Source: Acutalibacter muris (lineage in GTDB: Bacteria; Bacillota; Clostridia; Oscillospirales; Acutalibacteraceae). Taken from it: a DNA stretch of 64,000 nucleotides. The notes beneath the pieces were generated by a model, which was given only the letters and a program-made list of their open reading frames with translations, was not told the DNA's origin and made no database searches. Numbering within the stretch: the first letter of the stretch is position 1; each line of letters begins with the position of its first letter. Both the position numbers and the translations under genes were made by a program. Positions 1 to 64,000 of the stretch are shown piece by piece. The DNA is taken from assembly GCF_002201475.1 (NCBI RefSeq), contig NZ_CP021422.1, forward strand, positions 2,108,001-2,172,000. Reading direction: 5' to 3'.

Positions 1-543
1 AAAGCTAAGTGTGGAAAATGTGGTCATGCCCTAAGTATCCGATATTCCAAAAAGAATGGCGTGCGCTACTTTATGTGCGGCTATCGTCTGAATGCCCGGG
101 GATGCGAAGGTTTTGGCGCTCTACGCGCACCAGAGCTTGAAAGTTTTGTTTTGAACGCAATACGTGAAAGGCTGAAAGCTTTTGAAACCCTTACTTCTTC
201 CACAAAAGCAAGGGTAAATCCCAAATTGGATGAACTCCGAATCAAAGAGCATCAATTAAGCAAAGATATAGATACACTCCTGGAGAAGGTCGTCCATGCT
301 GATGGTGCACTAATGGCTCTCATCAATCAAAGAGCATCTAATTTGGATGCGGAGCTTAAGGAAATCCAAAAAGAAATCCGTGAAATTACTGCGTCTACGC
401 CATCGACGGACATTAAAACCCTCACAGGCTATTTTTCAAAGTGGGAGGAGCTTTCCATTGATGACAAAAGAAGCGTAGTTGACCTGTTGATTGCTCAAGT
501 AAATGCTACAAAAGATACCGTTGAGATTGTGTGGAAGATTTGA
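1..543 (+). CDS. Large serine recombinase, C-terminal part (5' end outside window)
   Basis: The frame is open from the first base, so only the last 180 codons are visible. It begins in the zinc ribbon typical of large serine recombinases (CGKCGH, then FMCGY and a later GC), followed by a charged helical stretch rich in Lys, Glu and Leu that would form the coiled coil, and a short C-terminal tail. The catalytic N-terminal domain is not in view. These enzymes excise and integrate mobile elements between two att sites. The stop lies about 30 bp from a stump of a tyrosine integrase gene on the other strand, so the element carrying this recombinase probably landed in, or recombined with, that integrase gene. 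Assignment to the family is secure; activity cannot be judged. Confidence 0.85.
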   Translation, partial: KAKCGKCGHALSIRYSKKNGVRYFMCGYRLNARGCEGFGALRAPELESFVLNAIRERLKAFETLTSSTKARVNPKLDELRIKEHQLSKDIDTLLEKVVHADGALMALINQRASNLDAELKEIQKEIREITASTPSTDIKTLTGYFSKWEELSIDDKRSVVDLLIAQVNATKDTVEIVWKI

Positions 544-569
544 GTACTTCATAGTGATTGTAAAGGTTT

Positions 570-599
570 TCCATTCGTAAGCAGTTTCTTTTGTGCCAT
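570..599 (-). pseudogene. Stump of tRNA-Trp-island tyrosine integrase (first codons only)
   Basis: Read on the minus strand, this encodes MAQKKLLTNGK and then departs into unrelated sequence. The residues and the roughly 70 bp upstream (Shine-Dalgarno and leader) closely match the starts of the intact integrases at 44144 and 59842. The rest of the gene is missing, replaced by the serine recombinase end at 1-543. It marks the left part of another island of the same family. Confidence 0.8.
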
Positions 600-679
600 G
601 CTTGTCAGCCTCCTTTCGTCAACAACACAACATACCACACCTTGTTTCGAAAGTCCACTGACTTTTTTCTTACTTTTTG

Positions 680-1110
680 CTCTGGCATTTCCGGATTTCT
701 AAAGGCCGTATTCTTTGTTTTGCAACGCAAATTTTGAGCCAGGTATCTTGCCCTTACAAAAGTGGGTTCGGGCTACTGCCCGGTAATCGTGCCGTCCGAC
801 AACGTCGGACGAACGCTCTGCCTGCCCTCCCCAAAAGGGGAGGATTTTTGTAGGACATTTACACTTCATTTGCAACCCCTGGAAATTCCTCGCAATACCG
901 CCGTTTTTCGCGACAGCAACCCCACCTTTCACTCCAAATCCGCATTAGCAACCCCTATCGTGATTTTGCACTAAGAATCCTGGAATCCCTTGAAACGACC
1001 GGCGTTGCCGGGCGTTGTGAATCGAGTAGGGGACGCACCGCGACCCCTACTCTTTCTCCTGCTTGAAAATCGGACGACTGCGAATCTGTGCTATTTGTGC
1101 AGGATATTGG
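680..1110. other. Conserved hairpin-rich non-coding module, copy A
   Basis: No convincing gene. The segment starts with the block that precedes every island integrase here (GTATTCTTTGTT, then GCAAATTTTGAGC) and carries the same ordered hairpins as copies B, C and D: 769-782 (CGGGC/GCCCG), 793-811 (GTCCGAC/GTCGGAC), 826-843 (CCTCCCC/GGGGAGG), 999-1011 (CCGGC/GCCGG) and 1024-1052 (GAGTAGGGG/CCCCTACTC). The last is followed by a CCTGCTT-GAAAATCG block shared with copy B. The stems differ in sequence from the other copies while remaining paired. About 140 bp between 845 and 985 is unlike the others. Confidence 0.6.
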
Positions 1111-1309
1111 CTTTCCTGCGACCACGTTATTACGCTCAACAAACGCGGCTTTCACAAACGCCATTACACGGCGTTCTTTTCCTACGGTCGTTAACTTCCT
1201 CAACTGTTTCTCTAAAGTGCCTGACACGGTTCTCACACAGCTCAACCCCTCTGAAAAGCTAAAGGGCTGCGTCTTTCGGCGCAAACCCTTACCACGGCTT
1301 TCTCAAATT

Positions 1310-1594
1310 TCAACGCCTTGCGTTTTCATCCATCCTATAAACCTCAATCATGAGTTCGATCCCGAATCGGATACCCTCTGCATAAATTGCTTTGTTCTCC
1401 ATGTTGACTATTTCTGCGTTCATATCCATTACGTTTTCTAATTTTTCGTATTGCTCTCTGGTCAGCACTTCCTGCAATCCATTGATTTCCTGACCGACCT
1501 TATTCACACTGGAACGATAGCCGCTATCTGTAGGCACCACAGTTTCTGCTGGAAATATTTCACCGTTGTACAGCTTGCTGATTACGCTTTTCAT
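1310..1594 (-). CDS. Small DUF6809-like hypothetical protein
   Basis: A 94-residue acidic protein beginning MKSVISKLYNGEIFP. I chose this start because AAGGAGG lies 10 bp upstream; an upstream extension of 18 codons lacks such a site. It is predicted to be mostly helical (QEVLTREQYEKLENVMDM, then an EGIRFGIELMIEVYR helix), without membrane segments or Cys. It resembles short proteins common in clostridial accessory regions (DUF6809 as far as I recall); no function is known to me. It is cargo of island A, divergent from the Fic module. Confidence 0.6.
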   Translation of the reverse strand: MKSVISKLYNGEIFPAETVVPTDSGYRSSVNKVGQEINGLQEVLTREQYEKLENVMDMNAEIVNMENKAIYAEGIRFGIELMIEVYRMDENARR

Positions 1595-1842
1595 TTCATG
1601 ATTTCCTCCTTGGTGGTAGAGACTCTTTCTCTGCTTTTGCCACCACAATACCCGAAACCTCTGCGGAAGTCCAGACTTTTTTCTTCGTGAAAACTACCGA
1701 AATATCCGACTTGCTTTTTACCTGTGTCAATAAAGTTCTTTCTTTGTTTTGCGGCTCAAATTTTGAGCTATGCATTTGCTGTTTCGACTTTCCGTAGATT
1801 TGGAAATCAAATCAGTAAAAAAATCTATGAGAAAAAAACAAC

Positions 1843-1871
1843 TTGAATAAACATCCACTTTGTGGTACACT
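1843..1871 (+). promoter_or_regulatory. Sigma-A-type promoter of the Fic module
   Basis: TTGAAT (1843-1848), 17-bp spacer, TACACT (1866-1871), placed 19 bp before the antitoxin start codon. Confidence 0.55.
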
Positions 1872-1890
1872 ACAAGCGGGAGGGATTTTC

Positions 1891-2055
1891 ATGTCTATTG
1901 AGAAAGCTATCGAAATTGCGGCAGCTTCGGTTGAGATGGAAGGATTCAACATTGACGAGAAAAGCCGAGAGTGGTGCCAACTGTTTCTCCAGGGGGAAAT
2001 CAGCATGGAGCAGTATATCCTACTGACGAAAGACAAAATTGGAGTGCCTGCCTAA
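1891..2055 (+). CDS. VbhA-like antitoxin of Fic toxin
   Basis: A 54-residue protein starting MSIEKAIEIAAAS after a GGGAGGG ribosome site. It contains the inhibitory Fic motif (S/T)xxxE(G/N) as SVEMEG at residues 13-18; in characterised VbhA/VbhT systems the Glu blocks productive ATP binding by the Fic protein. The C-terminal half (WCQLFLQGEISMEQYILLTKD) matches the layout of VbhA-like antitoxins, which end in a helical hairpin. Its stop overlaps the toxin's ATG by one base, indicating translational coupling with antitoxin first. The role is inferred from motif and context. Confidence 0.8.
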   Translation: MSIEKAIEIAAASVEMEGFNIDEKSREWCQLFLQGEISMEQYILLTKDKIGVPA

Positions 2056-2672
2056 TGGCTTATGATTTAGATACACTAACCGATGACTGTTATGAGAGTA
2101 CAACTTGCCTGATCAATAAGTTTGGTATCCGCGACAGCGCTCAGCTTGCCGAGATGGAAGCGGCCATTACATTCGCAAAATCTGCTGAACTGGAACATTT
2201 ACCCATCAAGGGTTCATTTAATTTTGAACATTATAAAGCTATTCACAAACATCTTTTCGGAGATATTTATGATTGGGCTGGTACGATTCGCACAATCGAT
2301 ATTTCTAAGAAAGGTACAGTTTTTGTGTTAGCAAAGGACATTGAGCAAATTGCAAACAGTTGTTTCACGCGGCTGAAATCAGAGGATTTTTTCAGAGGCT
2401 ATTCGTTTGATACATTTTGCGATGCAATAGTCGATTTTTATTACGTTACCAATATGCTACATCCTTTCCGCGAAGGAAATGGGCGAACACAACGTATTTT
2501 TATTTCTCAGTTGATCCGCTATGCTGGATATGATATTGATTTCTCTGCTATTGATCCTGATGAACTGATGATTGCTACCATTCAGTCAGCTAATGGAGTT
2601 CGGGATAACCTTTTTAGACTTTTCCAACAGAACTTGTCAGGAGGAGAAGATTTTACCCTCTCCTTAACATAA
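2055..2672 (+). CDS. Fic-domain toxin (predicted AMP-transferase)
   Basis: A 205-residue single-domain Fic protein. The core motif HPFREGNGR is complete at residues 136-144, with catalytic His136, acidic residue Glu140 and the GNGR anion-binding part, followed by TQR. A flap region (GTIRTIDISKKGTVF) lies near residues 76-90. Fic enzymes move AMP from ATP to hydroxyl side chains of target proteins. The inhibitory motif is absent here and supplied by the preceding small protein, a class I arrangement. The ATG at 2055 overlaps the antitoxin stop. The pair is cargo of island A, whose right att core lies 160 bp downstream. The target is unknown; domain assignment is very secure. Confidence 0.92.
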   Translation: MAYDLDTLTDDCYESTTCLINKFGIRDSAQLAEMEAAITFAKSAELEHLPIKGSFNFEHYKAIHKHLFGDIYDWAGTIRTIDISKKGTVFVLAKDIEQIANSCFTRLKSEDFFRGYSFDTFCDAIVDFYYVTNMLHPFREGNGRTQRIFISQLIRYAGYDIDFSAIDPDELMIATIQSANGVRDNLFRLFQQNLSGGEDFTLSLT

Positions 2673-2834
2673 GTTTCTTCGATTTCGAGGCGTAATTCCC
2701 TCTTTTCTGCGGGGATAATTTCGGATATCATCAATAAATCATCAAAAATTTTTTTGAGCACCTTTTTGGAAACACAAACGGCTCAACCGTGCGGAAAACT
2801 GGCTGTTATATGTCCGCTCATGTCTTTTCCACAT

Positions 2835-2882
2835 CCACTCCAAAACCGCGTGCCGAGGGTTCAAGTCCTTCTGCCCCTGCCA
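2835..2882 (+). repeat. att core 1: 3' half of tRNA-Trp(CCA)
   Basis: The sequence folds as the 3' half of a tRNA: anticodon loop CTCCAAA, 3' anticodon stem ACCGC, 5-nt variable loop, T-arm GAGGG/TTCAAGT/CCTTC, acceptor TGCCCCT, discriminator G, then CCA. Anticodon CCA with G73 indicates tRNA-Trp. The 5' half is missing (TTTTCCACATCCA precedes it), so this is an attachment-site duplicate, not a gene. An arm-type repeat (CATCAATAAATCATCAAAA) lies to the left at 2729-2747. No integrase follows directly, unlike the other cores. Confidence 0.85.
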
Positions 2883-2911
2883 TCCTAGGAAAACCAAAAA
2901 GATATTTGGGC

Positions 2912-2939
2912 AAAAAACCGCGCGGTTGCGCGGTTTTTT
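2912..2939. terminator. Bidirectional Rho-independent terminator after att core 1
   Basis: Symmetric hairpin with A-run, CCGCGC/GCGCGG stem, GGTT loop and T-run. It would end a tRNA-Trp transcript in the original location. The next 130 bp up to 3077 hold nothing I recognise. Confidence 0.75.
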
Positions 2940-3077
2940 GCATCCAAAGGGGCCGGATTTCAAAAGTCAAATTCGTAGATGAATGTAAGCGTAAAATAGA
3001 TTCGAACCCTCGTAACGGGAAGAAAAACAAGAGCGGTTCTCAAAAAAGAAGCGCTCTTTGAAATATTAAGGTAAATG

Positions 3078-3990
3078 AACTGCCCGGCTATCTGCACAAA
3101 GTATGAGCCGCCTGTTCCCGGGGCAGGCAATCTTCAATGGGGATTCCCACAGGCAATCGCTCCAGCAAGAATTGGAAATACCGAAAAGGTCGCAGGCCGT
3201 TGGCTTTCGCGGTCTCTACAATAGAGTAGGCTGCCGCACTGGCGCTGGCCCCTCTGGGCGTATTGGAAAACAGCCAGTTCTAGGGTCTAACACCCCGTTC
3301 TGCACGGTTATTGGACAGTTCCAAGCGTCCATCCAGGAACACATGCATTAACCAGTCTTTTTGTTTCACGGCATAAGTCAGCGCCGCGCCATAGGCAGAC
3401 TTTGGCACGGGATTATGGTCATATTCATTTCTGGCCCAAGCGAAGAATTCCTCTGCTATGGGTTACAGAATGCTCTTTCCTTACCTGAAACTGTTCCTGG
3501 AAAGAAACCGTATACCCAGCCTCCAATTCAAATAATTTGTTGCAATAACGCAAACCTGTCTGTGCAGGATGCTTTTCCTTTGCCTCTTTTGGCAGGGTTT
3601 TTAGGGTATCCGTGAATTTCCTTCTCATGTGGGCCCAGCAACCTACAGCCGTTATTTCCGGCGGCAGTTTGCAGTGGTTCGCCTTATAGCCATCGGTGTG
3701 GAGGAGTCCAGAGAAACCGGTCAGGAAATTTTTAGCGTGTTCCTTCGCCTAGCTGAGCTGGTAGTCATACAGCACCACCGAGCTTTTGCTGTCTCCAGAG
3801 ATCCGGTAAACCCACACATAGTTTTTCTGTGTGGCCTTTCTGCCATCCTCCATTAGCACAGTCAGTGTGGTCTCGTTCGCGTGGAGCATCTCGTCAGAGA
3901 GAAGTTCCTTGCGTAAATGCTGAAAAGCTCTCCGAACCATACACAGATTCGATCTTCCTTTGTCTGCACTATGGCATGCAAATAGCAATC
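3078..3990 (-). pseudogene. IS66-family transposase (TnpC) remnant
   Basis: Minus-strand reading in several frames gives pieces of an IS66 transposase in correct order: the DDE-region piece with DEMLHANETTLTVL and YVWVYRISGD (about 3749-3900), a CWAHMRRKFTDTLKTLP piece (about 3560-3650), GLRYCNKLFELE, and the C-terminal LSNNRAERG and FSNTPRGASASAAAYSIVE pieces (about 3180-3330). At least three frame changes and an in-frame stop make it inactive. The N-terminal third is missing, and no terminal inverted repeats were recognised. Confidence 0.85.
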
Positions 3991-4207
3991 CTGGCTACAA
4001 TACTTCCCGCCAGACCATCTATCGTTGGTAAATTCTTTCCCACAGTTTACAACATTTGCGCGCTCCCGGTACCTTGGGTGGGTTTGCCTTGTGATACTCT
4101 TTCCACAATTCTTTCCGACACTCCTCACTGCAAAAACGCCGGGTCTTGCAGCTCCAGTCCAGTTCAAATTCCATCCGCAATTTGGGCAAAACTGTTTTAC
4201 TCGTCAT
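3930..4207 (-). pseudogene. Frameshifted zinc-ribbon protein associated with IS66
   Basis: Two overlapping frames contain paired Cys motifs: FCSEECRKELWKEYHK and then CGKEFTNDRWSGGKYCSQDCY. Together they resemble the small double zinc-ribbon proteins often encoded beside IS66 transposases in Firmicutes. A frameshift near 4030 separates the halves, and the end runs into the transposase remnant. Function of the intact family is unknown to me. 4208-4460 holds no recognisable gene. Confidence 0.5.
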
Positions 4208-4460
4208 TGCTCCCGCGGCTTTTCCTGCCTCTGCTTCCTATAGTACTCTTGGCGGCAACGGTTGCTGTAAAACGTTTCCACCGACCCCGCTCCCCGATCT
4301 GCTCCCATCTCTTTATCCTCTTTCCCTTCTTGCTTTTCTCACCTTTGTTCTACCGCTTTTCCACTTCTTGCGTAGGTTCAATTTTTACGCTTACAGATGA
4401 AAATTTGGCGTTTTGGCAGAAATTGAGCTCTCGTATAACAAGTAAGGAATAGGTTAAAAA

Positions 4461-4488
4461 ATAATGCTGGCCAGTTAGCCAGCATTAT
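4461..4488. terminator. Hairpin terminator
   Basis: ATAATGCTGG/CCAGCATTAT, a perfect 10-bp stem with an 8-nt loop in AT-rich surroundings, between the IS66 remnant and the channel fragment. Confidence 0.55.
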
Positions 4489-4589
4489 AGTTATTAATTC
4501 AGCTCAAATTTCAATAATTTTTGCTATTAATTTCAATTTTAATTTGACTTTGCCGAGCTGATGGTGTATAATACTGGAGAGAAATTGTA

Positions 4590-5125
4590 TCATATCGACA
4601 TAATTCTACTAGTTTTGCGGTATGTGTGAAGGTTGAACTTCTTCCCTTGGCGGTACTGGCGATGATGGTATATTTCAAGAGTGAACATTTTTTTAATGGG
4701 TGGTATCGATCTGTTTGCTACAATACATAAGTTTATTTTTACCACGAATAAACTTTCAAAATTCAGTTTATCATAAGTCCATAATATTTTGGAGCTACTT
4801 GGCCAACGATTCCGTAAGGTTATATTACACAAAGAAAGAGAAATTACCGTATATAATATCACCATAGTCTGTGCATCAGTCACCAAGACGTCTACATATA
4901 CAAGATATGTATATAAAATGGTTCCTAAGATAGTCAGCAGACGGTATTTCAAAGCTGAAGCAAACACACCTTTTATGGTGTCGTTGCAAATGAGTGATGA
5001 TATAAGCCCTCCTCCAAGTGAGGTAACAATTCCGCACACCAGGACCACAAACGGTGCGCTATGATTGCTTACCCCTTTGTTTACCCCAATCGCAATAAAC
5101 GTCCCCAGACCGCATATGATTAACT
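4590..5125 (-). pseudogene. N-terminally truncated TRIC/UPF0126-type membrane channel fragment
   Basis: The frame opens after stops near 5128 and reads ICGLGTFIAIGVNKG, then FVVLVCGIVTSLGGGLIS, then further hydrophobic segments to about 4800. GGG after a hydrophobic helix and the GLGTF..G pattern are typical of bacterial TRIC (UPF0126) proteins, which have two repeats of three helices. Only the second repeat is present, and the last 70 residues look unrelated and basic. The break lies next to the serine recombinase gene at 5174-6850, so element insertion probably removed the first half. Confidence 0.55.
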
Positions 5126-5173
5126 CCTATTAGGAAAACACACTGTCAAAAGGGGTTTTGCTTTTGGCGGGGG

Positions 5174-6850
5174 TCAGCCCGCCTCGGCGGTATCGGTTGT
5201 GTTGATTTCAATGTACTCGGCAATCTTGCGGAACTCGTCCGCGAACTTGAAATGAACGCTGATATTGCCGTTTTCGTAAACCTTGATATGGTCTACCAAG
5301 TCCGTGAGGATTTCACGGGTCAGCGTTTCGATGCTTTGATACTTTGCAAAGGCTACCAGCGCGGGATGCTCCTTGTCAACGCCGTTTGCCAGCTCCGCAC
5401 GTTCCGCGTTCAGCCGGGCCAGCACATCCGCAAGCTCGGCGGCCTGCCGCTCATAATCGGCTTTCATATCCCGGTATTCCTGCTGGGTGATCTCCCCGTC
5501 TTTCCAATCTTGATACAGTGACTGCTTGTAGCGGGTTATCCGGGTCAATTCCTTTTCCTTTGCGGCTATCTGGTCGTTAAGGCGGTGGGATTGACTTTTT
5601 TTCAGCGGGGCCGAGTTGATACGGGCTATCAATTCCGAGTAGGAAACGGCGGTGTTCACTTGATACTGGATAGCGAACAGGACGGCGGCCTCCAGACGGT
5701 TGTGCTTGATAGAGTGCATGGAACAGGCCGTCCGGGAGCGGTTCTTGTAAGTGGAGCAGGCGTAATAGATATTTTTCCCGCTCTGGCTGCGGGTGATGGA
5801 TTTCCCGCAATCCGCACATTTCAGAAAACCGCTGAACAAGTGAACTTCCCGCCCTTTGGGGGATGTCCGGGTATCGCGTACCAGCAGGGCCTGCACCTTG
5901 TCAAAGGTTTCGTGGGTGATGATAGCCTCGTGAGTATCGGGAACGCGCACCCATTCTTCCTCCGGCACAGCCTCTATCTGGTGTACCTTGTAGCTTTTCA
6001 CCCGGCGGCGGCCCTGTACCAAATCCCCGGTGTAAATGGGGTTGGTGAGGATTTCATGTATCATGCGGGCTCCCCACATGGGGTCGTCCGCCACAGCCGA
6101 GGAAACGGGCAGGCCCTTTTTCCGGCGGTAGGCCGTGGGGCTGGGTATGCCGTGTTCGTTCAGATACAGCGCGATGGCCCTTTTAGACGAGCCTTGCAGG
6201 AGCATGGTATACACGCGCTTGACGATTTCAGCCGCATCCGCATCCACAATAAGCTGGTGCTTGTCCTTTGGGTCTTTGATGTAGCCATAGGGAGCGAAAG
6301 AGCCGATGTACTGGCCGTTGCGCCGCTTGTAATCAAAAACCTGCCGGATTTTCTTTGAGGTCTGGTAGCAATAGTTATCGTTCATCACGTTAGTTATCGG
6401 AACGATAATGTTTGAAACGCTGTCGGGGTTTAGGTAGCTGTCCACGTTCTCCGCAAGGGAGATAAAGCGGACGCCCATCTGTACAAACAAGTTATCAATC
6501 AGACTCCCCGCGTCACTGTAATTCCGGGCGAACCGGGAAAGGTCTTTCACAATCACGCAGTTGATTTTCCCGCTCATCACATCGGCCAAGAGCCGCTGGA
6601 AGTTTTCGCGGTTGGCATCCGTCCCGGTGTGCCCATCGTCCACATATTCAACCGCGCTTTCAAATTCGTCCATGTGCCGCCGGTAGAAATCCCCCAGCAG
6701 GTCGCGCTGGTTCTTCACGCTGTTGCTGTCGTCCTTGCCCTTTTTCAAATCCTCTTTGGAAAGGCGGATGTATGCGCCTAAACGCCAGCGCCGGATTGTA
6801 TAGGTAGGGGTTAAAGTCTGCTGATACCCTCTGTTTTTAGCTCGTGCCAT
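5174..6850 (-). CDS. Large serine recombinase (TnpX/Tn4451-like)
   Basis: 558 residues, full length. The N-terminal resolvase domain carries the catalytic Ser31 in YIRLSKED and the conserved VKDLSRFARNY segment. It is followed by the recombinase domain (FAPYGYIKDP, then ILTNPIYTGDLVQG), a zinc ribbon (CADCG, then YYACSTY and later Cys, roughly residues 340-380), a long coiled coil with many Lys/Glu/Leu, and a C-terminal beta segment. It should join and excise the mobile element at att sites. It ends about 50 bp from the truncated channel gene, as expected for a recombinase at an element boundary. A DUF6870 gene precedes it, as with the recombinases at 32.4 kb. Confidence 0.92.
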   Translation of the reverse strand: MARAKNRGYQQTLTPTYTIRRWRLGAYIRLSKEDLKKGKDDSNSVKNQRDLLGDFYRRHMDEFESAVEYVDDGHTGTDANRENFQRLLADVMSGKINCVIVKDLSRFARNYSDAGSLIDNLFVQMGVRFISLAENVDSYLNPDSVSNIIVPITNVMNDNYCYQTSKKIRQVFDYKRRNGQYIGSFAPYGYIKDPKDKHQLIVDADAAEIVKRVYTMLLQGSSKRAIALYLNEHGIPSPTAYRRKKGLPVSSAVADDPMWGARMIHEILTNPIYTGDLVQGRRRVKSYKVHQIEAVPEEEWVRVPDTHEAIITHETFDKVQALLVRDTRTSPKGREVHLFSGFLKCADCGKSITRSQSGKNIYYACSTYKNRSRTACSMHSIKHNRLEAAVLFAIQYQVNTAVSYSELIARINSAPLKKSQSHRLNDQIAAKEKELTRITRYKQSLYQDWKDGEITQQEYRDMKADYERQAAELADVLARLNAERAELANGVDKEHPALVAFAKYQSIETLTREILTDLVDHIKVYENGNISVHFKFADEFRKIAEYIEINTTDTAEAG

Positions 6851-6966
6851 TGTTCCTCCTTCCCTATCACATTACACTTATATTATAACTCTGTTCCGGG
6901 GTATCAACAAGGATGCCGATGCCTCGGGACATTTTGTCTCGAAGTGGGAGCAGGCCGCAACAGCAG

Positions 6967-7233
6967 TTACAGCCCGCTCTTTTGCCGGATAAGAAAGGCG
7001 GTCAGCGTATCCTGGAGGGAGGGGCCGCCCTCGGCAAACTCAATTTTCACGCCCACGCCGCCCACGCTAAAGCAGTACGGATTGACGGCCCGTCTCACAA
7101 ACCGGGCCAGCCGCTCCTCCCGGGGGAGGGTGCGGTCAAAGGCCATACCGCTCACGTCAGCCAGCGCATCCGCGCTCACCGCGCCGATGTCCACGCTTTT
7201 CATTTGTTCCAGCTCTTGTGCGGTCAGTTTCAC
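6967..7233 (-). CDS. DUF6870-family protein, possible recombinase accessory
   Basis: 88 residues with the pattern TAQELEQMKSVDIG..., LPREERLARFVRRAVNPYCFSVGGVGVKIEF and a hydrophobic C-terminus. It is clearly related to 32016-32282 and 37865-38089 (NPYC/NPYV, VK(V/L/I)xF). All three sit next to serine recombinase genes or within the same element family, suggesting a role in element maintenance or recombination direction; that is inference only. AGGAGG lies just before the ATG. The 110 bp to the recombinase hold no gene. Confidence 0.65.
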   Translation of the reverse strand: MKLTAQELEQMKSVDIGAVSADALADVSGMAFDRTLPREERLARFVRRAVNPYCFSVGGVGVKIEFAEGGPSLQDTLTAFLIRQKSGL

Positions 7234-7658
7234 GGTAAAACCTCCTTTGCGTTTTGGGTTGGTGGGGAAACGCGAAAGGACAGCACCGCGAAAGTGCTGC
7301 CCTTTGGCCTGTCCTCACCTTGGGACAATTTGTCTCGAACTTGTTTGAAATGGGGAGCGCCGGGCCCGTATGTTTGGCCCGTCAAAAGACAGCAGGTAGC
7401 GGCCCGGCGTTCCCTTGTTTTGTGCGGCGGCCCCAAGCGGCAAGCGGCCAGCTTGTCCCTCGCGGATCGTGGCCGTGGGGTTGGCAAATTCCCCACACGC
7501 GGCGGTGGTGTTGGTCGCTCGTCCTCCCGTGGGAGAAGTCACCGCGCACCCGCCGCCCGGCTCCCCGCGTTCACCCGGGGCCGCCCGCTATTCAGTTGTG
7601 GAGAAGAAAAAACTTCCTCTCATATACCGAGACATTTTTGGATGGTTTTCGGACTGGT

Positions 7659-8081
7659 TCAGCGGGAATTTTTCAAAAACTTTTTCATGTTCTCCAGCCC
7701 GCGCTCCACGGCCCGCCGCACCGCGCTTTCGTCAACGCCCTCGGCCAGCGCCACCTCGGAAAAGCTCTTGCCGAGGATGATGCAGGCATCCACCCGGCGG
7801 CCCTGGGCCGGGGGCAGGCTGTTCAGCGCGTTCCACAGACGGCAGAACCGCTCCTTGAGCTCCAAAACCTCGTCCGGGGTGAGCTCGCGCAGGCAGGCGG
7901 AATACTCGATGCCGTCCTCGCAGTCCAGTGAATACTGCGCCTTGTGACGGGAAATCCGCCGCTGGTAGGCCGCCTCATAGCGGACGCTGGCCCGGAGCGC
8001 CTCGGCCACATCGTCAGTAACCTCAATATATTCGTCCTGGGTGTACCAGTAGTAAAAGTCGCGCAAGTTGATGATAGTCAT
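7659..8081 (-). CDS. Sigma-70 region-4-like regulator of the conjugative element
   Basis: 140 residues starting MTIINLRDFYYWYTQDEYIEV after a GGAGGTACATAC leader. The C-terminal half resembles a sigma region 4 helix-turn-helix: LPPAQGRRVDACIILGKSFSEVALAEGVDESAVRRAVERGLENMKK, split here for length by its helices. Region 2 is missing, so it is a sigma-like regulator rather than a full sigma factor. Comparable proteins are regular parts of Tn916-like elements. The relative at 29445-29906 shows the same layout. The 425 bp between this gene and the DUF6870 gene hold no credible gene. Confidence 0.7.
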   Translation of the reverse strand: MTIINLRDFYYWYTQDEYIEVTDDVAEALRASVRYEAAYQRRISRHKAQYSLDCEDGIEYSACLRELTPDEVLELKERFCRLWNALNSLPPAQGRRVDACIILGKSFSEVALAEGVDESAVRRAVERGLENMKKFLKNSR

Positions 8082-8216
8082 TGTATGTACCTCCATATCG
8101 TTTTTGTGGTCGGATTGCGGAAAACGATATGGAGGGCGGCGGGGAGCGGCACCCGGGAGAACCGTCCCGCACCTTGGGACTGTTTGTCCCAAAGCAGAAA
8201 CGACAAGAAACGACAA

Positions 8217-8245
8217 CGCCCGCACAGCGTTGTACTGTGCGGGCG
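8217..8245. terminator. Strong 11-bp hairpin
   Basis: CGCCCGCACAG/CTGTGCGGGCG with a 7-nt loop, in the leader of the sigma-like gene. It has no clear T-run on either strand, so it may be a regulatory leader structure rather than a terminator. Confidence 0.45.
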
Positions 8246-8355
8246 CATGAAATGACGCAGTTCTTTATATACTTACAAATTTCGCATTGATGGCCGGAGT
8301 AACCCGGTGGAGGAGCTAAACTTTTTTTAACAAATTAAGTTGAGTGCAGATAAAA

Positions 8356-8482
8356 AAGGACACAACGATACCTCCCGGATACCGCCGTGTCCTTAAAAAT
8401 GGGCGACTTTAATACACCCTCCGATTTTCTGTTTTTTACAAGAAAACGGCGGCTTGAAATTTGTTATTTCAAAACCGCCGTT
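8356..8482. terminator. Two hairpins, the second a probable terminator of the methyltransferase gene
   Basis: Hairpin 1 is AAGGACAC/GTGTCCTT (8356-8394) with a long loop. Hairpin 2 (8445-8482) pairs AACGGCGG-TTGAAAT with ATTTCAA-CCGCCGTT, and on the minus strand is followed by TTTTC. No gene is seen in 8246-8591. Confidence 0.5.
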
Positions 8483-8591
8483 AGGCTACTGTATTTTGTT
8501 TTGGCGCGCAAATATTCAGCCGCCGAAACAACGGTTTTTTTTATTTACCGTTGAGCGACAGTTTATTTAATTTGATCTGCCTATACATTAT

Positions 8592-9251
8592 CTATTTTTT
8601 ACACCAGAAATATGCGATGGAATGTTCGTGATAAATATTAACAGTTGAATAATTCTTTTCCAAAAAACTGTTTAAATCCGAAAAAGTCTGGAATGGAAGG
8701 GTAAACCAGCCTTTGGGAGCAAGTACATTTTTAACTAAAAAATCAGTTCGTTTACATTCCCCTTTAACATAAAAACACCCAATGAACATACCGCCATTTT
8801 TCAGAACGCGGAATGTTTCGCTAAAGGCTTTCTCCTTATCGGGAAAAGCATGAAACCCATTCATTGATACTAATACATCAAACATCTGGTTTTCAAAGGG
8901 CAAATTACCAACATCGCCCTGAATACACTGAACGTTTGAAATATGATGCTTTTCAAATCTTGATTTGGCTTGAACGAGCATATCTTCTGAATAGTCTAAA
9001 CATATTATTTTGGACAACGGCAAAGCAGCATACTTTTCAACTGTAAACTGAGCCGTTCCAACAGGAACATCTAATAATACGCCTGAAAAGTCTTTGGGAA
9101 TGATGCTTAATATTTTTTTGGAGATTTCCAGATTATCTACTCCTCCCCAAAAAACATAGTTGTATAATTTTGCCCACCATTTTTTTTGCGTTAATGCGTC
9201 ATCGTATATATTTTGGGAGAGCTTATAAGCATTTTCAATTTTATTTGGCAT
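8592..9251 (-). CDS. Class I SAM-dependent methyltransferase
   Basis: 219 residues. Motif I is VLLDVPVGTAQFT (about residues 68-80), with the acidic residue ICLDYSEDML after strand 2, GDVGNLPF and FDVLVSMNGFHAFPD as motifs II/III. This is a methyltransferase-11/ubiE-like fold acting on an unknown small molecule. The start MPNKIENAYK is chosen because GGAGG lies 8 bp upstream. It is read divergently from a TetR regulator, and its promoter overlaps a near-palindrome, so it is probably the regulated target. AT-rich composition unlike the GC-rich conjugation genes on both sides suggests it is cargo. Substrate unknown; a resistance role is possible but unsupported. Confidence 0.8.
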   Translation of the reverse strand: MPNKIENAYKLSQNIYDDALTQKKWWAKLYNYVFWGGVDNLEISKKILSIIPKDFSGVLLDVPVGTAQFTVEKYAALPLSKIICLDYSEDMLVQAKSRFEKHHISNVQCIQGDVGNLPFENQMFDVLVSMNGFHAFPDKEKAFSETFRVLKNGGMFIGCFYVKGECKRTDFLVKNVLAPKGWFTLPFQTFSDLNSFLEKNYSTVNIYHEHSIAYFWCKK

Positions 9252-9279
9252 TTTCACACCTCCAATTCTTAAAATTAGA

Positions 9280-9330
9280 TGCCACACTTGCGGCACCTAA
9301 AATTATAATGTAAAATCTATATGCGGTCAA
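9280..9330 (-). promoter_or_regulatory. Methyltransferase promoter with candidate TetR operator
   Basis: On the minus strand: TTGACC (9330-9325), 17-bp spacer, TATAAT (9307-9302). An imperfect palindrome TGCC-ACACTTGC-GGCA (9280-9295) lies at the transcription start. A related TGTGGCA lies near 9367 before the TetR start codon. Confidence 0.6.
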
Positions 9331-9382
9331 CTACGCCAAGGCGAAGTGTCCCAAACATATATAAAATGTGGCAGGTGGGAGT

Positions 9383-9934
9383 ATGGGTAATAAGAGTAAT
9401 AGTTTTTTATCTTTACAATCTAAGGAATGGCTTGTAAAGGCTTTGCAAATTTTAATGAAAACTAAAAAATATTCTGATATTACAATTAAGGAATTAGCGC
9501 AAAAGGCCGGGGTAGATCGAAAAACTTTTTATAGGAATTTCAAGAGCAAAGAAGATGTGTTGCGGTTTTATTTAGACAGGACATGCCAAGACTATATCGC
9601 TCGTTTAAACAAAGAGAATAAACTTACAATCTTTGCAATCGCAAAAGCCTTTTTTTCAACTTGTAAGCAACATTCAGATTTTTTAATTCTACTTGATAAA
9701 AATGATCTTTTGCCATTATTACTGATAGCATTTGATGATTATCTTCCTATGCTACATGAAATGTTTGAGGACAAAAGAATAGATGACAATCCGGTTTATT
9801 ATTCTGAATATGCGCTCTCGTTTTTTACCGGAGGATTTTGGAACATATCAATTAAATGGATTAGACGTGGTGGGCATGAAACACCTGAAGAAATGGCTCA
9901 GATCGTAGAGACATTGATGTCATATTCCATTTAG
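9383..9934 (+). CDS. TetR/AcrR-family repressor
   Basis: 183 residues. The N-terminal helix-turn-helix reads ITIKELAQKAGVDRKTFYRNFKSKEDVL, a textbook TetR DNA-binding domain. The rest is a helical ligand-binding domain (FAIAKAFFSTCKQHSDFLILLDKND; LPLLLIAFDDYLPMLHEMF), of the DUF-type C-terminal domain often found with TetR/DhaS-like regulators. The ATG at 9383 follows GGTGGGAG; a GTG 15 bp upstream is also possible. Divergent from the methyltransferase, which it probably controls along with itself. Confidence 0.85.
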   Translation: MGNKSNSFLSLQSKEWLVKALQILMKTKKYSDITIKELAQKAGVDRKTFYRNFKSKEDVLRFYLDRTCQDYIARLNKENKLTIFAIAKAFFSTCKQHSDFLILLDKNDLLPLLLIAFDDYLPMLHEMFEDKRIDDNPVYYSEYALSFFTGGFWNISIKWIRRGGHETPEEMAQIVETLMSYSI

Positions 9935-10025
9935 CAAATCACAGAAGGAAATAAAATACTACTATAAGTAAAATTGTATTTCGTTCTCATAGTCTTACCC
10001 GAAATGTAGAATAATATAGGGTGAT

Positions 10026-10388
10026 ATGAGAATGTACCAATACGACAAACATCTTGATTTTCACGCCTTGGGCCGTGAGATCAAACGCAAACGGGAAGCA
10101 AAAGGCTGGACGCAGGAGTATCTGGCTCAGCTTGTGGATCGCACCCCGCGCTCCATCATGTATATGGAGAACCGGGGCCAGAAACCAAGCCTCAATGTTT
10201 TTTACCAGCTTGTCACCCTGCTGGAGATTTCCGTGGATCAATTCTTTTTCCCGGACAAGCTCAACGGAGAGAGCACCTGCCGGAAACAGATCGATGTTAT
10301 GCTCAATTCGATGGACGAAAAAGAGCTAACCGTAATGAAATACACAGCAGAGGGACTGCAAAAAGCCCGTGAAACGGAGGATGCGTAA
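10026..10388 (+). CDS. XRE-family HTH regulator
   Basis: 120 residues. The helix-turn-helix spans about residues 14-68 (LGREIKRKREAKGWTQEYLA, then VDRTPRSIMYMENRGQKPSL and LLEISVDQFFF). The C-terminal 50 residues (IDVMLNSMDEKELTVMKYTAEGLQ) form a helical tail seen in regulators of clostridial conjugative elements. Start could be 10026 or 10032. The following 190 bp contain small inverted repeats (GGGCCGCAGGCCC; GGGAGCCTCCC) but no gene. A role in controlling element transfer is inferred from position. Confidence 0.8.
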   Translation: MRMYQYDKHLDFHALGREIKRKREAKGWTQEYLAQLVDRTPRSIMYMENRGQKPSLNVFYQLVTLLEISVDQFFFPDKLNGESTCRKQIDVMLNSMDEKELTVMKYTAEGLQKARETEDA

Positions 10389-10576
10389 AGAGAAGCACGC
10401 GCCTCCGTTTTTTCGCGCCACTTCGGGGGTTGCGCGTTTCGGCAAGCAATTCGGGTGTGGCCACACTCCGAAATTTTTACTGGGCCGCAGGCCCGCAAAA
10501 ATGCTTGTTGGGGAGCCTCCCCAAACCCGGCTCTTTGGGACAAAATGTCCCAAAGAGGTTGGCTGCGTCACCGCCG

Positions 10577-11560
10577 CTATCGCGTCTGTTCCTTATCAGT
10601 GCGCCCGTCCGTAAGGCCGAGCAGATGGTCGATGTTGGCCTTGACCGCCACGGCCTCCCGCATATCCCGCTGGGCCTGCCTATACTCGGCATAGAGGGCC
10701 TTTTTCCTGTCCGCCAGCTCCCGCCGCTGTTTTTTCAGCGCGTCCATTTTGGGGAGCTTTGCACCGCCCAACAATTCATTCATAGCGGCCCGGGCCGCCC
10801 GGTAGGTGGCAAGCTCCGCCTCGTGCTCGGCAAGGTATTTTTTCGAGTACCGGGCCGCCTTGTAGCCATCGAACACGGGCCGGGCCTTGGCATAGTCCAC
10901 CACGGCCCCCATCAGCTTGGAGACTTTCGAGAGGGCGGCCTCGGTGGTCTGGAGCTCCCCGGCCAGCGCGTGGGCCCGGTCAACCGCCGCCGTGGTCTTT
11001 GCCCCCAGCGCGTCATAGTCGGTGAGGTTGTTCTCCTGCAAAAACTGGAGGGCGGCGGCCATCTGCTTTAGGTTGTAGACTTTCGCCCACCGTTCATAAG
11101 CCGGGCCCTTGCCCTCGGCCATGCGCTTTTGAATGTCAATGATAAGCCCCACCTGCCGGGCCGGGGGCGGCGCGTTCTTGGGGAGCTCCGGGAGGGGCCG
11201 CTCCCCGGCGATCACTGCCCGGATGTCCTCGGGGTCAAAGCCCGCGCCGAGGGTGGATGCCCGGAGCCGGGTGTACTTGTCCTGCCCCGGCGCGAGGAAC
11301 GACACCACGCCGCCCCGCCCGCGCTTGACGGCAAAGCCGGACTCCTCCATCAGCCGGAGGAACGCGGCAAAGTCGGCGGGCTTTTTTTCAAGAGCCGCGA
11401 TGATTGCCAGCCGCACCCGCTGCTGCGCGGAGGGCGGCTTTTCCCCCACCCACTGGCCATAGTGGAGAAAGCGGCCCTTGCTGTCCTTGTCCTTGGGGAA
11501 CGTGCCAATATCTACCGGACGCTGGGTAGAATAATACTTGTATTCTTTCGCTTTTTCCAC
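10577..11560 (-). pseudogene. Fusion: LPD28-like N-terminus joined to relaxase C-terminal region
   Basis: An intact 327-codon frame that looks chimeric. Residues 1-22 (MEKAKEYKYYSTQRPVDIG) are the start of the LPD28-like protein common in clostridial conjugative elements. From about residue 25 (RFLHYGQWVG, then QRVRLAIIAALEKKPADFAAF) it is the C-terminal half of a MobA/VirD2-type relaxase: a segment with GLIIDIQKRMAEGKGPAYERW, then KVYNLKQMAAALQFL, and a long coiled coil. The nicking domain with its Tyr and the His triad is missing. The simplest history is an internal deletion joining two genes of the transfer module. It may be translated, but cannot nick DNA. Confidence 0.7.
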
Positions 11561-11684
11561 GGTTACCTCCTCTCAGATGTTAGCTTTTGGGCCGGGAAAC
11601 GGGGGCCGGACATAGAAACATACCGGGCCCCCATGAACCGCGCCCGGAAAGCCTTGATACAAGCGGGTTTTCAAGCGGCAAAAG

Positions 11685-12038
11685 CTAACAGTCCAGCCGC
11701 CTTTTCCGCATATAGCCGCGCTGGCGTTTCCGTCGCGCATTTTCGGCGCAGGCCGCCGAACAGAACGCCTTTTTCCCCTCTGGCGCAAAGGGCCGCCCGC
11801 AGACGGCACAGGGCCGCAGGTCGGGGGTCGGGCCGTCAGTCAGCGCGGCCTCCAGTGCGGGGTTTAAGGGGAGCACCGCCTCCCGGAAGTAGCGGCAGTA
11901 GCCCGAAGTCCAGCATTTCCCCAGCATATAGCACTCACAGTCGAGGGGCAGACAGCCGTATTCCCGGTCATAGTTGGCGCACCATTTCACTACAAGGGAG
12001 CGGATGGCCGCCTTTTCCTCACGGGTCAGCTCGCGCAA
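11685..12038 (-). CDS. Cysteine-rich VLP-type protein of the conjugative element
   Basis: 117 residues with 14 Cys. The N-terminal half has CANYDREYGCLPLDCECYMLG and CWTSGYC; the C-terminal half has a zinc ribbon CAVCGRPF...FCSAACAENARRKRQR. This matches the Cys-rich VLP proteins found between relaxase and DUF4366 genes in clostridial elements. The start is TTG (12036-12038), chosen for its GGAGGTGATATT leader; the gene directly follows the small Cys-rich ORF. Function unknown; metal binding is likely from the Cys pairs. Confidence 0.75.
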   Translation of the reverse strand: MRELTREEKAAIRSLVVKWCANYDREYGCLPLDCECYMLGKCWTSGYCRYFREAVLPLNPALEAALTDGPTPDLRPCAVCGRPFAPEGKKAFCSAACAENARRKRQRGYMRKRRLDC

Positions 12039-12042
12039 AATA

Positions 12043-12216
12043 TCACCTCCCGCCCGGCTTTTTCAAAAGGCTCTGAAAGCAGGAGCCGCAGGGGATGCCG
12101 CGCCAGTAGGGACAGCCACAGCACCGGGAGCCCTCCCGGGGCTGTTCCGGGCGGGGAGCCCGGGGCCGGGGGCGGCGTTTCATTTCCCGTTCCAAAGGGT
12201 TCGATGTGAAATTCAT
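12043..12216 (-). CDS. Small Cys-rich protein (57 residues)
   Basis: Reads MNFTSNPLEREMKRRPRPRA..., then CCGCPYWRGIPCGSCFQ. The ATG overlaps the stop of the DUF4366 gene (ATGA), and the stop lies inside the ribosome site of the next gene, so the three genes are translationally linked. Similar short proteins with an NPLE start and a Cys cluster occur in the same place in related elements. Function unknown. Confidence 0.65.
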   Translation of the reverse strand: MNFTSNPLEREMKRRPRPRAPRPEQPREGSRCCGCPYWRGIPCGSCFQSLLKKPGGR

Positions 12217-12881
12217 TCTCCGTCCTCCTTTTCTTCTTCCTCATCCCACGGGGGGAGGTCGTCATACTCACCGCCGCCATAGTCCTCGCCGTATTCCCCG
12301 GCCTCGTCAAAATCCTCACCGGGAGCGGCGGCCTGCTGTTTGGGGCGGTAAATCTTGAAGTACCACCCGGCCCCGCCGCCGAGGGCCAGCACCGCCAGCA
12401 CCAGCAGGAGCGTCCCCGCCCCGCCGGATTTTTCCGGTTCGGGCTCGGGCTCCGGCTCGGTAGCAGGTTCGGGTTCCGGCTCCGGGAGCGGTTCGGGGAC
12501 AGCCTCCGGGGAGGGCTCCGCAAGGGCCATCAAATCGGCCACGGTGACGGCGTTCAGAAAGTACACATTTTCCGTCTCCCGCTGGCGGTCAATCACCAGA
12601 TAGAACACGGACTCGTCTGCCGCCATGATGGTGAAAAATTCCTTGCCGTCCTGGTCGGTGGCGTTATCCACCATCGTCCCCTGGCCGTCCGGGGTGAATG
12701 GGTTGGGCTCGGGTTCCGGCGCAGGCGTGGGCTCCACGGGGTCAAGCCCCTCCCATTCCGGGCCGCCCGTACCGTCCTCCCATTCCTCGCCGCCTCCGGC
12801 GTAGGCCGTGGTGGTGATGCCGCACAGCAAAAAAGCGGCGCACAGAGCCGCCGCCACTACACGATATTTCTTTCTTTTCAT
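12213..12881 (-). CDS. DUF4366 (CD1107-type) membrane-anchored conjugation protein
   Basis: 222 residues. A signal peptide (MKRKKYRVVAAALCAAFLLCG, cut for length) is followed by an acidic Pro/Glu-rich region, a compact domain (FFTIMAADESVFYLVIDRQR, then NVYFLNAVT), a second repeat of Pro-Glu pairs, a transmembrane helix (GTLLLVLAVLALGGGAGWYF) and an acidic tail. This is the standard layout of DUF4366 proteins of clostridial conjugative transposons, thought to sit in the membrane near the transfer channel. Start chosen by AAAGGAGG upstream. The rest of the transfer operon that should lie upstream (topoisomerase, VirB4 and so on) is missing, replaced by an IS1182 remnant. Confidence 0.8.
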   Translation of the reverse strand: MKRKKYRVVAAALCAAFLLCGITTTAYAGGGEEWEDGTGGPEWEGLDPVEPTPAPEPEPNPFTPDGQGTMVDNATDQDGKEFFTIMAADESVFYLVIDRQRETENVYFLNAVTVADLMALAEPSPEAVPEPLPEPEPEPATEPEPEPEPEKSGGAGTLLLVLAVLALGGGAGWYFKIYRPKQQAAAPGEDFDEAGEYGEDYGGGEYDDLPPWDEEEEKEDGE

Positions 12882-12997
12882 TCCGCGTCCTCCTTTTCCG
12901 GCCCGGCGGACTTCGGGACATTTTGGAGCTGTTGACAAAGTGCCTGAAATAAAGGGACAAGGGAGATTTCAGGCAAGAAAAAAGATGCCTTTCGGCA

Positions 12998-13876
12998 TCA
13001 CACTGAGTGTTTAATCATTCTTTTGAGGTTCAAGGCCGCGGCGGAAAGGAGACAGTGGTCCTCCGCTGCCTCTAAACCTCGCCGCAGGAGACGCGTCAGG
13101 TTGTGTCCCCATTTCTGTGCGGCAAAAGTACCCTCACACCAGATCTGCCGCTGCTTCAGCGCCTCCCGGTAATCCGGCTCCCATCGCCTGGAGAAATGTT
13201 CTTGAACAACAGTCTTGAAATAACTGTCCTGGAGCTTTCTGGTGCCGGCCTTGTCCGTCTCATTCAAACATTTCTGCCGCAAAGGACAACTGCCGCAGTC
13301 TTTCTTTTCCGCCCAGTATTCCCAGAACAGCCCGCTGCCACTTCGATACAGCCGCTTGCGCCGCAGTTCTTTCCCGTTAGGGCACAAGTATACGTCCCGC
13401 TGTTCGTTATAGGTGAATGCATCCCGCTTCAGTTCAGCTTTCGTGCGGTCATGGGCGGGCTGTGGCACGACAAAGAAGTCGATGCCCAGTTCTTCCAGCG
13501 CTCGGTGTGCCAGGGGGAAGTCATAGGCGGAGTCCGCCGCGGCGGCTTGCAGCGGCACAACACTTTTATGGACGTACTCCAACTGCTCCAAATAGGGCCG
13601 TGAGTCATGGACATCCCCCGGCGTCACGGTTACAGCGGTGATGATACCGTGGTCCGGGTCGGTTGTCTGGTGAGACAGATAATAAAAACCGCTGGGCTTG
13701 CCGGGCCGCTTCATGTAGCCCGACTCCGGGTCGGTACTACTCACCTTCTTGTGGGAACGGCGCTTGTCCTTTTTCACCTGCTTTGTACGCTTCGCCCGGC
13801 GCTGCCCTGTCTGCCGTTTCAGCTCCTCCAGTCCCTCCTCCTCATAGGCGTCCAGCCGCTCCCAATAGTTCCCCAC
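12998..13876 (-). pseudogene. IS1182-family transposase, N-terminally truncated
   Basis: The frame covers about the last 290 residues of a roughly 460-residue transposase: KVSSTDPESGYMKRPGKP, GFYYLSHQTTDPDHGIITAV (the DDE strand), a Cys motif CGSCPLRQKC, and EGTFAAQKWGHNLTRLLRRG near the end. The first third, including the first catalytic Asp, is gone; the frame starts exactly where the NlpC/P60 gene is broken. So the IS either inserted and then suffered a deletion, or mediated one. It is probably inactive. Confidence 0.85.
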
Positions 13877-15230
13877 AGTGTATCATCATCCCGTCCCCCA
13901 CATAGATGCCACAGTGGGAGACTCCCGGGGTGTCATAGGTTCCCTTGAAAAAAACTAAATCTCCGGGGCGGGGGGAGCTGGTGCGGGTGCAGATGTTGTA
14001 AAGCCCCTGGGCCCCCAGCCGCCCCACGTTCCAGCCGGAATGATTGACTACCCACGAAACAAAGCCGGAGCAGTCAAAGGACGTGGCCGGGGAGCTCCCG
14101 CCCCATACATAGGGATAACCGAGGTATTTCTCGGCCTCGGAGAGCATCGCCGCGAATGTTTCATCGTCCAGATATTCCCCCGGCACTTCGTAGCCTTCCG
14201 GCGGGCTGGTGTATTTCCCCACATAGGACGAGCCGGGAAAGAGGTCGGGGCGGTTCCCCAGCGTAGCCATGTAGAGGGAATACCGGGAAACCTTGTCCTC
14301 CCCCATGATGTAGATAGGGAGATGGGAAAGGTTAAAGTTATCCAGCGTCACATAGCAGATGAAGTAATCGTAATACACCCGGTAGCTGTCGGTGTGGGTG
14401 TTGCCGTCCTCGTCCGTCCATGTATCCGTTTCGATGTAGTACCGCCGCTCCTTTACCACGTTCTCTGTCAGCGTGTACTGGCGGTCAAAGAGCATCCGCA
14501 ACGTAGGCTGGACATCCGCCAGCGTCCACTCGCCCTCATGCCATGCGCTCAATAAGGAAATCAGCACATAGGGGTCGTGCTCAATAGCGTCCAAATCAAA
14601 ATGGTACTCGTCATAGTCGTGTGTGCTTTCGTAGGTATCGAGATAATGCTGGAGCTCCGCCTCCAGCGAACAATAAGCGGCCTCGGCCCCCAGCATATCC
14701 CCGTCCTGGGCGGGGTAGGTGGTGGCCCCAACCGCGCCTGCGGCGGCGTTCCCCAAAGTGATAAGGGAGGACGCGCAGGACTGGAGGGATAAAACGAGCA
14801 CCACGCAGGCCAGCGCGATAAGCGCCCCCACGGGATGCCGTTTCACGAAAGCCACGGCCCGCTCCGCCAGCTTTTCCGTGGCGGCGGCGGTTTTCCCGGC
14901 GGCCTTGGCCCCTTGTTTCGCGGTCTGTTTCGCCGCCTGCCGCGCTTGTTTGGCGTATTGTTTTTTTAATTTCTGCTTGTGCCAGTAGCGGGTAACTGCA
15001 TTTTTGGCAAGCTCCGGGTTCTCCTGCGCGGCCATGCGGAACTGGTAGTCCGCCCGGGCCTTGATGTACTGCGCCTCGGCCTTATGGACGGCCCGGGCTG
15101 GGTGCTCCCGGATACGCTTTTTTACGGTATGCACCGCCGCCCGGCCCACGGCCTCGCCCATAAGCTCGGAGCGGTGGGCCCCCTCGGTTCCCACGTTTTC
15201 ATGCTCCACCTCATAAACCTTGCCATGCAC
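13842..15230 (-). pseudogene. NlpC/P60 peptidase of conjugative element (CD1108-type), cut at both ends
   Basis: Reads HGKVYEVEHENVGTEGAHR, a basic helical region, a transmembrane segment (PVGALIALACVVLVLSLQS), a long extracytoplasmic linker, and an NlpC/P60 domain with YPYVWGGSSPATSFDCSGFV (catalytic Cys) and HCGIYVGDGMMIHCG (catalytic His). After that the frame passes into IS1182 sequence, so the last part of the domain is lost. Upstream, the usual hydrophilic N-terminus is absent; the frame opens after a stop near 15266. Such enzymes cut peptidoglycan for the conjugation pore. A second homologue lies at 41125-42402. Confidence 0.8.
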
Positions 15231-15408
15231 AAAGCCATAAATGGCTGTATAACGGCAAATATCCAGGGGTTGCTATATAAATTGTGAAAAAAACACCTCC
15301 CGCCAAGAATGGAGTGCGCCCTCTCGGTGGAAGGTGGTACCTGTCACCATGGCAGGTCTAGTGAACTACCCAAGTGAAAAAGAAATACAAGCAGATAGAA
15401 AATAGTGA

Positions 15409-16043
15409 TTAAAGCTTACTTAACTTCAATCCCCCTTTTGTTAGCTGAAAGACTGCATCAGCCTCTTTCGCCAACTCATTGGAGTGCGTCACGATCACCA
15501 CACATTTGCCGGATTTATGGGCGCTGTCTTTCAGAATGGCGGTAATCTCGGCGGCGGTGTCCTCGTCCAAGTTTCCGGTCGGTTCATCGGCCAGGATAAC
15601 CTGCGCATCACTGGCCAAGGCGCGGGCAATGGCTACACGCTGCTGCTGGCCCCCGGACAGCTTCAGCACATTCCGCTTCGCTTCTTCTGCGGTCAGCCCT
15701 AACTGCTCTAAAATGGGAAGTGGCGGCAGTTTGGAGGTCAAAGCCACGTTCTCCATCGGGGTCAGATAGTCGATCAAGTTGTAACTCTGGAAGATGAACG
15801 CCACATGACTGCTCCGGTGATTGGCAAGTCCGGTCTTTGCAATGTCCTTCCCCTGGTACAAAATCTGACCGCTGGTGGGGCTGTCCAGACCGCCCAGCAG
15901 GGACAGCAGCGTGGTCTTGCCGCACCCGGAGGGGCCGAGGATTGCGTACATCTTGCCCAGCTCCATTTGAGCGTTGATGCCCTTCAGGACTTTCTTTTTG
16001 CCGTCATAGGATATTGCACATTTTGAATTTCCATGATATTCAT
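15409..16043 (-). pseudogene. MacB/LolD-type ABC ATPase, frameshifted near its start (Vex2-like)
   Basis: From 15966 the frame is a normal ATPase: Walker A GPSGCGKTT, Q-loop [11 protein letters not shown], signature LSGGQQQR, Walker [14 protein letters not shown]-loop VTHS. The true start is likely ATG 16043 (MNIMEIQNVQY) after GAGG, but one base is missing near 16017: restoring it gives the expected SYDGKKKVLKGINAQMELGK leading into the main frame. Either the gene is inactivated, uses an internal start, or the base is a sequencing error. The partner permeases lie immediately upstream and the three genes form an operon. It would power export or extraction of a substrate sensed by the adjacent two-component system. 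Confidence 0.8.
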
Positions 16044-16068
16044 AAGGCTACCTCATTTCTTCGTAAAA

Positions 16069-17361
16069 TCATTCCATTTGTGACAGGATTGTTTTCGGCT
16101 TCAACCGCATGGCGGGGATGCAGGAGGCTAACACTGCTGTCACCAATAGGACGCTGCCCACAACAACAACCAGCATAAAGTGCTCCGATGTAACGATGAT
16201 GTGTTCAGCCGTTTTGCCGAACAGTGTTCCCAAGGTTCCAGCTGCCTGTTTGCTGGACAGATAGGCCAGAGGAAACGCTGCCGCTGCAATCAACAGGACT
16301 TCCAGCAGATATTGGAGAACAACCACAGGTTTGGCGATACCAACCGCCAGCAAGATTCCGGCTTCTCTTTTCCGGCTGCGAACGGACATGGATAGAATAA
16401 GAATCATCAGCACCATGCTCACGGCGGTAATGACAACAATTAAGGTAGTAATCAAAGTACCTGTGTCAGAAAGGGCGCTGGAGATATTTTGGTACACTTC
16501 ATCGTTGGCTGTAATAAAAAAGTTGTTCCAGTTGATTGTATTGATTTTTTGCACCTCATGGAGGATACTTTCAAGCCGTTCCGGGTCGGAAACAAAGAAA
16601 TCTGCGGAGGCATAGCCCACATCTGCGTAATTTTCCAACAGCTTCTTCATGGCGGCTTCACTGACAAAGGCATTGTTCGTATACTCGTAGTAAGAAGATT
16701 CGTTGTAATGGTTGCGCTCGTCTGTTTTATCAGCCACGACTTCAAATAAACCAACAATTTCCAAATCCATTGTTTTGTCATCGGATAGAGGGGTATTGAC
16801 TGCCTGGAGGGTATCGCCTACTTTAAGATCATGTTTATCCGCAATATCTTTACTGATAACGATTCCATTCTTAACAGAGGAATCAATCGTCCTCCCCTCG
16901 CACATAACCAAAGCCCCAGACAGGAAAAGAGAATGGTATTTTGAATTGATGCAGCTATAAGAGTAAAACTGACAGTCAACAATCGCATGACCTGTAGGTT
17001 CCATTTGTTCCAGCCATTGCCCCCGACGATCAGACAGGCATAGAATGGTGCGGATCGAAGCGTTGTAACCCTCTATTCCATTGATAGCAGCGATGCTTTC
17101 CATTTTGTCAGCCGTAAGGTATTCCTGCGTGCTGAATGAGCCGCCTCTATCACTGCTCCAGCCACCTGTCGCAGTATTACGGCTGACGGTAAAACTTGCT
17201 CCTGTCGTTCCCCTGACCTCCTCGGCCTGTTCCTCCTGAACATCTGCTATGGCAAGCCCGGACAGAACCAGAGTGGTGATTGCCAGCAACAGGCAGAACA
17301 GCAGCAGGGTCTTTTTCCATTTTCTTGCGGTATACAAGACCGCTCGTGTGATGAAATTCAT
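16069..17361 (-). CDS. FtsX/MacB-type ABC permease (Vex3-like)
   Basis: 430 residues. Start MNFITRAVLYTARKW after GGGGG; a longer upstream frame overlaps the previous gene and is rejected. One N-terminal helix (KTLLLFCLLLAITTLVLSGL), a large extracytoplasmic domain of about 250 residues, then three helices (TTLIVVITAVSMVLMILIL; VVLQYLLEVLLIAAAAF; FMLVVVVGSVLLVTAVL) ending with the typical MRLKPKTILSQME. This topology is that of MacB/FtsX permeases. It is 12 bp from its paralogue upstream and 26 bp before the ATPase. The order permease-permease-ATPase beside an OmpR-type system resembles pneumococcal vex123-vncRS. Substrate unknown. Confidence 0.85.
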   Translation of the reverse strand: MNFITRAVLYTARKWKKTLLLFCLLLAITTLVLSGLAIADVQEEQAEEVRGTTGASFTVSRNTATGGWSSDRGGSFSTQEYLTADKMESIAAINGIEGYNASIRTILCLSDRRGQWLEQMEPTGHAIVDCQFYSYSCINSKYHSLFLSGALVMCEGRTIDSSVKNGIVISKDIADKHDLKVGDTLQAVNTPLSDDKTMDLEIVGLFEVVADKTDERNHYNESSYYEYTNNAFVSEAAMKKLLENYADVGYASADFFVSDPERLESILHEVQKINTINWNNFFITANDEVYQNISSALSDTGTLITTLIVVITAVSMVLMILILSMSVRSRKREAGILLAVGIAKPVVVLQYLLEVLLIAAAAFPLAYLSSKQAAGTLGTLFGKTAEHIIVTSEHFMLVVVVGSVLLVTAVLASCIPAMRLKPKTILSQME

Positions 17362-17372
17362 TGTGCGCCCCC

Positions 17373-18707
17373 TTAACTCATCTGTGACAAAATGCTCTTG
17401 GGCTTCATCTTCATGACCGGGTAAGCGGCCAAGGCGGTGGATGCCGTGCAAAGTACCATGCCGAAGGCCCACACGGTCAGGTAGTCCTTTGCCGAAACCG
17501 CCACTATGATCTCCGACAGTCCCAAATCCTCGGCAGGTCCTCCGCCACTTTCAGAGTTCCCGGTCAAATCTACTGCTTCATAGGTTTCCGTAGTCACTTG
17601 GGACAGCAGACGGATCCCGATCTGATTGGATATAGCCGAACTGACGCCATAGGAAAGAAGCAAGGCGATAGCCGCCGCCAAAATGACCTCCAGCAGATAT
17701 TGCAGCAACACGGAACCTTTTGAAATGCCCATTGCCAGATAGACGCCGGTTTCGTGGACGCGCCCGCGAAGCCGCAGGGTCAGAAACAGCGCCAGCACCA
17801 AAAGACAGATTACCGACACCACGACGATGGCGATAAAGACGATGTTCCGCAGGCCCTCCAGGGATTCCTTTGCGTTCTGATAATCGTTGTCGTAACGGGT
17901 TATCGTACAGCTTTCCCAATCCATTCCTGGAAGTTCCTGCACCTCAGTCATGATGCGGTCAAGATTGTCCGGGTCGTTCACATAGAAGTCTCCGTACTGG
18001 CTGCTGTCCGTGCCATCACCATAGAGCAGGAAAGAAGCGGTGGAGAGGTCGGTAAACACGATGTTGTCATAGAGATCGTAGGATGGAGCGATTCCAATGG
18101 AATCCTGCTCCTTTGTGTTGGTAAAGATTCCAGCCACCGTCACCGGGACTGTATGAGCATTCTCCGATATATTTCCCAGCAGCATGGTATCGCCCACAGC
18201 CAGTCCATTGCGCTGGGCAAATTTCTCATGAATCAGCACCTCATTTCTGCTTCCGGCGGTGACGGCGCTGCCGCCGGTCAGCACGAACCCCCCGTCTGTG
18301 AAATAGCTGTCCTCCTGCGAATTGGAGTTCGCCACGATCTTACCGGCGTTCTCGTATCCCTCTGGCACCTGGGCCGCGCCCTCGGTGTTGATTTTCAGCG
18401 GGGTTCCGTTTGCGTCATAGTAACTCGCATAAGAATAGGAACGCAGGGTATGTCTGCCGCTCAAGCCGTCTATGGCGAGAATGCTGCTCACCGCATCCTC
18501 CGGGATACCGCTTTCCAGATGCTTTGCGTTGATGGTAAAATACCCCAGCAGGGCCTTTTTGATGTTGGCGTTTGCGGTCTCTGTGGCGGACTGAATGGAG
18601 AGGCAGGTCAGCATCATGGCTGCCATGACCAGCAGAAACGCCAGAAGCGTGATTGCCTTGCCCTTTTTCCGTATGGAATATAGGCAGGCCCGTTTCCACA
18701 AATTCAT
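17373..18707 (-). CDS. FtsX/MacB-type ABC permease (Vex1-like)
   Basis: 444 residues with the same topology: first helix ITLLAFLLVMAAMMLTCLS, extracytoplasmic domain to about residue 280, then helices VFIAIVVVSVICLLVLAL, LQYLLEVILAAAIALLLS and VWAFGMVLCTASTALAAYPV, ending KMKPKSILSQMS. First gene of the leftward operon. The start is preceded by AAGGAGGTCG. Its promoter contains the operator shared with the response regulator and the Cys-rich KTR gene (see 18738-18770). It is likely the partner of 16069-17361 in a heterodimeric transporter. Confidence 0.85.
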   Translation of the reverse strand: MNLWKRACLYSIRKKGKAITLLAFLLVMAAMMLTCLSIQSATETANANIKKALLGYFTINAKHLESGIPEDAVSSILAIDGLSGRHTLRSYSYASYYDANGTPLKINTEGAAQVPEGYENAGKIVANSNSQEDSYFTDGGFVLTGGSAVTAGSRNEVLIHEKFAQRNGLAVGDTMLLGNISENAHTVPVTVAGIFTNTKEQDSIGIAPSYDLYDNIVFTDLSTASFLLYGDGTDSSQYGDFYVNDPDNLDRIMTEVQELPGMDWESCTITRYDNDYQNAKESLEGLRNIVFIAIVVVSVICLLVLALFLTLRLRGRVHETGVYLAMGISKGSVLLQYLLEVILAAAIALLLSYGVSSAISNQIGIRLLSQVTTETYEAVDLTGNSESGGGPAEDLGLSEIIVAVSAKDYLTVWAFGMVLCTASTALAAYPVMKMKPKSILSQMS

Positions 18708-18737
18708 TTTATCGACCTCCTTGAGTGGAATGACCCA

Positions 18738-18770
18738 ATCATACGCCGTGAAGATGGAGTTGCGGTGGAG
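18738..18770 (-). promoter_or_regulatory. Promoter of permease operon with 11-bp-spaced operator (site a)
   Basis: On the minus strand: CTCCAC (18770-18765), 5 bp, CTCCAT (18759-18754), 10 bp, then TATGAT as -10 (18743-18738). The repeats cover the -35 position, as for an OmpR-type activator. The same layout is seen at 18878-18910 and 21041-21084. Confidence 0.75.
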
Positions 18771-18877
18771 TTAAGAGGTAGATTCGATAGAGTTTTTGAT
18801 TCTTAACATTTGATAGCTTGATTTGCCCATAAAATAAGGGTACAATCCCTTGTGTCCGAGAGAAAAATATAGGATTT

Positions 18878-18910
18878 CTCCACCTCAACTTCACAATCAT
18901 GTTTTATAAT
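18878..18910 (+). promoter_or_regulatory. Promoter of response regulator gene with operator (site b)
   Basis: CTCCAC (18878-18883), 5 bp, CTTCAC (18889-18894), 10 bp, TATAAT (18905-18910). Same repeat spacing and distance to the -10 as sites a and c, implying autoregulation by the response regulator that follows. Confidence 0.75.
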
Positions 18911-18938
18911 AAGGTGAGAGATATGGGAGGCGAATCAG

Positions 18939-19607
18939 ATGGGAAAGCGCATTTTAGTCATAGAAGATGAAGCGTCCATCCAAAACATCCTACGGATATT
19001 TTTGGAGGACGCCGGGTATCAAGTCACGCTGGCAGATGATGGCATGGACGGTATTGCCGCCTTTCACAAGGACAGCTTCGACCTTGTGCTGCTGGATATC
19101 ATGATGCCCCGGCTGGACGGTTATTCGGTCTGCGAGATGATCCGCAACGAGAGCAGTACGCCTGTTATCCTGCTGACCGCTCTGGATGACGAGGATAACC
19201 AGATGAAAGGCTTTAATTTGCTGGCGGACGATTACATCACAAAGCCATTTTCTATGCCGCTGGTTTTGAAACGGATGGAGGCCGTGCTTCGAAGAGCCCG
19301 GTCCGGAGAGAAAAGCAGTGTGCTGGCCTATCAAAACGTCCAGCTGGACACAGAAAACTATAAGGTTTTTGTTGAGGGCAAGGAGGTAACTTTGACCGCC
19401 CGGGAGTTTGACATCCTGCGCCTGCTGATGGAGAACCAGGGTCGGGTATTCACCAGGGAGCAGCTGCTGGATATTATCTGGAATTATGACTATCTGGGAG
19501 ATGATAAAATCATCAACACCCACATCAAAAATATCCGCAAAAAGCTGGGGGTAGATTGTATCGAAACTATAAGAGGGGTGGGATATCGCATTGATAAAAA
19601 CCATTAA
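18939..19607 (+). CDS. OmpR-family response regulator (VncR-like)
   Basis: 222 residues. Receiver domain with acidic pocket EDE at 9-11, phospho-acceptor Asp53 in LLDIMMPRLDG, Thr/Ala switch and Lys103-type KPF. C-terminal winged helix with LTAREFDILRLLMENQGRVFTREQL and the RGVGYRI end. Start ATG follows GGGAGGCG. Its stop overlaps the kinase gene. It is divergent from the permease operon, and its presumed operator occurs before itself, the permeases and the KTR gene. It probably activates these three units when the kinase is stimulated. Confidence 0.92.
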   Translation: MGKRILVIEDEASIQNILRIFLEDAGYQVTLADDGMDGIAAFHKDSFDLVLLDIMMPRLDGYSVCEMIRNESSTPVILLTALDDEDNQMKGFNLLADDYITKPFSMPLVLKRMEAVLRRARSGEKSSVLAYQNVQLDTENYKVFVEGKEVTLTAREFDILRLLMENQGRVFTREQLLDIIWNYDYLGDDKIINTHIKNIRKKLGVDCIETIRGVGYRIDKNH

Positions 19608-20937
19608 GAACAGCCTATGGATGAAAACATTCCTCTCACTGACCATTCTGCTATTTGCTGTCACTTTCCTCCTCTATGGAATTGTCACGGCGGTCATGCC
19701 AGCCAGCTACCGTTCACAGCAGACTCTGGGCTACACGGAACAGATGGGCCGATTGGTCACGGAATTGGAAAACGGTACTGTGGATGACGCCATAAACCAT
19801 ATCTATGAATTTTGCCTGAACCACAATGCTGTCGCCACGCTGAACGGAAAGCTAAATACTGTCACCTTTGGAGAAGGATCCACATCGGATGAAAAGCAGC
19901 CTGCTCAGACCGCTACCGCAAATTTGAAAATTGGCGAAGAAACCTATCAGCTTTCCGTTACCATATCCGGCAGGCTGGTAAATCGGCTTACCAAAGCGTT
20001 CTGGAATCTGCTACCCATTATCAGCCTTCTGATCCTGTCTATCTCCATCATCGCCGCCAGCGCGTACACACATTTTCTTGCAAAACCGATTTTGAAGATC
20101 AGCGATATTTCCAAGCGCCTTGCCGAGCTGGACATGACTTGGCGATGCGATACTACCCGCACGGACGAGGTGGGCATACTGGCGAGGAATCTCAACACTA
20201 TGGCGGAACGCTTGGATATCGCGCTCCGGGAGTTAACCACCGCCAACGCAAAATTGCAGGAGGATATTGAGCAGGAACATAGGCAGGAGAAAGTACGAAT
20301 GGATTTCTTCCGGGCTGTGTCCCACGAGTTGAAAACCCCTATCACTGTGTTGAAAGGCGAGTTGGAGGGGATGATTTACATGGTTGGCGAGTATAAAGAC
20401 AGGGATAAGCACCTTCGCGGCTCCATGCGGACTGTAAAAGAAATGGAAAATTTGGTCAAAGAAATCCTCTCCGTTTCCCGGATGTCAGGCAGTGATTTCA
20501 GTTTGAACAAGGCTGAAGTAAACATGACCGCCCTCGTCCAGTCCTGCTTCCGGAAATGGAAGGGGCTGGCAGAGGATAAGGGGCAGCAGCTGATAGCTGA
20601 CCTCGAAGAATGCACCTGCATGGGCGACCGCGATTTACTGGAAAAAGCTGTGTCGAATATTATTGGGAATGCGGTCATCCATTCGGAAAATAATTCTGTC
20701 ATCAGGGCGTCGCTGAAAGAGAACGTATTGGAAGTCCTCAACACCGGACGCATACCAGAGGGTGAGTTGGAGCGCATTTTCGAGCCGTTTTATCGGGTTG
20801 AGTCCTCCCACAACAGAAAGACCGGTGGCAGCGGGCTGGGGCTGTATATTGTTAAAGCGATTTTAGATCAGCATGGAATGGTATATGACATTAACAATAT
20901 AGAGGGTGGGGTGCGTTTTATAGTTCACCTTTCTTAA
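19591..20937 (+). CDS. Sensor histidine kinase (VncS-like)
   Basis: 448 residues if the TTG at 19591 is used, or 438 from ATG 19621. Two membrane helices (FLSLTILLFAVTFLLYGIV and LLPIISLLILSISIIAASA) enclose a sensor loop of about 115 residues. Then a HAMP region, the H-box FFRAVSHELKTPI with the phosphorylated His, N-box NIIGNAVIHS, and G-box GGSGLGLYIVKAI. It overlaps the regulator by 17 bp. It is the partner of 18939-19607. The medium-size extracytoplasmic loop suggests sensing of an external compound, perhaps the substrate of the adjacent transporter. Confidence 0.92.
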   Translation: MIKTIKNSLWMKTFLSLTILLFAVTFLLYGIVTAVMPASYRSQQTLGYTEQMGRLVTELENGTVDDAINHIYEFCLNHNAVATLNGKLNTVTFGEGSTSDEKQPAQTATANLKIGEETYQLSVTISGRLVNRLTKAFWNLLPIISLLILSISIIAASAYTHFLAKPILKISDISKRLAELDMTWRCDTTRTDEVGILARNLNTMAERLDIALRELTTANAKLQEDIEQEHRQEKVRMDFFRAVSHELKTPITVLKGELEGMIYMVGEYKDRDKHLRGSMRTVKEMENLVKEILSVSRMSGSDFSLNKAEVNMTALVQSCFRKWKGLAEDKGQQLIADLEECTCMGDRDLLEKAVSNIIGNAVIHSENNSVIRASLKENVLEVLNTGRIPEGELERIFEPFYRVESSHNRKTGGSGLGLYIVKAILDQHGMVYDINNIEGGVRFIVHLS

Positions 20938-20950
20938 AAAAGGAAAATGA

Positions 20951-20990
20951 AGGAGTACAACCGGTTCGAAGATGGTTGTACTCCTTTTTT
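20951..20990 (+). terminator. Rho-independent terminator of the two-component operon
   Basis: AGGAGTACAACC/GGTTGTACTCCT stem, 11-nt loop, followed by a T-run. Confidence 0.9.
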
Positions 20991-21040
20991 GTTTTTCTTA
21001 TTCCTGCGGCGCGCACTACCGTTAAAAAACTCTATCAAAA

Positions 21041-21084
21041 CTCCCCCTCAACTCCACCTGTACTCCACTTTTACCCGCTATATT
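21041..21084 (+). promoter_or_regulatory. Promoter before KTR gene with triple operator (site c)
   Basis: CTCCCC (21041), CTCCAC (21052) and CTCCAC (21063), spaced exactly 11 bp, then 10 bp to TATATT (21079-21084). This is the same design as sites a and b, with one additional repeat. Confidence 0.75.
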
Positions 21085-21146
21085 TTAGAAAAAAGCGGCC
21101 CGAGCCAGTTACCAGATACAGAGCCAGCGCCGCAGGAGGTGTGAAT

Positions 21147-21338
21147 ATGGACAAAAAGAAAGAGGAACATTGGATTCACTGCCCTATCTGTAGGGCCAAA
21201 ACGCATACCAAAGTTGACCCGGATACAGTTCTGCTGAACTTCCCGCTCTACTGCCCGAAATGCAAGAGAAGTATCCGAATTGGCGTAATCAACCTTAAAA
21301 TGGTTGTAAATGACGAACCGGGCAAGAACGTGGATTAG
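21147..21338 (+). CDS. Cysteine-rich KTR-domain protein
   Basis: 63 residues, MDKKKEEHWIHCPICRAKTH, then a second CPKCK pair. The HCPICRxKTxxKxxxDTxLxxFPLYCPKCK layout forms a zinc ribbon and matches the cysteine-rich KTR proteins seen near two-component systems in Firmicute mobile elements. GCAGGAGG precedes the ATG by 8 bp. It has its own promoter with the triple operator, so it should belong to the VncR-like regulon. Molecular role unknown. Confidence 0.8.
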   Translation: MDKKKEEHWIHCPICRAKTHTKVDPDTVLLNFPLYCPKCKRSIRIGVINLKMVVNDEPGKNVD

Positions 21339-21344
21339 ACCTTT

Positions 21345-22125
21345 TTGGGAAGCCTGGAACCCGGCGAGTATGAGCTGCGGCCTACTTCTACTCCAAAGGG
21401 GTACAAGGCTGCGTCTGGCGTGAAATTCTCTGTCACTGGGCTGGTAATTTCTGGCGGCGATAAAGAGATTCGTACCAGCGAGGGCAAGAAGATTGTTGCC
21501 GGAGACAGCGAGGTACTGATTGCCGGGAAGTTTTCCCCTGACGTGGAGCTGACCGCTGGTAACGAAAAGCAGATCGGCGGTGTTGCCGTAGAATATGAGA
21601 ATTTCGGCGCAGCGCTGGGCAAAAAGAGCGAGAACAAGACGTTCGAGTACGTCACCCTGCAAGCTGCCCAGTGTAGGCGGCATGGGTGACGCAAGCGCGA
21701 TTGCTGATGGACGGTTTGCTTACCCTCTCCCCGGGCACCCCTGGGACACCTACTCAGGTCACAACGGCATAGATATTTCCTTTGCCAACTGCTACGGCGA
21801 GCCGGTCTATGCGGTAGCCGCTGGGACCGTGCGGTATGTGCAGGACGGCTGGACACCGGCGTATGGCGTGGATGGAATGTGGTCCTTTGGCAACAGTGTC
21901 TTTATTGAGCATGGGGACGGGTGGATTTCCGCATATGGGCACCTTTCCGCGCTGGCGGTTGCGAGCGGGGAAACTGTCACTCAAGGGCAGCTCATTGGAT
22001 ATATTGGCAGCACTGGCAACTCTACCGGGCCACATTTGCACTTGGCGTTATACCATAATGGTGACGCTGGTATTGGAGGGCAAAATTTCGCGGAACTGGC
22101 TTGGCCGCAGTATACTGGAAAATGA
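21345..22125 (+). pseudogene. Broken surface/cell-wall protein: SpaA-like domain plus M23 peptidase
   Basis: First frame (21345-21689): GSLEPGEYELRPTSTPKGYKA, a collagen-adhesion/SpaA-type Ig-like domain edge. Second frame (about 21665-22125): FAYPLPG, SGHNGIDISF (His and Asp zinc ligands), SVFIEHGDGW, AYGHLS and PHLHLAL, a complete M23/LytM endopeptidase core. The frames overlap around 21660-21690, so one frameshift separates two parts of what was probably one exported protein. No start codon with a ribosome site or signal peptide precedes the first part, so the 5' end was lost after the KTR gene. M23 enzymes cut peptide cross-links of the wall. Confidence 0.75.
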
Positions 22126-22168
22126 TGTGATTAGCGAAGTCATTTTTGAGATAGAAATTTCCAGATTG

Positions 22169-22213
22169 AAAAAGAGCCGCCACCGAAACAAAAGTCCGAT
22201 GGCGGCTCTTTAA
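22169..22213. terminator. Bidirectional terminator between convergent genes
   Basis: AAAGAGCCGCCA/TGGCGGCTCTTT, 12-bp stem flanked by A- and T-runs, serving both the M23 remnant and the 380-residue gene. Confidence 0.85.
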
Positions 22214-22220
22214 AACTATT

Positions 22221-23363
22221 TTAGGCTTTGGCGCTCCACCCAGTACGCGGCGTGGTGTCCCAGGAGCAGTACCCCTGTTGAAACACACGGAAATTCTTTA
22301 AGAAGTTATTCACCTCTGCAAATTCTTTGTTCTTACCGCCCGGGAAAGTCAGCAGTTCGCTCAGGTTGTAGAGGTCTTTCCCGATTGAACCGAAATTGAA
22401 ATCTGTGCTGATGTAATTCAGCTTTCCCCGCGAATCCGTATAGGCGGCCCATGTTGTTGCCGTCAGGTGATTGGTGGGGTCAAACTTGCTATAATCGATA
22501 TAATGCTTGCCATGCTTATCCGAATGAGATATTTCCCGTATATCTCCTCCTGCACTGCCGCCGGACTGGTAAAACCAGCGGAACCCCTTTGGCGGGACCA
22601 TATCATAATCCAGAATATAATCGTCATAGAGAATACCATTATTCCAGCGGCCATTTGGATTGCAGGAAAAAACGGAATTGAAGTTATCGTATTGGTTCCA
22701 TCCCAGCGCGTTGTAATCCGGGATCTCAAATTCCTCCATGCCCTTTCCCTTTGCATAGCTTAAGATATTTTCATCAATGGCACTGATAGCGTCTTCGCTC
22801 ATATAGTAGTAATCCGAGTTGTAGTAGATCATGATCCGCTGAGAATTCATCTCTCCGGTCAAGAATTGCTTTCCTTCTTCGAAATTAGCAGAAACCGCAG
22901 TTTTCAAGACCAGACGCCGGGCCTCCTCATAAAACCCCAGCAGCGCCGGTTCACCCGAGAAGCTTGCGGCCAGCGCATTGGGGTACTGCCTTTCCTTGCA
23001 GGCATTGACAAACTCATCAGTAAGCTGTGTAAAACGCTTTGCAAAGCTGTCAGCAGATATCCTGCCGGAAAAGAATTCTTTCGCGGAAGATACCACCTCA
23101 TTTAGAAGCGGTTGGGCAACGGAGCCGATATGCTCTGAAAGTGACATATGGGTGCTGGAGAAAGACCTCTCCGCCGCGTTTTGGACAGATGACATATGTG
23201 TCCAGGAGCTAAAGTCTACGGTATGCCAGGTATAGCTGTCTTTGTTAAAACCACCTGGCGGCGGCTCCATCTTATAGCGGTCCATTGTATAGACATCTAC
23301 CCCATTGATCTTCTTCGGCGGGCCGAGGTAGGCGTCAAGGGAGGTGTTTCCTACCGTGGACAT
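22221..23363 (-). CDS. Hypothetical protein of 380 residues
   Basis: Starts MSTVGNTSLDAYLGPPKK after AAAGGAGATGATCGT. No signal peptide, membrane helix or Cys cluster is seen. Residues 60-170 are predicted helical (SEHIGSVAQPLLNEVVSSAKEF, FAKRFTQLTDEFVNACKE), and the second half is rich in Tyr, Trp, Asn and Gly (IMIYYNSDYYYMSEDA; FRWFYQSGGSAGG). The N-terminal MSTxGNTS type start recurs, to my recollection, in uncharacterised clostridial proteins. It follows the secreted 579-residue gene with 53 bp between them and may be in its operon. No function proposed. Confidence 0.6.
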   Translation of the reverse strand: MSTVGNTSLDAYLGPPKKINGVDVYTMDRYKMEPPPGGFNKDSYTWHTVDFSSWTHMSSVQNAAERSFSSTHMSLSEHIGSVAQPLLNEVVSSAKEFFSGRISADSFAKRFTQLTDEFVNACKERQYPNALAASFSGEPALLGFYEEARRLVLKTAVSANFEEGKQFLTGEMNSQRIMIYYNSDYYYMSEDAISAIDENILSYAKGKGMEEFEIPDYNALGWNQYDNFNSVFSCNPNGRWNNGILYDDYILDYDMVPPKGFRWFYQSGGSAGGDIREISHSDKHGKHYIDYSKFDPTNHLTATTWAAYTDSRGKLNYISTDFNFGSIGKDLYNLSELLTFPGGKNKEFAEVNNFLKNFRVFQQGYCSWDTTPRTGWSAKA

Positions 23364-23416
23364 ACGATCATCTCCTTTTTACAACTTTATAACCGAACAC
23401 TTCTTTATTGTGGTTA

Positions 23417-25156
23417 TTACTGTGGCCACGATTCTGGCTGACCAATTTCGTAATAATATCGGATTGAAAGCTTGCTTCCTTTATAGGCTCCCGTCTTATT
23501 TGCAGTAAAAGCAAAAGAGAATTTTCCATCAGCTCTGTAAACCGCTTTGGACGGGTCTTGGAAGTTAAATTTAATTTCCGGGAAAAATGTTTGCGGATTT
23601 CTAAACCAAGTATTACTATTTGACGGTCTAAATGAATAATATCCTCCCTCAATCGGCCAACCAGCGCCAGATGCAGAATAAAAAACCACATCTAAATATG
23701 CCGCTCTGCCATTAGGGGATGCCATTTCTAAGTCCCATTCGTATGTTTCCCCTTTTACAACACTTTTGGGTGAAATAGTTACTTTACTTTCCGCAAATTT
23801 AACTTTAGGCTGTCCGACAGCGATTGAATAAATACCTGGGTATGCAGTATCACGCACCTTGTATACTACAAGTATATACGTCCCTTTGTCAAGGGGACGA
23901 TCAGTCCGTAAATAGTATGATCTTCCCAAATCAGGATCGCGGAATGCAGCAGCTTGTTTTGTATCAATTATTGTCTCAAGTGTATGTGCGTTCAGTACTT
24001 TATAACGATAGTTATCATATGTGGTGGTCATTGTAATAGTTTCTTTTTCATTGCCACTAACATCGAACAAATAGTAATCTCCAATATCACTCGCGAGATG
24101 ACTACTACTATATTCTGCTTCCACTTTTGAGGTATCTCTTACCGTGTGGTAGTACGGCAAATAGACCATGTTAAAAAAGCCTTCAAATAAATGTGCTTTT
24201 TCAGTGTAAGAACCATATGCAAGCTTATACCCAATATTAGTTTTGCCAGAAGATTTAGCTTTTACTTCAACCGTATACGTATAATCTCCAGTGATACCAT
24301 CCGGTTTTGGTAAGTCAATGGATGTTCTAATCCTCTGTGACGAGCTTGGATCAGAGCATTCTGCCGAGTTAACTTTTTCACCAGCTTCATCGTAAACAGT
24401 TGTTACAAAGCCATTCGTTCCTGTCCTTAACATTCCAATAGTATATGAACTGCTGGCATCGTAATCTACAGTTATTTCATGCGTATCAACTGTATCGGAA
24501 TCTGGCAACGTACCTTCAATGGTTTCGAAAACACCTTGCGGTAATACATCGAATTCATAGCCAACTGCCTCAGACCACTCCCCGTTAGAATTAACAAAAG
24601 CATAGGCAAACTCATAGTGGCCCTCGATAAAAAAATTGACTATATAACCAGCCGTTGATCCATCATCTTCATACCCTATAACAAACCCATCATAAACAGA
24701 GGTCTCTAGATGAGCTTCGTCAGGGCCTGGTGCCAATATGACACCACCAATTTTGGTTGCTATAAGCAGATTCGTACCAGTAGTCAGGAAACCATCGCGG
24801 AGTGATTCTTGATTAATAATATATACATCAGAATTATTGATAGGAGCCTGCCGAGGAGTGATGCTGTCACCTTGCGTTTGAATATTGCTTTTTGAGTAAA
24901 GTGATTCTTTGAGCTCTGGAGAGAGCTCAATTTGTTCGAGCCGCGCAGTGCTACTCGTTATATTTTCTTGCAAAACGATGTTACCTTGGTCCTTTTCGAT
25001 ACTGGGGCCATTTTTATCAATAGCAGGAATATTTGTAGAGACAACTTGGTCGGTCGATTCCTGCTGCGGTTCAGCGGCTATCGCTGGAATGCCGCAAAAG
25101 ACAAAGAGCACCGCCAACAGTAAGCTAAAGATTTGAGCTGACATAGAGTGTTTCAT
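23417..25156 (-). CDS. Secreted beta-rich hypothetical protein
   Basis: 579 residues with a clear signal peptide (AQIFSLLLAVLFVFCGIPAIA, cleavage after AIA). The mature part begins with a Gln/Thr-rich linker and then looks like several beta-sandwich units rich in aromatic residues: around residues 125-220, a unit resembling bacterial pre-peptidase C-terminal domains (HEITVDYDASSSYTIGMLRTG, then DYTYTVEVKAKSSG), another at about 345-460 (YYLFDVSGNEKETITMTTTYD; GTYILVVYKVRD) and a final Ig-like unit. No catalytic motif or LPXTG anchor is seen. Start supported by AAAGGAGAAGAAC. It may be a cell-surface or matrix protein. Confidence 0.6.
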   Translation of the reverse strand: MKHSMSAQIFSLLLAVLFVFCGIPAIAAEPQQESTDQVVSTNIPAIDKNGPSIEKDQGNIVLQENITSSTARLEQIELSPELKESLYSKSNIQTQGDSITPRQAPINNSDVYIINQESLRDGFLTTGTNLLIATKIGGVILAPGPDEAHLETSVYDGFVIGYEDDGSTAGYIVNFFIEGHYEFAYAFVNSNGEWSEAVGYEFDVLPQGVFETIEGTLPDSDTVDTHEITVDYDASSSYTIGMLRTGTNGFVTTVYDEAGEKVNSAECSDPSSSQRIRTSIDLPKPDGITGDYTYTVEVKAKSSGKTNIGYKLAYGSYTEKAHLFEGFFNMVYLPYYHTVRDTSKVEAEYSSSHLASDIGDYYLFDVSGNEKETITMTTTYDNYRYKVLNAHTLETIIDTKQAAAFRDPDLGRSYYLRTDRPLDKGTYILVVYKVRDTAYPGIYSIAVGQPKVKFAESKVTISPKSVVKGETYEWDLEMASPNGRAAYLDVVFYSASGAGWPIEGGYYSFRPSNSNTWFRNPQTFFPEIKFNFQDPSKAVYRADGKFSFAFTANKTGAYKGSKLSIRYYYEIGQPESWPQ

Positions 25157-25540
25157 GTTCTTCTCCTTTTCTAAATGTAGTTGGTTAGGTTACGATTACA
25201 AATTTTATTCTGTCCTTGTCTTGTTTCACCCCCTATATCAACTACTATTATAAGCCAGACATCTATAGTAACAGAGTAAAACATCACTATATATGTGGCT
25301 GAAATAGTAGTTTTGAATCTGCATACTCACCTTGCTTTGTTTTATAGAGATATTTCAACACCTCTCTATTTAGAAGTTTATCATGTTTGAAGCTAAAAAT
25401 CAAGTAAATGCGTGATTATCTCCCCGAAACAAAGCATTTCCCCGCATTTCTTGAGGATTGCACCCCCTATTTACTATTTATTTACTACTGGGGAATGAGC
25501 CTTGATACGGTAAAATACCAAGAAATACAAAGTTACAGTT
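25157..25540. other. Intergenic region between divergent units
   Basis: AT-rich, no gene found. It should carry the leftward promoter of the secreted-protein gene (a TATAAT on the minus strand near 25245 is a weak candidate). It also marks a junction between two different mobile segments. Confidence 0.4.
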
Positions 25541-25569
25541 TTGACGGGACTTCCCCATAACAGTATAAT
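25541..25569 (+). promoter_or_regulatory. Promoter of the small-protein/ParA unit
   Basis: TTGACG (25541-25546), 17-bp spacer, TATAAT (25564-25569). Confidence 0.75.
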
Positions 25570-25595
25570 GAAGCCAAGAAAGGACGGTGGACTGT

Positions 25596-25775
25596 ATGAG
25601 GGAAAAACCTTATCACTTATATGTAGACAGTAGGGAGCGAACATTACTTTTACATAGCCTTGTGAAGCTGAAAAATCAGCTCATACAGCAGGGCAGATAC
25701 GGGGACTGCGTTGACGAGATTATCTTTAAGGTAGCCAATACCCCCATCAAGAAAGTAAAAATTGAATATGTCTAA
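25596..25775 (+). CDS. Small conserved protein of clostridial conjugative elements
   Basis: 59 residues, MREKPYHLYVDSRERTLLLH, then LKNQLIQQGRYGDCVDEIIFKV. This YHLYxxxxERxxxxxSLxxLKNxLIxQGRYTDxVDxxxxK pattern is very common just before parA in clostridial conjugative transposons. Function is not known to me. It is preceded by a strong promoter and followed by a short hairpin (AAGCCGCTTATTC..GAATAAGCGGCTT type) at about 25790-25830. Confidence 0.75.
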   Translation: MREKPYHLYVDSRERTLLLHSLVKLKNQLIQQGRYGDCVDEIIFKVANTPIKKVKIEYV

Positions 25776-25910
25776 GGCACATCACCATGAAGCCGCTTAT
25801 TCTTATTGAAGCTAAGAGTAAGCGGCTTTTTTGCATCCTGCGTCCTCTGGTACAGTTACATAGCCGCCTTTGACAAAGCGGCTAAATCTATGCGAAAGGA
25901 GGACGCACCC

Positions 25911-26303
25911 ATGTCAAATTGCAAAGTAATCGCTTTAACCAATCAGAAAGGCGGTGTGGGCAAAACCACCACGGCGGTCAATCTGGGTGTAACTCTGGTA
26001 CAGCAGGGCAAGCCTTTGGCAATTCTGTCATTTACAAAAGGTGATATTCGTAGAGCTATACCGCGGTGGACTGCCTCAAGATATCATTCTGCAACCATAG
26101 ATAGTGTTTTAAGCGAAGTTCAAGGAAGGCTCCTATCAGGTGCCCCGGGAATGTTTTGTTATAACAGCAATCTAAACCCAAAGAATCGGAGGAGCTTAAA
26201 TGATTTATACGTTCTAATTATCACAGATACTGTAAAGTACTGGTTTGATATAAATAGAAGATGCACATACAAATTTATATTAGGAGATAATCTGGATGAC
26301 TAA
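25911..26303 (+). pseudogene. ParA-type ATPase, truncated by agr cassette
   Basis: Start MSNCKVIALTNQKGGVGKTT after GGAGGACGCACCC gives the deviant Walker A of ParA/Soj ATPases, then TAVNLGVTLVQQGKPL. From about 26020 the sequence becomes unrelated and AT-rich, and the frame continues meaninglessly to 26303. The expected ILLVDxDPQG motif is missing. The intact ParB-like gene at 30262 should have followed directly, so the 26.0-29.4 kb agr segment sits where the rest of parA was. About 250 bp of leader before the regulator gene at 26296 holds no other gene. Confidence 0.85.
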
Positions 26304-27012
26304 AATCGCTATTGTAGATGACAATGAGGTTATTCTGAACGAGGTAGAGGACCTCACGAAAAAGTATATGGAGACAGCTAGTCATTCATTTCAAATCAAG
26401 GCGTATACCAAATCATTGGCCCTGATATCATCAATTATTGATGGAGACCGCTTTGATATATATGTGTTGGATGTGGATATGCCGGGGTCAAATGGGATGG
26501 ATGTAGCCGAGGTTATCCGAAAAGTTCAACCATTGGCTATAATAATTTTTCTAACGTCATATCTCGAGTATGCCACAAAGGGATATACAGTTAAAGCGCT
26601 TAGGTACATACTGAAAAATAGGATGGCTGAAGACTTACCGGAGGCACTGGAAACAGCACTAACATCTTTGGCAAAGGCAGACAAATTGTGCTTCTTGGTG
26701 TCTCATTATAGTAACGTGACCCGAGTGCCTTATAATGATATTATTTATGTGCGTAAGAGTTACCGCAGCCTGCAGATCGTTACCACTGAACAAGGCTCTC
26801 TGTCTGATAATCGCGGAATCAAGGAACTTTTTGAATCTATCAACGATCCTCGGTTTGTGTTTACAGACCGCAGCTGTTTTATTAATCTTGATTTCGCTCG
26901 TGCGATAGACGGCAACTGGATGGTTATGAAGAATAGAGAACGCTTGCCAATCAGCCGACCTATGATGCCCAAAGTAAAAGAGGCCATTATGCGACTATGG
27001 GGAGGTAAATAA
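26296..27012 (+). CDS. AgrA-like LytTR response regulator
   Basis: 238 residues. Receiver with DDN acidic residues at 8-10, phospho-acceptor Asp59 in YVLDVDMPGSNG and a Thr/Ser (FLTSYLEYA) switch. C-terminal LytTR domain: YNDIIYVRKSYRSLQIVT, then FVFTDRSCFINLDFA. It binds direct repeats in target promoters in known AgrA proteins. It is the first gene of a regulator-kinase-AgrB-AgrD unit and ends directly at the kinase start. Start ATG after TAGGAGATAATCTGG. Confidence 0.9.
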   Translation: MTKIAIVDDNEVILNEVEDLTKKYMETASHSFQIKAYTKSLALISSIIDGDRFDIYVLDVDMPGSNGMDVAEVIRKVQPLAIIIFLTSYLEYATKGYTVKALRYILKNRMAEDLPEALETALTSLAKADKLCFLVSHYSNVTRVPYNDIIYVRKSYRSLQIVTTEQGSLSDNRGIKELFESINDPRFVFTDRSCFINLDFARAIDGNWMVMKNRERLPISRPMMPKVKEAIMRLWGGK

Positions 27013-28341
27013 ATGGAATTGCTTTGTTCCTGTGCTGAAATCATTGCCAGTTTTGTTGAAAGCGTTCTGATTCTTAGCACTATAATTGCTGCATCCAGCC
27101 CAAAATATCCTATAAAGAAAAGCGTTCTACTTACAGTTCTCTGCGCTACTTTGTCAACATTGTATCTTATGTTTATGAACGCTTTATCTGCTTTCTCGTT
27201 TCTAACACCGATCGGGACAATGTTGTTCTCAATTTTTATAGTCGGGAAATTGATTTCTGATGGAAACATACTATTACGGTCGACCTCATGTGTACTGGCT
27301 CTTTTCGTTATTCAATCAATAGATTATATCCTTATAATTGGATTGACGTTACTACATGGGAGCCCCAGGGAACTTTTCTATGGATACTTGGAACCCGGAC
27401 TGATGCGCATAATTTATCTTACAGTTGATAAATCGAGTGATATAATCCTATATTGTTGGCTTCGCAAATATATTACGAAACTTTCCGAGTTGCGGAGAGG
27501 AAGTATTGCTAAATTACTGATATGCACTACCTTATCATACATCGTTATGCAGTATTTGTTCGCCATGGTATTACATGGGGATTTCATTCAACTTCAAGGA
27601 GCCGCAATGGTATCGCTTTTCATTTTGTTATGTTTTCTCCTCATTCTGGCTTTTTCTATGATAACAGTTACTGTTTCTGAAAAAGAGAAAGCGACCAATC
27701 AAATGTTAGCTAACTTGAACCAGAATATGGAAATCAATTACTATATATTAAATGAAAGCATCACTTCTAACGCAAAAGCAATGCACGACTTTCATCATCA
27801 TCTCTCTGTTATTGATGCACTTGCGAAAAAGGAGGACAGTGGCCCCGTTACAGAATACATCCATTCAGTTTTATCGGCCTCACTCATTCCTGAACCGTTA
27901 TGTCAAAGCGGAAACAATATTATAGACGCAGTGATAAACGCAAAACTAAGTGAAGCCAAGCAAAAGAAAATAGATGTCAGCTATATAGTATGCGTAGAAG
28001 ATTTGTCTTCATTTGAACAGGCAGATATCTGCGCTATTTTGTCTAACCAACTAGAAAACGCCTTTGAAGCCTCTGAAAAGATAGAGAATGGGCGCGAAGT
28101 TCAGATAGATATTCGGCAGCAGGAAGGTTTTGTGCTGTTCAATGTGACAAATAGAGTTGCCGCAGACCCTTTTATGAATAACAAAAATCTTGCTTCAACA
28201 AAACCGGATTCCACAGTAGTACATGGATTTGGGCTGAAAAACATACAAGACATTGCAGAAAAGTATAATGGCTCATTAAAGAATGAATATGCAGAAGGGT
28301 TCTTCATATCCACTGTATTGATTTGCTCGCCTACAATTTAA
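27013..28341 (+). CDS. AgrC-like GHKL sensor kinase
   Basis: 442 residues. About six membrane helices in the first 220 residues (IIASFVESVLILSTIIAAS, STLYLMFMNALSAFSFL, VLALFVIQSIDYILIIGL and others). Then a linker and the dimerisation helix with AMHDFHHHLSVIDAL carrying the phosphorylated His, and a GHKL ATPase domain with SNQLENAFEAS (N-box) and VHGFGLKNIQDIAEKY (G-box). This is the standard AgrC topology for sensing a cyclic peptide. Start follows GGAGGTAAATAA directly after agrA. It should sense the peptide made by agrB and agrD just downstream. Confidence 0.9.
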   Translation: MELLCSCAEIIASFVESVLILSTIIAASSPKYPIKKSVLLTVLCATLSTLYLMFMNALSAFSFLTPIGTMLFSIFIVGKLISDGNILLRSTSCVLALFVIQSIDYILIIGLTLLHGSPRELFYGYLEPGLMRIIYLTVDKSSDIILYCWLRKYITKLSELRRGSIAKLLICTTLSYIVMQYLFAMVLHGDFIQLQGAAMVSLFILLCFLLILAFSMITVTVSEKEKATNQMLANLNQNMEINYYILNESITSNAKAMHDFHHHLSVIDALAKKEDSGPVTEYIHSVLSASLIPEPLCQSGNNIIDAVINAKLSEAKQKKIDVSYIVCVEDLSSFEQADICAILSNQLENAFEASEKIENGREVQIDIRQQEGFVLFNVTNRVAADPFMNNKNLASTKPDSTVVHGFGLKNIQDIAEKYNGSLKNEYAEGFFISTVLICSPTI

Positions 28342-28439
28342 TACATAGAATCCAACAATTCGCGCAAAACACCTGATTTCTTGTCAATTCCGTTGTAGAA
28401 TAAAGTCATCGAACCGCAGATGAAAAGTTGGTGATACAC

Positions 28440-29030
28440 ATGTTAGAGAAAGCTGCAACTATATTGACTGAGTTCATGTATAAAAAAGGCGTTATATTGT
28501 CTTCAAAACGTCCAGTATTTATTTATGGCTTTCAGTTGGCGTTATCGACTTTTTGCTCACTTATCTCTGTTCTATTTGTCGCAATCATTTTGGATCGTCC
28601 TTTGTCTGCTCTAAACTTCTTTATCGTTTTCTTTTGGGTAAGGTTGTTTTCCGGCGGCTTTCACGCTAGTTCTTATTTGAAATGTTTTATACTAACAAAC
28701 GCGATTTATCTTCTGGTAGTGCTACTTTCTGAAATTCTTATTATGACTTCATCTATCTTTCCGGCATTGCTCATACAAATTGTCTCAGGTATAGTCGTTT
28801 TTTTGCTTTCTCCAATTCGCCACAAAAATCATCCATTATCTGAAACTGTCTACATAAGGAATCAAAAAGTAGCAAGATGGTTAGTAGTGGTGTTTGAGCT
28901 ATTTTTCCCTTGCATCTCATTCTTAACAAACAATTTTCTTTGGATAGCCTACTCATCTGCATCACTTATGGCTGTAGCCGTATTGATGATAGTCCCTAAA
29001 ATAAAGGAAAGGAGAAATAAGTATGAATAG
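28440..29030 (+). CDS. agrB: AgrB-like peptide-processing membrane endopeptidase
   Basis: 196 residues. Contains FFWVRLFSGGFHASSYLKCF, the AgrB active-site region with catalytic His and a Cys seven residues later, and four to five membrane helices (ALSTFCSLISVLFVAIIL, IYLLVVLLSEILIM, LIQIVSGIVVFLL, WIAYSSASLMAVAVLMIV). In known systems AgrB cuts the C-terminal tail of AgrD and forms the lactone/thiolactone. The start ATG 28440 is preferred to the upstream GTG. It overlaps the start of agrD by 8 bp. Confidence 0.9.
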   Translation: MLEKAATILTEFMYKKGVILSSKRPVFIYGFQLALSTFCSLISVLFVAIILDRPLSALNFFIVFFWVRLFSGGFHASSYLKCFILTNAIYLLVVLLSEILIMTSSIFPALLIQIVSGIVVFLLSPIRHKNHPLSETVYIRNQKVARWLVVVFELFFPCISFLTNNFLWIAYSSASLMAVAVLMIVPKIKERRNKYE

Positions 29031-29142
29031 TGTATGGGCAGCAATCGCCTCTATTATTGAGGCATTTGCGAACTTGGGTGCTGGGCTCACTTCCAATGGG
29101 TGTGGCTATGAGCCCGAAGTCCCCGAAGAGCTCCAGAAGTAA
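29023..29142 (+). CDS. agrD: AgrD-like autoinducer peptide precursor
   Basis: 39 residues: MNSVWAAIASIIEAFANLG (amphipathic helix), then AGLTSNGCG and the tail YEPEVPEELQK. The tail matches the acidic P-E-x-P-x-x-L recognition tail of AgrD. In clostridial AgrD proteins the five residues before Y(Q/E)P form the ring; here that is SNGCG, giving a Ser at the ring-closing position and a Cys inside the ring. The single Cys is too close to the tail for the usual five-membered thiolactone. GGAGAAATAAGT precedes the ATG, which lies in the end of agrB. A terminator follows. Confidence 0.85.
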   Translation: MNSVWAAIASIIEAFANLGAGLTSNGCGYEPEVPEELQK

Positions 29143-29158
29143 GCTCAACAGAAATGGT

Positions 29159-29188
29159 CAGTCAGGAGACACACCTGACTGGCTTTTC
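29159..29188 (+). terminator. Terminator of the agr operon
   Basis: CAGTCAGG/CCTGACTG stem, 7-nt loop, followed by GCTTTTCTTTT. Confidence 0.8.
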
Positions 29189-29284
29189 TTTTGAGATGAA
29201 TCCATATGTATTATAGCACCGCCTCTTTCGCTGCAAAAATCTTTTCTGCCAGCATAGAGGTATGCCCAAAAATAGTTTGCCGTG

Positions 29285-29322
29285 AAAAGAGATATGATTT
29301 TTTCATATCTCTTTTATTTTTT
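29285..29322 (+). terminator. Second terminator after the agr cassette
   Basis: AAAAGAGATATGA/TCATATCTCTTTT, a perfect 13-bp stem followed by ATTTTTTT. The 29189-29444 stretch contains no gene; a further inverted repeat GGATTTGA/TCAAATCC lies just before the next ribosome site. Confidence 0.85.
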
Positions 29323-29444
29323 TGCCCATTTGGACTCATAAGAGTATCAACTGATGCTTTTAAGCAAGTTCATTGGCCCTTTGGCCCACGTTCACCACCT
29401 CCGGGATTTGATTTTCGACAAATTCAAATCCTGGAGGAATAGAA

Positions 29445-29906
29445 ATGAACGAACAGAAAAAATGGTACATAACTGTTGGCAATGAAAGAATTGAGGTGTC
29501 GGAGGAAGTCTACCGCGCCTATTGGCACTATACCGAGAAAGAGAAATACTTTATGGGCAAGCTCAAGCAGGAGAAGTTTGTCGCCAACCAGGAAAATGAA
29601 ACGGTACAAGTCACTCCCAGCAAAGAAGATTCTCTGGAGCGGTTGACAGAGTGTGGGCTTCAGTTTCCTGACACATCAGCTCCTTCTCCTGATGATAAGG
29701 TCGATGATATTGAACTACTCATTTTGCTGGATAAAGCACTTGACAAACTGCCGGATGAAGAACGTCGGCTGGTTCAAGAACTGTTTTACCTGGAAAAAAC
29801 AGAAAGGGAAGTGGCCCAGCTATTCCATACTGCGGTAGGCACGATTTATTATCGCAAGAAAAAGGTGTTGAGGAAGCTGAAAGAATATCTCGAAAAAAAC
29901 TCATGA
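29445..29906 (+). CDS. Sigma-70 region-4-like regulator
   Basis: 153 residues, MNEQKKWYITVGNERIEVSE at the start and a sigma region 4 helix-turn-helix at the end: LDKLPDEERRLVQELFYLEK, then TEREVAQLFHTAVGTIYYRKKKVLRKL. It shares the architecture (strand-rich 'WYI..G..IEVSEEVYRAYW' start plus region 4) of sigma-like regulators in clostridial conjugative elements. Start ATG follows CTGGAGGAATAGAA. It resumes the conjugative-element gene set after the agr insertion. Confidence 0.8.
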   Translation: MNEQKKWYITVGNERIEVSEEVYRAYWHYTEKEKYFMGKLKQEKFVANQENETVQVTPSKEDSLERLTECGLQFPDTSAPSPDDKVDDIELLILLDKALDKLPDEERRLVQELFYLEKTEREVAQLFHTAVGTIYYRKKKVLRKLKEYLEKNS

Positions 29907-30261
29907 TTTCTTTGAAAAAACTCTGCCTTTGTTCCTAAAGACTATGGAGGGGTATCAACACTTTTCCGTTATTGGACCTTGAAATATTCATAGCAGCACC
30001 CAAACACCGCCCCACTGCACCACAGCCCAGCCGCCAAGACTGCCTGCGGCAATAAAGTATGCCGTCCAAAGATAATCTCAAAGGCACGAGCGCCCCCTGG
30101 CTGTTGACCGGCCCCGGCACTGTCCGAAGCGTAGTGGAGCACCCGCAAATCCCGTACCGCAGGGTCAAAGGGGGATATAAATGTATCGCGCATCGTGCCA
30201 ACGATGGTTTTCGTGCTGCACCCTATATCATGGGAGAACATAACAGAGAGGATGAGCGCCT
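29907..30261. other. Region without a convincing gene
   Basis: GC-rich stretch with short open frames on both strands but no ribosome site, domain or family resemblance. It may be a remnant of element DNA between the sigma-like and ParB-like genes. Confidence 0.4.
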
Positions 30262-31203
30262 ATGCTTGTATCCATTAACAAAATTAAAGTTAATCCCGGC
30301 AGGAGGGAAGTCGAAGCCAAGGACATAAATGACCTTGCAAAGAGCATTTCAGAAATTGGACTGCTCAACCCCATCACCGTCACGCCGGACAATACCCTCA
30401 TTGCCGGTCTCCATCGGCTGGAAGCCGCAAAGGTGCTGGGGTGGACGGAAATTGAATGTACCGTCAGTGACTTATCCGGCCTATTAGCTGAGTTGGCTGA
30501 GATCGACGAGAACTTTGTGCGCGTGAACCTATCGCCCATTGAGTTTGGCGACCTGCTGCTCCGACGCAAAGAGATTTATGAGGAACTGCACCCGGAAACC
30601 AAATCCGGGGTGTCGCAGGCAGTTGGAATGAATACGGCTATTGGTAATAACGTGACGGCGCTAAGCGCCACCACGTTAAAATCCTTTGTCGAAGATACTG
30701 CTGAAAAACTGAATCTATCGCCGCGAACTATTCGTGAAAAAATCCAGACAGCGAAAAATCTGACTCCTGCGGCGAAGAACTTAGTGCATGATAACAAGTT
30801 TGGCTATAAAGACGCTCTCAAGCTCTCCCGCCTGGAGCCGCCCCAGCAGGAAGAAGCCGCCACTCAGCTTGCGGCAGGTGAAATCCGTTCTGTGGACGAG
30901 TACAAAAAACCCTACTCCTTGGGCGGCAAACGCTACGCCACTTTCGAGGAATCCGTTGCCGACCTCAAAAATCCCAACAAGGACGCAACGTATACTGCTG
31001 ATACTCTCCTGGCAGGCATGGACGGTTTCATCGACGACTTTCATCACAATTTCTCCTGGTACAGTACGCCCATGTGTACCGTGGCCTATCCACAGGTGAA
31101 CCGGGAGCAGCTAGAGTACATCAAGAAACGCTTTGCGGGAGTTGTCACAGAGATTGAGAAGCTCTTGCAAGACATAGAAAGGAGTATGAATATTGAAGAA
31201 TAA
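30262..31203 (+). CDS. ParB-like partition protein of conjugative element
   Basis: 313 residues. N-terminal ParB/Srx fold: INKIKVNPGRREVEAKDIND, SISEIGLLNPITVTPDNTLI, AGLHRLEAAKVLGWTEIEC (the GxHR motif that binds CTP in ParB), followed by a helix-turn-helix region (LNLSPRTIREKIQTAKNL) and a C-terminal segment. It would normally pair with the ParA that is truncated at 25911. Start after AGAGGATGAGCGCCT. It overlaps the next gene by 11 bp. Confidence 0.85.
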   Translation: MLVSINKIKVNPGRREVEAKDINDLAKSISEIGLLNPITVTPDNTLIAGLHRLEAAKVLGWTEIECTVSDLSGLLAELAEIDENFVRVNLSPIEFGDLLLRRKEIYEELHPETKSGVSQAVGMNTAIGNNVTALSATTLKSFVEDTAEKLNLSPRTIREKIQTAKNLTPAAKNLVHDNKFGYKDALKLSRLEPPQQEEAATQLAAGEIRSVDEYKKPYSLGGKRYATFEESVADLKNPNKDATYTADTLLAGMDGFIDDFHHNFSWYSTPMCTVAYPQVNREQLEYIKKRFAGVVTEIEKLLQDIERSMNIEE

Positions 31204-32005
31204 TATTGAACATAACGGGCAAGGAATACTGGACAGGTTTTCCAACCCCGGCAAAATCCAGCTCATATATTCAAAACATCTTCATTCCGGCCTGCCCTAC
31301 CAACGCCCTGTGCGGCAGGCCCATGTAAACCGGCTCATACGAAAGTGGGACCCCAAATATTTGACCCCTATCGAAGTGAGCTACCGCGACGGCAAGTATA
31401 ACATCGTGAACGGCCAGCACCGTCTGGCGGCTATGCGCCGGATGAACGGCGGCGAAGATTTAGTAGCCAGGTGCTTGGTCTACACCGGCATGACCTACGA
31501 ACAGGAAGCCGCCATGTACTACCTCCTGGACAAGACCTCCGGGCATTTGAAGCTGGCAAACGCCATCAAAGCCCTGCTGGAATCCGGCACCGACCCGGAG
31601 ATTATCGATATCAGACAGCGCATTGAGCGGGAGGGCTTCACCTGGGCGCTGGACAAGCCCACCGGCGTGGCCTATGAGATTAAGCCTGTTCGGGCTGTAA
31701 TCGGCGCCTACCAGAAGTTAGGCGGTCCCGGTTTCAGCCGTATGCTGGGCCTTATGGCTGGGACGTGGCACGGTACACAGACCTCGTTAAAATCTGACAT
31801 GATATCGGGCATGACGCTGTTTCTCAAGACCCATGAGAATGAGCTGACAGACCATGAGTTTATCCGGCGGTTGTCGGAAACGGACCCGGCAGAGATAGCC
31901 CAGCTCACCCATGTGGACCGCCCCGCCGTGCGCTATGCCCGCCTGATACGCAAGAAGTACAACGAACAGGGCGCTAAAATGCTGCCCGACCGTTTCAAAA
32001 AATGA
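31193..32005 (+). CDS. ParB-fold DUF6551-like protein
   Basis: 270 residues from a TTG start, coupled to the end of the ParB-like gene. It has YQRPVRQAHVNRLIRKWDP, YNIVNGQHRLAAMRRMNGG (GQHR motif of the ParB/Srx fold) and a helical C-terminal region. Such proteins are common in clostridial elements, with no assigned role. A divergent homologue lies at 39194-39973 in the inserted segment. AAGGAGTATGAATA lies near the start. Confidence 0.7.
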   Translation: MKNNIEHNGQGILDRFSNPGKIQLIYSKHLHSGLPYQRPVRQAHVNRLIRKWDPKYLTPIEVSYRDGKYNIVNGQHRLAAMRRMNGGEDLVARCLVYTGMTYEQEAAMYYLLDKTSGHLKLANAIKALLESGTDPEIIDIRQRIEREGFTWALDKPTGVAYEIKPVRAVIGAYQKLGGPGFSRMLGLMAGTWHGTQTSLKSDMISGMTLFLKTHENELTDHEFIRRLSETDPAEIAQLTHVDRPAVRYARLIRKKYNEQGAKMLPDRFKK

Positions 32006-32015
32006 CGGAGGCTAT

Positions 32016-32282
32016 ATGGAACAGCTAAGTTATACTCATGAAGAACTTTCAGCTATGAGGAATACTGACATACGCACTATCGACCCTGCCAGCTTGCAGG
32101 ACATACAGGAGGTCACGGTCAATCAGGCTCTGCCGAAGGAAGAACGAATACAATCCTACCTTCAGCAAATTGGTAACCCATATTGTTACCGCTGTGGCAA
32201 ATATGCGGTAAAGGTCAGCTTCTCAAACAGCGAAAGGACATTGGAGGACTGCCTTTTGGCGTACCTCCGCTCAAAATGTTGA
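32016..32282 (+). CDS. DUF6870-family protein, second copy
   Basis: 88 residues: SYTHEELSAMRNTDIRTIDP, LPKEERIQSYLQQIGNPYCY, KYAVKVSFSNSERTLEDCLL. Same pattern as 6967-7233. It follows the ParB-like gene by 10 bp and precedes three serine recombinase genes. The repeated association with serine recombinases makes it a candidate accessory or directionality protein, which is inference. Confidence 0.65.
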   Translation: MEQLSYTHEELSAMRNTDIRTIDPASLQDIQEVTVNQALPKEERIQSYLQQIGNPYCYRCGKYAVKVSFSNSERTLEDCLLAYLRSKC

Positions 32283-32397
32283 GGAAAAAGGCACTTGACA
32301 GGCCAGAGCACTTATGATACGATGGAGCCAGGACAAATCAGTGCTCTCCGCTGTTAGGTGTCTCCTTGATTCACTTAAACAGTTAGGAGAGAGAATT

Positions 32398-34023
32398 ATG
32401 CTAGAAATGACACCCCAGGTGTGGAACGCCTGCGGCTATGTTCGCTTGTCCAAGGAGGACGGCGACAAAGAGGAAAGCAACAGCGTCACGGGTCAGAAGG
32501 ACTTGATTCGGGACTATTTGTCGCACCACCCGGAGCTCCGGGAGTGCGGCATGAAGGTGGACGACGGATTCACAGGCTCCAATTTTCAAAGGCCCGGTTT
32601 TCAATCTATGATGGAGCTTGTCAGGGCCAAGAAGATAAACTGCATAATTGTCAAAGATTTATCCAGGTTTGGGCGCGACCACCTGGAGGCAGGAGAGTAC
32701 ATCGAGCGGCTTTTTCCGTTTCTCGGTGTGCGTTTCATCGCCATCAACGACAACTATGACAGTATGAACAGCCACGCTGAATCCGATGAAATTATCGTCC
32801 CTTTTAAGAACCTAATAAATGAGGCATACTGCCGGGACACATCCATAAAAATTCGGAGCCAGCTTGAAATCAAACGCCAGCGCGGGGATTTCATTGGCTC
32901 CTTTGCCGTTTTCGGCTACAAAAAGGACCCCGGCGATCATCATAAGCTGGTGATTGACGAGTTCGCCGCCGATGTGGTGCGGGATATTTTCAACTGGAAA
33001 CTGGACGGTATCAGCGCCATTGACATTGCCACCCGGCTGACCACCAGCGGAATCCCCACGCCCATGGATTACAAGCTGTCCCAAGGTATGCGCTATACCA
33101 CCGCTTTCCGTATAAAGGAGCGCTCAGAGTGGAGCGCCGGAATGGTGCTGCGCATACTCAAAAACCCGGTATATACCGGCGTGTTGGAACAGGGCCGGGT
33201 GACAACACCCAGCTACCGTGTAAAACGCCTCGTCCAAAAGCCTCGGGACCAGTGGGCCGTGGTAGAGGATTGCCACGAACCGATTATTGACACATTTGAC
33301 TTTGAAACTGCCCAGCGCGTCCTCGCCATGGACACCCGCACAGCCGAGGCGGGTCAGCCGGTAGACCTGTTTTCCGGCATGGTATACTGCGGCGAGTGCG
33401 GTGGGCCGATGATACGCAAAACAGTCCCTTCCGGGAACAAGAAATATGTGTATTATGTCTGTGCCGCCCACAAGAACCAGAAATCATGTTATGCCCACAG
33501 CCTGCGCACTGAGGCACTAAGTGATATTGTGTTAAAGTCGCTTGGGCAGCATATCCGGGAGGTTATCGACCTTGCGGAACTGCTGAAACTAGCCGATGCA
33601 GCCCGCTTACAGCAGGCAAAAGCGGCGAAGCTACGAACCAGGATTGAACGGAAACAGCAGGAAATTGACCGCTGCCAAACCCTTCTGCGCTCCCTGTTTG
33701 AAAGCCTTTCGGATGGTATCATCGACCGTGAAGATTACCTGGAATGGAAAAAGACCTACCAGCGGCAGAGGGACGAAGCCGAAGGGCAAATTGAGCTATT
33801 GCAGAAAGAAATGAATATGGAACTGCGGCCCCATGACTGGATGGAGCATTTCAGCAGACAGGGCAGTATCACCGCTTTGGACCGGCGTTTGGTGGTTTCG
33901 CTTATTGAGCGGGTGCTGATTTTCCGCGACCGGCGTGTGGAGATAGTCTACCGTTGGCAGGACGAGTTTATACTACAAACTGAGCTCGTAGAGCAGGCGC
34001 TCTCCGAAAGGAGGGCGGGCTGA
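32398..34023 (+). CDS. Large serine recombinase 1 of three
   Basis: 541 residues, complete. Catalytic Ser18 in YVRLSKED, VKDLSRFGRDHLEAGEY, GYKKDPGDHHKL, ILKNPVYTGVLEQG, zinc ribbon CGECGGPMIR then YYVCAAH and CYAHS, coiled coil and C-terminal strand segment. Start ATG after GGAGAGAGAATT. Its stop overlaps the ATG of recombinase 2 (TGATG). Three recombinases in a row are known from some clostridial elements; here this one is the only intact member. Confidence 0.92.
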   Translation: MLEMTPQVWNACGYVRLSKEDGDKEESNSVTGQKDLIRDYLSHHPELRECGMKVDDGFTGSNFQRPGFQSMMELVRAKKINCIIVKDLSRFGRDHLEAGEYIERLFPFLGVRFIAINDNYDSMNSHAESDEIIVPFKNLINEAYCRDTSIKIRSQLEIKRQRGDFIGSFAVFGYKKDPGDHHKLVIDEFAADVVRDIFNWKLDGISAIDIATRLTTSGIPTPMDYKLSQGMRYTTAFRIKERSEWSAGMVLRILKNPVYTGVLEQGRVTTPSYRVKRLVQKPRDQWAVVEDCHEPIIDTFDFETAQRVLAMDTRTAEAGQPVDLFSGMVYCGECGGPMIRKTVPSGNKKYVYYVCAAHKNQKSCYAHSLRTEALSDIVLKSLGQHIREVIDLAELLKLADAARLQQAKAAKLRTRIERKQQEIDRCQTLLRSLFESLSDGIIDREDYLEWKKTYQRQRDEAEGQIELLQKEMNMELRPHDWMEHFSRQGSITALDRRLVVSLIERVLIFRDRRVEIVYRWQDEFILQTELVEQALSERRAG

Positions 34024-34714
34024 TGGCACGGACAAAGAGAAAAGTCAATCCATTGGTTCCCGTTGCGGAGCAGGCTGCTCCCCTGCCGCGTATTTATAAT
34101 GTGGGCGGATATGTCCGTCTTTCCGTTGAGGATAGCGGGAAGAAAGACCCCGATACCATTGAAGTCCAGCAAGAGTGGATAGAACACTATATCGCCGCCC
34201 AGCCTGATATGAACCTGTGTCACCTCTACCGTGATAACGGACGCACAGGGACAAACTTTCAAAGGCCGGGGTTTGAGCGGTTAATGGAAGATGTGCGCGC
34301 CGGGAAAATCGACTGCATTGTGGTAAAAGACCTGTCCAGGTTTGGCAGGAACTATATCGAAACCGGCAACTATCTGGAGCAGGTATTCCCTTTCCTGGGC
34401 GTTCGGTTTGTGGCAATCAACGAAAGTTTTGATACCCTAACCGCCGAGCGTGGGAGCGACGGCTACATTGTCCCACTGAAAAATATCATCAACGACGCAT
34501 ACAGCAAGGACATTTCCCGCAAAGTGAGTAGCGCCCTAGCTGTAAAGCAAAAAGCAGGGGAGTTTATCGGTTCCTGGGCGGCATACGGCTACCGCAAATG
34601 TGCGGAGGACAAGCACAGAGTGGAGCCGAACCCGGACACTGCACCTGTTGTAAGAGATATTTTCATGTGGCGGTTGGAGAAAATGAGCTATAACAAAATC
34701 GCAAGCCGCTTCTG
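34023..34714 (+). pseudogene. Serine recombinase 2, N-terminal half (split gene)
   Basis: Reads the catalytic domain with Ser34 in YVRLSVEDSG, VKDLSRFGRNYIETGNY and AAYGYRKCAEDKH, up to KMSYNKIASRF, where it runs into a foreign segment and stops at 34718. The continuation (LNDDGIITPSRYLYQ, then NNPVYLGHTVQG) is at 40105-41128. The break falls between ASR and LNDDG, so the two halves fit together with little or no loss. About 5.4 kb of unrelated genes separates them. Confidence 0.88.
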
Positions 34715-34939
34715 GTAGGGGATCACGGCCACAAGCTCCAGCGCCGGGTTTGACTTCTGCATTTCCAGCACGATCTCGGCAAAATACTGGTCCACGCCTT
34801 CGGCAAAGCCGCTCATAAAGCAAGTAAAGCCGTCAGCGACCGCCTTCTCGATCGCCTTCCGCAGAGCCGCCTTTATGCGGTTGATCTCCTTTTGGGGCAA
34901 ATCCCTGTGTCCTGTGACACAACAAGTCTTTTTCTGCAT
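34712..34939 (-). pseudogene. SLOG/YpsA-like (DUF1273) protein, C-terminally cut
   Basis: Reads MQKKTCCVTGHRDLPQKEIN, FTCFMSGFAEGVDQYFAEIV and LELVAVIPYQ, the CxVTGHR and SGxAxGxDxxxAE motifs of the YpsA/SLOG nucleotide-binding family, then ends at the junction with recombinase 2. The usual C-terminal third is missing. AGGAAAGAC precedes the ATG. It marks the left edge of the inserted segment. Confidence 0.75.
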
Positions 34940-35190
34940 CTGTCTTTCCTCCGTTTGATATTGATGGACTGGCCGGTTCCCTCCGTTTGAAGCGGCTCTG
35001 TTTCAACATACCCGGCCACAGCTCCCACAGTCAAGGATGTCGCAGGGCAACACGCATGAGTAGATATAACCTTTTACTCTTGTCAATAATAGTAGATATG
35101 ATTTAGCAAGTCAATGATAATACCCTTTTTCACTTTGCGAATATGTCCGTCTCATAAGGTACAATCTAATACAAGGTGGAGGTGAGGGCG

Positions 35191-35505
35191 ATGTATGAAG
35201 ATTTTCTCCCGGAGCGGCTGGCAAAGCTAAGGACGCAAAAGGGCGTATCTGCCCGTGATATGTCCCTGTCGCTGGGACAGGCAAACAACTATATCAACAA
35301 CATCGAAAACAAGAAGGCTCTGCCCTCCATGCAGGCTTTCTTTTACATCTGTGAGTACCTCGATGTGACGCCCCAGGAGTTTTTTGATGAAGGGAACGCC
35401 CACCCAGAGGCGCTCCAGGCATTTATAGCAGAGGCGAAAAAGCTGGATTCCCAATCGTTGGAATACATCCTCGGCATCATGAAAAAGCTGAATGATACAA
35501 AATGA
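35191..35505 (+). CDS. XRE-family HTH protein
   Basis: 104 residues: LPERLAKLRTQKGVSARDMS, LGQANNYINNIENKKALPSM, then FYICEYLDVTPQEFFDEG. Helix-turn-helix at about residues 7-60 and a helical tail. ATG 35191 follows GGAGGTGAGGGCG. Cargo of the inserted segment; target unknown. Confidence 0.8.
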   Translation: MYEDFLPERLAKLRTQKGVSARDMSLSLGQANNYINNIENKKALPSMQAFFYICEYLDVTPQEFFDEGNAHPEALQAFIAEAKKLDSQSLEYILGIMKKLNDTK

Positions 35506-35534
35506 AGCGGCCAAGCGACTGGCCGCTTCATTTT
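35499..35534. terminator. Bidirectional terminator after XRE gene
   Basis: AAAATGAAGCGGCCA/TGGCCGCTTCATTTT, 15-bp stem, 6-nt loop. 35535-35931 shows no gene. Confidence 0.85.
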
Positions 35535-35931
35535 GTATTGTACCCGATGATATTCAGGATATGTCCTGCTCCTATACTGGCGATAATCCAAGATGAGTAA
35601 TAGAAATTGAAACCCTCTGTATTCTTCGAGCAAAGGGATTATAGTGTAACCTGTGGATGAGTCCCCAAATTGAGACTCGGCAACACTTGTCAGGGAGGAT
35701 CTTAGCCTCTCTTGACTACCCTAAAGCACTGGGGCGCAAGACTGTCAAGACCACCGCAGGTGGGACATAGTGATGCCTTGATAATCTTGTGAAACGGTGC
35801 TATTTTCAGCCCTGTTTTGTGCGTCACTCAAAATGCAGAAAAGCTTTGCTATGGATGGCCTTTGCATAATTTGTTGCCCATACATTCTACCGATGGGCCA
35901 CAAATTTTTATATTTTCAGCTCATCTTGATG

Positions 35932-35981
35932 TTGACCTTTTAGGTAAATGGGTATATAATAGCATTGACCTAACAGGTTAA
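35932..35981 (+). promoter_or_regulatory. TetR-gene promoter with two 17-bp operators
   Basis: -35 TTGACC (35932-35937), 17-bp spacer, -10 TATAAT (35955-35960). Two near-palindromes, TTGACCTTTTAGGTAAA (35932-35948) and TTGACCTAACAGGTTAA (35965-35981), lie over the -35 and just after the -10, 33 bp apart. Both share TTGACCT and AGGTnAA, strongly suggesting autorepression by the TetR protein that follows. Confidence 0.8.
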
Positions 35982-36008
35982 TGCCACTATGCAAAGGAGA
36001 TAAGACCA

Positions 36009-36641
36009 TTGACAAAATTATTAGATTTAGACGCCTCAAGGCGGGATGCGCTTCTCAATGCAGCGCTAAAGGAATTTTCAATACAAGGATATGACAATGC
36101 TTCAACAAATGTAATAGCAAAAGAAGCTGGCTTTTCTAAAGCGCTCATGTTTCATTATGTAGGTAGCAAGCAAGAACTCTTTTTGTTTACCTACGATTAT
36201 TTCAACGAGCTACTTGATAGGGAGTATTTCAGTAGAATGGATTATTCAATCAAAGATATATTTGAAAGGCTGCGAACATCCTATCTACTTCAAATCGAGT
36301 TAATGAAACAATATCCTTGGATTATTGACTTTAATAAACTTTCTGCTAAAACGAAGTCCGACGAAATCAATAAGGCTCTTGAAGATAGAGCCAGCGCAAA
36401 GAAAACCTTTGAAATTTTTGATATGATTGATGTTTCAAAATTTAGGGTCGATCTTAATGTCGAAAAGTGCAAGCAATTTATTCTATGGGCGAATGTCGGT
36501 TTTACAAATCAGATTTTGGACAATATAAGGAATTCAGCAGACAAGAATCCTGATTATAACCATATCATTACAACACTGGATGATTACCTTGACGAATTGC
36601 GGAAAGTTTTCTATGTGGCAGATCGTGAAGGAACAGATTAA
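36009..36641 (+). CDS. TetR-family regulator
   Basis: 210 residues from a TTG start after AAGGAGATAAGACCA. Helix-turn-helix ALLNAALKEFSIQGYDNAST, then NVIAKEAGFSKALMFHYVGSK, a canonical TetR domain. C-terminal helical ligand domain (YFNELLDREYFSRMDYSIKD; IFEIFDMIDVSKF type). Two operators lie in its own promoter. The M23 gene begins 10 bp downstream and is probably co-transcribed. Confidence 0.88.
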   Translation: MTKLLDLDASRRDALLNAALKEFSIQGYDNASTNVIAKEAGFSKALMFHYVGSKQELFLFTYDYFNELLDREYFSRMDYSIKDIFERLRTSYLLQIELMKQYPWIIDFNKLSAKTKSDEINKALEDRASAKKTFEIFDMIDVSKFRVDLNVEKCKQFILWANVGFTNQILDNIRNSADKNPDYNHIITTLDDYLDELRKVFYVADREGTD

Positions 36642-36651
36642 CAAATGCGGT

Positions 36652-37449
36652 ATGAAAAAACAGAGTATCTTCTTTGCGATTATTCTTCTAACATTATGCA
36701 CTATTATTTATTCTAATGACCAATGGGTAGATAGGAGTAATGAAATGTATAATCCGATAATTGTTGCGTTTCCTTTAAGGGGAGAATGGTACTCTCCAAA
36801 CACGCCAGGAACTAAAATCCCAAGTCACGGAACAGATCAGTTAGGTACAAGATATGCCTATGACTTCATTCAGGTTGATTGGGATAGAGCAGGTTATCCT
36901 TCCTATCGTGCCAGTTTGCCTCAATACCTTCTGTTTGGAGTCCCCTTAAATGAATATTATTGCTGGGGGCAAGAAGTATATGCCCCCTGTGATGGTGTTG
37001 TCGTTCAAGCGGAGGATGACTATAAGGAACGCGCACGAACGAACTTGTTTTCAGATTTAGCTAACGCTTATAAAAATGCTCATTATTTCGACCCAGCAAA
37101 AGACGATGTACGATCAGTCGCAGGCAATTATATAATAATTGAATATGCTGATAACATATATGCTGCTCTCGTGCATCTTCAAACTGGCTCTATTCAAGTC
37201 TCTGTCGGGCAAACTGTAAAGAAAGGGGACTTCATTGGTAGAGTAGGTCATTCTGGTAACTCCTTTGCCCCGCACTTGCATTTTCAACTAATGGATAGTT
37301 GCGACATAAGCGTTGCAAATGGTTTGCCCTGTGCTTTTGAAGAATATGAGATATTTCAAGATGGTGAATGGAAAGCCATGACAAATAGCATTCCTACAAA
37401 TAAAGATAGGATACGATTTCTAAAATATAACGCAGAGAATACAGAATGA
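36652..37449 (+). CDS. Secreted or anchored M23-family metallopeptidase
   Basis: 265 residues. N-terminal hydrophobic segment (SIFFAIILLTLCTIIYS) as signal or anchor. Peptidase core: SHGTDQLGTRYAYDFI with the first His and Asp, EVYAPCDGVVVQAEDD, NYIIIEYADN, LVHLQTGSI and PHLHFQL with the last His pair. This insertion-bearing M23 variant is seen in uncharacterised Firmicute proteins. The start MKKQS is preferred for its signal sequence. It is regulated with the TetR gene. Possible role in wall modification; substrate unknown. Confidence 0.8.
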   Translation: MKKQSIFFAIILLTLCTIIYSNDQWVDRSNEMYNPIIVAFPLRGEWYSPNTPGTKIPSHGTDQLGTRYAYDFIQVDWDRAGYPSYRASLPQYLLFGVPLNEYYCWGQEVYAPCDGVVVQAEDDYKERARTNLFSDLANAYKNAHYFDPAKDDVRSVAGNYIIIEYADNIYAALVHLQTGSIQVSVGQTVKKGDFIGRVGHSGNSFAPHLHFQLMDSCDISVANGLPCAFEEYEIFQDGEWKAMTNSIPTNKDRIRFLKYNAENTE

Positions 37450-37488
37450 TGATTCCTTACGCCTTGGATATTTGAAGGAGGTGGTGAC

Positions 37489-37866
37489 ATGGGAAATTAA
37501 CTGTATTAGATATATCTAAATCGGGTGAACAGATTGGTGAGAAATTATTTGCGCTTCTAAACTCAAAGCAGCAGCAGGAATTGATCCAATATGTCCTAAC
37601 AAAAGAAGAACGGGAATGTTCTGTTATTTCCACAAGCGGCAGAATGTTCCCGATTCCTTCACTTGAAGTGGGTTCCCGATTGACAGAAGTTCAAGCCGAG
37701 GGTTTGTATTTCTGTCTGGAGAACAGAATTGTATATGTCCGTGAGACCGAGATCATGCTGACGGTAAAAGAGTTTGACATCTTTGCCCTGCTCATCATGA
37801 ATCCCCGCCGGGTACTCACCTATGACATGATAATAGACCTTGTGTGGCACGAAGATTTGGACTACT
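37489..37866 (+). pseudogene. Winged-helix protein, frameshifted at start and cut at end
   Basis: ATG at 37489 after GGAGGTGGTGAC, but the frame stops after MGN; adding one A to the following A-run restores MGKLTVLDISKSGEQIGEKL and joins the long frame. The rest includes RIVYVRETEIMLTVKEFDIF and ALLIMNPRRVLTYDMIIDLVW, the OmpR-type winged helix without a receiver. It ends at a junction (37866) with a GC-rich segment, losing the wing. Similar stand-alone wHTH proteins occur in clostridial elements. Confidence 0.7.
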
Positions 37867-38089
37867 AGAGGGAGTTGATACGCTCCTCAATGGTCTCGCC
37901 CCTGTCCGCGAAGCTCAGCTTCACCACCACCCCGCCGTCCAGGTAGACATAGGGATTGCCGAGCTGCTCGATCCACGCCCGGATGCGCTCCTCGGTGGGA
38001 GCCTCCGGGTCGATATGGACCGTACTGCGGTCACGGAGCGCCGCTTTATCCACCTTGCGGAGGTCGATGTCCTTCATCGCCTCTGTCAT
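37865..38089 (-). CDS. DUF6870-family protein, third copy (end shortened)
   Basis: 74 residues: MKDIDLRKVDKAALRDRSTV, APTEERIRAWIEQLGNPYVY, GGVVVKLSFADRGETIEERI. The pattern is that of 6967-7233 and 32016-32282, but the last 10 or so residues are absent at the junction at 37865. It stands first in a GC-rich leftward block including the radical SAM and ParB-like genes. Confidence 0.6.
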   Translation of the reverse strand: MTEAMKDIDLRKVDKAALRDRSTVHIDPEAPTEERIRAWIEQLGNPYVYLDGGVVVKLSFADRGETIEERINSL

Positions 38090-38220
38090 GGCAACACCTC
38101 CGATCCCCCAAAAGGGCTTTTCAGCCTTTGGGTACTGCGTCCTTTGGCCTCTCCCAACATCTTATGGGAGGGACAGGCCCGAAAATGACAACGATCTGCC
38201 CCGGCATGGAGCAGACCGCC

Positions 38221-39126
38221 CTATCCATCCCCGCGCAGCTTCTTCACCGGCCCATAGTCCCCGAAACGCTCCACGGTGCGGAATATCCGCTTGTTGTTCA
38301 CCCACCGCTGGAGATGCCTCGTGATGGGCGGCGCTGTTGGCCGCTCATAGACCATCACATAGGGGTCGTACCCCATACGGCGCAGGGTGTCCACCCGGTA
38401 AAGGTCCTGCTCGTGGGTGCTGTTGTAGTTCGTCAACACGTAGACCCGCTTGCGGCGGAAGTCCCTGATCTTGGACAATTCCGAGAACCGCTGGAAGCAG
38501 CCGGTCAGGTCAACATTGGGGTTATCCCACGCGAAATGGATGGTTTTCGTGCGGACCCTGTTCAGGAGCGCCGCGTTGTCCGGCGTGATGAGGCGGATGT
38601 CCAGCCCCTGGGAGAAGTCCACCAGGGCGCGGCTGTCGGCAAGCTGCCCGATCAGCCGCTCATGATCCGGGCAGGCCAGCAGATTGGCGTCCATCAGCTT
38701 GATCTCCCTCTGGCCGTCCCAGAACTCGGACAGGTCAGCCACATGGACGCTCTCTGCGCCCTCCTTGCCGGACACCACGCAGAAGCCGCAGCGGTTGGGG
38801 CAGCCCCTTGTCAAAAAGCCGTAGGCCGTGTCCGGGAACTGCGGATAAAGGCCGTAGTCAGGGCGGGTATGCTCCACGGCGTCCGGCAGGTTCGGCCCCG
38901 GACCGTAGCCGGTGCCGCCGCAGACCAGCTTGTCGGCGTTGGTGACGGTGATCCTGTCCTTGGAGTAGGTGTCCGTGAACACCCGGCTCTTGTAAACGAG
39001 GTCGTACCGTCCCTCCGGGGTCCACCACTCCACATCGTCCCCCTGGGCCTTGTGGCAGGCGGACAGCTTCATCAGGCACAGGTTCGGCCACCGATGGCTG
39101 TCTACATCAATAAGCCCGATCTTCAA
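38221..39126 (-). CDS. Radical SAM-like protein with CX3CX2C cluster motif
   Basis: 301 residues. The motif GCPNRCGFC (C-x3-C-x2-C) near residue 110 ligates a 4Fe-4S cluster in radical SAM enzymes. The N-terminal part (IGLIDVDSHRWPNLCLMKLS; DDVEWW; DLVYKSRVFTDTYSKD) resembles the cobalamin-binding-like domain of the B12/radical SAM family. Later, KLMDANLLACPDHERLIGQL, QGLDIRLITPDNAALLNRVR and NPNVDLTGCFQRF continue the barrel. Such genes are typical of clostridial conjugative elements and phages. Substrate unknown. It follows a ParB-like gene by 67 bp. Confidence 0.8.
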   Translation of the reverse strand: MKIGLIDVDSHRWPNLCLMKLSACHKAQGDDVEWWTPEGRYDLVYKSRVFTDTYSKDRITVTNADKLVCGGTGYGPGPNLPDAVEHTRPDYGLYPQFPDTAYGFLTRGCPNRCGFCVVSGKEGAESVHVADLSEFWDGQREIKLMDANLLACPDHERLIGQLADSRALVDFSQGLDIRLITPDNAALLNRVRTKTIHFAWDNPNVDLTGCFQRFSELSKIRDFRRKRVYVLTNYNSTHEQDLYRVDTLRRMGYDPYVMVYERPTAPPITRHLQRWVNNKRIFRTVERFGDYGPVKKLRGDG

Positions 39127-39193
39127 AAGCCCACCTCCTCGTGGAATAGCAGGGAGCGCCCGCCCCGGAGGGCAGACGCTCCCGTCAACTGTC

Positions 39194-39973
39194 TCAGAAC
39201 TTCATGGGCAGGGCGGTCTTTGCGCTGGAGCCGTTGTAGATGCGGTACACCTGGTAGAGATACCGCTTGTACCCCGGCAGGCTCGTCATGGCCCGGCCCT
39301 CCCGGAAGATCACCACCGGGTCCACCTGGCGCAGCCGTGTCACCAGCCGTTTGCGGCTGTACTCCCCGCGGTAGAGGTCCACGAACTCCACCACGCCCTG
39401 CACCGTCTCCGCCCGGAGGGAGTCCGGGTCTCCCTTCCAGGCGTCCACGATGGACTGCATCGCCTCCCGGTACACCCCGTCCCCGACCTTCTGGAACAGG
39501 CCGAAGGCGGTGCTGATGCAGGCCAGCCGCTTCGCCCCCCTGGTCTGCCTGTAGTCCACATAGAGGCCCACGGCCTCCGTTGCTTTCAGGAACGCCATCG
39601 CGTCCTCATCGCCGCCGTAGACCAGCGCCCGGAACTTCGCCCCGGCGGTCAGGCTGGCGGACGCGCCCGTCTGCTGGGCGAACAGCAGCGCCTCATCGCT
39701 CTCGGTCAGGCCGTAGAACACCTTGCAGCGGATGGGCAGGTCCCGCCCGCCGTTGAGCAGTTTCCGGGCGGCGATGGTGTGCTGGCCGTCAAAGACATAG
39801 TAGCGGCCGTTCCGGCTGCTGACCTTCGGCTCGTTGGCGATGCGCTCATCGAACTCGGCGGCGATCCTGCGGACCCGGTCCTCGTTCAGGGTGCGCTGGT
39901 AAGTAGTGCGGGGAATGATAAGCTCCTCGCTGCCCAGCATCACTTCCCGGCAAAAGAGATTTTTCGTGTTCAT
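39194..39973 (-). CDS. ParB-fold DUF6551-like protein, second type
   Basis: 259 residues: LIIPRTTYQRTLNEDRVRRI, NGRYYVFDGQHTIAARKLLN (GQH motif), LLFAQQTGASASLTAGAKFR and a helical C-terminal half. It belongs to the same broad family as 31193-32005 but is distant. ATG after GGAGGATACACAGA. It overlaps the end of a truncated upstream gene by 4 bp. Confidence 0.7.
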   Translation of the reverse strand: MNTKNLFCREVMLGSEELIIPRTTYQRTLNEDRVRRIAAEFDERIANEPKVSSRNGRYYVFDGQHTIAARKLLNGGRDLPIRCKVFYGLTESDEALLFAQQTGASASLTAGAKFRALVYGGDEDAMAFLKATEAVGLYVDYRQTRGAKRLACISTAFGLFQKVGDGVYREAMQSIVDAWKGDPDSLRAETVQGVVEFVDLYRGEYSRKRLVTRLRQVDPVVIFREGRAMTSLPGYKRYLYQVYRIYNGSSAKTALPMKF

Positions 39974-40105
39974 TCTGTGTATCCTCCCTCAATGTTCAGG
40001 ATGTATTGTTTCAATTTCTGCATGGCTCGGATAAGGTCCGCCCTGTGGCTGCTGTCCGCTAAAAGCCCAGGATATTCCTGGAAGATGTGGTCGCAAAGTT
40101 CGATA
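39970..40105 (-). pseudogene. C-terminal fragment of unidentified gene at insertion edge
   Basis: The last 44 codons read FIELCDHIFQEYPGLLADSS, then RADLIRAMQKLKQYILNIEG, overlapping the start of the next gene. The 5' part lies beyond the right edge of the inserted segment, where recombinase 2 resumes. Not identified. Confidence 0.5.
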
Positions 40106-41128
40106 AAGCGGTTAAATGATGATGGGATTATAACTCCTTCCAGGTATTTGTACCAAATTGGCCTGATAAAAACCAAAAAGTATAATCAAAGCCAGTGGAA
40201 GCCCCAGGTAATTAAAAGTATCTTAAACAACCCGGTTTACCTGGGCCACACGGTGCAGGGAAGAAAGAAATCGGGGTTATGCCAGGGACAGAAGCAGCAG
40301 CACACACAAAAGTCCGATTGGGTAATTGTAGAGAATACCCATGAACCGCTGATCGATGAAGATACCTTTCGGGCGGTACAAGCCATGTCGGAGCAGGCAA
40401 GCAAAAGCTATAATGCGAACCTTGGCAAGCATGACCATCTTGGCACGACCCCGAATATCTTGCGCGGCCTGATTTTTTGCGCTGACTGCGGCAGGCCGCT
40501 TGTCCGTTACAAGAGCGTTACAAATAAGGGCACAAATCGGTACTATGTATATATTTGCCCCTCCCACAGCGCTGACATCACCGCTTGCCCAAAGAAGTAT
40601 ATTCATGAAAATGAGCTGAAAAAGGCCCTATTGTCCGCTTTGTGCCATGAACTAGAGCTGTGCGCGGACACACAAAAGTTGATAAAGGAATACTCACGCT
40701 CTCCTGCGGCTGTCCGTCAGTACAACTCGCAGGAACGCAATCTAACCAGCGCAAAACAGGCGCTGGCTCGCGCCAAATCTCTGTACGGCAGTTTATATCA
40801 AAATTACGTTGACCGCCTGATGGATGAGGGGGAGTATGTGGACTTGAAACGCCAGTACCGGGCTGAGATAGAGCGGGCACAGGCTGCTATCACAGAGCTT
40901 GAACAACAGCAGTTTGAACAGGAACGGCGAACGGTCAATAACCCCTGGCTGAAAGCCTTTTCGGGCTTTCAGGAGGAAAAGGAACTGACGGACGAGCTGG
41001 CTCACGCGCTTATTGAGCGAGTGGAGGTCCACAGCGATAACCGCCTGGAAATCAAGCTGAAATACCGGGACGAATATGAGGAACTGGCACGGCTCTTGGG
41101 AGTCGCGGATAAGGCGGTGTCAACATGA
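40105..41128 (+). pseudogene. Serine recombinase 2, C-terminal half (split gene)
   Basis: Continues 34023-34714: LNDDGIITPSRYLYQIGLIK, QVIKSILNNPVYLGHTVQG, zinc ribbon CADCGRPLVRYK then YVYICPSH and CPKKY, coiled coil QERNLTSAKQALARAKSL, and a C-terminal strand segment. The upstream part of this frame up to 40104 is antisense to other genes and not part of the protein. The stop overlaps the ATG of recombinase 3 (ATGA). Read with the N-terminal half, it would be a normal recombinase of about 570 residues. Confidence 0.88.
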
Positions 41129-42402
41129 CTATCGCAAAATATCTGCGTATCTCCGACGAGGATAGGGACCTGAGAACGACCGGCAAGGATGAATCGGACA
41201 TCACGGAGCTGGACCGCAGCAAGATCGAGGAACAGAAGAAGGCCGTCCGCGCCGGGTACGACATCGACATCATCCCCTCCGACCTCGCCACCTACGGCAG
41301 GGACGCCAAGGCGCTCCTGAAGGAATTGCAGAGCCAGAACGAGCGGATGTTCATGGTGACGTTCCTGGTGATGAACACCGGGCGCACCGAGCAGGAGCTG
41401 GAGACCAACGTGTTCCAGTCCCAGAGCATCGCCCAGAAGCACAACTGCGTCCTGCGGCGGCTGGACTTCCAGCAGGAGCAGGGCCTGATGTCCTCCCTGC
41501 CGCTGGCGCAGAACCTCATCGAGATACAGCGTGGCCTGGACAACCAGATAAGCAATATCGAAAGCACCCACCCCGGCTATGACGAGTACCGCTACGACCT
41601 GGCGGAGATCGGCCATAACCCCTATGAGCTGGCCTCTTACCTGACCGTCCTGTTCGAGGACTACACCAGGGCGGAGGTCCAAAGCACCCTGCAAAGCCTG
41701 TTCGCCCAGCAGTACACCCTCACCCTCACGCCGGAGGTGGAGGTTCGCTACCGCACAGAAACAAGGACGGACAGTGAGGGCAACGACTACGATGTGGAAG
41801 TGCCGTACAACTATCATATCCTCAATGTGAAGCTGACCAACAAGGGGCTGGGGGCCGTGATCCGGGCCTCCGGGCTGACAACAGAGCAGTCCGACCGCTA
41901 TGATGTGCTGATGACCACCAGCGGCAACCGTTCGGAGCTGTTCGGGGAGGATGTGTACGGCGTGTCCGGGGGCGAGTACACGGACTATGACATCCCCGGC
42001 GAGGCGCTGACCGATGAGAAATTCCGCAGGATGATAACTGAGGCGGAGAAGTACCTGGGCTACCCCTATGTCTGGGGCGGCAGTTCCCCCAGCACAAGTT
42101 TTGACTGCTCCGGCTTCGTGTCGTGGGTCATCAACCACAGCGGCAACGGCTGGAACGTGGGGCGGCTGGGCGCCAGGGGGCTGAAAAATATCTGCGACAT
42201 CATCCCGCCCGACCAGGCGAAGCCGGGAGACCTGATCTTCTTCCACCACACCTACGACGCCCCGGACCCCAGCGACGCCACCCATGTGGGCATCTATGTG
42301 GGCGATGGGATGATGATCCACTGCGGCAACCCCATCTCCTACGCCAGCACCGAGAGTAACTATTGGCAGAGCCATTTCCTGTGCTTCGGGCGCATCAGGT
42401 GA
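41125..42402 (+). CDS. Chimeric ORF: recombinase start - VirB4 fragment - NlpC/P60 peptidase
   Basis: An uninterrupted 425-codon frame made of three parts. Residues 1-25 (MTIAKYLRISDEDRDLRTTG) are a serine recombinase start with its catalytic Ser10. Residues about 25-132 (SKIEEQKKAVRAGYDIDIIP, SDLATYGRDAKALLKELQ, LRRLDFQQEQGLMSSLPLAQ) are the C-terminal part of the clostridial VirB4/TraE-type transfer ATPase, without its Walker motifs. The rest is an NlpC/P60 protein of CD1108 type (YPYVWGGSSPSTSFDCSGFV with catalytic Cys; THVGIYVGDGMMIHCGN with His), lacking its membrane anchor. It may be expressed from the recombinase operon, but no part is likely to work as in the parent proteins. Confidence 0.8.
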   Translation: MTIAKYLRISDEDRDLRTTGKDESDITELDRSKIEEQKKAVRAGYDIDIIPSDLATYGRDAKALLKELQSQNERMFMVTFLVMNTGRTEQELETNVFQSQSIAQKHNCVLRRLDFQQEQGLMSSLPLAQNLIEIQRGLDNQISNIESTHPGYDEYRYDLAEIGHNPYELASYLTVLFEDYTRAEVQSTLQSLFAQQYTLTLTPEVEVRYRTETRTDSEGNDYDVEVPYNYHILNVKLTNKGLGAVIRASGLTTEQSDRYDVLMTTSGNRSELFGEDVYGVSGGEYTDYDIPGEALTDEKFRRMITEAEKYLGYPYVWGGSSPSTSFDCSGFVSWVINHSGNGWNVGRLGARGLKNICDIIPPDQAKPGDLIFFHHTYDAPDPSDATHVGIYVGDGMMIHCGNPISYASTESNYWQSHFLCFGRIR

Positions 42403-42433
42403 CGCCGCTGGCAAGACCACAAGACCATGGGAG

Positions 42434-42673
42434 GTGAGGAACAAGATGGAGCAACAATTGGCTCAGTATGACAATGCACAGCAGGAAAAAGAGAATGCAG
42501 AGTCCCGGCTGGATGAGATTTTTACTATCCTGGCTGGAATGGAGAATCATCCGATGGTATATGATGACAGGTTGGTGAGGCAGGTGCTGGAATGTGTGGT
42601 GGTGGAGTCGAAGGAGAAGATTAAGGTGATTTTTGCGGGAGGTCTGGAAGTTGAGCAGACGATACCAGTTTGA
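42434..42673 (+). pseudogene. Serine recombinase 3, C-terminal end
   Basis: 79 codons: MEQQLAQYDNAQQEKENAES, then RLDEIFTILAGMENHPMVYD, DRLVRQVLECVVVESKEKIK, the coiled-coil end and terminal strand of a large serine recombinase. Together with the start fused at 41125 it shows that the middle of recombinase 3 was replaced by 1.3 kb of conjugation-gene DNA. Confidence 0.8.
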
Positions 42674-42735
42674 TGTGAGGGTTCAGATACGCATACAGAT
42701 TTGGCGAAAATATCTTTTTGGTCGTGCGTTCACAC

Positions 42736-42770
42736 AGACTTGGCCTGGAATTCTTTGGAATTCCGGGCTT
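42736..42770 (+). terminator. Left end of island B with conserved terminator hairpin
   Basis: From ACAGACTTGGCC onward the sequence matches the left ends of islands C, D and E, including the inverted repeat CCTGGAATTC/GGAATTCCGGG (42744-42767) followed by CTTTTTT. The tRNA-Trp core that should precede it is absent; unrelated sequence from the recombinase 3 side abuts exactly there. A half arm-type site AAATCATCAAAA lies at 42881-42892. Confidence 0.7.
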
Positions 42771-42926
42771 TTTTCGTGTTTTGGGGTGGTGGAATGCGGT
42801 CTATGGTGCTGTTCTCTATGGCGTGTATTTTGCGCTTTTTTCGTATCCGGTGCCATCCGTTTCTAACCTTTCCGTCTGGCAAATCATCAAAAATCTTGGG
42901 CGCTCTCCTGTACTGCCTTGCTCTCG

Positions 42927-44144
42927 TTAAAAATTGAACCCGTCTGTGATCCCCTGTAGGCGGGTTGTGTCTTTCTTGACATAGTACATTTCCGTGATTT
43001 GTGAGGTGCTGTGGCCCAGGAGGTCAGCTACTTGGCGGGGTGAGAGAGCCATCAGCGTTCCGTCCGGCTGGCGGATGCCGTTGACCAGCGAAGACCCGAA
43101 GGTGTGTCTGAAACTGTGGAGGCCCTTCTGCTCTATCCCAGCGGCTTTGAGAATCCGATAGTACCGTTTGCAGAAGTTCACCGGGCGGGTATAGTCGCCC
43201 TTCTCGTCGCTCACGAGGGGCGTTGTGGGGCCGAAATCGCGCTCCTGGCGTAACTTCCTTACCGCCTGCTCCGCGGCCTCATTCAGCGGCACACGGCGTT
43301 TGCTGGTGGCGGTCTTGGTTTTGCCCACCTTCACTTCCCGACCCGGGACGTAGTCTGTTCCCTCCCGCCTACACACCTCTTTCACGTTTTGACGTACTTC
43401 CAAGTACCTGCCCTCCAGATTGATGTCGCTGTTGAGGAGGCCAAGCAGCTCCCCGGTGCGCAGGCCTGTGTTTAGCATGAGGATGTACGCTGCGGGCTGC
43501 TGGTACTTGGGTTTGCCGTTGGAGTAGGTGCTGAACGCCTCAGACTTGAATTTCTCAATTTCTTCTGGCGTGAAAACTGTGACGGTTTCCTGCGTGGGCA
43601 AGTCCTCTTTGTTTTGCGCCGCCATAAAGTTTGACTTCTTTATCGTTGGGACACTGTTCATGGGATTCTTCGCTAGGATTTCCTGCTGGGTTAGGCAACG
43701 GAAATACTCGTTGAGGACGATATACACCTTCTTGACTGTGGTGTAGGCATAGCCCTCACCCATCCAGTGGTTTAGCAATTCCTTGAGGTCTGCGGCGGTA
43801 ATGTCACCTACTACTTTTTCACCGAGCAGAGGAAAAATTTGGTGCTCCACTGTACATTCACAGCGGTCGTAGGTGGTGCGCTCAACCGAGGGAAACTTGA
43901 ATACTTGGAGCCAGTGGGTCATGCTCTCTTTCAAAGTTTTGCGGGATTCATCTGACTCCTGCAAAGCATCGTTAAAGACCGCAACGTAATCGGTCATTTT
44001 CTTGGTAACTTCTGCCTTGGTGGTGCCGGAGAATGATTTACGCTTACGTTCCCCTCTCTCGTCCATGTACCAGACTGTGCCGTCCCAGCGGTCATCGGTT
44101 CTCTTAAAGGCTTTTCCGTTTGTCAACAACTTTTTCTGAGCCAT
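42927..44144 (-). CDS. Tyrosine integrase of island B
   Basis: 405 residues from MAQKKLLTNGK, chosen because AGGGAGGC precedes it. Contains an arm-binding/AP2-like N-terminal part (WDGTVWYMDERGERKRKSF), a SAM-like core-binding domain (MTHWLQVFKFPSVERTTYDR), and a catalytic domain with LNTGLRTGELLGL (Arg), KTATSKRRVPL (Lys), HSFRHTF (His-x-x-Arg) and LGHSTSQITEMYY (His, Tyr). It belongs to the Tn916-type integrases. It is read towards the island's left end, as expected for an integrase next to its att site, and differs from the D copy by scattered substitutions. Confidence 0.93.
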   Translation of the reverse strand: MAQKKLLTNGKAFKRTDDRWDGTVWYMDERGERKRKSFSGTTKAEVTKKMTDYVAVFNDALQESDESRKTLKESMTHWLQVFKFPSVERTTYDRCECTVEHQIFPLLGEKVVGDITAADLKELLNHWMGEGYAYTTVKKVYIVLNEYFRCLTQQEILAKNPMNSVPTIKKSNFMAAQNKEDLPTQETVTVFTPEEIEKFKSEAFSTYSNGKPKYQQPAAYILMLNTGLRTGELLGLLNSDINLEGRYLEVRQNVKEVCRREGTDYVPGREVKVGKTKTATSKRRVPLNEAAEQAVRKLRQERDFGPTTPLVSDEKGDYTRPVNFCKRYYRILKAAGIEQKGLHSFRHTFGSSLVNGIRQPDGTLMALSPRQVADLLGHSTSQITEMYYVKKDTTRLQGITDGFNF

Positions 44145-44239
44145 ATCTGTCAGCCTCCCTTCGTCAACAACACAACATACCACAGCTTACCACGAAAGTC
44201 CACTGACATTTTTCTTACTTTTTGCGTTGTGATTTCAGA

Positions 44240-44610
44240 ATTTCTAAAGGCCGTATTCTTTGTTATGCGGCGCAAATTTTGAGCGCACTATGATGTCCCT
44301 CTATCTCCCCTTCAGGGGCAGGGGGAGAGCCGGGTTTCCCGGCTCCTGCGTCCGGCGTATAGCCGGATGCTATGCTTGCCCTGCCCTGCTTAAAAGCAGG
44401 CTTTTCTTTGCATATTCTTGCTCAAAGCTGCTTCTCATCCACCGACCCCTGATTTCTGAATGTTCTTATCTCTGATTTTGCCCTAACGGTCGGCTCTGCC
44501 GTCCGATGTCACCCGCGCGGTAGACCCCGCGCTTTAACCTGCTTGAAAATCGACACTCTGGAATCTATGCGAATTGTGCAATACGTCAGTGCCTTTACGG
44601 TGTATAATCC
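44240..44610. other. Conserved hairpin-rich non-coding module, copy B
   Basis: Ordered hairpins: 44327-44345 (GAGCCGGG/CCCGGCTC), 44351-44367 (TCCGGC/GCCGGA, loop GTATA), 44385-44400 (CCTGCT/AGCAGG), 44487-44505 (CGG-CGGC/GCCG-CCG) and 44515-44532 (GCGCGG/CCGCGC), then the CCTGCTTGAAAATCG block. It lies between the integrase and the first cargo promoter. No gene is seen from 44145 to 44943. Confidence 0.65.
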
Positions 44611-44820
44611 CTTAAAGCCAGTCTCAAAATCCAGGTCAGATACGCCGCAACATTCCCCTGAATATTCCCGCCCTTATAAATCGTCACAAATGCCCCACAA
44701 AGGCGTTTATCTCGCTCTGTCCTGGGTGTTCTTTACTCCTGTCACAAAACCGCCAACACCGCCCTCACATAGCTCAATTGCCGTGTATGTGTACTTCCTG
44801 CATTTTCCTTTCTCGTAATC

Positions 44821-44884
44821 TTAAGAATCTTTAAGACAGGTTTAGAATTTTTAAAGCCCACCATTTCAGCTTTTCAGTTATAAT
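44821..44884 (+). promoter_or_regulatory. Promoter with four 10-bp direct repeats
   Basis: TTAAGAATCT, TTAAGACAGG, TTTAGAATTT and TTAAAGCCCA follow one another without gap from 44821 to 44860, each beginning TTnArA. A TATAAT -10 lies at 44879-44884. Probable binding array for the OmpR-type regulator at 46336. Confidence 0.65.
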
Positions 44885-44943
44885 GGTAAAGACATGGCGG
44901 GTGCAAATATCCCGCGATACTATTATTCTAGGAGGTCTTTTGA

Positions 44944-45450
44944 ATGAACACGAAAATCCAGGAACGTATTCAGCAGGAGGGTTTGGCTTCTTCTAAAGAA
45001 GTCCGGCAGGCGAAGGAAGCGAACCAAGTTGGTAACACCGTGAAGGCAGAGGAAAAAAGCCAATCCCATCAGTCCCGTGTCATCCGTATTGACCAGTACA
45101 TTCCCTCTAAAGGGGGACAAACCGAATCCTTTGGACATTATCAGCCGGTAAAGGATGAAAACGGCAATAAAACGATTCAATTCCGCGCCCCCACGGATGC
45201 ATCCGATTCTGTTCCCGCCACCTTTGGCACACCCAAAGGCGCTGAACCTCAAAAAGAGGCAGGGGGAACGCCTAAGAGCCAAACAGATAGTTTCAGCCTT
45301 TCGTCAGGTAAGCTGAAGCTGATGGGGCTGAAAAATAAGCAAAAAAAGTTGGAGCAGCAAATTCGGCAGGCTCCTGACCCGGACAGTAAGCAGGAGCTGA
45401 AGAAAAAGCTGGACCTGGTGAAACGAGACATGAAAGCCGCTAAGCAATGA
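44944..45450 (+). CDS. Hydrophilic coiled-coil hypothetical protein
   Basis: 168 residues, MNTKIQERIQQEGLASSKEV, after AGGAGGTCTTTTG. No Cys, membrane helix or signal. The middle (YIPSKGGQTESFGHYQPVKD) looks disordered, and the end (LGLKNKQKKLEQQIRQAPDP, KQELKKKLDLVKRDMKAAKQ) is a charged coiled coil. No family recognised. It lies behind a promoter with TTAAGA repeats, so it is probably controlled by the island's own two-component system. Confidence 0.6.
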   Translation: MNTKIQERIQQEGLASSKEVRQAKEANQVGNTVKAEEKSQSHQSRVIRIDQYIPSKGGQTESFGHYQPVKDENGNKTIQFRAPTDASDSVPATFGTPKGAEPQKEAGGTPKSQTDSFSLSSGKLKLMGLKNKQKKLEQQIRQAPDPDSKQELKKKLDLVKRDMKAAKQ

Positions 45451-45527
45451 TTTTTCTTGACGCTGCCAATGGGCATATAGTATAATTACATATAACATGG
45501 TGTGGTGCAACCTGGAAATGGACCATC

Positions 45528-45587
45528 TTAAGATTTGTTAAGAAGTGAAGGCATAATCTTTTAAGAACTTCCTGATAGAATCATAAT
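45528..45587 (+). promoter_or_regulatory. Lipoprotein promoter with TTAAGA repeats
   Basis: TTAAGA at 45528 and 45538 (10-bp spacing) and a third at 45561. Candidate -10 elements are TAGAAT (45576-45581) or CATAAT (45552-45557). Same repeat unit and spacing as at 44821. Confidence 0.55.
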
Positions 45588-45636
45588 TGCCGAGGGAGAA
45601 AACCCCAGAGGCTAAAATTGAAAGGAAGTGTTTATT

Positions 45637-46098
45637 ATGACAAACAGTAACAAAAAAGCAAGATGGCAGAAGGTTGGCACTTTGGCCTTGGCAGGACTTA
45701 TGACGATGGCGATGCTTACCGGCTGCGGTGGAAAAAAGAAAGCAAGCGTTCAGAACAGCAAGCCCAAACAGACCCAGAGCCAAATCCAGGGCGGCAAGAA
45801 CAACAAGAAACAGACCGCCACAAAGAAGAAGGACACCAAAAAGGACACCCCAAGCTCCTCACAGGTGTCCAGCGATAGGGGGGACGATAATTCCTCTGTT
45901 TCGTCCGGCTTGAGCGACAAGAAAGGCAAGGATAATTCGTCCGTTTCTTCCAACCTGACCGGTAAGGACAAGAAGGGCAATTCCTCCTCCATCAACAAAG
46001 ACAACGCCTCCACTAGTAAGCAGGACAAAAAGGGCAATTCCAGTACCATCGGCAAGAAAGATACCGGCAATTCCACGGATAGCAAAGCTGACAAGTAG
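45637..46098 (+). CDS. Low-complexity lipoprotein, shortened by a nonsense codon
   Basis: 153 residues after AAAGGAAGTG. Signal peptide with lipobox LTGC (VGTLALAGLMTMAMLTGC), then an extremely Lys/Ser/Asp/Asn-rich tail with irregular repeats of the type DKKGKDNSSVSS and KDKKGNSSSI. TAG at 46096-46098 ends the frame, but the same frame continues with the same composition (GGSKSDKKDTKGSSSSKAG) to a TGA at 46188, so the original protein was about 30 residues longer. It probably sits on the outer face of the membrane as a disordered tether. Its promoter suggests control by the adjacent two-component system. Confidence 0.7.
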   Translation: MTNSNKKARWQKVGTLALAGLMTMAMLTGCGGKKKASVQNSKPKQTQSQIQGGKNNKKQTATKKKDTKKDTPSSSQVSSDRGDDNSSVSSGLSDKKGKDNSSVSSNLTGKDKKGNSSSINKDNASTSKQDKKGNSSTIGKKDTGNSTDSKADK

Positions 46099-46270
46099 GG
46101 CGGCTCTAAATCTGATAAAAAGGATACAAAGGGCAGCTCTTCCAGCAAGGCCGGCGCGGGTAAAAAGGCCGGCGCCGTAAAAGGCTGACATATAATTTGG
46201 CGGTTGTAGGGTTCCGCCTCAGACACAAATTGCGTACAAGGTTTCGTCCTTTTATATAAAACACATGCAG

Positions 46271-46302
46271 AAAGCTCTCCGGAATATACTGAGAGCTTTT
46301 TG
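46271..46302 (+). terminator. Terminator between lipoprotein and regulator genes
   Basis: AAAGCTCTC/GAGAGCTTT stem, 11-nt loop, then TTG. Confidence 0.75.
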
Positions 46303-46335
46303 TATGTGAGCCATGTGGAAAGTGAGGGAAGAGGT

Positions 46336-47067
46336 ATGGAAACACAGTCAATTTTGGTGGTAGAGGACGAAACGGATATCCGGGAAGGCATCCGTATTTT
46401 ATTGGCTGGTGAAAATTATACAATTATTGAGGCTGAAAATGGGGAACAGGCCCTACAGCGCATGAACGATACCATTGACCTGGTCATCCTGGATGTAATG
46501 ATGCCTGGCATGTCCGGGCTGCGGGTATGTGAGGAGCTTCGGAAAAGCTATACTGTCCCTGTGCTGTTTCTTACTGCAAAGGCCCAGGAATCGGACAAGC
46601 TTATTGGCCTTACTGCCGGGGGCGACGATTATCTGACCAAGCCTTTTTCCTACGCCGAGCTCATTGCCCGGGTCAAGGCCCTGCTGCGCCGGTACTGCGT
46701 CTATCAGGGAAAGAACCAGCCTGGGACCACCTATGAGGGCAACACCCTCTCCTGTGGAGGAGTGGAAATCGCTTTAGACCACAACCAAGCCTGGGTAGAC
46801 GAAAAGGAGATAGAACTGACAGAGATAGAATATAACATTCTGCGTATCCTTATGCAGCATCCGCAGCAGATTTTTTCTGCCCAGATGATTTATGAAACCG
46901 TCTGGAATGAGCCGTATTTTCATATTTCTAACGGTACGGTGATGGTGCATATCCGTAAGCTGCGGGTAAAAATAGAGGCCGATCCCCAAAACCCCACGCG
47001 CATTAAAACCGTTTGGGGAAAAGGGTATCGGTTCGGTTGGGAGACTCACAATGAAATGGTTCACTAA
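46336..47067 (+). CDS. OmpR-family response regulator
   Basis: 243 residues from METQSILVVEDE; ATG after GAAGAGGT. Receiver with Asp53 in VILDVMMPGMSG and KPFSYAELI. The winged helix is IELTEIEYNILRILMQHPQQ, IFSAQMIYETVWNEPYF, then TVWGKGYRFGW. It overlaps the kinase by 17 bp. Likely binds the 10-bp TTAAGA repeats before 44944 and 45637. The start 12 codons upstream lacks a ribosome site. Confidence 0.92.
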   Translation: METQSILVVEDETDIREGIRILLAGENYTIIEAENGEQALQRMNDTIDLVILDVMMPGMSGLRVCEELRKSYTVPVLFLTAKAQESDKLIGLTAGGDDYLTKPFSYAELIARVKALLRRYCVYQGKNQPGTTYEGNTLSCGGVEIALDHNQAWVDEKEIELTEIEYNILRILMQHPQQIFSAQMIYETVWNEPYFHISNGTVMVHIRKLRVKIEADPQNPTRIKTVWGKGYRFGWETHNEMVH

Positions 47068-48403
47068 ACGCCGGGGGTTGGCCTGGCAGTTCGGGGGTTT
47101 GCTGGTCATGTCCGGAATACTGTGCGGGATTTTTTTCGCGGTCATGCACCTGAGCATAGAAGAGTTTCTGTTCCAGCAAATCAACAGCCCGGAGTTCCAG
47201 GAGCAAGCGACGGAAAAACGCATTACAGAGTTTCAAACATATGTGACGGTAAACCAGCTTTCCACTTCTGACGGCGCCGAACTTGCTCAATGGGTCAGGA
47301 AAAACCCTCTGCTTTTGATGGAAATATACCGCTCCAATGTATTGATTTTCACCTCCTCCGCGCCGGAAAACCAGGCGGTGCTTGCCAATGATACCGAGGC
47401 CCCTTATTACGAGTGGATGTCCTATTATGTGGTGGAGTTTGCCGACGGGAATGCCGATGTCCTGCTGTACAGCGATGATGGCTATCGCTATTCTACCATT
47501 GCCACTATTTTTGAGCTGATGCTATGCACTTTACTGTTTTTGGGGATTTTTCTGCACGGCTGTCAAAAAATCGTGCGCTATATTCAGCTTATCAGCAAGG
47601 AGATTCTGGCCATGGAGAGCGGCGACCTGGACAATGCCATTACTGTCAAAGGCAGCAATGAACTGAGTACCTTAGCCCAAGGGCTGGATTCCATGCGGCA
47701 GGCTTTTCGTGCCCAGCAGGAGCGGGAGGCCCAATTCTTCGCGGCGAACCAGGCTTTGATTTCAGAGATGTCTCATGACCTGCGCACGCCGCTGACCTCG
47801 CTGCTAATCTATACCGAAGTGTTGCGATATGGAAAATATGAGAATCAGGAACAGCTTTTGGAATACCTTGACAAAATAGACAGCAAGGCGCAGCAAATCA
47901 AGCAGCTTTCGGAAAACATTTTAGAGTATTCGCTGCAATCAAAGGAAACCGTACCGGAGCTGGAAACTCCCGCGCCGATAGAAATGGTATTTGAAGAACC
48001 CTTATCAGAGATGATAACGGAGCTTTCGCGGCACGGATTCATGTGCGATGTGGAGCCCTTCGGGGAGCCGATGCTTATCGCTGTCCGGGGCCAGTATATC
48101 CGCAGAATTATGGACAATATCCTTTCCAATATACAGAAATACGCCGATAAAAAACAGCCGGTACGAATTTGGCCGCTGGAAAGCGAGCTTACAGCAAGAC
48201 TTATTTTTGAAAACACCGTTGCAGACGTTAGCTCTGGAAGCAGCGGCACGCAGATAGGCGTAAAAAGCATTGGCAGCCTTATGGAGAAAATGGGCGGCTC
48301 CTGTCAGATAGAGAATACAGATGGTAAGTACAGAATCGCGCTGGATTTTCCAAAAGTAGAGGTTGAAAAACTTAAAGAAGAAAGTACAGAACCGGGAGGA
48401 TGA
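47051..48403 (+). CDS. Sensor histidine kinase
   Basis: 450 residues. Helix 1 (FGGLLVMSGILCGIFFAVMH), an extracytoplasmic sensor of about 110 residues, helix 2 (IFELMLCTLLFLGIFLHGC), HAMP, then H-box ALISEMSHDLRTPLTSLL and N-box RIMDNILSNIQKYAD. The G-boxes are reduced: instead of DxGxG there is SSGSSGTQIGVKSIGSLM. This is a feature of the short-ATPase kinases of some Firmicute VanS-like groups, or a sign of weak activity. Its stop overlaps the acetyltransferase start (ATGA). Confidence 0.88.
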   Translation: MKWFTKRRGLAWQFGGLLVMSGILCGIFFAVMHLSIEEFLFQQINSPEFQEQATEKRITEFQTYVTVNQLSTSDGAELAQWVRKNPLLLMEIYRSNVLIFTSSAPENQAVLANDTEAPYYEWMSYYVVEFADGNADVLLYSDDGYRYSTIATIFELMLCTLLFLGIFLHGCQKIVRYIQLISKEILAMESGDLDNAITVKGSNELSTLAQGLDSMRQAFRAQQEREAQFFAANQALISEMSHDLRTPLTSLLIYTEVLRYGKYENQEQLLEYLDKIDSKAQQIKQLSENILEYSLQSKETVPELETPAPIEMVFEEPLSEMITELSRHGFMCDVEPFGEPMLIAVRGQYIRRIMDNILSNIQKYADKKQPVRIWPLESELTARLIFENTVADVSSGSSGTQIGVKSIGSLMEKMGGSCQIENTDGKYRIALDFPKVEVEKLKEESTEPGG

Positions 48404-49002
48404 ATGCGATGACTATTGAAACAGAAAGGCTGATTCTGCGCCCTTTTTCTATAGATGATGCGGAAGATGTATATGAATATCTGAAAGAACCGATGGTAAA
48501 TTGTTTTGCGGATATGAAACTAAACTCTCTGGAAGAAGCGAGGGTTGGGGTTCAGAAAAGGTCAGGCGAAACCGAATACTACTTTGCCATAGTTCTGAGG
48601 GAAGTCAATAAAGTCATTGGGGAAATTAACGCTTGTCCGGAACCGACAGACTCCCATAGCCCGGGGGCGGTGCTGGATACATTCAGCCCATGCTGGATGC
48701 TGAACAAAGACTACCACGGAAAAGGGTATGCCTATGAAGCGGCTTATGCCTTCTTCGATTATTTGTTCAAAGAGAAAGGCGCGCGGCGTATTTATGCTTA
48801 TACAGAGGATTACAATATTTCCAGCCAGCGGTTATGCGAAAAGCTCTGTATGCGCCGGGAGGGCGTTTTTAAGGAATTCATATCTTTTGTCAACAATCCT
48901 GACGGGACACCGCATTATGAGAATACGGTTCAGTATGCCATTTTGAGAAAGGAGTGGTTTGAACGGGCTTTTGACTGCGAGGATATCGATGCTGATTGGT
49001 AG
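48400..49002 (+). CDS. GNAT-family acetyltransferase (RimJ/RimL type)
   Basis: 200 residues: IETERLILRPFSIDDAEDVY, the typical RimJ/L start; KDYHGKGYAYEAAYAFFDYL, the acetyl-CoA-binding Q/RxxGxG/A-type loop (HGKGYA); and NISSQRLCEKLCMRREGVFK, the N-x-x-S motif. It moves acetyl groups to amines of proteins or small molecules; substrate unknown. Coupled to the kinase gene. Last cargo gene of island B. A nearby 190 bp up to the att site hold no gene. Confidence 0.85.
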   Translation: MNAMTIETERLILRPFSIDDAEDVYEYLKEPMVNCFADMKLNSLEEARVGVQKRSGETEYYFAIVLREVNKVIGEINACPEPTDSHSPGAVLDTFSPCWMLNKDYHGKGYAYEAAYAFFDYLFKEKGARRIYAYTEDYNISSQRLCEKLCMRREGVFKEFISFVNNPDGTPHYENTVQYAILRKEWFERAFDCEDIDADW

Positions 49003-49304
49003 GAGTATTGGAAGAGACAGGATGCAAATGTTTTGCAGAGTGCTTTTCTTTAGTTCAGCGGCGAAAAATTTGAGGAGAATTCTGACCTGACAAAGTTTTA
49101 TTTCTATGTTACTATTGCAACGTTGGAGGCCTTTTTTATAATCTCTTTCCCTGATGGTGTGAAAATTCTCTAATTTCTGGGCTTAAAATTTCGAATAGCA
49201 TCAATAAATCATCAAAACTTTTTGGAGTGTGCGGCTTAGAAACACAAACGGCTCAACCGTGCGGAAAACTGGCTGCTATATGCCCGCCCATGCTTTTTCC
49301 ACAT

Positions 49305-49352
49305 CCACTCCAAAACCGCGTGTCGGTGGGGCGAATCCTTCTGCCCCTGCCA
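49305..49352 (+). repeat. att core 2: tRNA-Trp 3' half (boundary of islands B and C)
   Basis: CTCCAAAACCGCGTG then a drifted T-arm (GTGGGGCGAATCC) and CTTCTGCCCCTGCCA. Left arm-type site CATCAATAAATCATCAAAA at 49199-49217, right site at 49524-49542. Followed by two hairpins, AGACTTG/CAAGTCT and the conserved CCCGGAAT/AATTCCGGG (49383-49407) with T-run. The T-arm is altered from the functional tRNA form, so it could not itself rebuild a normal tRNA. Confidence 0.8.
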
Positions 49353-50045
49353 AAGACTTGTCTGGCGGCAAGTCTCACTTGGCCCGGAATCCCTTGGAAT
49401 TCCGGGCTTTTCTCGTGTTTTGGGGTGGTGGGGTGCGGTCTGGCGTGCTGCTCTCTTTTGCGTATATCTTGTTGCTTTTTCGCATCTGGTCGTATCCGTT
49501 TCTAACCCTTCCGTCTGGCACAGCATCAATAAATCATCAAAAATCCGGGGCGCTCTCCCTTGTGCCGCCTTGCTCTCGCTAAAAATTGAACCCGTCTGTG
49601 ATTCCTTGCAGGCGGGTCGTGTCTTTTTTGACGTAGTACATCTCGGTTATCTGCGAGGTGCTGTGGCCCAACAAGTCGGCTACCTGGCGAGGTGATAAGG
49701 CGAGAATCGTGCCATCTGGCTGTTTCACGCCATTTATAAGCTGTGTGGCAAAATGGTGTCTGAGGCTGTGGAGGCCCTTCTGCTCTATCCTTGCGGCTTT
49801 CAAAATTCTGTAGTACCTCTCGCGGAAATTGACCGGCCTGGTGTAGTCGCCATTCTCGTTGCTCACAAGGGGCGCTGTGGGGCCGAAATCGCATTCCTGG
49901 CGTAACTCCTCTATCGTGGCTATAGCTGCCCCATTCAGGGGCACACGGTGCTTACTGGTGGCTGTTTTGGCCTTGCCTACTTTCACTTCCCGCCCCGGAA
50001 CGTATCCCGTCCCCTCACGCCTACACACCTCTTTCACGTTCTGGC
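49305..50045. repeat. Near-identical direct repeat with 63260-64000
   Basis: The att core, terminator hairpins, arm site and first 460 bp of the integrase (3' part) reappear at 63260-64000 with only a handful of base differences, including one base deletion. The repeat continues beyond the right window edge. It implies recent duplication or exchange between islands C and E. Confidence 0.85.
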
Positions 50046-50490
50046 GTACCTCCAGGTATTTGCCTTCCAGGTTGATATCGCTGTTGAGAAGGCACAGCAG
50101 TTCACCTGTCCTAAGCCCTGTGTTCAGCATGAGAATGTAGGCTGCTGGCTGTTGGTACTTAGGCTTTCCATTGCTGAATCGGCTGAATGCCTCAGTTTTG
50201 AATTTTTCTATTTCCTCCGGCGTGAATATTGTTACGGTTTCCTGGGTAGGTAAATCCTCTTTGTTCTGCGCTGCCATGTAATTGGACTTCTTTATCATGG
50301 GTACACTATTCATAGGGTTCTTGGAGAGAATTTCTTGCTGGGTCAGGTAGCGGAAATATTCTTTGAGGACGATGTAAACTTTCTTCACCGTGGTGTAGGC
50401 GTAGTCCTCATTCATCCAGTGGTTCAGCACTTCTTTGAGGTCAGCTGCGGTGATGTCACCTACCACCTTATCTCCCAGCAGAGGAAAACC
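49579..50490 (-). pseudogene. Tyrosine integrase of island C, N-terminus deleted
   Basis: Frame begins within FPLLGDKVVGDITAADLKEV, so about 125 N-terminal residues (arm-binding and part of the core-binding domain) are lost. The catalytic residues remain: LNTGLRTGELLCL, KTATSKHRVPL, HSLRHHF and LGHSTSQITEMYY. The 5' end is joined directly to module C at about 50490; start codon and ribosome site are missing. Unlikely to recombine alone; the intact integrases of B or D could act in trans because the att sites are shared. Confidence 0.88.
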
Positions 50491-50900
50491 CGTATTCTTT
50501 GTTTAGCGGTGCAAATTTTGAGCCGCGCGCTCGCCTGTAAAAGTGGGTCCGGGCTACTGCCCGGTTCATGTGCCGTCCGACAACGTAGGACGAGTGCTCT
50601 GCTTGCCCTGCCCCATGGATAGGGTTTCTCGCGCATATACTTGCACTTCCTCTCGCATAATTGTGTCTTCTTGACCGACCCTGATTTTCAGAAAGTAAAA
50701 TACCTTATTTTGCCCCCACGGTCGGCTCTGCCGTCCGATGTTACCCGCGCGGTAGGTCTCACCTGTCGGTTCGGTCGGCGCTTGACGGTCCCCACTGGGG
50801 ACCAGCGCCCCGCGCTTTAACCTGCTTGTCTTTCTGACTGTTTTCTGCACCCTTTGAGGCTGGATAATCTTTCATAGACCTGCATACCTGCTCTTTATCT
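50490..50900. other. Conserved hairpin-rich non-coding module, copy C
   Basis: Starts GTATTCTTTGTTT, then hairpins 50549-50564 (CCGGGC/GCCCGG), 50574-50592 (CGTCC/GGACG), 50719-50737 (CGG-CGGC/GCCG-CCG) and 50747-50815 (GCGCGG/CCGCGC). In the last, the loop holds an extra hairpin GGTCCCC/GGGGACC (50787-50803) absent from B and D. The third hairpin is weakened (CCTGCC..GGATAGG). From 50900 to 51118 nothing is recognised. Confidence 0.65.
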
Positions 50901-51118
50901 GGCCTGGTAGCTGTCCCCTCACAAACCGCCACAAATGTCCCAACACGGTGCTTTTGTTCGTTGTCGGTCAACTCCCTACCACTGCCTCAAATCGCCTAAC
51001 AGCGCCTTCACACGGCTCAACAGCCCACTGTTCACTTTTCCTCTGCGCCAAAAATTCAAATTCAGTAAAAGTTCGATAGTCACAGCTTTTGGCGCGGTCC
51101 TGGATATCTCCTCCCCCG

Positions 51119-51148
51119 TTGACTTTCCCCCGCCCCATATGCTAAACT
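51119..51148 (+). promoter_or_regulatory. Promoter of the LytTR/GHKL operon
   Basis: TTGACT (51119-51124), 18-bp spacer, TAAACT (51143-51148). Confidence 0.5.
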
Positions 51149-51191
51149 ATGTAATGCACTCACACCACCAAAGGGGGCGGTCAAAACGCGC

Positions 51192-51917
51192 GTGCTTATA
51201 TGTGACGACGACAGCGGGCTCTTACAAGGGCTTTCCTCCCTGCTGCTGGACTTTTTCAGCGAAGCCAGGCTTTCCCCGCCGGAGCTTGCGCTGTATAATG
51301 AAGGCGAAACGCTCCTTCAGTCCGAGCTCTTACCGGGGGACCCCCGGGCGGACATCGCCTTTCTGGACGTGGAGATGCCAGGTCTCAGCGGCATTGATGT
51401 GGGCCAGCGGCTCATGGAGCGGAACCCCTACCTCAAGATTTTTATAGTCACCTCCTATGCCGACTATCTGGATGATGCCATGCGCTTTCACGTGTTCCGC
51501 TATCTCTCAAAGCCCATAGACAGAGAGCGGCTCTTTCGGAATATGCGCGACGCCCTGACTCAGCTGAGCATGGACACCCGGCCCATCGTCATCGAAACCG
51601 GCGATGGCGCCGTCACCCGTTTTGCCGACGAGATAATGATGGTGGAAGCCGATGGCCGTCTGACCCTTGTGCACACGGTGGACAATACCTATCCCTCCCC
51701 GCGGAAGATTTCCCACTGGGAGCGGGCGCTGGCTCTGCCCAGCTTTTATATGACCCACAGGAGCTTTCTTGTGAATATGAAGTACGTCAGCCGGTTCGAC
51801 CAGTCCACAATAGACCTTGGCTCCCCGTCCGGGCGGGTGTGCAGGGCATATATGGCCCGGCGGCGCTATAAGGACTTCAAAAACGCCTATTTAACGTATG
51901 TGGAGGTGGTACACTGA
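51192..51917 (+). CDS. LytTR-family response regulator
   Basis: 241 residues from a GTG start (MLICDDDSG), after GGGGGCGG. Receiver with DDD at 5-7 and Asp59 in IAFLDVEMPGLSG, IVTSYADYLDDA and the YLSKPID Lys. C-terminal LytTR domain: FADEIMMVEADGRLTLVHT, FYMTHRSFLVNMKYVSRF. Overlaps the kinase by one base. It likely controls the glycosyltransferase/ABC operon downstream; no binding site was identified by eye. Confidence 0.88.
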   Translation: MLICDDDSGLLQGLSSLLLDFFSEARLSPPELALYNEGETLLQSELLPGDPRADIAFLDVEMPGLSGIDVGQRLMERNPYLKIFIVTSYADYLDDAMRFHVFRYLSKPIDRERLFRNMRDALTQLSMDTRPIVIETGDGAVTRFADEIMMVEADGRLTLVHTVDNTYPSPRKISHWERALALPSFYMTHRSFLVNMKYVSRFDQSTIDLGSPSGRVCRAYMARRRYKDFKNAYLTYVEVVH

Positions 51918-52870
51918 TGATGGAGACCGCCGCGCTTTTGGGAGGGTTTCTGCTTTTGGCCCTCTCGGCCCGCCTGATGTATCGGGGCTATGCCGCGCTG
52001 CTTCGGCGGGTGTCCCGGTGGGACCCGAAGCCCGCCGCTTTAATGCTCACCGGCTTCTCCCTTGCCACTTTATTCCTGCTGTTCATCATGGCCTATGCCG
52101 CTGTCATAATCGATATGCGCCTGACAGTGGGGTCAATGCTCCTGGGCGGGCTTATGATACTTCTGTTTGACAATGTGCTCATATATCTTGGCTATCGCTT
52201 CAGCCGCCAGCTCGACCAGCGGGAGCTGACCCGGCAGCTCGCCCTTCAAAGGCGGGAGTCGGAGCTCAGCTACTATAAGGCCCTGGAGGAGCAATACGAC
52301 CGGCAGAGGGTGCTGATACACGACATCAGGAAGCACCTTGCCGCCGTGCGCGACCTGGCCGACGAGGGCGACCATGGGGCCGTGGCCGAGTATATCCGGC
52401 AGCTGGAGGCCTCCCCGGCCCTGCAGAACCGGGTGCGCCTGTGCGGCAACCACACCCTGGACGTGGTGCTGGCCCGATATGCGGAGATATGCCGCAGGAA
52501 GGACATCCGCTTCACCGTAGACGTGCGGAGCAAGTCCGTGGACGCCCTTGCCCCCGCCGACCTGACAGCCATCTTCGGCAACCTCTTAGAGAACGCCGTG
52601 GCTGCGGCCACGGGCTCCAATGACCCCCGGATTGACCTTACGGTGGACCTTCGCCCGGGAGGCGCGGTGTCGGTGAGCCTTGTGAACACCTGCATAAGTC
52701 CACCCGCTCCCGATGGTAAGGGCGGTTTCCTCTCGGGGAAGCCCGGGCCTGAGCACGGGGCTGGGCTTCGGAGCGTGCGCATGGCCGTGGACCAGTACGG
52801 CGGGGCCATGCGGCAGTATTACCGGGAGGATACCGGGCGGTTCCATACGGTGATAGTGCTGGAAACATAG
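51917..52870 (+). CDS. GHKL-type sensor kinase with few membrane helices
   Basis: 317 residues. Only three N-terminal helices (ALLGGFLLLALSARLMY, MLTGFSLATLFLLFIMAYAA, LLGGLMILLFDNVLIYLGY), fewer than the usual six of AgrC. Then dimerisation helix VLIHDIRKHLAAVRDLADEG with the phosphorylated His, N-box GNLLENAVAAA and G-box EHGAGLRSVRMAVDQYGG. It forms a pair with the LytTR regulator. Such pairs usually sense peptides; here no AgrB/AgrD is nearby, so the signal may be a membrane or envelope cue. Confidence 0.85.
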   Translation: MMETAALLGGFLLLALSARLMYRGYAALLRRVSRWDPKPAALMLTGFSLATLFLLFIMAYAAVIIDMRLTVGSMLLGGLMILLFDNVLIYLGYRFSRQLDQRELTRQLALQRRESELSYYKALEEQYDRQRVLIHDIRKHLAAVRDLADEGDHGAVAEYIRQLEASPALQNRVRLCGNHTLDVVLARYAEICRRKDIRFTVDVRSKSVDALAPADLTAIFGNLLENAVAAATGSNDPRIDLTVDLRPGGAVSVSLVNTCISPPAPDGKGGFLSGKPGPEHGAGLRSVRMAVDQYGGAMRQYYREDTGRFHTVIVLET

Positions 52871-52875
52871 GTTAT

Positions 52876-52899
52876 GCGGCGGGAATCCCGCCGCTTTTT
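52876..52899 (+). terminator. Terminator after sensor kinase
   Basis: GCGGCGGG/CCCGCCGC stem, AAT loop, TTTTT. Confidence 0.9.
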
Positions 52900-52951
52900 C
52901 GCGCTCCGCATACCAAAAATGCCCCTTTTTTGACCGTTCATGTAAAACCCA

Positions 52952-52980
52952 TTGCATTTGTCCCAGGATTTTGCTATCAT
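52952..52980 (+). promoter_or_regulatory. Promoter of glycosyltransferase/ABC operon
   Basis: TTGCAT (52952-52957), 17-bp spacer, TATCAT (52975-52980), 26 bp before the start codon. No small peptide gene was found between 52900 and 53006. Confidence 0.5.
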
Positions 52981-53006
52981 CGTGGTAAAGAAAGGAGCGG
53001 ATATCC

Positions 53007-53885
53007 ATGAAGCAGATTTCTATAATCATACCGGCCTACAAAAACCCGAAGGAGCTGCGGCTGACCCTTAGCTCCATATCCAGCTCGGACTTCCCCCTGA
53101 AGCAGGTGGAGGCGCTGGTCTGTGACGACGGCTCCCTGCCGGACATGGGGCCTGTAGCAGAGGAGTTCTCGGAGGCTCTCACCGTCCGGCACTTCTGGCA
53201 GGAGGACAGGGGCTTTCGTCCGGGGCAGGCCAGGAACATGGGCATACGCGCCGCCGAGGGCGAGCTCTGCCTGTTCCTCGACAGCGGCGTGGTGCTGGCC
53301 CCGGACTGCCTTAAAGAGCACTGGCGGGTCTATCAGGAGCATGGGGAGCGCCTTGTGACCATCGGCTATATCTACGGCAACGACCTCATCTCCGACCTTG
53401 ACGAAATGCGGGACATTATCGACGCCAACCCGCCCGGGCGGGCCATGGAGATAATGGCCGGGCGGGGTATGCTGGACGGCCGGGAGCGGGACTACACCAT
53501 GTGCGGGGACAAGCTCTGGCTCTGGCCCGCTCCCTGGATAGTTCTCTGGAGCCTGCACTTTGCCGTGCCCACAAGGTTCATGCGGGAGAACCACATCTAC
53601 TTCGACGAGTTCTTCTGCACCTGGGGCTGTGAGGACAACGACTTCGGCATAAGGCTCCACAGGGCCGGAGGGAAGTTCGTCCTGGCAAGGGGCGCCAGGG
53701 CCATGCACTACCCGGCGAAGGTCCGAAGCTATGACAGGCTCCATAACGACCCGGACTTCCGGGCGGGCTGGCTCAGAAATAAGGAGTATCTGAAGGAAAA
53801 GCATAGGGACGACCCGCTGGTACAGCTCTGGATGAACGAGGGCGGCCTTGCCGTGAAGCAGCTGCCCCTTTTAGAGGAGGGCTGA
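53007..53885 (+). CDS. Family 2 glycosyltransferase with galactosyltransferase-like C-terminal part
   Basis: 292 residues, soluble. GT-A fold: ISIIIPAYKNPKELRLTLSS, VCDDGSLPDMG (nucleotide-sugar Asp pair at 40-41), PGQARNMGIRAAEGELCLFL with DSG in the DxD position, and CEDNDFGIRLHRAGGKFVLA, the acidic catalytic segment of the galactosyltransferase C-terminal domain. Start after AAAGGAGCGGATATCC. Two bases from the first ABC exporter and part of its operon. GT2 enzymes next to exporters glycosylate peptides (glycocins) or envelope precursors; which applies here is open. No Cys-rich peptide substrate was seen. Confidence 0.85.
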   Translation: MKQISIIIPAYKNPKELRLTLSSISSSDFPLKQVEALVCDDGSLPDMGPVAEEFSEALTVRHFWQEDRGFRPGQARNMGIRAAEGELCLFLDSGVVLAPDCLKEHWRVYQEHGERLVTIGYIYGNDLISDLDEMRDIIDANPPGRAMEIMAGRGMLDGRERDYTMCGDKLWLWPAPWIVLWSLHFAVPTRFMRENHIYFDEFFCTWGCEDNDFGIRLHRAGGKFVLARGARAMHYPAKVRSYDRLHNDPDFRAGWLRNKEYLKEKHRDDPLVQLWMNEGGLAVKQLPLLEEG

Positions 53886-53887
53886 CT

Positions 53888-55618
53888 ATGGACGGCATCC
53901 CTCTTATCAGGTTCTACTACGACAACCGGCGGCACCTGCCGGGGCTGGTGATCATCGTGGCGCTGTCCCTGGTCTCCGGCGTACTCAAGACCCTCTCGGC
54001 TACATACTGGGGCCGGGCGGTGGATCTGGGGGTCGCAGGGCTCATAGAGGAAATGCTCACGGCGGCGGGGCTTATGGCCCTTTTTATCCTCCTGGACTGT
54101 GCCCGAACGGCCCTGCACTACAGGCTCATAGGCCGCATCACCGAGGATATGTTCCTGGAAGTGCGGGCCCGAGCTTTCCAGAGCCTCACCCACGCCGACC
54201 CGGCCATCTTAGAGGAGCACTGCCGTACAGGAGACGCCGCCGTGCGCCTGAACGGCGACATAGACTTCCTCAGCACCTTCTCCGCTGGGCATATCAGCAA
54301 CTTCTCCCGGCAGGTCTTCTCCGGGCTTTTCGGCCTTGCCACCTGCATCTTCATCTCCTGGGAGCTGGCCCTTGCGTATATGATAATACTGCCCGTGTCC
54401 CTATGGCTGGTGGGGGCCATCAGCCGGCCCATACAAGCCCGCCTAAAGCAGTCCATGGACATCTCCGGCTCGGCCATGAGCCTTGCCGCCGAGTGCATAA
54501 AGAACGGCCTGACGGTAAAGGCTTTCGGGGCGGAGAGGCATATGGATAAGCGCTTCTCTGAGGCTGTGGACGGGTCCTGCGCCCAGAAGATAGCCTCGGA
54601 GCGGCTATCAATGAAGATGACCGGTGTGAAGTACATCTCAAACGTGCTCCAGACCATGTGCCTTTTCCTCATAGGCTCATGGCTGGTCTCGGTGGGGCGG
54701 CTGAGCGTCGGGGCCTTTGTGAGCTTTGTGACTCTCAGCGCCTATATCAGCGACGCCTTCGGCCAGTCGGACTACATGATAAAGACCGCCAGGAGCGCCT
54801 CCGCCTGCGCCCAGCGGTACTACGAGATAATAGACATTCCCGGCGAGCGCCCGGGCACGGTGCAGAGTCCCCTCTCCCCCATGCCCGCCAGCGCGGAGAA
54901 TATGGGCTTCACCTACCCCTCTGGGGTGCGGGCCGTAAACGGCCTGAATCTGCGCGTCCCCAAGGGCAGGAAGATCGCCGTGGTGGGACCAAGCGGCGGT
55001 GGGAAATCCACGCTGTTGAAGCTTTTATGCCGGTTCTACTGCCCGGATGTGGGGAGCCTTAAGCTCTTCGGCGGGGAGTCCGACCAGTGGGAGCCGGACG
55101 CTCTGCGGGGACAGATGGCCATAGTCACCCAGGACTCCCTATTGTTTGGCGGGAGCTTCTATGAGAACCTGAAGCTGGGTAAACCCGGGCTCAGCCGGGA
55201 GGAGTGCGAGGGTGCTCTTCGGGAAGTGCGGCTCTGGGAGCTGGTGAGTTCCTTCCCCGACGGCATCGACCATCCCATCGGGGAAGGAGGTATGAGCCTC
55301 TCCGGGGGCCAGCGCCAGCGGCTGTGCATTGCGAGGGCGCTGGTGAAGGACGCATCCCTGGTTCTGCTGGATGAGGCCACCTCAGCCTTAGACCTTGAGA
55401 CCGAGCGAGAGGTGCAGTCGGCGCTCATACCCCTGCTCCGGGGCCGGACTGTGGTTGTGATAGCCCACAGGCTCTCGTCGGTCATGGACGCGGACTATAC
55501 CTATGTGGTGGAGCGCGGCCGGGTGGCCGAGGAGGGCACTCCGGAGGAGTTGCTGAGTAAAAAGGGCAGGTACTGGGAGATGTGCCGCCTGCAGGGACTT
55601 GTGGAGGGTGAAGCATGA
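53888..55618 (+). CDS. ABC exporter half-transporter 1 (six helices plus ATPase)
   Basis: 576 residues. Membrane domain 1-310 with helices such as LVIIVALSLVSGVLKTLSA and LATCIFISWELALAYMII, without an N-terminal C39 peptidase. ATPase: Walker A GPSGGGKST at 367-375, Q-loop IVTQDSLLFGGSF, signature LSGGQRQRLCIARAL, Walker B VLLDEATSALD, H-loop IAHRLSS. Its stop overlaps the start of the second exporter (ATGA), implying a heterodimer. Type IV exporters of this kind move lipids, peptides or drugs outward. Substrate likely linked to the glycosyltransferase; inferred. Confidence 0.92.
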   Translation: MDGIPLIRFYYDNRRHLPGLVIIVALSLVSGVLKTLSATYWGRAVDLGVAGLIEEMLTAAGLMALFILLDCARTALHYRLIGRITEDMFLEVRARAFQSLTHADPAILEEHCRTGDAAVRLNGDIDFLSTFSAGHISNFSRQVFSGLFGLATCIFISWELALAYMIILPVSLWLVGAISRPIQARLKQSMDISGSAMSLAAECIKNGLTVKAFGAERHMDKRFSEAVDGSCAQKIASERLSMKMTGVKYISNVLQTMCLFLIGSWLVSVGRLSVGAFVSFVTLSAYISDAFGQSDYMIKTARSASACAQRYYEIIDIPGERPGTVQSPLSPMPASAENMGFTYPSGVRAVNGLNLRVPKGRKIAVVGPSGGGKSTLLKLLCRFYCPDVGSLKLFGGESDQWEPDALRGQMAIVTQDSLLFGGSFYENLKLGKPGLSREECEGALREVRLWELVSSFPDGIDHPIGEGGMSLSGGQRQRLCIARALVKDASLVLLDEATSALDLETEREVQSALIPLLRGRTVVVIAHRLSSVMDADYTYVVERGRVAEEGTPEELLSKKGRYWEMCRLQGLVEGEA

Positions 55619-57372
55619 AGAAAACACCTGCATTGAAGCTATATATAAGGGCCTTCTCGTATCTGGGGCCGGACAAGGGGCTGTACGTTTTGGGGGTGCT
55701 TATGAGCTGCTGTGAGTTTGCCCTGCTATTCGCCCTGCCGTATGTGAACCAGGCGCTCATAGACATGGTGACCGGGGCGCGAAGTGGAAACATCATGCTG
55801 ACCATGCTCCTGATGCTGGGGCTGTTCCTGCTTCTGGTGCCGCCGGTGGTGTACGGCGCGTTCCTTCGGGCAAAATGCTCCCAGCGGAGCGTGGCCCGGG
55901 TGCAGAAGCGGATTTTCGGCCATATCTGCCGTATGCCCCACGGTGCTCAGGTAAGGTACCGCACCGGGGACTATATCACCCGCCTCTCGGACGACGCGGG
56001 CCGGTGCGGGAACATGCTGGGGGGCTTCTCGGTGGTGCAGCTTTTGCGGTTCATAGCCGTATTCCCGGCGACGCTCATATTACTGCTCATAAATGACTGG
56101 AGAATCGCCCTTATCAGCCTTGCCTATGGCGGGGTGAATATCGCTCTTTCCATGTACCTGAACCCCAAGGCCAAGGGCCAGGAGGCTGTGGCAAAGGAGG
56201 AGATAGACAGCTCCGCGTCATTTCTCGTTGAGGCAATGCGGAATATACCGGTCATAAGGGTATTTGTCATGCAGAAAGCCCTTGGGGAGCGGTACAGGGA
56301 GATCTGCGGCCGGGTGCGGGAGAAGCGCATAAGGTACCAGGACTGGATAGGGCTTACCTACGGGGTGGTGGACTTCTTCGCCCAGTCGGCCCAGGCGGTG
56401 GGGTTCATACTGGGGGTGCTGCTGTCCCTGGGCAGGGGGAGCCTTGGCCAGGCGGTGTTCAACGCCACTCTGATGGGCATGATGGGCGACGCCTTCTACC
56501 GCCTGAGCACCTTCCTCCTGCTGGCCCAGCGGAACCTTGTGTCCATAGAGCGGGTGGAATCGCTGTTATCCGAGCCCCTTGAGGATCTGGACAGGGGCTC
56601 GGATAGTGTCAGCACCGAGGGTGAAACGGCGGTGGAGCTTCGGGACGTGTGCTTCTCCTACGACGGCAAAAGCAACGCCATCGACCACCTCTCCCTCACC
56701 CTCCGGCGGGGGGAACATCTGGCTGTGGTGGGCGGCTCCGGCGGCGGGAAGTCCACCCTTATAAAGCTCCTTGAGGGCTTCTACGCCCCGGACAGCGGGG
56801 AGATAGCCTGGTTCGGGCAGACCGGCCTGTCCCTTCGGGCCATACGAAGCCTCTTTGGCTATGTGCCCCAGGAGTGCGGCCTTTTCGACGGGGCCATCGG
56901 CGAGAACATCGCCCTATGCCGGCCGGACGCATCGCAGGAGGAGGTGGAATCTGCCGCTAAGGCGGCGGATATCCATGAGACCATACTCTCCCTCCCCAAC
57001 GGCTACAACACCCTGGCGGGCGAGGGCGGCGGCAGGCTCTCCGGCGGCCAGCGCCAGCGGGCAGCCATCGCCCGGGCGCTCCTCAAGGGCTCGCCCATAC
57101 TCCTGCTGGACGAGGCCACCGCCTCGCTGGACTCTGAGGTAGAGCGGGAGGTACAGGCCTGCATCGAGCGGGTGTCCCGAGGTATGACCACCGTGACCGT
57201 GGCCCACAGGCTGAGCACGGTGGAGAACGCCGACCGCATCCTGGTGCTGGAGGGGGGCAGGATCGTGGAGGAGGGGGACTTTGCAGGGCTTATGGATATG
57301 AGGGGGAGGTTCTGGGAGATCTATGAGGGGCAGATGAGAGAGGAGGAAATAATGGGGTATTTAGAGAGATAG
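55615..57372 (+). CDS. ABC exporter half-transporter 2
   Basis: 585 residues with the same architecture: helices VLMSCCEFALLFALPYVNQ, MLLMLGLFLLLVPPVVYGAF and VVDFFAQSAQAVGFILGVLL; Walker A GGSGGGKST, Q-loop YVPQECGLFDGAI, signature LSGGQRQRAAIARAL, Walker B ILLLDEATASLD, H-loop VAHRLST. Both ATP sites of the pair look intact. Last gene of the operon; 59 bp later a separate nucleotidyltransferase gene begins. No terminator is obvious. Confidence 0.92.
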   Translation: MKKTPALKLYIRAFSYLGPDKGLYVLGVLMSCCEFALLFALPYVNQALIDMVTGARSGNIMLTMLLMLGLFLLLVPPVVYGAFLRAKCSQRSVARVQKRIFGHICRMPHGAQVRYRTGDYITRLSDDAGRCGNMLGGFSVVQLLRFIAVFPATLILLLINDWRIALISLAYGGVNIALSMYLNPKAKGQEAVAKEEIDSSASFLVEAMRNIPVIRVFVMQKALGERYREICGRVREKRIRYQDWIGLTYGVVDFFAQSAQAVGFILGVLLSLGRGSLGQAVFNATLMGMMGDAFYRLSTFLLLAQRNLVSIERVESLLSEPLEDLDRGSDSVSTEGETAVELRDVCFSYDGKSNAIDHLSLTLRRGEHLAVVGGSGGGKSTLIKLLEGFYAPDSGEIAWFGQTGLSLRAIRSLFGYVPQECGLFDGAIGENIALCRPDASQEEVESAAKAADIHETILSLPNGYNTLAGEGGGRLSGGQRQRAAIARALLKGSPILLLDEATASLDSEVEREVQACIERVSRGMTTVTVAHRLSTVENADRILVLEGGRIVEEGDFAGLMDMRGRFWEIYEGQMREEEIMGYLER

Positions 57373-57431
57373 TTGCAAATCAGGCTTATTTATGATATAC
57401 TGGAAACACAAACAATAAGGGGGGATCGTAT

Positions 57432-57773
57432 ATGTGTACTGCCGAGCAGTTGAATGTATTGAAAGCCGATCTGGTTAATAAATATTCCAGCTTATTTGGA
57501 AACTCTCTGCGGCAAGTCATTTTATACGGTTCCTATGCCCGGGGTGATTTTAACGAAGAATCGGATGTAGATGTGGCTGCTCTTGTGGACTGTCCACGGG
57601 AAACGCTCCAAAGAGCGTTTGAACAGTTAGGTGAGATTTCTTCGGAGTTAAGTCTGGCCTATGGGATCACCGTTTCGCCAACTGCTATCCCATTTGCGGA
57701 TTTTCAGAACTATCAGGATGCATTACCTTACTACCGCAATATTCGCAACGAGGGGGTGCAGTTATATGCCTGA
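57432..57773 (+). CDS. mntA: MNT-type minimal nucleotidyltransferase antitoxin
   Basis: 113 residues. GSYARGDFNEESDVDV at 33-48 is a perfect G-S-x10-D-x-D nucleotidyltransferase motif. In MntA/HepT systems the enzyme AMPylates the HEPN toxin. It follows AAGGGGGGATCGT; the next gene starts within its last codons. Composition is more AT-rich than the ABC genes, so it is an independent module within island C. Confidence 0.85.
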   Translation: MCTAEQLNVLKADLVNKYSSLFGNSLRQVILYGSYARGDFNEESDVDVAALVDCPRETLQRAFEQLGEISSELSLAYGITVSPTAIPFADFQNYQDALPYYRNIRNEGVQLYA

Positions 57774-58174
57774 CGTTAAATGGAGAGAGCTTTCCGATTA
57801 CAGAATTGAAACGGCGAAAGAAACGCTGGAAACCGCCAGACTTCTTTATGAAAATGCGCGATACAAAGATAGCGTCAATCGCTCCTATTACACGATATTT
57901 CCATAGTATGCGGGCGGTTCTCGCGCTGGAAGGTGTTGACTATAAAAAGCATTCTGGCGTGATTGCCCATTTCAGAGAAAATTATGTTAAACCGGGTATA
58001 TTCTCGAAAGAATTATCCGCCATTATCGGGCAAGCGGCTTTGATTCGCAATCAAAGCGATTATGAGGATTTCTTTCTCGTGTCGGCTGAGGATGCTGAAA
58101 AACAGTTGCTTGTTGCAGCCGAGTTCTATGCGGCCGTATCTAATTATTTGCAGACCGGGGAAAACCAATTATAG
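57766..58174 (+). pseudogene. hepT: HepT-type HEPN toxin, frameshifted at its active site
   Basis: First frame: PDVKWRELSDYRIETAKETL, then YKDSVNRSYYTIF and a stop after one more codon. Second frame: HSMRAVLALEGVDYKKHSGV, then QAALIRNQSDYEDFF to the end. Removing one C near 57900 joins NRSYYTIF to HSMRAV and restores the HEPN RNase motif R-x6-H and a normal length of about 135 residues. As written the toxin is dead exactly at its catalytic His. Translationally coupled to mntA. Confidence 0.82.
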
Positions 58175-58369
58175 CACTTTATTCTAATTTCCGCTTTTCT
58201 ATGTTTAGCGGTGCAAATTTTGGCTGTGGAACTCATTCCTTGGGGCTTGAGATTTTCGGATATCATCAATAAAGCATCAAAACTTCTCGGAACGAAAATC
58301 GAAGAAACACAAACGGCTCAACCGCGCGGAAAACTGACTGCCATATGTTCGCTGATGTCTTTTCCACAT

Positions 58370-58417
58370 CCACTCCAAAACCGCGTGCCGAGGGTTCGAA
58401 TCCTTCTGCCCCTGCCA
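58370..58417 (+). repeat. att core 3: tRNA-Trp 3' half (boundary of islands C and D)
   Basis: The best-preserved copy: CTCCAAA-ACCGC-GTGCC-GAGGG-TTCGAAT-CCTTC-TGCCCCT-G-CCA, a textbook tRNA 3' half. Left arm-type site CATCAATAAAGCATCAAAA (58264-58282), right site CATCAATAAATCATCAAAA (58568-58586). A terminator hairpin GCCCGGAATTCC/GGAATTCCGGGC (58426-58451) with T-run starts 9 bp after CCA. Confidence 0.88.
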
Positions 58418-58624
58418 CAGATATGGCCCGGAATTCCTTGGAATTCCGGGCTTTTCTCGTGTTTTGGGGCGGTGGGCTGCGGTCTGTCGAGCCGCTCTCT
58501 ATGGCGTGTATTTTGCGCTTTTTTCGCATCTGGTCGCATCCGTTTCTAACTTTTCCGTTTGGCACAGCATCAATAAATCATCAAAAATTAGGGGTGGTCT
58601 CTCCCCTGGGCTGGCTTGCTCCTG

Positions 58625-59842
58625 CTAAAAATTGAATCCGTCTGTTATTCCTTGTAGGCGGGTGGTGTCTTTTTTGACGTAGTACATCTCGGTGATTTGC
58701 GAGGTGCTGTGGCCCAGGAGGTCGGCCACCTGCCGGGGCGAGAGTGCTTTGATGGTGCCGTCGGGCTGTTTCACGCCGTTTATCAGTTGGGTCGCAAAAT
58801 GATGTCTTAAACTGTGCAATCCTTTCTGATCTATGCCCGCTGCTTTCAAAATCCGGTAGTACCTCTTGCGGAAGTTCACCGGCCTGGTGTAGCCGCCCTT
58901 CTCGTCGCTCACGAGGGGGGCTGTGGGGCCGAAGTCGCGTTCTTGGCGCAACTCCCTTACCGCCTGCACTGCGGCCTGATTCAGGGGCACACGGCGTTTG
59001 CTGGTGGCGGTCTTTGTTTTGCCCACCTTCACTTCCCGGCCCGGGACGTAGTCTGTTCCATCGCGCCTACAAACTTCCTTTACGTTTTGGTGCACCTCAA
59101 GATATTTATGCTCCAGGTCAATGTCGCTGTTGAGCAGGCCAAGCAGTTCCCCGGTACGCAGGCCGGTGTTCAGCATGAGGATGTAGGCCGCTGGCTGCTG
59201 GTATTTCGGCTTGCCGTTACTGAATTTACTGAACGCCTCAGCCTTGAATTTCTCTATTTCCTCTGGCGTGAACACTGTGACCGTTTCCTGTGTGGGCAGG
59301 TCTTCTTTGTTCTGCGCAGCCATGAAGTTTGACTTCTTTATCATGGGTACGCTGTTCATAGGGTTCTTTTGCAGGATTTCTTGCTGAGCCAGGTAGCGGA
59401 AATACTCGTTGAGGACGATGTACACTTTTTTGACTGTGGTGTAGGCGTAGCCCTCGCCCATCCAGTGGTTCAAAACTTCCTTGAGGTCGGCTGCGGTGAT
59501 GTCGCCTACCACCTTTTCTCCGAGCAGAGGGAAAATCTGATGCTCCACTGTACATTCGCAACGGTCGTAGGTCGTGCGCTCCACTGAGGGAAATTTGAAC
59601 ACTTGGAGCCAGTGGGTCATGCTCTCCTTGAGTGTCTTGTGGGATTCATCGGACTCCTGCAATTCTTCGTTAAAGGCCGCAACGTAGTCGGTCATCTTCT
59701 TAGTGACTTCCACCTTGGTGGTCCCGGAGAAGGATTTGCGCTTGCGCTCTCCTCGCTCATCCATGTACCAAACTGTACCACCCCAACGGTCATCCGTTCG
59801 CTTAAAGGCCTTTCCATTTGTGAGCAGTTTCTTTTGTGCCAT
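58625..59842 (-). CDS. Tyrosine integrase of island D
   Basis: 405 residues from MAQKKLLTNGK after AAAGGAGGCTGACAAGC. Same domains as the island B enzyme: arm-binding start (WGGTVWYMDERGERKRKSF), core-binding domain, catalytic Arg (LNTGLRTGELLGL), Lys (KTATSKRRVPL), HSLRHHF and LGHSTSQITEMYY. Intact and next to the best-preserved core, so island D is the member most likely to move. Reads leftwards to its att site. Confidence 0.94.
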   Translation of the reverse strand: MAQKKLLTNGKAFKRTDDRWGGTVWYMDERGERKRKSFSGTTKVEVTKKMTDYVAAFNEELQESDESHKTLKESMTHWLQVFKFPSVERTTYDRCECTVEHQIFPLLGEKVVGDITAADLKEVLNHWMGEGYAYTTVKKVYIVLNEYFRYLAQQEILQKNPMNSVPMIKKSNFMAAQNKEDLPTQETVTVFTPEEIEKFKAEAFSKFSNGKPKYQQPAAYILMLNTGLRTGELLGLLNSDIDLEHKYLEVHQNVKEVCRRDGTDYVPGREVKVGKTKTATSKRRVPLNQAAVQAVRELRQERDFGPTAPLVSDEKGGYTRPVNFRKRYYRILKAAGIDQKGLHSLRHHFATQLINGVKQPDGTIKALSPRQVADLLGHSTSQITEMYYVKKDTTRLQGITDGFNF

Positions 59843-59929
59843 GCTTGTCAGCCTCCTTTCGTCAACAACACAACATACCACACCTTGCCGCGAAAGTCTA
59901 CTAACATTTTTCTTACTTTTTCTGCCCTC

Positions 59930-60300
59930 CCGAAAAAGCTCTTTCTTTGTTTATGCGGCGCAAATTTTGAGCGCCGAGCAAAGCCATTCCAACTCCCCTT
60001 TAGGGGGCAGGGGGAGAGCCGGGAACTCCCGGCTCATGCGGACGGCGTATAGCCGGACGCTATGCTTGCCCTGCCCCATGGGCAGGCTTTCTCGTGCATA
60101 TACTTGCACTTCCTCTCGCATAACTGCGTCTTCTTGACCGACCCCTGATTTTCAGAAAGAAAAATCTCTTAGTTTGTCCTAACGGTCGGCTCTGCCGCCC
60201 GATGTCACCTGCGCGGTATACCCCGCGCTTTAACCTGCTTGTCTTTTTGACCGTTTCCTGCGCCTTTTGAGGCTGGATAATCTTTCATAGTCCTGCATAT
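59930..60300. other. Conserved hairpin-rich non-coding module, copy D
   Basis: Hairpins in order: 60016-60035 (GAGCCGGG/CCCGGCTC), 60038-60060 (GCG..CGGC/GCCG..CGC, loop GTATA), 60070-60086 (CCTGCCC/GGGCAGG), 60183-60201 (CGG-CGGC/GCCG-CCG) and 60211-60228 (GCGCGG/CCGCGC), then TTTAACCTGCTTGTC. Positioned between the integrase start and the BlaI operators. No gene. Confidence 0.65.
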
Positions 60301-60353
60301 CTGCTTTTTGTATATCCTGATAATCGTTCTATTCACAAATTCTTTACATTCGC

Positions 60354-60422
60354 ACTACTACAATAGTCTTGACAGCTCTCGCACTATTGTGATAGTATAA
60401 TAGCACAAACTATTGCAATAGT
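60354..60422 (+). promoter_or_regulatory. BlaI-type promoter with three operators
   Basis: Three related 14-bp near-palindromes: ACTACTACAATAGT (60354), ACTATTGTGATAGT (60383) and ACTATTGCAATAGT (60409; perfect). TTGACA lies at 60369-60374 between the first two, and GATAGTATAAT with a TATAAT (60396-60401) in and after the second. Repeats cover the promoter as expected for repression by a BlaI/MecI dimer. The motif differs from the TACA/TGTA half-sites of classical bla/mec operators. Confidence 0.82.
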
Positions 60423-60444
60423 TTCAAAGAAAGGACCGATAAAA

Positions 60445-60810
60445 ATGCCAATCAAGCTATTCGACTCCGAACTGAAAGTCATGAACGTCCTCTGGCGCGG
60501 CGGCGACCACACCGCCAAGGAAATTTCCGACATCCTTAAGGCCGAGACCAACTGGAACATGAACACCACCTATACCGTCATCAAAAAGTGTATCGCCAAG
60601 GGGGCTATCGAGCGCAGTGAGCCTGGCTTTCTCTGTCACGCCCTCATTCCAAAGGAATCCGTGCAGGAGGCCGAGACCGACGAGCTCATAGGCAAGCTGT
60701 ACGACGGCTCGGTGGATAAGCTGTTCGCCGCGCTGCTGGGGCGCAAAAAGCTCTCGGCGGAGCAAATTAACCGGCTGAAACAGATGGTTGAGGGCGAGGT
60801 GGAGAAATGA
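60445..60810 (+). CDS. BlaI/MecI/CopY-family repressor
   Basis: 121 residues: LFDSELKVMNVLWRGGDHTA, KEISDILKAETNWNMNTTYT, VIKKCIAKGAIERSEPGF, a winged helix with the N-x-x-T-x-x-T-x-x-K recognition helix; helical dimerisation tail LFAALLGRKKLSAEQINRLK. The first line of residues also marks the start after AAAGGACCG. In BlaI systems the linked peptidase sensor leads to cleavage of the repressor. Its stop overlaps the sensor start (ATGA). Likely binds the three operators upstream. Confidence 0.9.
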   Translation: MPIKLFDSELKVMNVLWRGGDHTAKEISDILKAETNWNMNTTYTVIKKCIAKGAIERSEPGFLCHALIPKESVQEAETDELIGKLYDGSVDKLFAALLGRKKLSAEQINRLKQMVEGEVEK

Positions 60811-63125
60811 GCCTCCTGCAAATGAGCCTGTCCGGCGCGGCCATGATTTTGGCGATCCTGCTGGTCCGAACGCTGGCTCTACAACGGCTACCCAAGCGGC
60901 TATTCCCGGCGCTGTGGTGGCTGGTGCTGATCCGCCTGCTGGTACCATTTTCCCTGCCCGCGCCGTGCAGTGTGTACTCGCTTTTGAGCCGCCCCGTGCC
61001 GGTTGCGGTACACCAGCCCGGGCCAGTAATAGCGCCCCTCTCCCCTTCCGCTTGGGCGGGCGAAGCCACCGGAACGCCTACTGCTGTGGGCGGCGCTGCC
61101 GCAAGCGTTGACCCCTGGGTCGCGCTCTGGCTGGCAGGATTCTTGGTATGCTCCTGGTACTTTATGGCAGTCTATGTAAAATGCCGTCGGGAGTTCCGGG
61201 AGGCACTGCCTGTTCACAACGACTATGTGAGTGTGTGGCTCAAGGAGCATAGGCTTCGCCGCCCGGTCACCGTCCGGCAGTCGGACAGAATAGCCGCACC
61301 GCTGACCTACGGTATCCTGCGCCCGGTGATACTCCTGCCCAAGTCAACGGACTGGGACGACAGGGAAACTTTAGGCTGCGTGCTGGCCCACGAGTGGGCG
61401 CATATCTGGCGGTTTGACGGACTTTTGAAGCTGGCGCTGGCTGCCGCGTTCTGCGTCCACTGGTTCAACCCGCTGGTCTGGGTCATGCTGTTCTTTGCCA
61501 ACCTGGACATCGAGTTGGCCTGCGATGAAGCGGTACTCCAGCAACTGGGACAGGACATGAGGTCCGGGTACGCCATGGCGCTTATCCGCATGGAGGAGCG
61601 CAGAGGCGGGCCGCCCCTGATAGGAAATTATTTCAGCAAAGCTCCTATTGAAGAAAGGATAAAATCAATTATGACTATTAAACGGAAATCTATGATTGCG
61701 CTGGCTCTATCCATCTGCCTAATAGGCGGTACAGCGACAGTTTTTGCCACCTCCGCCAGCGCGGATAACAACAATAATGATGCATCCCAAACCAGCTATG
61801 TGGTGGAAAACAAAGATGCCGCCCTGGTTTCCTATACCGATGAAAACGGCACCACCTACTACAGCTTCGATGACGGCGAGACCTGGACCGCCATGACCGA
61901 CGAGGAGTTCGCCGCAGCATACCCCGAGCCGGAGGTCGAGTGGTGGACTGCCGCAGAATACGCCGCATGGTTAGAGAACGAGAAAAGGGATTTGCAGGAT
62001 ATGATCGGCTCAAAAGGTTGGACACAAAGCACCGGCTGGTTCACTTGGACCCAGGAGATGGTGGACGAGACAATAGCCGAGTACGAGGAAATTCTGAACA
62101 TGATTGAGAGCGGCTATCTTGTCTCCAAGACCGTTGACGGAGATGAGAACACCATGCTGGTAATGAATCCCCTTGACCGGGTGGTTGGCAGCGCGGACTG
62201 GGAGAACGCCATAGAGGCAAAAGAGCAGTCCGATTTTTACGATGATACTTTCGACTACACGAGCCTTTTCGACGACTACAAGAGCTGCGGGCTTACCTTC
62301 CAGAACAGCGACGGCAACCTGTACTGGAACGGCCAGCGGGTGCGCATCTTTGTGGACGGCGCGGAGCATGAGGGCGGATGGGTTTCTCAGTATGAGCATT
62401 ACGACCCGGAGGGCAGTATTGATGTTCGGACCGTCCGGGAGCGGGTGGATAACGGCGACGGCAGCTACAACCTGATGGGGCCCCTGGTGCGGCTGGAGGA
62501 GTTTGAGCCTGAGCAGATGTTTTTGGATGCCCTGGAGGGCCAGCGGTATGTGGGTGCTGAATTCCAGTACGAGGCTGAGCGCACTGCCCAGGAGCTGAAG
62601 CGGTACGAAAAGTTTGGACTGACCTTTGATTCGAATGCCAACAGCCCAACAGGCAGCCTCTCCATGAGCTGGAACGGCCAGCCGGTGCGCAGCCTGTTCG
62701 ACCCGGAACGCCAGCTGTGGGTGTGCAACAGCCTGGGTACGAAGGGCCTGGACCTGGAGGCCGTCTATGAGAATGGCGAGCTCACCGGCCTGCGGGAAAG
62801 CGCGGAGGATAAAAGTTTCGTGGAGAGCGGGACGGTCATAAACGCTGACGCCACAGCTACTGAAGGTACTGGCGACAACTCCGGGGAGACCATTGCGGAG
62901 CGTATGGAGAAGTATGCGCCCTATGGGGTGAGCTATCAGGAGAAGGGCGGCAAGAGGAGCATACGGTATGAAGGCAAGGCTGTAGACAGCTTTACGGACA
63001 TGAGGCCGGGAGGTGGTGTGTTCTCTGTTAAGTCTACGGATGGCGGGGAGATCGCTCTGGTTACGGTTTATGATGGGGATGGGAAGCTAAAGGGAGTTAA
63101 AGCTATGCTGTCGTATCGTTTTTAA
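60807..63125 (+). CDS. BlaR1-like M56 metallopeptidase sensor with novel extracellular domain
   Basis: 772 residues. N-terminal M56 part with helices near 9-25, 33-50, 103-125 and 205-230; zinc site HEWAH at 195-199 and downstream Glu236/Asp240 in DIELACDEAV. A further helix (MIALALSICLIGGTATVFA) at about 290-310 is followed by some 460 extracellular residues, acidic and Trp/Tyr-rich: a YSFDDGETWTAMTDEEF repeat-like start and three units with the pattern Y-x-(S/K)-(C/F)-G-(L/V)-(T/S)-(F/Y) ... WNGQ(R/P)VR. No penicillin-binding SxxK/KTG motif is seen, so it does not look like a beta-lactam sensor. No beta-lactamase gene is linked. The signal is unknown. Confidence 0.88.
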   Translation: MSLLQMSLSGAAMILAILLVRTLALQRLPKRLFPALWWLVLIRLLVPFSLPAPCSVYSLLSRPVPVAVHQPGPVIAPLSPSAWAGEATGTPTAVGGAAASVDPWVALWLAGFLVCSWYFMAVYVKCRREFREALPVHNDYVSVWLKEHRLRRPVTVRQSDRIAAPLTYGILRPVILLPKSTDWDDRETLGCVLAHEWAHIWRFDGLLKLALAAAFCVHWFNPLVWVMLFFANLDIELACDEAVLQQLGQDMRSGYAMALIRMEERRGGPPLIGNYFSKAPIEERIKSIMTIKRKSMIALALSICLIGGTATVFATSASADNNNNDASQTSYVVENKDAALVSYTDENGTTYYSFDDGETWTAMTDEEFAAAYPEPEVEWWTAAEYAAWLENEKRDLQDMIGSKGWTQSTGWFTWTQEMVDETIAEYEEILNMIESGYLVSKTVDGDENTMLVMNPLDRVVGSADWENAIEAKEQSDFYDDTFDYTSLFDDYKSCGLTFQNSDGNLYWNGQRVRIFVDGAEHEGGWVSQYEHYDPEGSIDVRTVRERVDNGDGSYNLMGPLVRLEEFEPEQMFLDALEGQRYVGAEFQYEAERTAQELKRYEKFGLTFDSNANSPTGSLSMSWNGQPVRSLFDPERQLWVCNSLGTKGLDLEAVYENGELTGLRESAEDKSFVESGTVINADATATEGTGDNSGETIAERMEKYAPYGVSYQEKGGKRSIRYEGKAVDSFTDMRPGGGVFSVKSTDGGEIALVTVYDGDGKLKGVKAMLSYRF

Positions 63126-63259
63126 GATTTTGGAGAAGTAAATGGTATGATTTGGAAATGCTTTCTTTGTTTTGCTGCGCAGATTTTGAGGGAGGAATTG
63201 CTGCTTGATACAGCTTGATTTCCATGTTACCATTATAAAACAAATGGCTTTTCCCACAT

Positions 63260-63307
63260 CCACTCCAAAACCGCGTGTCGGTGGGGCGAATCCTTCTGCC
63301 CCTGCCA
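63260..63307 (+). repeat. att core 4: tRNA-Trp 3' half (boundary of islands D and E)
   Basis: Same drifted T-arm version as core 2. The usual left flank (ACACAAACGGCTCAACCG...) is missing; the preceding sequence up to 63255 is unlike the other right ends, so the right end of island D was shortened. Right arm-type site at 63479-63497; terminator hairpin at 63338-63361. Confidence 0.8.
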
Positions 63308-63533
63308 AAGACTTGTCTGGCGGCAAGTCTCACTTGGCCCGGAATCCCTTGGAATTCCGGGCTTTTCTCGTGTTTTGGGGTGGTGGGGTGCGGTCTGGCG
63401 TGCTGCTCTCTTTTGCGTATATCTTGTTGCTTTTTCGCATCTGGTCGTATCCGTTTCTAACCCTTCCGTCTGGCACAGCATCAATAAATCATCAAAAATC
63501 CGGGGCGCTCTCCCTTGTGCCGCCTTGCTCTCG

Positions 63534-64000
63534 CTAAAAATTGAACCCGTCTGTGATTCCTTGCAGGCGGGTCGTGTCTTTTTTGACGTAGTACATCTCG
63601 GTTATCTGCGAGGTGCTGTGGCCCAACAAGTCGGCTACCTGGCGAGGTGATAAGGCGAGAATCGTGCCATCTGGCTGTTTCACGCCATTTATAAGCTGTG
63701 TGGCAAAATGGTGTCTGAGGCTGTGGAAGCCCTTCTGCTCTATCCTTGCGGCTTTCAAAATTCTGTAGTACCTCTCGCGGAAATTGACCGGCCTGGTGTA
63801 GTCGCCATTCTCGTTGCTCACAAGGGGCGCTGTGGGGCCGAAATCGCATTCCTGGCGTAACTCCTCTATCGTGGTATAGCTGCCCCATTCAGGGGCACAC
63901 GGTGCTTACTGGTGGCTGTTTTGGCCTTGCCTACTTTCACTTCCCGCCCCGGAACGTATCCCGTCCCCTCACGCCTGCACACCTCTTTTACGTTCTGGCG
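63534..64000 (-). pseudogene. Tyrosine integrase of island E (partial, frameshifted)
   Basis: Nearly identical to the 3' part of the island C integrase. Contains HSLRHHF and LGHSTSQITEMYY. Compared with 49915-49922, one base is missing at about 63875 (GTGGTATAG against GTGGCTATAG), which shifts the frame in the middle of the catalytic domain. The 5' end lies outside the window. Inactive unless the base loss is a sequencing error. Confidence 0.85.

Follow-up and report, generated by a model that had tools for sequence, protein, structure and literature searches.

The stretch of the Acutalibacter muris chromosome analysed here, 64,000 nucleotides long and called the window below, carries four copies of a hairpin-rich module, A (about 709-1070), B (44254-44550), C (50493-50833) and D (59942-60246), all laid out on one common plan: a leftward tyrosine integrase gene, a 30-bp core, hairpins 1-3, a linker, hairpins 4-5 and then other genes, the integrase gene being split in A and truncated in C. 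A first-pass annotation, made from the sequence alone, had placed these four copies and named their stem sequences, and all of them are present, as is the inner GGTCCCC hairpin that it described in C.

In B, the att core (the conserved core of tyrosine-integrase sites) occupies 44254-44283 on the + strand, with a weight-matrix score of 51 and 0 control hits in reversed or complemented sequence, and the integrase gene (42927-44183, - strand; PF00589, 2e-17) starts ~70 bp left of the core and reads away from the module. Hairpins 1-3 form unit 1 (44305-44410, +; 78.6 bits with covariance model R2), read below as a putative oriT1 with a predicted nic at 44378|44379 (TATGCTTG|CCC); hairpins 4-5 form unit 2 (44476-44550, +; R1, 82.9 bits), the putative oriT2, with a predicted nic at 44541|44542 (TTTAACCTG|CTTG). 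D has the same parts, namely a core found by weight matrix at 59942-59971 (+), an integrase at 58625-59881 (-; PF00589, 8e-21), oriT1 at 59995-60100 (+; R2, 94.5 bits; predicted nic 60068|60069) and oriT2 at 60172-60246 (+; R1, 80.0 bits; predicted nic 60237|60238).

In A, the weight matrix places the core at 709-738 (+), with oriT1 at 751-852 (+; R3, 114 bits; predicted nic 824|825) and oriT2 at 985-1070 (+; R1, 83.5 bits; predicted nic 1061|1062, TTTCTCCTG|CTTG). Between both origins, three direct repeats (A/T)GCAACCCC at 871, 915 and 947 (871-955, +) are possible sites for an accessory protein. Only the first 27 codons of the A integrase stand at the module (558-638, -); a copy of the remainder, codons 21-418, lies ~21 kb leftward, so that the split gene spans window 558-638 and own-genome positions 2086361-2108638. 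Because a gene for a type IV secretion system (T4SS) coupling protein lies between the two parts, a conjugative element may have inserted into this integrase. In C, the core (50493-50522, +; weight matrix) follows a 5'-truncated integrase (49579-50466, -; PF00589, 6e-16) whose alignment starts at residue 113 of a full-length copy; oriT1 (50532-50635, +; R3, 90.5 bits; predicted nic 50605|50606) has a degenerate hairpin 3, and oriT2 (50708-50833, +; R1, 65.8 bits; predicted nic 50824|50825) has its extra hairpin within hairpin 5. A unit 2 elsewhere in the same genome (2037169-2037307) also has an insertion in hairpin 5, with an inner hairpin of different sequence. Across A-D, the predicted nic sites of units 1 and 2 lie 163-237 bp apart on the same strand.

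Two separable units that conserve their folds

The hairpin module is two separable units, and a reading as one RNA is rejected. A profile of A-D compared with own-genome stretches and 59 public-genome loci gave matches that break at the linker, many places matching the first half alone or the second half alone, and related islands may have either unit by itself or the two together; the initial description, of one module found in all islands, was thus too wide in its scope and merged two things into one. Unit 1 is of the alpha subtype in A and C and of the beta subtype in B and D; the two share a layout but differ in their stems, and T[A/C]TGC[C/T]TG|CCC stands 3' of hairpin 2. In unit 2, TTT[AA/CT]CCTG|CTTG stands 3' of hairpin 5, which is followed by TTTAACCTGCTTG in B, C and D and by TTTCTCCTGCTTG in A.

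How freely do the two units combine? A motif scan yielded 19 distinct tandem pairs with motifs 138-339 bp apart, distributed as alpha/CTCCTG (8), alpha/AACCTG (5), beta/AACCTG (4) and beta/CTCCTG (2), counts that are not additive with those of the later genome set, with which the motif-scan loci overlap (L066 and L068 are G125:C11, and L107 is G438:C137). With every pairing of the main subtypes represented, each unit seems to be exchanged by recombination independently of the other. Among 394 genomes of the order, unit 2 is present in at least 87 and unit 1 (model R3) in 43; under strict filters, no tandem pair outside our genus and genome G098 was seen by eye among the matches listed. Genome G098 represents a different genus; one of its two tandem pairs lies near a serine recombinase, the other near a phage-type integrase together with a SMODS/AGS_C gene, so that pairing of the units does not depend on any single integrase. 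The SMODS/AGS_C (CD-NTase-like) gene beside a tandem origin pair in this genome (locus L177, 10309-12347) is possibly defence-type cargo of a tandem-oriT island.

Folded as single-stranded DNA, seven of the eight units of A-D outperform dinucleotide shuffles (z -2.8 to -6.4); among the seven is unit 2 of C, which 1 of 200 shuffles equals. Unit 1 of C, with its degenerate hairpin 3, does not outperform them (z -0.51; 60 of 200 shuffles equally good). Covariance models were made for unit 2 (R1), unit 1 beta (R2) and unit 1 alpha (R3), with structures set by the analyst and the unit 1 subtypes aligned separately (alignments A5 for beta and A6 for alpha). In the 29 sequences from which the unit 2 model was built, 86.7% of cells are paired and the covariation score is 0.238, against at most 0.096 when the partners are slid; 0 of 500 shuffles match either the pairing percentage or the covariation score, and shuffles reach the number of pairs changed on both sides in 40 of 500 cases and the number of pair types in 21 of 500.

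The same structures hold in sequences fetched later by the covariance models. The 30 later unit 2 sequences are 90.2% paired, with both-side changes in 15 of 17 pairs, and the 19 distinct later unit 1 sequences are 96.3% paired, with both-side changes in 18 of 25; their covariation scores are 0.502 (slid controls at most 0.107) and 0.393 (at most 0.098), respectively. All figures from the later sequences are biased towards the structure because these sequences were found and aligned by models containing it. For both units, 0 of 500 shuffles reach the observed values on all five measures. The later sets shared 2 of 30 rows (unit 2) and 3 of 25 rows (unit 1) with the building sets; once these rows are removed, 28 unit 2 sequences are 89.7% paired with both-side changes in 14 of 17 pairs, and 17 distinct unit 1 sequences are 96.1% paired with both-side changes in 18 of 25, while slid controls pair at no more than 59.8% and 51.7%. 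In two alpha copies, L107 and L069, hairpin 2 has no left arm. Taken together, the folding z-scores and the compensatory change support the earlier proposal of selection on structure.

Relaxases and nic motifs

Elsewhere, a lone unit 1 stands upstream of a MobA/VirD2-type (PF03432) relaxase operon and a lone unit 2 upstream of a MobL/MobP3 (PF18555) relaxase operon. L032 and similar islands run integrase, core, PF18555 MobL relaxase (7e-27), accessory gene, unit 2; L040 runs integrase, core, PF03432 relaxase (2e-38), unit 1; and at L079, unit 1 is followed by a NikA-like gene (2e-22) and then a PF03432 relaxase. In L046 and others, integrase and core are followed by a ribbon-helix-helix-like gene (weak PF01402, 0.04) and unit 2, with no relaxase seen. 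The same order, with a lone ribbon-helix-helix-like gene and no relaxase match, is found at L056, L059, L061, L086, L097 and L102. A small HTH_36 gene lies 3' of the origins in the relaxase islands L032 (6766-7128), L040 (5822-6211) and L079 (1051-1461).

A survey of 150 genomes of the family (our own and 149 others) gives these associations a scale. Unit 2 has 57 matches, of which 18 are our own, spread over 27 genomes, and MobL (PF18555) has 28, of which 7 are our own, in 21. At 11 of the 21 MobL matches outside our genome, unit 2 lies 447-578 bp upstream on the opposite strand; 1 of the 21 has it at 5 kb and 9 have none near. G082, G103 and G111, with no unit 2 within 1.2 kb of MobL, have far higher PF18555 scores, and their MobL may be another branch. 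For unit 1, R2 has 18 matches in 7 genomes and R3 has 34 in 17, overlapping sets that together make 24 places outside our genome. With the L079 relaxase as query, unit 1 lies 312-509 bp upstream at 10 of the 15 best PF03432 matches outside our genome (E up to 2e-57), is missing at the other 5, and lies 259-403 bp upstream at 5 of 5 such matches within it; the weaker PF03432 matches, among those listed, have no unit 1 near. Seen from the units, a PF18555 match is absent within 1.2 kb of 28 of the 39 unit 2 places outside our genome, and a PF03432 match is absent near 14 of the 24 such unit 1 places, 4 of the 14 being in tandem with unit 2 and two lying less than 500 bp from a contig end. Places without the matching relaxase could be relaxase-less islands, short contigs or homes of other relaxases.

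The relaxase that goes with unit 2 is a MobP3 protein by NCBIfam (346 bits against a cut-off of 150). For the unit 1 relaxase every NCBIfam match falls below the cut-off, and tblastn with it reaches Enterococcus and Staphylococcus plasmids at less than 60% identity; PDB sequence searches with both relaxases returned nothing. A search with the MobL relaxase protein alone returned five plasmid records, two of them from Sulfobacillus, and the best three of the five (from Subdoligranulum, an Oscillospiraceae isolate and Exiguobacterium) were scanned for unit 2: each has one match, upstream, at 37.7, 31.9 and 30.2 bits, respectively. On the Subdoligranulum plasmid unit 2 lies ~1.2 kb upstream of the relaxase match; on the other two, whose relaxases are annotated MobP3, it lies just upstream of the accessory gene, and on that of the Oscillospiraceae isolate (L185) it is on the relaxase strand, unlike the others. 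For unit 1, the Fusobacterium plasmid pFN1 has a weak alpha match (17.5 bits, E 0.001) in the expected place and no match to the beta model. Nucleotide searches with module B found no plasmid and one 4.4-kb scaffold. MT839295.1 (L183), a 4.4-kb human-faecal scaffold, has unit 1 (78.3 bits) at the start of a NikA-like ORF; it also has an integrase-like ORF, and its relaxase and NikA-like ORFs are similar by eye to those of L079. Although filed as 'Bacteriophage sp.', this record looks like a fragment of a mobilisable island rather than a phage.

These associations bear on the roles first suggested for the module. A leader controlling the integrase does not suit the islands in which the relaxase gene sits between the core and integrase on one side and the unit on the other. 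A dedicated non-coding RNA, whether an attenuator or leader or a small RNA ending at hairpin 3, would draw on the terminator-like run of TTTT after hairpin 3 in 15 of 22 copies; the run is missing in the other 7, the units occur apart, each tracking one relaxase family rather than the integrase, and Rfam has no match at gathering score in the window, its three sub-threshold matches at B reaching E 0.71 at best. We regard a structured RNA as highly improbable. The guess of a single-strand origin came closest, in that an origin is what the evidence favours, although it points instead to two nick-type origins of conjugative transfer.

Nick-type origins are common to relaxases and rolling-circle Rep proteins. 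Only one unit, accordingly, might be an oriT, with the other acting as an origin of replication for the freed circle, nick-initiated or for priming of the lagging strand, and the HTH_36 genes of L032, L040 and L079 would suit such a role. Each unit, however, precedes relaxases of its own particular family, and no Rep family appears in the subset of window ORFs scanned with Pfam, which makes this division of labour quite unlikely.

The motifs themselves can be set beside published nic sites. Among the nic sites printed in PMC7755788 are RYGCTTG|C for Tn1549, TGCTTG|CCA for pRJ6 (P7), TATCCTG|C for pMAS2027 (P3) and GCCGG|CTTTT for LS20. The motif of unit 1 in B and D, ATGCTTG|CCC, fits the Tn1549 form, from which C departs by one letter and A by two, so that the predicted nic of unit 1 is of the type described for the Tn1549 oriT (PMC7755788). 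Unit 2 resembles the MOBP site CCTG|C: TTTATCCTGCTT, with the P3 motif TATCCTG|C, stands in 4 of 30 relatives, AACCTG in B, C and D, and CTCCTG in A, the MobP3 of NCBIfam being possibly, but not necessarily, the same branch as the P3 of that table. The oriT of pLS20, a MOBL system, is like unit 2 in going with a Pfam MobL relaxase, and its nic as mapped in PMC5313138, GCCGG|CTTTT, is unlike that of unit 2.

Close matches to these nic regions lie in relaxase-bearing elements of the same chromosome, three with PF03432 and three with MobP3 in the set compared. The unit 1 nic region of B shares 41 of 42 bases with a PF03432 element at 2.034 Mb, and its unit 2 nic region 31 of 31 with MobP3 islands at 1.876 and 1.906 Mb; D shares 39 of 42 and 30 of 31 with such elements. 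Against the best relaxase-bearing copies, A reaches 40 of 42 (unit 1) and 20 of 31 (unit 2), and C 40 of 42 and 23 of 31, the extra hairpin of C falling inside the 31 bases compared. Could the units nevertheless be relics, decaying and unused since ancestral islands lost their own relaxases? The broken hairpin 3 and truncated integrase of C, and the missing hairpin arms of L107 and L069, would fit such decay. Yet compensatory change keeps the structures, the aligned nic motifs hardly vary, B all but matches copies that accompany a relaxase elsewhere in this genome, G098, of another genus, has the pair near other recombinases, and C is 98.6% identical over 1616 bp to its neighbour, island E, which suggests recent movement or duplication. 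We consider the relic reading unlikely.

Integrase islands and their cores

The att core was defined from 99 flanked copies, and its conservation ends sharply on both sides. We read it as an integrase att core because its flanks are unrelated between places and because it brackets cargo. Scanned over 460 kb of the own chromosome, the weight matrix gives 40 sites, against none in the reversed or complemented controls; a genome-wide pattern search allowing up to 3 mismatches finds 22, all at 1.86-2.43 Mb, with 0 control matches. In the window, cores start at 709, 1738, 44254, 49045, 50493, 58195, 59942 and 63161, those at the right ends of the B, C and D cargoes, all on the + strand, spanning 49045-49074 (weak, score 23), 58195-58224 (score 37) and 63161-63190 (score 43). 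As cargo, B and C have two-component systems, and D (60445-63125) has a BlaR1-like M56 protein along with a BlaI/MecI-like repressor. Islands C and E have 1616 bp in common (window 49292-50907 and own genome 2171247-2172861), with integrase, core and both origins, before their cargoes diverge.

More broadly, some 40 shared att cores form an array at 1.71-2.43 Mb of the own genome, along with several integrase subfamilies and different cargoes, the more distant integrases being ~27-33% identical to those of the window. The integrase genes themselves lie between two cores, with cores also on the integrase's far side. The cores are all on the + strand at 1.86-2.18 Mb and, in three stretches scanned within 2.27-2.44 Mb, all but one on the - strand. 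A replication-linked single-strand process, suggested by this orientation, was rejected, the GC skew terminus not coinciding with the strand switch.

The contact between module and core, and the setting of the islands within a core array, might suggest that the hairpins are a folded single-strand recombination site for the integrase, like the attC of integrons. Some units, though, lie at a distance of 0.5, 1.8 or 6 kb from a core or have no core next to them, and of the 40 cores only about 9 directly adjoin a unit. An integron cassette array, in which a folded site is expected at each core, was rejected on the same count, and we hold an attC-like role for the hairpins to be the most improbable of the readings considered here.

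Are the islands equipped to transfer themselves? In whole-genome scans, neither PF18555 nor PF03432 has a match in the window. At 12 of 12 related loci with core and tandem, no MobL/MOBP match lies within up to 8 kb, and the 20-kb stretches round the tandem pairs of G125, G098 and G438 have none.

Proposed mobilisation in trans

We propose, with a probability of about 0.86, that the module is a same-strand tandem oriT for two relaxase families, carried at the left end of integrase islands that encode neither relaxase and are mobilised in trans. Unit 1 would be the oriT of a PF03432 relaxosome, Tn1549/pRJ6-like, in the order hairpin 2, nic TGCTTG|CCC, hairpin 3, and unit 2 that of a MobL/MobP3 relaxosome, with hairpins 4 and 5 followed by the nic CCTG|CTTG. 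The island integrase would recombine the cores and release a free circle; a PF03432 or MobP3 relaxase from another element would nick the + strand at its own site and stay on the 5' end; the nicked strand would leave through a helper type IV secretion system, cargo first and integrase last; and in the recipient the circle would integrate at a core. From the sequence we infer the nicking, the excision, the mobilisation in trans and the benefit of having two oriTs.

Why carry two origins? We lean slightly towards the view that two interchangeable oriT cassettes make up a compound, relaxase-agnostic port, swapped independently between islands, which would widen the range of helpers and avoid the deletions that arise between same-family origins on one strand. 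Because nic motifs and relaxases differ between the units, the same-strand tandem should be stable.

ICEclc encodes its own transfer genes and is conjugative, unlike the islands described here. It resembles them in having two oriTs within one integrated element (the dual oriT named in PMC11448139). The plasmid pEC156, mobilised by F and R64 via two oriTs (PMC4743918), likewise serves different relaxases from one element, though it is an enterobacterial plasmid rather than an integrase island. Staphylococcal plasmids can carry several oriTs of the pWBG749 family, those with two having them on opposite strands, a placement that the authors link to relaxase-mediated deletion (PMC4652767); as here, several oriTs lie on a relaxase-less element with hairpins beside a short core, but the staphylococcal oriTs are subtypes for one relaxase family on opposite strands, whereas the islands combine two families on the same strand. 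Also related are oriT-only integrative mobilisable elements, or IMEs ('iOriT'), among them the Vibrio MGIs that an SXT-family ICE mobilises (PMC5704250, PMC11389934), which likewise have an integrase, no relaxase found and an oriT resembling that of another element; the present islands differ in having two adjacent oriTs for two relaxase families and in being short, arrayed on one att core and found in Oscillospiraceae. IMEs with an oriT alone and IMEs with an oriT and an accessory factor have both been reviewed (PMC5704250), and by analogy the first class would fit the tandem islands and the second the islands with a lone ribbon-helix-helix-like gene. In the openly licensed literature we found no report of a two-family tandem oriT on integrase islands, and a literature search for a MobP3 oriT in Firmicutes found no paper.

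The covariance models offer a searchable description of putative oriTs for two relaxase families in gut Clostridia, by which chromosomal islands without a relaxase become recognisable as probably mobile. Who moves these islands? The question now leads to two named kinds of prospective helper, both encoded in the same chromosome. A helper ICE was looked for at 3.08-3.13 Mb without success: 10 ORFs scanned there had no T4SS family, and the region had no PF02534 match. At 2.53 Mb, a MobP3 relaxase and a T4SS coupling protein are encoded near a unit 2, and this element is a candidate helper.
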